A stretch of DNA of 17,516 nt from Bacteroidia bacterium (GTDB lineage Bacteria; Bacteroidota; Bacteroidia; NS11-12g; UBA9320): assembly GCA_022425465.1 (NCBI GenBank), contig JAKMFK010000117.1, positions 1 to 17,516 on the forward strand, in the 5' to 3' direction. A program made the translations under genes and the position numbers. The notes under the pieces were generated by a model. That model was not told where the DNA came from and made no database searches. It saw only the letters and a program-made list of their open reading frames with translations. Shown in pieces: positions 1-17,516 of this stretch. Within the stretch, counting starts at the first letter, position 1, and the number at the start of each line of letters is the position of its first letter.

Positions 1-863
1 GCAGATCGATAAGTATCGTAAATTTTAATATTGCGGATTGTGATATTTCGCATATGACTAACACTTGAAGTACCCAATTTAATTGCACTTGCACTAGATC
101 TTACTCTACAATTATTGATTTCAATGCTGTCACAAAAAAGTTTTCGTGACCAATCCTCTGACTTTATGCAAATTCCATCGTCAGACGCATTTATATCACA
201 ATCTGTGATTTTAACATTTTTACAATCAACAATATCAATTCCATCATTATTCCAATACGTATCACTATCTACTTTAATGTTCTTGATTAAAAGATTATTA
301 CACAACTCATAAGTTTGCACCCAACACGATGAATTTTTTAAGGTAATATCCTCAATAGTAATTTGATCAGATTCCAAAAATTCAAGAAGAAGAGGTCTTA
401 CTGTCCACTTGGGTCTTTGTTCTATGAAGTTGTAATCTGCACTATCAATCTGACCTGCATAAAACAGACTATCTATTTTTAATGCTAACTTATCACCTCG
501 ACCATCAATACATCCCTTACCCGCCAATCCAACATTAGTTGTTTTATCTGCTATAATTAGTGCTTTCCATTTCCCTACTTTTTGATAATCATCTGGATTC
601 AGACTGCCAAATAGTTTAGCTCCTTTTTGAAAATAAAATTGAACATTTGATCTCAAAAAAACAGTACCTGACACAAATTCTCCTTTCGGAATCACAACCC
701 TACCACCCCCATCTTTCCATGCCTTGTTGATTGCTGATTGAATACCTTGAGTACAAAGAGTCACCCCATCGCTTTTCGCCCCAAAATCAGTAATTAAATA
801 GTCTTTCGCATAGGAAAAACCACTCCAAAAAATAGCTACAAAGAGTGTGACAATAAATTTCAT
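1..863 (-). CDS. GH28-like right-handed beta-helix glycosidase (5' part, cut by window edge)
   Basis: A reading frame open from the ATG at 863 down to base 1 gives 287 complete codons and no stop, so the C-terminus lies outside the window. Residues 1-19 form a signal peptide ending in SYA. Residues 23-60 hold the beta-helix entry motif DFGAKSDG followed by AINKAW and GGGRVVIPKG, as in pectate-lyase-fold polygalacturonases. Two family motifs follow: NNDGID at 205-210 (counterpart of NTDG) and SDDGICIKS at 227-235 (counterpart of GDDCVAIKS), giving candidate catalytic acids D207, D228 and D229. The usual GHG histidine motif is absent; the stretch near 256-264 reads SSASAIKLG. GH28 enzymes hydrolyse galacturonide or related linkages in pectins. 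The missing histidine makes exact substrate and even activity uncertain, and GH28-like exo-enzymes of marine Bacteroidota often vary here. It is divergent from a unit with a GH106-like enzyme, which supports a role in rhamnose/uronic-acid glycan degradation in the periplasm. Confidence 0.85.
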   Translation of the reverse strand, partial: MKFIVTLFVAIFWSGFSYAKDYLITDFGAKSDGVTLCTQGIQSAINKAWKDGGGRVVIPKGEFVSGTVFLRSNVQFYFQKGAKLFGSLNPDDYQKVGKWKALIIADKTTNVGLAGKGCIDGRGDKLALKIDSLFYAGQIDSADYNFIEQRPKWTVRPLLLEFLESDQITIEDITLKNSSCWVQTYELCNNLLIKNIKVDSDTYWNNDGIDIVDCKNVKITDCDINASDDGICIKSEDWSRKLFCDSIEINNCRVRSSASAIKLGTSSVSHMRNITIRNIKIYDTYRS

Positions 864-974
864 TAACTCAGTATATTTGAGCCTGCAATATACATTTGAT
901 TAGCGGTATACAAAGTACTATCATTTCTGACATCCATATATTATTGAGTGACTTTTGTTAACTAATTTGCTTAA
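864..974. promoter_or_regulatory. Divergent intergenic region between the GH28-like gene and the lipoprotein/GH106 unit
   Basis: These 111 bases separate two oppositely transcribed glycan-degradation genes and must hold both promoters. On the plus strand TATATTTG (872-879) and TACATTTG (891-898) match TAnnTTTG, which would give leaders of about 70-90 bases; TAATTTG (963-969), one base short, would give a near-leaderless start at TTG 975. On the minus strand only shortened matches such as TACTTTG (917-911) are seen. No convincing operator palindrome is visible. Confidence 0.4.
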
Positions 975-1913
975 TTGTATGTTCGTAGCCAAGTGTTTTT
1001 ATTTAAACATCCATACCTAGTATTTATCATATTAATTCTCCTTTTCGTAGGTTGTAGTAAAACACCAAATAAATCCCAAAAGCCTAGGTGTAAAGCCCTA
1101 CTTGCTACTAAGTTCAATAGTATGGATGAATTTACTGAAATAGTAAATTTGAAATATATAAACAAAAGCAATGATTCATGTTCTGGAACCGTCCAAATTC
1201 AATATAAAAACCAAGGACAAACTATTTCATCTCAATTGAGCGAAGGCGTTACACAAGGTGATATTGTCTCTGCTCATAAAGGTTCCATTTGGAACAAAAT
1301 TTCTTTGATCTTACAAGCTCCATATGCAATTATCAAAAGAAAGGAACTTAGCCAAATATTCATGCTTGCCAGAAGAAGACCAGCAATCTTTGGAGAAAAT
1401 GATGTTGCTTTTTATGATTTAGCCCAGGCTAGCATGCAAAATATTATCGTAAATAAGAATGCATTTAAGAGCTACAGAGATAGTTTAGAGAAAGGCTACA
1501 TCAACACTTTTAATCACATTACAGCTCAAGCACTAATTACAGCTATATACAATGAAGAAATAGCCCACTATATTGCTTCTGTTCATGAACGACATCATAT
1601 GCCACAACTAGTTTCTGGAAAATTTACTGAGTTTCAGCTCAATGACACCATCAATTTCCCAGTAGATAATTACGTAGATATCATTAATAATGAAATTGGT
1701 CAAGAATTAGGGAACTTCCTCAAATATAAGTACACCATAAATCAAGAGACTATATGGACAGCTGATTTTACTTGCAAATTTCTAAATGAGGTTCAAGACT
1801 ATTATGCCCAGTCTTTTGATATTGAAATTAAACCATACCAAAAAAGTGATTCGCTAATTAAACGATTTAGTCAAAAAATAGAAACAGTAAAAAACATTAA
1901 GTCATACATATAA
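975..1913 (+). CDS. DUF6973-like lipoprotein of unknown function
   Basis: The product is up to 312 residues and is probably a lipoprotein: a hydrophobic stretch ends in LFVGC with the lipidated cysteine at residue 27. The middle and C-terminal part resembles the DUF6973 pattern: a helix with TFNHITAQALITA (178-190), then VHERHH (203-208), then DNYVDIINNEIGQELG (231-246). In that family an H-A helix is followed by an N-N-x-x-G-x-x-x-G helix. I assign it by pattern memory only; no biochemical function is known to me. The start is uncertain. A stop at 972-974 closes the frame, and no in-frame ATG precedes the lipobox, so initiation is at TTG 975 or at GTG 993; the latter leaves a tidy 21-residue lipoprotein signal. 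It is the first gene of a unit with the GH106-like enzyme, 11 bases upstream of it, so it may handle cell-envelope glycan fragments. That role is inference. Confidence 0.7.
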   Translation: MYVRSQVFLFKHPYLVFIILILLFVGCSKTPNKSQKPRCKALLATKFNSMDEFTEIVNLKYINKSNDSCSGTVQIQYKNQGQTISSQLSEGVTQGDIVSAHKGSIWNKISLILQAPYAIIKRKELSQIFMLARRRPAIFGENDVAFYDLAQASMQNIIVNKNAFKSYRDSLEKGYINTFNHITAQALITAIYNEEIAHYIASVHERHHMPQLVSGKFTEFQLNDTINFPVDNYVDIINNEIGQELGNFLKYKYTINQETIWTADFTCKFLNEVQDYYAQSFDIEIKPYQKSDSLIKRFSQKIETVKNIKSYI

Positions 1914-1924
1914 AACAACGAACT

Positions 1925-3949
1925 ATGAATTATAAAAAACACATCAAACCCAACAAGATATTGCTTTATCTATCATTGCTATTTTGCATTTTGCTTAATG
2001 CTTGTGATAATACTCATAATCAAAAGATAATTGAGGCCTCAGATTATTATTCATCTTCAAAACCATGCACACGATGGTGGTGGTTTGCAACTGAAATAAA
2101 AAAAACAGACGTAAAACACCAATTAGATTGGGCAAAAAAAAACCATTTTGGTGGAGTAGAAATTGCTTGGGTATACCCACTCTATCGTTATCAAAAGATG
2201 TATGCTCGTGCTTATGGAAGACAATACCCCAAAGACAGCACAGCCCAAGAATGGCTTGGTGAAGAATGGACAGAAATAGTTAGTTACACAAAAAAATACG
2301 CCGATTCTATCGGTCTATCCTGTGACTTTACTTTTGGAAGTGCATGGCCAGTTGCAGACAAACACATCAGTAAAAAAAATAGAACTAAAATATTTGGAGA
2401 TTCGTCATTTCAACAACTTCTCACATTCTCATGGGCATGGCCAGATACCATGTTTGTGATTGACCATCTAAAACAAGCAGCCTTTGAAGAGTTTGCAAGT
2501 CCCTTTATACAAGCAATTAGCCCCGCTCTCGTTGGATCTAAATCAGCCCTATTCACAGATTCTTGGGAAATTAAACTCAATTCCACTAACAAAATCTGGA
2601 CTGATGGTTTTGATTCGACATTCAATGAACGTTTTGGATATGATATTATACCATACATGAATCAAGGCATAGACTCATTCCCTGAAGTTCGCTATGATTA
2701 TATGATGCATCTAGACGAATATGTCACCCAAGGATTTTATAAACCTTATGTAGAGAAATGCAAGGAACTTGGTGCATGGTCTCGCGTTCAATGCTTGGCA
2801 TCTCCAACTGATGTGATGACCACTTATTCATTAGTAGATATACCAGAAACCGAGAGCATGCTTAATAATCCAAATTACTCTCGCATTGTAAGTTCATCTG
2901 CCTGCTTGTCAAGTAAACGTCTAGTATCTAGTGAAACATTTACTTGTATGTATGGGTTTCCTCATACCTACCTGCACAAAGAACAAACTGCTGACCTTAA
3001 AATGGTTGCAGATGCTATGTTTGCTCATGGTGTTAATCATCATGTATACCATGGCATGCCCTATAATCCTATTGGGTCTGATACCAACACCTTTTTTGCA
3101 ACAACCTACTTTGGTCCCAATGGCAGTCTAAGTGATGAACTACCCATGTTTAATTCGTACATAGAGTGCGTGTCCAACTATCTTCAAATTGGTAAGACTT
3201 ATAGTGATATTGCGGTTTATATACCACATGAAGACGGTATTATGAAGGGAGCATACCCACCAGAAAGACAAAGAGTATGGGTATGGGGTGAATATGAACT
3301 ACGATATATAGAACCTCCAAAAGAATTAGAAGGCTACCATCCCCTGTGGATTAATAAACACTTCCTTGAAAAAGCTAATTTTAAGGACGGAAAACTAATT
3401 GTAGGTGATGCTTCATTTTCAATGCTCTATATTGATGTGAAATATATGGATAGTCAAGCAGTAGATCGAATACTAGAATTAGCAAAAAGTGGATTGCCAA
3501 TTTGTATCAAAAATACCCCAATCGAGCCTAGCAAAGTTAAAAATAGTTATTATGGAGAAAGACTTAGGGAACTAATGTCTCTTCCTAATGTAAAACAACA
3601 ATTTAACGAAATTAAGAACTCCAAACCCCTATTAGAAGCAGACAGTTTGCCAAACTATTGGTGTAAAGTTGATCAAGATGGAAACGCATACTTATTTCTG
3701 GCACAATGGAAATCAAAAAATCTTACCTACCCCATATATTCTGGTCAATCGTATTCAAATGTAAATTTATCTATGCCACTAACTATCAATTATAATGGTA
3801 ACAGGAGTGAAATTGATATTTTATTCAAGCCTTATCAATCGATCATTATAAAAATAACACCATCCGGAGAAACTGAACTATTAGATATTTCATTCAACCC
3901 AAAGCACCCGATTATTAGACCCAGAGAAAAACAACGAACCTATTTTTAA
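1925..3949 (+). CDS. GH106-like alpha-L-rhamnosidase lipoprotein, compact form
   Basis: A 674-residue lipoprotein with lipobox LLNAC (cysteine 27), so probably anchored to the outer or inner membrane. The family is recognised from RWWWFATEI (50-58), GGVEI (76-80), FGSAWPV (137-143), TDSWE (211-215), FNERFGYD (233-240), the long region 257-310 with KPYVEKCKELG, and SSETFT (335-340) followed by DLKMVADAMFAHGVNHHVYHG. In GH106 enzymes these segments build the catalytic barrel, and E215 and E337 are the plausible acidic catalytic candidates. GH106 enzymes release alpha-L-rhamnose from pectic and other rhamnose-bearing glycans. Typical members are about 900 to 1,100 residues. This one lacks the C-terminal carbohydrate-binding beta-sandwich and has a shortened region between 143 and 205, so its substrate may be small or atypical. 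It sits 11 bases after the lipoprotein gene and 8 bases before the PLP enzyme, so the three are probably cotranscribed. Confidence 0.82.
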   Translation: MNYKKHIKPNKILLYLSLLFCILLNACDNTHNQKIIEASDYYSSSKPCTRWWWFATEIKKTDVKHQLDWAKKNHFGGVEIAWVYPLYRYQKMYARAYGRQYPKDSTAQEWLGEEWTEIVSYTKKYADSIGLSCDFTFGSAWPVADKHISKKNRTKIFGDSSFQQLLTFSWAWPDTMFVIDHLKQAAFEEFASPFIQAISPALVGSKSALFTDSWEIKLNSTNKIWTDGFDSTFNERFGYDIIPYMNQGIDSFPEVRYDYMMHLDEYVTQGFYKPYVEKCKELGAWSRVQCLASPTDVMTTYSLVDIPETESMLNNPNYSRIVSSSACLSSKRLVSSETFTCMYGFPHTYLHKEQTADLKMVADAMFAHGVNHHVYHGMPYNPIGSDTNTFFATTYFGPNGSLSDELPMFNSYIECVSNYLQIGKTYSDIAVYIPHEDGIMKGAYPPERQRVWVWGEYELRYIEPPKELEGYHPLWINKHFLEKANFKDGKLIVGDASFSMLYIDVKYMDSQAVDRILELAKSGLPICIKNTPIEPSKVKNSYYGERLRELMSLPNVKQQFNEIKNSKPLLEADSLPNYWCKVDQDGNAYLFLAQWKSKNLTYPIYSGQSYSNVNLSMPLTINYNGNRSEIDILFKPYQSIIIKITPSGETELLDISFNPKHPIIRPREKQRTYF

Positions 3950-3957
3950 TCACCCTA

Positions 3958-5253
3958 ATGAATAAACAAAGCAGAAGATATTTTATAAAAGATAAACTTT
4001 GGAAAGGATTTCTTTTAACCTTTTTTAGTCCATTTTCATCAATGGCTAAAATGGACCATTTATCCCATGAAAAAATAGATGTACTAAATGCTGATGGAGA
4101 ATCTATAGATTGGAAAAAGGTAAAAAAGCAATTTACGTTAACAACTTCACGAAAACACTTTAATACTGCCAGTATTGGACCATCACCCCTAAAAGTTCAA
4201 GAAACAACCATAGCCACCATTCATCGTATTAATAAACATGCTATTGAAGATCATAAGGTTGTAGAACAAACAAGAATTCAACTTGCAAAATTCATTAATG
4301 CAAATCCAGAACAACTAGCTCTTACAAGGAATGCTACTGAGGGCATGAATAACATTGCTCGTAGCATAGAACTCAAACGAGGTGATGAGGTTATCATAAC
4401 AAGCGAAGAACATATTGGAGGATCAGCTCCATGGATAACACTCCAAAATGAAATTGGAATAAAAGTGATTGTTATTGACATTCTAGGAAAAGAAAACAAG
4501 GCAATAGATTTAATTAAGTCATCCATAACAAACCAAACTAAAGTTATATCTATATCACACATTACCTGTACTACAGGTGCTATACTGCCCATTAAAAGAA
4601 TAATTAAATTATGTAAAAAACACCAAATCCAATCTGTAATCGATGGTACACAGGCATTAGGTCAAATTTCGGTAAATCTTAAACAGCTTCAACCTGATTT
4701 CTATATAGCAAGCTGCCACAAATGGCTTTTTGGACCCAAAGGAACTGGTATTCTATACCTAAATCAGGAATTCTTGAACAATACCCCACCACTTTTTGCT
4801 GGAGCATATACTGACCAAAAATTCAACCTCAAGAAAGGAATATATGAGTATAAAAGCCATGCTAGTAGGTATGAGTATGGAACTATTAATGCTCCCATAT
4901 TATCTGGAGTTGGTGCGTCAGTAGATTTTATAGATCAAATTGGAATTCATCACATTGAAAATAGAGGCAGACAATTGGCTCAAAGATTTCGAAAAAAAAT
5001 TGCTCAAAATAAGAACATAACAATCCTTACCCCTTAAAAATTAGATGAACATGCCTCAATGGTTTCATTTCAGATTAACAATAGGAACAGTTCGAGTGTA
5101 TGCAATGATTTAAGAAAAAAATCAAATACCATTTTAAGGTCTGTTACAGAAAATAATATGAATGCAATAAGAGCTTCTTTTGCAATTTATACTGATGAAC
5201 AAGAGGTAGATGTATTGGCAAGGAAAATTTGTGAGTTTGCTAATCTGGGTTAA
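3958..5253 (+). pseudogene. Tat-exported class V aminotransferase-fold PLP enzyme, interrupted by one in-frame TAA
   Basis: Codons 1-359 encode most of a fold-type I PLP enzyme of the class V aminotransferase/isopenicillin N epimerase-like family. Visible landmarks are FNTASIGPSP (68-77), TRNATEGMN (123-131), EEHIGGSAPW (150-159), SHITCTTGAILPI (200-212), VIDGTQALGQ (227-236, D229 pairs with the PLP nitrogen) and SCHKWLFGPKGTG (252-264, K255 is the Schiff-base lysine). A TAA at 5035-5037 follows TILTP. The same frame then continues without a shift for 71 more codons to TAA 5251, starting KLDEHASMVSFQI. In relatives the corresponding segment reads TP, a few residues, then a V-S-F strand, so this is the C-terminal domain cut off by one nonsense codon. 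The N-terminus SRRYFIK followed by a hydrophobic run is a twin-arginine signal, suggesting export of the folded cofactor enzyme. PvdN of Pseudomonas is a known periplasmic PLP enzyme. The broken form lacks the small-domain end and is probably inactive, unless the stop is a sequencing error. Confidence 0.82.
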
Positions 5254-5304
5254 CAAATACACAGAAGAAGGTATAGCCTATTCTATTATTACCGTTTGAA
5301 AATG

Positions 5305-5312
5305 TAAATTTG
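5305..5312 (+). promoter_or_regulatory. Bacteroidota -7 promoter element (TAAATTTG) for the M23 peptidase gene
   Basis: The sequence TAAATTTG is a perfect TAnnTTTG match. Four bases (AGCA) separate it from GTG 5317, so transcription would begin at or next to the start codon. I see no TTG at the expected -33 distance. It supports GTG 5317 as the start. Confidence 0.55.
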
Positions 5313-5316
5313 AGCA

Positions 5317-6387
5317 GTGAAATTTAAGCTTCTTTTAATTTTCCCTTTTGTAGCAAACAGTTGTTTTGCACAATTGAAACTCGATTTCATAAGTTTTGAT
5401 TTCCTCAAAGCTAAATCAAACCAAATCATAGTCCTCAATGAACGTATTGATAGCTTAAACACCGTTATTAATAATGAAAGGGATAACCACAACCAGCTTA
5501 AATATGAGCTTAACTCAAGTTTAGAAACATTGAATCAAGAACTACTTGAGATAAAAAAAATCCTAAAAAATTATCAGGATTCGATTGAAGATTTAAATAA
5601 AACTCTTCAGGAAAAACTAAACCCTGCTATCAATTCTACAATAAAGGATGGTTTTATAGACTCCATGCCAGCAGACAAATGGTCTGAAATGGATGTATTT
5701 AAAGAAAATTGGTCAAATACGAACTTATTCCCGTACGTCTATTCAAAGAATAACAAAATTCCAAGTTCACTCAACATCCGTCTTTTTGAACAAGATACCG
5801 GTTTCGCTATTCCATTTAAAGGCAATGTTTTTTCCGGATTTGGTATGCGACGTGGACGAATGCATAAAGGCTTGGATATAAAACTTCAAAGACACGACAC
5901 TGTCAAAGCGTGTATGTCTGGTATTGTGCGATTTGCCAACTACAATAGCGGAGGGTTTGGCAATATTATCATAATTAGACATTTAAATGGTCTAGAAACA
6001 TACTATGCTCATCTTCAAAAAATGGTTGTTAAGCCCAATGATATTGTCCACGCAGGTGATTTTATTGGTACTGGTGGAACTACTGGTACCAAAAGAACTG
6101 GTCCACATCTTCATTTTGAATGTAGATGGAAAGACTACCCTCTGGATCCAAGATTATTTATTGACTATACAGATTTTGAATTAAAGTCCGATACATTACT
6201 TATTAACCCAAAAGTTCTGAGAGCCAAACCCACTCCAACTCGAAAGAAATATTATACGATCAAATCTGGTGATACATTATATGGATTAGCTATAAGGTAT
6301 AACACGAGTGTTTCTCTATTATGTCAACTCAATGGCCTAAGAAAAACCTCTACATTAAGAATCAATCAACGCATTAGAATCAAGTAA
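5317..6387 (+). CDS. Exported M23 metallopeptidase with coiled coil and C-terminal LysM domain
   Basis: A 356-residue protein acting on peptidoglycan cross-links or on another envelope target outside the inner membrane. Residues 1-19 are a signal peptide ending in CFA-Q. Residues 36-105 form a helical, coiled-coil-like segment with regular leucine/isoleucine spacing. The LytM/M23 domain spans about 160-285, with zinc ligands H183 and D187 in MHKGLDIK, H232 in YAHLQK, and H264/H266 in GPHLHFE; all are present, so it should be a catalytically competent endopeptidase. Residues 312-356 are one LysM peptidoglycan-binding domain (YYTIKSGDTLYGLA ... LCQLNGL ... LRINQRIRI). LysM at the C-terminal end with an N-terminal coiled coil is a common cell-separation architecture. 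The start is GTG 5317: no in-frame ATG exists before the signal peptide, and a perfect TAnnTTTG element lies 4 bases upstream. The gene stands alone, 63 bases after the broken PLP gene and 39 before the hydrolase. Confidence 0.92.
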   Translation: MKFKLLLIFPFVANSCFAQLKLDFISFDFLKAKSNQIIVLNERIDSLNTVINNERDNHNQLKYELNSSLETLNQELLEIKKILKNYQDSIEDLNKTLQEKLNPAINSTIKDGFIDSMPADKWSEMDVFKENWSNTNLFPYVYSKNNKIPSSLNIRLFEQDTGFAIPFKGNVFSGFGMRRGRMHKGLDIKLQRHDTVKACMSGIVRFANYNSGGFGNIIIIRHLNGLETYYAHLQKMVVKPNDIVHAGDFIGTGGTTGTKRTGPHLHFECRWKDYPLDPRLFIDYTDFELKSDTLLINPKVLRAKPTPTRKKYYTIKSGDTLYGLAIRYNTSVSLLCQLNGLRKTSTLRINQRIRIK

Positions 6388-6414
6388 AAAAGACACTCAT
6401 TTAAAAATGATTGA

Positions 6415-6422
6415 TATGTTTG
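6415..6422 (+). promoter_or_regulatory. Bacteroidota -7 promoter element (TATGTTTG) for the PETase-like hydrolase gene
   Basis: TATGTTTG matches TAnnTTTG exactly and is followed by four bases (TATC) and ATG 6427. This predicts a leaderless transcript and independence from the upstream M23 gene. No clear -33 TTG at the usual spacing. Confidence 0.55.
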
Positions 6423-6426
6423 TATC

Positions 6427-7539
6427 ATGAGATGTTTGGCTTTTGCGTCTGTTTGTGTAGTCTTATTGGTTCAAAATGTATTTGGTCAATGTGATACTGT
6501 AACTGTTGAAAATACCATTGTTTATAAACCCTTTGATTACGACTATCTTATTGAAGCTGATGGATTAAGGAATGGTCCAGAATATGATCAAGCTACACTC
6601 TATTACCCCAAGAATAATGATAATAATTTGAAACCAATAGTGTTAGTCCCAGGTCATTCAGCAACACAACAGTCTATTTCAGCATGGGCCAAATACCTAG
6701 CTTCAAGAGGATTTATTTGCATGACCATAGGAACAAATTCACTATGGGACTTCACAGATAAAAGAGCTGATGCATTATTAGATGGAATGGAAACTATTCG
6801 CCAGGAAAATAATCGTTCTAATTCTCCATTATATCAAAGAATAGATACTGATCAAATTGCTGTGGGTGGTTGGTCTATGGGAGGTGGAGGTGCTCAATTA
6901 GCAGCTAAAAAAGACAGTAAAATTAAAGCCATTCTTGCTATTGCACCATGGTTGAGATCGTCTACATTGTCTGAGTCTGACCTCGATCACAATACACCCT
7001 TATTAATCATTAGTGGTCAAATTGATCCAACTTCTCCACCACTATTACATGCTAACTTACATTACGATTACACCCCTAGTAGCACTTCAAAACTTCTTTT
7101 TGAAATAGAGTTAGGTGATCATTATACTCCATTATATCCTTCAACTGGAAGAGGTGACGTTGGTAATATTGCTTTTGCATGGTTTAAACTATTTTTGGAT
7201 GAAAACAAATGTTATTGCGACATGCTAAATTCTGGTTCCCTAGACCTAAATAACAAATCATCCAAATATGAAATAGCATTAAATTGCAAAACACTCAATA
7301 TTGATAAAACCTCCAAGTCTAGCTTTAACCTAAACGTTTATCCTGTTCCAGCCACTAATGAAATTAATGTTGAATTTCGTTCTTCAAAAAAGACTGATTA
7401 TAAAATCTATAATGTCTTTGGACAACAACTACAAAATGGAATAATTAAGCGTCATGATAAGATAAATATTGAATCATTATCTCATGGTATATATTACTTA
7501 AAGGTTGGTCAAACAACTATCCGGTTTATAAAAGAATAA
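6427..7539 (+). CDS. PETase/cutinase-like alpha/beta hydrolase with T9SS C-terminal sorting domain
   Basis: A 370-residue secreted hydrolase. Residues 1-20 are a signal peptide (ending VFG-Q). The catalytic domain (about 25-288) follows the bacterial polyesterase plan of Ideonella PETase and Thermobifida cutinases: TLYYPK, VPGHSATQQSI, SRGF, IGTNS, SPLYQRIDTDQIAVGGWSMGGGGA, IAPW, and the nucleophile, acid and base. Visible residues are S150 in GWSMGGGG, D200 in SGQID, H232 in LGDHYTP, W175 (matching the substrate-stacking tryptophan), M151 (backbone oxyanion), and H77 where PETase has Tyr87. A terminal Cys pair, C264 and C287, matches the conserved C-terminal disulfide; PETase's extra C203-C239 disulfide is absent. 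Residues 298-370 are a type A T9SS sorting domain (NVYPVPATNEINVEF, YNVFGQQLQNG, LSHGIYYLKV), so the enzyme is exported across the outer membrane to the surface. Family-level knowledge says it hydrolyses ester bonds of polyesters or lipids such as cutin-like material; activity on PET is untested inference. A TAnnTTTG element lies 4 bases before ATG 6427. Confidence 0.9.
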   Translation: MRCLAFASVCVVLLVQNVFGQCDTVTVENTIVYKPFDYDYLIEADGLRNGPEYDQATLYYPKNNDNNLKPIVLVPGHSATQQSISAWAKYLASRGFICMTIGTNSLWDFTDKRADALLDGMETIRQENNRSNSPLYQRIDTDQIAVGGWSMGGGGAQLAAKKDSKIKAILAIAPWLRSSTLSESDLDHNTPLLIISGQIDPTSPPLLHANLHYDYTPSSTSKLLFEIELGDHYTPLYPSTGRGDVGNIAFAWFKLFLDENKCYCDMLNSGSLDLNNKSSKYEIALNCKTLNIDKTSKSSFNLNVYPVPATNEINVEFRSSKKTDYKIYNVFGQQLQNGIIKRHDKINIESLSHGIYYLKVGQTTIRFIKE

Positions 7540-7560
7540 GATAACTATCCATCGAATATG

Positions 7561-7941
7561 TTAAGCAAAACATTCCTCACATTGTCCCAATAACAACATG
7601 TTGGCTTGATCTATTTGATGATTTGGTATTTTAGGAATCTGGACACTTACCGACAAGCATTCCACTTTACCACACTCATTACATTGAAAATGAGGGTGGA
7701 TATCCGAATGTTTATATGAGGTACAATCATTGCATTTAGCATACCATTTCAATCCATTCTTACCTAAAAATGTGTGCAACTTTCCTTCTTTCTCAAAACG
7801 TTCAAGAATTCGATATACCGTAGTTTTATTCATCGTATGCTTGTGCATTTGAACTAGCTCTATAACAGAGTAGGCATTATCCGTCTTTTCGAATACTTGC
7901 CAAACCAATTTAACTGATTGCGTTTGTCTGGATAAACTCAT
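7561..7941 (-). CDS. Fur-family metal-dependent transcriptional regulator
   Basis: A 126-residue protein, somewhat shorter than the usual 135-165. The N-terminal winged helix ends in the recognition segment MNKTTVYRILERFEKEGKLH (37-56), typical of Fur/Zur/PerR. The C-terminal domain carries the structural zinc site as CNECG (C87, C90) and CEEC (C121, C124) and a metal-sensing cluster around HSDIHPHFQC (H78, H82, H84). An additional CNDC pair (C70, C73) lies just before it, so a further or rearranged thiolate site is possible. The family represses genes for metal uptake or peroxide defence by binding palindromic operators. Whether this is an iron, zinc or peroxide regulator cannot be read from the sequence; no obvious metal transporter is next to it. 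It is transcribed toward the hydrolase gene (21-base gap between the two ends) and lies 80 bases downstream of the CotH gene, but has its own TAnnTTTG element 4 bases before its ATG. Confidence 0.9.
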   Translation of the reverse strand: MSLSRQTQSVKLVWQVFEKTDNAYSVIELVQMHKHTMNKTTVYRILERFEKEGKLHTFLGKNGLKWYAKCNDCTSYKHSDIHPHFQCNECGKVECLSVSVQIPKIPNHQIDQANMLLLGQCEECFA

Positions 7942-7945
7942 TATT

Positions 7946-7953
7946 CAAATTTA
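7946..7953 (-). promoter_or_regulatory. Bacteroidota -7 promoter element (TAAATTTG) for the Fur-family gene
   Basis: Read on the minus strand the bases are TAAATTTG, then AATA, then ATG 7941. It is the same octamer and the same 4-base spacing as at the M23 gene, so this is unlikely to be chance and argues that the regulator is transcribed separately from the CotH gene. Confidence 0.55.
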
Positions 7954-8021
7954 CTGGAACTTAATTGCATTTAATCTATTCAAAATTATACTGAATGTCT
8001 AAATATAAAAAATTGAAGACA

Positions 8022-11000
8022 TCAATACTTGACAAAATTTTTGACTGTCACCTCTCCCTCTTTCTCAATTGCTAAATGATACATACCATCATTCAAAAAA
8101 CGCACATCAATTTGTTTGACATTAGATGAAGAATATACCAATTGTCCAATATTAGAATAAATTTTAGTATTAAATACTCCTCTTATTCCATCTATCGTCA
8201 AAATACTTCGAACTGGATTCGGATACAACGTAACTTTATCAAGTATGGAAGATTGCAATTCGTTAATTGCACTAGGACTACCATATGAATTTATGCAACT
8301 CCAACTTTCAGGCAGTAAATTATCAAGATCTGATGAGATAAGTTCCAAGGTTTTGCCTCTCTTATCCGCACAAGTTGGCCAGGGTGATTCCGACTGATAT
8401 CCAACCTGGTCATGAAGAAGGTTATTTTCGTTATATAATCGAACAGAATCTGTCCGCCCAAAACCAAAACCAAGTTCTCCAATGTAATTAGTAATTTCTG
8501 GGAATTGGGAAGAAAATCTAGCTGAATCTTTTACGAACACGAGATAACCATCCGCCTCGATTGAAGTACCTGATGGAATTGAGAAAATATGAGCATCATT
8601 AGCATCTTTAATAGTCCAACCAGACAAATCTATATATGAATCATTTGGATTATACAACTCGATCCAGTCATCCGTGTCAAAACTTTCTTTGGATCTGTAG
8701 TTTATCTCATTAATAACTAAAGGATTCACCAAAGATTCCGCAGGTTTAAAGTTAGGTGTGATTTCAAAGGCATCTTCCAAACTTATTTCAACAATCTCAT
8801 CAGTAGACGATAAATCACCACTCCAATGAGAGAACTCATACCCTTGTCTTGCAATAGCCTTTAACTGTATGGGAACAGTCTCAAAATAATCTCCAGTCCA
8901 TGAATCTTCTTGAATATTGAGATTATCATTTACATTCACAAAACCCTCAGAAACATCATAGTTAATAATGGTTATGGGATGAAAGCTAGGTAGATTAAAC
9001 TCAGACAAAATATGATTTTTCACAACAGGGTGACGTTTCACAGCAAAACTTCGCATCTCATTGATAAAAAAATTAATCCAGGCATCAATGTCATCAATAC
9101 TGATATTGTAATAAGACAGCGAGGGATCTGTTCTCCAACGCTCATAATGAGCAGTCATCTCAGGCAAAATAGAACTATAAATTTTATTAATATGTGCAAT
9201 TACATTAGCTGGAAGAAAGCGTGTATTCAACTCATCTGCATAACGATTTATAAATTGATTTCTAAACCCAATGTTTCTAGTTAATCTTCTAAAAAGAAGT
9301 GTTGACCAAGATGGATTAGGCCATGCTGGTCCACTTGGTTCAAGTGCAAAACTTAGGGTATTATTATTGGAACTGTTTAAATCCCACCATGGCCCAAAAC
9401 CAAAATCGGTATCATACATAATCCATCGCCACTTCCCTTCTGAATGTTTCCAATATTTGATATTATTACCAGGCCAATCTGTATTGTTAAAAAATATATT
9501 AGCTGCTTTATACAAAGCATATTCCTTTAAATCAACCCGTTGTTTTACATATTCAAAATTTGAATTAATTGATAAATCAGTTGTACGAACATAATTCATC
9601 AATGCTACATATTCTTCATTATCACCTTCTACTACCTCTGCGTTATTGGTCAGTATTGTGATTTGATCTGCATTAACGTTGTGTTTGGCAGCCAACATGT
9701 GCTCATTTATCTTCTCTCTTAGGTTGTACATTCCCCAATATTGCCCGTTGATGTATGTCGCAACTGGATTGTGCTCAGAAAAGTCCAAACCCGAACCACG
9801 CATCAAACTTGTTAGGGTAATGTCTTTCATAGATGTACGCAACCAATCTTGCCCAGAATTTCGAATGACTAGTGCTTCGAAATCGTCGTATCGCAATTGA
9901 TCAAAAAAGGAATGTTCGAACTTTGAATCACCATACTGACCTCTAGCAAACAAAGACATGGAACGTTGACCATTTTGCCCCCTACTCCAACCACCAAATA
10001 TTTTAACCCCCGCATTAAAACTCACAGAAGTATCTTCTCCTTTTTCATGAAAAGAAAAATGAATGGGTCGTTCCCAATCTTCCCAAAAATTAGCACCAAA
10101 AAAGGGTATGTTTTGATCAAAAGTTCCTTCCGGCCCAAACACATAAATACCCGTATCTTGATGAAAAAAATCATCAGGTTCCACTGTCAACAACATCACA
10201 TCTATTTCATGATTTTTAGATAATATATAGGATTCCGAATAAATTGGGGAGGGAATTTTATTTTCCGAGTAGATTCTTGCTCTTATACTGGTATTTGAAC
10301 TAATACTAATTGCATTTGTGTATTCAGGTGATGATTTAGTAGGCTTGGCCCCTCCCAATTCATATCGAATAACTTCATCTGCTTGATTACCAGACAGAAC
10401 AAGATTAAATGGTCCTTCAACTAATCCCCCTTTTTGTGAAAAAACCACGTGGCTTGAAACTGAACCTACAAATTCATTAGAGGAATTTTGGTAACCCGGT
10501 GTAGTTTCAATAAACCTAACCAAATCATTAGAACTTCGAGAAACACCGATTGATGTATTAGGAGCCAAATTCTCTACAACTAATTGATCAACTAATACAC
10601 CCGTATTATCAAAAAGGCTTAATATTTCATAATCTGATGATATACTGAAATTGGTGTGGTAGTTTGATGATGAAAGGTTTAATACTGCTGGTGGAGTTAC
10701 ACCTGAGTTGTTAGGTGAAGTAAAAATTGCCGACAAAAATGGTATAATCGTAAAATCTGATGAATTGGATGACACATTATGTGCTTGAATAGCTATTACA
10801 TTTTCACCTTCATTTAAAATAGATGCAAAATCATCTATAGAAAACCGTTCGGGTATGCCTCCATTGTACATTTGTGCTTCATGATCTTGAATTGTTGTAG
10901 TTTGATATGATGGAGGGTTACCATTTATATTGGCTCGTGCTATCTCCACGCCATTAATATAGGCTACAAACCCATCATCATAATCAATATCAAGTATCAA

Positions 11001-11522
11001 AGAAGCCATATTTGATAAATTGTCTACTGTAAACTTCTTTCGAATGTACAATGAAGTACTACCCTGAGGTATAAGTGTAGCATCGTCACCATCATCATAA
11101 CCAAAACCAGATGGTCCCTCTGACCATGTTGCATCATTAAAACTCAAAGATTTCCATTCTGAATTCAGTTCGTTAGTGGGTACAAGATATTTAAAATTAT
11201 CCCCCTGATTTACTATGGTACGAGAATAGTTTATAGCCGATCTATCTTTTGAAGATGCCCATAACAATAAATATTCATTGCGATTGAGGGTAATGTCCGG
11301 AAATGTCCATTTATCATAATCATCAACATCATCGGTGAGTGTCCAATTGGCAATGGAAACTTCTTGATTTCCATAATTATTTAATTCAATCCAATCAGGA
11401 GAATCACCATCCTCATCAAAATATACTGAATTTGAAGAAACTACCTCATTAAAACGAATTGTCTGGGCATTTAAACTTAACAAAATGCATAGTGTAGATA
11501 GACACAAAAGACTTGACCTCAT
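8022..11522 (-). CDS. T9SS-secreted CotH-kinase-fold protein with lamin-tail, chitobiase-C and InlB-like domains
   Basis: A 1166-residue secreted protein. The order (residues from ATG 11522) is: signal peptide 1-20 ending LNAQ; first half of a lamin-tail domain 22-95 (NEVVSSN, DWIELNNY, YLLLWAS); a galactose-binding-like beta-sandwich about 115-268 (WKSLSFNDATWSEGPSGFGY, LYIRKKF, FVAYINGVEI, GENVIAIQAHN); second half of the lamin-tail domain about 287-348; a chitobiase C-terminal-like domain 365-437; the CotH-kinase domain about 440-830 with INGQYWGMYNLREKI (592-606), NTDWPGNN (680-687) and WRWIMYDTDFGFG (698-710), whose aspartates are the expected phosphotransfer and metal residues; an InlB-like repeat 850-927; a second lamin-tail domain 935-1090; and a T9SS type A sorting domain 1096-1166 (TLYPNPVRSILTI ... 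LNDGMYHLAI). CotH proteins phosphorylate other proteins in spore coats; the role of secreted Bacteroidota homologues is unknown. A TTG start at 11531 is possible, but ATG 11522 fits the signal peptide and the nearby -7 element. Confidence 0.88.
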   Translation of the reverse strand: MRSSLLCLSTLCILLSLNAQTIRFNEVVSSNSVYFDEDGDSPDWIELNNYGNQEVSIANWTLTDDVDDYDKWTFPDITLNRNEYLLLWASSKDRSAINYSRTIVNQGDNFKYLVPTNELNSEWKSLSFNDATWSEGPSGFGYDDGDDATLIPQGSTSLYIRKKFTVDNLSNMASLILDIDYDDGFVAYINGVEIARANINGNPPSYQTTTIQDHEAQMYNGGIPERFSIDDFASILNEGENVIAIQAHNVSSNSSDFTIIPFLSAIFTSPNNSGVTPPAVLNLSSSNYHTNFSISSDYEILSLFDNTGVLVDQLVVENLAPNTSIGVSRSSNDLVRFIETTPGYQNSSNEFVGSVSSHVVFSQKGGLVEGPFNLVLSGNQADEVIRYELGGAKPTKSSPEYTNAISISSNTSIRARIYSENKIPSPIYSESYILSKNHEIDVMLLTVEPDDFFHQDTGIYVFGPEGTFDQNIPFFGANFWEDWERPIHFSFHEKGEDTSVSFNAGVKIFGGWSRGQNGQRSMSLFARGQYGDSKFEHSFFDQLRYDDFEALVIRNSGQDWLRTSMKDITLTSLMRGSGLDFSEHNPVATYINGQYWGMYNLREKINEHMLAAKHNVNADQITILTNNAEVVEGDNEEYVALMNYVRTTDLSINSNFEYVKQRVDLKEYALYKAANIFFNNTDWPGNNIKYWKHSEGKWRWIMYDTDFGFGPWWDLNSSNNNTLSFALEPSGPAWPNPSWSTLLFRRLTRNIGFRNQFINRYADELNTRFLPANVIAHINKIYSSILPEMTAHYERWRTDPSLSYYNISIDDIDAWINFFINEMRSFAVKRHPVVKNHILSEFNLPSFHPITIINYDVSEGFVNVNDNLNIQEDSWTGDYFETVPIQLKAIARQGYEFSHWSGDLSSTDEIVEISLEDAFEITPNFKPAESLVNPLVINEINYRSKESFDTDDWIELYNPNDSYIDLSGWTIKDANDAHIFSIPSGTSIEADGYLVFVKDSARFSSQFPEITNYIGELGFGFGRTDSVRLYNENNLLHDQVGYQSESPWPTCADKRGKTLELISSDLDNLLPESWSCINSYGSPSAINELQSSILDKVTLYPNPVRSILTIDGIRGVFNTKIYSNIGQLVYSSSNVKQIDVRFLNDGMYHLAIEKEGEVTVKNFVKY

Positions 11523-11528
11523 ATAATT

Positions 11529-11536
11529 CAAAGGTA
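11529..11536 (-). promoter_or_regulatory. Bacteroidota -7 promoter element (TACCTTTG) for the CotH gene
   Basis: On the minus strand TACCTTTG is followed by six bases (AATTAT) and ATG 11522. The element overlaps the alternative TTG codon at 11531, which argues against TTG as the true start, since it would fall inside the promoter. Confidence 0.45.
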
Positions 11537-11652
11537 ATTAAATTCAATCATTTTTTAATTTACTACAAGCTTATTCAACATACTTCACTACCCTAATAAC
11601 TTCTAAATATGCTATTCTCTAATTTTTTAAAATATCTCCATTCATTTTTATA

Positions 11653-11660
11653 TATTTTTG
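11653..11660 (+). promoter_or_regulatory. Possible -7 promoter element (TATTTTTG) for the giant adhesin gene
   Basis: TATTTTTG matches TAnnTTTG and lies 10 bases before ATG 11671 (19 before the alternative ATG 11680). It is within a T-rich stretch, so a chance match is more likely than at the other sites. Confidence 0.35.
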
Positions 11661-11670
11661 TGGAACTGAG

Positions 11671-14600
11671 ATGCTTACAATGATAAATAGGTGGATAACT
11701 AGCATATTAATTCTATTGATTTCGATGTTCTCCTCATTGGCTCAATCCAAACTCAATATCAAAATCAACAATCCCTCACAAGTCGATTTATGCATTGAAT
11801 CAGATTATTTAGAAATTGAGGTCAGAAATACGACAACCTCCATTGTTTCTGGCATTGAGACTCAGGTTAATTTTCCGAAAGGAATCACTTATGCTACAGG
11901 TTCGCTAACAGGAACTGGGGTTAGTGAAAAAAACATAAGTAACTTATCTAACCCTGTATTTAGCTTATCTAACATTGGGATTGCTCAATCTCGTATCATT
12001 AAAATAAAAATGAATACATCATGCGATATCAGTTTGTTTTTGAACAATGGTGGTTTGGCTATTGTAAAAACAACAACCTTATACAGTGGTGGATCAGTTC
12101 AAACAAATGGAAATGTACTTAATATTAAACAACCCTCTCTGAGTATTCAAAACATAACAAATCAATTAAAAACGGCTGACTTAGGAGACTCATACACTCG
12201 AGAGATAACCATAAAAAATAGTGGTTTGGGCAAATTAAAGCAGCTTACTTTCAATCGATTTTACAACAACGGACAAAGATTAATATCATATAATGCCATA
12301 AGAACTGTAAAAAATGGTTTAAATACAATTTCTACACTCGACTCTAATGATTTTAAAACCATCGGCAACAAGGATATTTACTTTGATTATAACGAAACAT
12401 TTATTTTTATAGATAGCATTGAAGTTGTTGCTTGTAACAATCTAAATGCTACATATTCTTCCTCATGGGGGTGTGATAATTCAACTTGTAAAACAACACA
12501 AAAATCAGCAAATACCTCAATATCAAATAAACGACCAGAACTCGAATTCACTCCAACTTCCTCGACTACTTCGTGTTTGTCCGACAAATACGATCATGAT
12601 CAACAATTAGTTATATATAATAAAGGAAATGATACAGCAAGAGCAATTGATTTAGCCATTTTTCAATCTAGTGGTAATGGATACCGATCAACTATGATGT
12701 CTAAAATTTTAGATACTTCATTCACTATTAAATACCCCTCAACTGGTACCGCTAATAAAATTAAACCTTACGGTACATCATCTTCAAATACAAGTGGAGT
12801 CTATGCATGTCTAGGAACTAATGCGGTTGGTCAGGTATTTCTCAATCTCCAAAATATGGCTCCAGGAGATACTGTGATTTTAAAATGGAAAACTAAATCG
12901 TGTTGTCCGTCAATATGTAATACTGGGACGATTTACAACCAACGTTGGAAATTCAAGGCAACTTACAAGAATCAATGCAACACCCTAATCAACTATAACG
13001 AAAAGTATGGAAGTGTAGGGTCTTACCAATCATTTAGAGTGAGTAAACTGATACCTACAGATATTGTAGATGGCCAAACTAAACAACTTGAATTTACAGT
13101 GAATAATGGCTATCTCTTTTATCCTAGTATTAGATCACAATTGACCATACAATTAAAATTACCTAATACTATATCACACTCATTGTCAGCTAATGATATT
13201 CTATTTACACACCCGAATGGTACATCTTGGTCACCATCTAGTGTTGTTCAAAGTAATGATACGGTTTTTGCTAAATTCAATGGATCACCTAAGGTTACAT
13301 TACCTAGAAGTGAATTATTAATCAACATAAAAGGAAATTGTCAGAGTAATACTACAAATAGCTCACAAAATATCGCAATCAATATCTTATTTAATCCAGA
13401 TACAACATGCACCTCTGGATGTGATATACCCTTATATTGTACTAATGACAACATTAAAGTTCATTGCAAGAACTCATGTGCTGGAGGCCTTCACTTTAAA
13501 AATTTTGAAGCTAAGCGAATAAGTTATGGTTTGCCAGATAACGATAATGATGGGATTCCTGATGCAACTGGTGCTTTAGATCATTCCAAAATAAAACATA
13601 ATCGTATCATGTATGGCGACACGCTTTTAACTACATTTAGTGGCAAAGTAAACAACGCTGGTTCGATTACCAATTGGAGCTATGGAAAAGCAACTACCAC
13701 ACTCGATTATGGTCGATATTTGTCAGCTAAACAAGCAACACTATATGTTTATCGCAGTGGTGTACTTGCTGTAACCTGTAACCAGGTCCCTTACACGTTC
13801 ATTTCAACAGGAAATACTAAAACCTACACTTTTGATATTAGCCTTGGAAGCCTAAGTTCTGCTGGGTGTTTAATTTACCCCAGCTTCCGATACAATAACA
13901 GAGATAGCTTGGTATTAAAAGTTAAATATGTGGTTGATCAGAATATAAGTAATTCCTCAGTAGATTTGCAACTAAGCAATACCTTTTACCTCAGTTCAAC
14001 TGCAAACCCAAGTGCATCACAGAAATACTCTTGTGACGATTTTTCTGCACGATTAAGTTTATTAGGTTATTACTTTACCAATTATGGAACTAACAATTTA
14101 TCCAAAAATGGATGTTCGAGTTTCAATATATCCCAGAACTTTTATTTGAGTGTAGGGAGGTGTTGCACCAATTATGCTGGTGGAAACATTTTTCCATATG
14201 AGTACAGGAAATGGGCTAAATTAAAAGAAATAATTTTTAAAAAGCCACAAGGGTTTGATGTAACCAACGGAAGTTTTAGGCAATACCGAACTAGAGGTAC
14301 AGGTAGGTCAACCAGTCAATTTATTAGTTCAATTAGCCCTTATTCACAAACTTCAAATGAGGTAACGTACAGAACAGATTCTTTGTATGCTGATGTTGGG
14401 GGCACGATTCTTATAAGCGATGACGGGTTTCATGGAACCTACACAGCTAGTCTTTCGCCAAATTGCATAGCGTCAAATAAATCCCATGATTTTATTTATG
14501 GATTTGTATTTGAGAAGTTAGGTTATCTAGGATCGGGTGTAGATACTATAATGACAACTAACACAAGAGATATAGTCACATTCACCAGGCAAAACATGAA

Positions 14601-17516
14601 TATCACGGTGACAGATGACTATGTATATCCAGAAAAAGACACCGTTGAGTGGGAGATTAGAGTTAAAAACCTCAACACTCAAGCTTTAGCCAAAAATGTG
14701 TGGTTAGGTGCATTAACCAATTCTAATCGAAAAATAGTTGCAATCAAGGATAAATCAACCAATCAATTCCTACCTAATATTAATGATGTATTTATGGCTG
14801 GTGATTTTTCTGGTGGAGTTCAGAGAGACTACATTGTATATGCAAAGTATAACTCCTGCAGCAAAGACAGCCTGCAATTGTGCATAGGTTCAAATTGTTC
14901 ATCATATCCAACATCTATCCTGAATTATCCTTGCGATTTCAAGACGTATAATCTTAAATACGAGCCCATTAACACACGTTTAGATGCAACAATTTTAACC
15001 CGATTTACAGAAATTGATTTATGTAAAAGTCAAGAATTTCAAGTTCAAATTAATAATACGGGTTCTCCCAAAGTTTATAATTCTTACATAGATATTCAAA
15101 CTCAACCTGGCATGACAATAGAAGATACTGCATGGTTATTCAAGGATGGTCGGTCTGATTCTATTTGTATCAAAAATTTTATTCGTGTTGGACCCAGTGT
15201 ATATCGTTGGGATTTTTCTAATAGAGATAGTTTGTTTGATAAAAATGGAATAAATGGAGTGAATAGCAAATCAGGCTACAAAATGATATTTAAGTTTAGG
15301 TTATCTACGGATTGTAATTATACCAGTGGATCTTCTTTTTTATTAAGACCAGGAGGATTTCTGAAGTGTGGAAATGCTGTAAATGCTCCTTTTATATTAT
15401 CTGATCCATTGAATATTAAAGGTGTTGTTAAACCCTATTTTTCTTCTATATCTTTTAACATGAACCCTTTAGTACCATGTAATTACAATGATAGTACTTA
15501 TGCAAAGTTTATAAATTTAGGTCCAGATTCTACAGGACAAACCGATCAATTTATTCTAAGCTTACCCCCTGGAGTATTCGTTGATACAAATTATATTAAT
15601 AAGGGCCATAATGCTCCAAACCAAAAACCAATATTAGACAATTCAACAGGTCAAAATATCTATTCATGGAAAATTCCACCATATATAGCTCCTGGTGATA
15701 GTTCTATTCTCAGGATTAAAACTTATTTAGATAATTTTGATTTAACCTGCGGTATCAAACAAACCTATGCACAAGCAGTGGTAAAGTCATCAGCCTTCTG
15801 TGTAAGTAATGGCACTTATTGTGATATTAATGTGGCAACTAGCTCAATTCAACGAGCAGATTCAGTGATAAAAGAAACTTATGCCCTTAAGTTCTTAAAT
15901 GCTACATCTATTCCAAATGGTACTGATGAGCTAATTAGCTTAAACTATACCCTTAAAAATACAGGAATTGATAAGACACTATCTTCTCCATTAATTACTC
16001 AAATTATTTATGATTCGAATAAAAATGGATCATTAGATTCTGGTGATATTTATATAACTCAAGATACACTATTCAATAAAATTTTAAGTGGCGAGGAGGT
16101 TGGTCGTAATTTAAAATTTAAGGTCCCATCCATTTATACATGTGATTTATTACTATATCTATCTGATTCTAACTGTGTTTGCAACTCTTCAGTTGATGCT
16201 ATTTCAAACATTCAATTACTAAATGCAGGTAATGACACGATTATCTGCTCAGATGAACAAATTATAATTGGTTCTAAGGGTGACACATCCCATTCATATC
16301 AATGGAACAATGCTTCGTTTTTAAATGATTCAAAAGTGAGCAATCCTAAATTAACTATCATAAACAAACAAGCTAAAAGACTTGAAATACCTATGATACT
16401 CACAACGAATAAAGGAAATTGTACCTCAAGTGATACTGCAATTATTACTGTTTTTGCTGGGATGGAAATTGACATGCCCGATACGGTGTCAATTTGCCAA
16501 GGTGAGCGAATTCCAATAGGATATTTTGTTACCGGGGGTGAATCAAAATTAAAACAAACTTCATGGTATCCTGCTGATAGTTTAAGTAGTTCGAAAGGCT
16601 TCTTCACCTATGCCTCTCCAATTACAAACACACTTTACACCCTGACTGTAACAGATTTAGAAGGTTGCAAAATCAAAGATTCGACTATGGTACAAGTCAT
16701 AAATAAACCCATAGCTAATATTGGGCTACAAGATAATTGTGCTAGATCACTATTTTCTTTTGAAAATAAAACTGACTATCAAAACAGTCAACGAGACAGT
16801 ATTTCATGGAATTTAGGCGTACTAGGTCTATCCAATTTTAATAGCCCCAAGTATTATATAGACTCTGCACAACAAATTAAAGCAACGCTTTATGTGAATA
16901 ATACGTATGGCTGTTGGGACACTACTTCAAGCGTTTTAAATGTACATCCCAATCCCAAGACTAGTTTCCATTTCGACGGAGGATGCGAAGAAGACACCGC
17001 TTTATTTATAGATAAATCTGTCCTCTTACATGGCAAAATAATGAATAAATGGTCTATTGATAATGAGGAATTTGACACAGACACAGTTCATAAGAAACTT
17101 CCACAAAAAGATTCGATTTGGGTTACATTAAAATCGTATAGTGATCAAGGTTGTACTGACTCTTCTGCTCAATGGGTAAGTATATATGACAAACCTGATA
17201 TCTCACTTAATTTGAATAATCATTGCCAAAATGAACAAATAGTATTTGATCCTCAATTTAAATCGATTGTAAGAGATAGCATTATCTCTTACAATTGGGA
17301 TTTGGGTGATCAGACCATTTCCACTAAAAAAACACTCAGTCACCAATATGTTGATACTGGTACATTTCAAGTTAATCTTAAAGTTATTACATCAAATCAA
17401 TGTAGTGATACTGCCATAGCATATGTTCGAGTTTATTCTCTTCCAAAAAGTTCATTCACTGTGCAAAATAGCTGTAAAAATGACACTGCATGGGCCTATA
17501 GTAATTCATCGATAAA
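11671..17516 (+). CDS. Giant secreted adhesin-like protein with DUF11-type and PKD/Ig-like repeats (3' end outside window)
   Basis: From ATG 11671 the frame stays open to the window edge, giving at least 1948 residues. An in-frame ATG at 11680 is an alternative start. The signal peptide ends about residue 25 (FSSLAQ). Residues about 26-620 are beta-rich and cysteine-containing with DUF11/CARDB-like segments such as DSYTREITIKNSGLG (near 173) and QQLVIYNKGND (near 312). Near residue 623 lies a calcium-binding-type DNDNDGIPDATG, followed by HSKIKHNRIMYGDTLL, an arrangement I associate with very large Bacteroidota surface proteins. Residues about 630-1500 continue with similar beta segments, including a second possible calcium loop, YDSNKNGSLDSGD (1447-1459). 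From about 1511 to the edge run Ig/PKD-type repeats of roughly 80-90 residues; one has the diagnostic YNWDLGDQ (1875-1882) with SHQYVDTGTFQVNLKV. Such proteins are usually T9SS cargo with a gliding-motility-associated C-terminal domain, but that end is not visible here, so secretion route and function are inference. Confidence 0.85.
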   Translation, partial: MLTMINRWITSILILLISMFSSLAQSKLNIKINNPSQVDLCIESDYLEIEVRNTTTSIVSGIETQVNFPKGITYATGSLTGTGVSEKNISNLSNPVFSLSNIGIAQSRIIKIKMNTSCDISLFLNNGGLAIVKTTTLYSGGSVQTNGNVLNIKQPSLSIQNITNQLKTADLGDSYTREITIKNSGLGKLKQLTFNRFYNNGQRLISYNAIRTVKNGLNTISTLDSNDFKTIGNKDIYFDYNETFIFIDSIEVVACNNLNATYSSSWGCDNSTCKTTQKSANTSISNKRPELEFTPTSSTTSCLSDKYDHDQQLVIYNKGNDTARAIDLAIFQSSGNGYRSTMMSKILDTSFTIKYPSTGTANKIKPYGTSSSNTSGVYACLGTNAVGQVFLNLQNMAPGDTVILKWKTKSCCPSICNTGTIYNQRWKFKATYKNQCNTLINYNEKYGSVGSYQSFRVSKLIPTDIVDGQTKQLEFTVNNGYLFYPSIRSQLTIQLKLPNTISHSLSANDILFTHPNGTSWSPSSVVQSNDTVFAKFNGSPKVTLPRSELLINIKGNCQSNTTNSSQNIAINILFNPDTTCTSGCDIPLYCTNDNIKVHCKNSCAGGLHFKNFEAKRISYGLPDNDNDGIPDATGALDHSKIKHNRIMYGDTLLTTFSGKVNNAGSITNWSYGKATTTLDYGRYLSAKQATLYVYRSGVLAVTCNQVPYTFISTGNTKTYTFDISLGSLSSAGCLIYPSFRYNNRDSLVLKVKYVVDQNISNSSVDLQLSNTFYLSSTANPSASQKYSCDDFSARLSLLGYYFTNYGTNNLSKNGCSSFNISQNFYLSVGRCCTNYAGGNIFPYEYRKWAKLKEIIFKKPQGFDVTNGSFRQYRTRGTGRSTSQFISSISPYSQTSNEVTYRTDSLYADVGGTILISDDGFHGTYTASLSPNCIASNKSHDFIYGFVFEKLGYLGSGVDTIMTTNTRDIVTFTRQNMNITVTDDYVYPEKDTVEWEIRVKNLNTQALAKNVWLGALTNSNRKIVAIKDKSTNQFLPNINDVFMAGDFSGGVQRDYIVYAKYNSCSKDSLQLCIGSNCSSYPTSILNYPCDFKTYNLKYEPINTRLDATILTRFTEIDLCKSQEFQVQINNTGSPKVYNSYIDIQTQPGMTIEDTAWLFKDGRSDSICIKNFIRVGPSVYRWDFSNRDSLFDKNGINGVNSKSGYKMIFKFRLSTDCNYTSGSSFLLRPGGFLKCGNAVNAPFILSDPLNIKGVVKPYFSSISFNMNPLVPCNYNDSTYAKFINLGPDSTGQTDQFILSLPPGVFVDTNYINKGHNAPNQKPILDNSTGQNIYSWKIPPYIAPGDSSILRIKTYLDNFDLTCGIKQTYAQAVVKSSAFCVSNGTYCDINVATSSIQRADSVIKETYALKFLNATSIPNGTDELISLNYTLKNTGIDKTLSSPLITQIIYDSNKNGSLDSGDIYITQDTLFNKILSGEEVGRNLKFKVPSIYTCDLLLYLSDSNCVCNSSVDAISNIQLLNAGNDTIICSDEQIIIGSKGDTSHSYQWNNASFLNDSKVSNPKLTIINKQAKRLEIPMILTTNKGNCTSSDTAIITVFAGMEIDMPDTVSICQGERIPIGYFVTGGESKLKQTSWYPADSLSSSKGFFTYASPITNTLYTLTVTDLEGCKIKDSTMVQVINKPIANIGLQDNCARSLFSFENKTDYQNSQRDSISWNLGVLGLSNFNSPKYYIDSAQQIKATLYVNNTYGCWDTTSSVLNVHPNPKTSFHFDGGCEEDTALFIDKSVLLHGKIMNKWSIDNEEFDTDTVHKKLPQKDSIWVTLKSYSDQGCTDSSAQWVSIYDKPDISLNLNNHCQNEQIVFDPQFKSIVRDSIISYNWDLGDQTISTKKTLSHQYVDTGTFQVNLKVITSNQCSDTAIAYVRVYSLPKSSFTVQNSCKNDTAWAYSNSSI

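Follow-up and report, generated by a model that had tools for sequence, protein, structure and literature searches.

The 17,516-nucleotide stretch of DNA analysed here (the window) carries a gene for a PETase-like protein which, with a probability of about 0.8, belongs to the PET30-like polyesterase family and acts as an exported serine hydrolase of carboxylesters, cleaving esters and polyesters promiscuously. This reading is based on the protein family, the fold, the C-terminal tail, the active-site residues, a sortase of the type IX secretion system (T9SS) in the genome, and purifying selection on the parts of the gene that could be compared. The protein is a plausible polyester cutter, whose activity is predicted. 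Statements taken from the literature below refer to the excerpts of the papers that were consulted.

Protein architecture and export

The first-pass annotation of this DNA had read a complete polyesterase signature in the 370-residue reading frame, fused to a T9SS type A tag. The translation has every residue that it named at the expected number (Table 1), and the protein matches the Pfam PETase family PF12740 (E 2.5e-45, 155.4 bits against a curated cut-off of 28) and, in its C-terminal part, Por_Secre_tail PF18962 (E 1.5e-11, 44.8 bits, above the curated cut-off) and TIGR04183, the T9SS type A model (38.9 bits, cut-off 23), so that the tag is also confirmed. The PF12740 and tail matches are far beyond chance. 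The protein has a Ser-Asp-His triad within a GxSxG alpha/beta hydrolase fold, as expected of the polyesterase superfamily. The AlphaFold2 (AF2) model has a mean pLDDT of 88.1. PET30 is the best sequence match in the PDB, over residues 14-369 and thus including the tail, as well as the best fold match. The 50 listed of 1944 fold matches are PETases, cutinases, PET or polyester hydrolases, or entries titled only "hydrolase"; one of the 50 is a PET-hydrolysing lipase (PET2).

Table 1. Features of the PETase-like gene and of the segment that contains it (window coordinates)
Feature	Position	Strand	Basis
Variable segment (PETase gene, Fur-family gene, CotH-T9SS gene)	6387..11643	.	96 bp in its place in congener G018
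PETase-like alpha/beta hydrolase with T9SS type A tail, 370 aa	6427..7539	+	ORF (ATG at 6427, stop at 7539); PF12740 155 bits; PF18962 44.8 bits; AF2 pLDDT 88.1
Likely signal peptide, residues 1-20, cleavage probably before Q21	6427..6486	+	inferred
C22, proposed N-terminal disulfide, co-occurs with C262	6490..6492	+	alignment
Catalytic domain, residues 53-271	6583..7239	+	PF12740 match
H77, aromatic-clamp / oxyanion backbone position, equivalent to IsPETase Y87	6655..6657	+	ORF, alignment
S150, nucleophile (GWSMGGGG)	6874..6876	+	ORF, alignments
W175 (in APW) and the 5-residue-longer loop after it, residues 175-183	6949..6975	+	alignment
D200, acid	7024..7026	+	ORF, alignments
H232, base	7120..7122	+	ORF, alignments
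C262, proposed partner of C22	7210..7212	+	alignment
C264, partner of C287 (equivalent to PET30 crystal disulfide C262-C285)	7216..7218	+	alignment
C287, partner of C264	7285..7287	+	alignment
T9SS type A sorting domain, residues 304-366	7336..7524	+	PF18962 match

Residues 1-20 contain a hydrophobic stretch, and residues 2-18 are helical in the AF2 model, features from which, rather than from a prediction program, a signal peptide is likely. Q21 is kept in 78 of the 79 rows that have a residue there in an 83-row alignment, in which the window protein is joined by 82 homologs out of 120 listed (the best 120 of 695).

The source metagenome-assembled genome (MAG; 1.78 Mb, 87.8% complete) has 65 TIGR04183 matches, 64 of which are above the cut-off. 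The T9SS machinery was assessed by a search for the PorU sortase, which is found split over two contigs (983.8 bits, above the cut-off, and 220.2 bits, below it, for the N-terminal part). Export of the window protein by the T9SS is a well-founded prediction, since the genome contains both these 64 tails and PorU. The neighbouring CotH gene (8022-11531) also carries a T9SS tail. By analogy with the family, the protein would cross the inner membrane through Sec by means of its signal peptide, and the T9SS would then carry it over the outer membrane and remove the tail, so that the catalytic domain would act at the cell surface or in the medium.

Active site, clamp position and cysteines

S150, M151, D200 and H232 are invariant in the 83 rows, and W175 and W149 are each kept in 82. 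As in other members of the family, S150, activated by H232 and D200, would attack the carbonyls of esters, the oxyanion hole would be formed by the main-chain nitrogens of H77 and M151, and W175 would pack against the acyl part of the substrate.

Larger counts come from a 202-row set, in which all 120 listed homologs and the window protein are combined with 79 of 80 loci (the best 80 of 279), IsPETase and LCC; L072 (no ORF passing the filter) and L001, L085, L086 and L087 (duplicates or fragments) were left out. Position 77, in the context VPGHSA, is Tyr in 57, Phe in 22, His in 3 and Asp in 1 of the 83 rows, and Tyr in 120, Phe in 73, Trp in 4, His in 3, Asp in 1 and a gap in 1 of the 202. 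The three rows with this rare His are the window protein, P0001, which is 97% identical to it, and P0008, whose nearest tree neighbour, P0007, has Tyr; the tree requires at least two changes to or from His at this position. H77 (codon CAT) is also present in the sister genome G021, and this recurrence, with that in P0001, makes a sequencing error unlikely. Three gammaproteobacterial relatives (L079, L080, L081) have Trp at the equivalent position, and a longer segment after the catalytic His.

H77 had been proposed in the first reading to replace the oxyanion-hole tyrosine. It does align with Y87 of IsPETase, but according to the literature it is the backbone nitrogen of this residue that makes the hole, while its side chain forms half of the aromatic clamp; a loss of the oxyanion hole is therefore ruled out, and H77 should change substrate stacking rather than remove the hole. 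The published effects of removing the clamp aromatic conflict: the F63A variant of PHL7 retains 16% of its PET activity, and alanine at this position lowers the activity of IsPETase and LCC too according to the same source (PMC10076380), whereas a 3.1-fold gain for Y87A in IsPETase is cited in a review. Y87H does not occur among the top-ranked literature matches listed. The substitution thus predicts an activity that is altered, not abolished.

Regarding the cysteines, C264 and C287 are both present in 165 of the 202 rows and both absent in 33; C264 occurs alone in L009 and L014, whose ORFs both stop short, and C287 alone in IsPETase and LCC. The pair, which had been annotated as the terminal disulfide, aligns with the crystal disulfide C262-C285 of PET30, the one bridge reported for that enzyme (PMC8767016), once the 25-residue longer start of the Kaistella jeonii ORF (391 vs 366 aa) is subtracted. 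A further pair, C22 and C262, was overlooked in the first reading. Both are Cys in 191 of the 202 rows and both are absent in five (IsPETase, LCC and three gammaproteobacterial rows), while in the remaining six C262 is present and position 22 is a gap. From this co-occurrence we propose that C22-C262 is a second bridge, which would tie the N-terminus to the end of the domain. In three Roseivirga relatives (L006, L007, L008) the T9SS tail is absent and C264/C287 are lost, but C22/C262 are kept. The active-site disulfide C203-C239 of IsPETase is indeed missing, as had been noted: its positions are G197 and T234 in the window protein, and the bridge is missing in PET30 also.

Gene distribution and context

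The PETase-like gene is accessory. Among the matches listed, the catalytic core is found in three of the 19 genomes of the genus: the source genome (G000), G021 (97% identity over residues 1-86 and 92% over 198-370, split across two contigs) and G013, whose copy (61%) lies at the end of a contig; these genomes are 67 to 100% complete, so that some absences may be gaps. All 38 genomes searched gave a match (matches listed to about E 1.8e-4, including the best one per genome; 16 of the 38 are outside the class of at least 90% completeness and at most 5% contamination), but this count does not indicate wide occurrence, since outside G000, G013 and G021 the matches start at residue 216 or later and cover mostly the tail. 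The G013 copy, taken as L014, groups elsewhere in the clade in our tree, and the genus may therefore have received the gene twice.

In the congener G018 (contig L128), the aminotransferase and M23/LysM genes are followed directly by the giant PKD-protein gene. Window positions 3812-6386 align with L128 1-2564 (73.7%) and 11644-13045 with 2661-4062 (77.7%), and between these flanks there are 96 bp in L128 versus 5.26 kb in the window. Either the segment was gained in the lineage of the window or it was lost in G018. Compared with the G021 copy, the gene has a dN/dS of 0.21 for the 259 of its 370 codons that could be compared; it is 0.09 for codons 198-290 (4 nonsynonymous versus 11 synonymous changes) and 0.41 for the tail part, 291-370.

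No conserved neighbourhood emerged when 824 ORFs of at least 120 aa, taken from 79 loci and the window, were compared at E up to 1e-10: among eight window neighbours, only the aminotransferase has counterparts close to the relatives of the PETase-like gene, at 25-28% identity and in 3 of the 79 loci. The gene context names no substrate. There are no tRNA genes in the window. A GH28 gene (3-863, (-) strand) and a GH106 gene (1925-3949, (+) strand), likely a rhamnogalacturonan-degrading pair, are also found in G021; the intervening genes and the variable segment argue against a single functional unit of this pair with the PETase-like gene. The class V aminotransferase ORF (3958-5037, (+) strand) ends at 359 aa, compared to 431 aa in G021, and since the 5-kb alignment has no gaps, the difference is due to an in-frame stop in the window.

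Other observations concern the genes around these loci. In the sister genome (L116 976-2717), a MerC-domain gene and a CobW-type GTPase gene are located between the Fur-family and CotH genes, and both are missing from the window at 7991-8020; the Fur/MerC/CobW set suggests a zinc (Zur-like) locus. L121 and L122 (from G025 and G024) have a Fur-family gene 78% identical to that of the window and an adjoining CobW-like gene, with a MerC-like gene also in L121; their neighbour is a different gene, with an open frame of 496 aa, and the PETase core has no match in G025 and G024 among the matches listed. The sister contig L118 encodes a rhodopsin and a fusion of lycopene cyclase and beta-carotene dioxygenase (6167-6895 and 3817-5808), which is suggestive of a light-using Bacteroidota. 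Directly upstream of the PETase-like gene, L003 has a BD-FAE feruloyl-esterase-like gene (4199-5200, Pfam match), and homologs of it (blastp) lie upstream in L010 (5179-5703) and L056 (4953-5927). A putative DNA polymerase I gene, read by eye, is near the PETase-like gene in 13 of 79 loci (e.g. L003 1316-4162), which come from the PET27/PET30 clade and from Polaribacter of the long-loop clade.

Activity outlook and relation to known enzymes

Loci were taken for named enzymes by organism name (L012 for PET27, L047 for PET30, L019 for PET28 and L018 for PET29). Over residues 40-268, the window protein is 53.6% identical to PET27, 49.6% to PET30, 33.5% to IsPETase and 29.7% to LCC. The segment P174-P191 has 18 residues in 144 of the 202 rows, including the window protein, 13 in 47 rows, including PET27, PET30 and LCC, and 14, 16 or 17 in 11 rows (14 in IsPETase), counts which are not natural frequencies because the rows were chosen by likeness to the window protein. 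The window protein falls in a 75-row clade and the PET27-PET30 loci in a separate 46-row clade, both with an SH-aLRT of 99, in a quick tree of 148 of the 202 rows from which the clamp column and the W-loop were excluded, which was made without bootstraps or an AU test and in which the query branch is long. This rules out filing the protein with PET27 and PET30: by sequence, it belongs to a sister clade with a loop after W175 longer by five residues. In the main texts of the open-access papers searched, no tested member of the long-loop clade was found; terms for Bacteroidota are absent from the excerpted main text of PMC12455559 and appear in PMC9772341, as excerpted, in the reference list only. 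As for the type II marks of PMC10076380, the protein has a Trp before the catalytic Ser (W149), an extended strand 8-helix 5 loop, as long as in IsPETase and three residues longer than in LCC, and, at IsPETase position 238, where type IIa has F/Y and IIb has S, the IIa-like Y233. It is not a full type II PET hydrolase, because the second disulfide is missing.

The initial interpretation is partly supported: it holds for the family, the signature residues and the tail, but not for the role of H77, and it does not imply PET activity. On this last point, nine candidates were expressed in PMC8767016. PET27-PET30, from Aequorivita and Kaistella, all hydrolysed pNP esters, tributyrin, Impranil, PCL and BHET; only PET27 and PET30 cut PET foil. 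PET28 (A. viscosa) and PET29 (A. vladivostokensis) belong to the PET27 clade and share its F-M-W motif; they were inactive on the foil, although they cut PCL and BHET. Two others, PET53 (Aequorivita, F-M-W) and PET38 (Fluviicola), expressed poorly and showed no activity in the assays carried out, and PET57-PET59 acted on PCL only, or on PCL and Impranil. The suggestion that the window protein could be another PET hydrolase has the activity of PET27 and PET30 in its favour, but the signature residues do not settle PET activity, because kin of PET27 with the same motif differ on PET foil: over residues 40-268 the PET27 locus has 79.5% identity to the PET28 locus and 96.4% to the PET29 locus, and the window protein is, by identity, further from PET27 than either.

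That the enzyme releases TPA or MHET from PET film about as PET27 does is conceivable but doubtful. In its favour, PET30, the nearest solved relative, acts on PET, the window protein shares W175 with PET27 (Tyr in PET30), and its loop length and W149 are of type II; against this stand the inactivity of PET28 and PET29 on foil, H77, which breaks the Tyr/Phe clamp, the longer loop after W175, and the PF00848 search (ring-hydroxylating dioxygenase alpha subunit), which had no match in the 87.8% complete MAG, with a control positive in 4 of 14 genomes, so that nothing points to terephthalate utilisation. A role as a plant or algal cell-wall esterase in the degradation of rhamnogalacturonan is improbable: the GH28 and GH106 genes are on the contig and kept in the sister genome, but the aminotransferase and M23/LysM genes intervene, the eight window neighbours and 10 ORFs of the sister contig that were scanned include no SusC/SusD family, G018 lacks the segment 6387-11643 although it retains the left neighbours, and no GH neighbour recurs around the relatives in the 79 loci compared.

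We consider it just as improbable that the protein is an ordinary lipase or triglyceride esterase, whose likeness to polyesterases would be incidental; PET30 itself is annotated as a lipase and tributyrin is cut by all of PET27-PET30 (PMC8767016), but the best fold matches point to polyesterases and the superposition suggests a lidless, open cleft. Decay of a functionless gene, which would fit the accessory distribution and the premature stop in the adjoining aminotransferase, is very improbable, given the intact reading frame, the dN/dS of 0.21 and the conserved triad. For the promiscuous, exported polyesterase that we favour, the natural role would likely be to cleave esters in the environment, for instance natural polyesters or polymers that carry ester groups, with aliphatic polyesters and BHET as likely side substrates and PET film as a possible one, weak at best.

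We tentatively suggest, as a conjecture that is rather unlikely to hold, that the long-loop sister clade is a distinct functional group of secreted Bacteroidota polyesterases. In the lineage of the window protein, the H77/W175 clamp, to which W107 may contribute, would together with the larger loop adapt the cleft to some natural substrate and away from aromatic polyesters, the gene moving between species as an accessory surface trait. The natural substrate would then be, for example, marine aliphatic or hydroxycinnamoyl esters, rather than the aromatic polyesters of the Tyr/Phe-Trp clamp. With this protein, the sampling of T9SS-exported PETase-like enzymes reaches a clade with no tested member in the literature searched, and the gene is shown to be a variable accessory trait within one genus; the natural His at the clamp, with the longer loop, offers a ready test of the role of this position. 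The picture of how polyesterases work is unchanged.

Among known enzymes, PET30 (K. jeonii, PDB 7PZJ) shares with the window protein the fold, the triad, the T9SS tail, the disulfide equivalent to C264-C287, the absence of the active-site disulfide and the length of the loop after the catalytic His, but it has a Phe/Tyr clamp and a 13-residue P174-P191 segment, compared to His/Trp and 18 residues. PET27 (Aequorivita sp. CIP111184) has the Trp at 175, the T9SS tail and the cysteine pattern in common with it, and differs by Phe at position 77, a short W-loop, its separate clade and the 53.6% identity given above. IsPETase, of type IIb by the criteria of PMC10076380 (Trp before Ser, Ser at 238), shares the triad, the pairs W159/W149, M161/M151 and W185/W175, and an extended loop of equal length; the window protein has His for Tyr87, His for Ser214 and Tyr for Ser238, no C203-C239 disulfide and an added T9SS tail. 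The likeness to the type III PETases (HaloPETase1, dsPETase05, R75estA), which is by description and not by sequence, consists of a non-standard clamp residue and of five extra residues in the loop that follows the second clamp residue, but the window protein has GWSMG where His and Gln flank the Ser in R75estA, and Trp rather than Tyr at the second clamp place. Last, PET93 and PET94, the DLHs of Maribacter and Arenibacter, compared by description, are likewise secreted Bacteroidota hydrolases, active on PET, but they have 434 and 433 aa, no PorC tail and, as reported, a Y-M-W motif.
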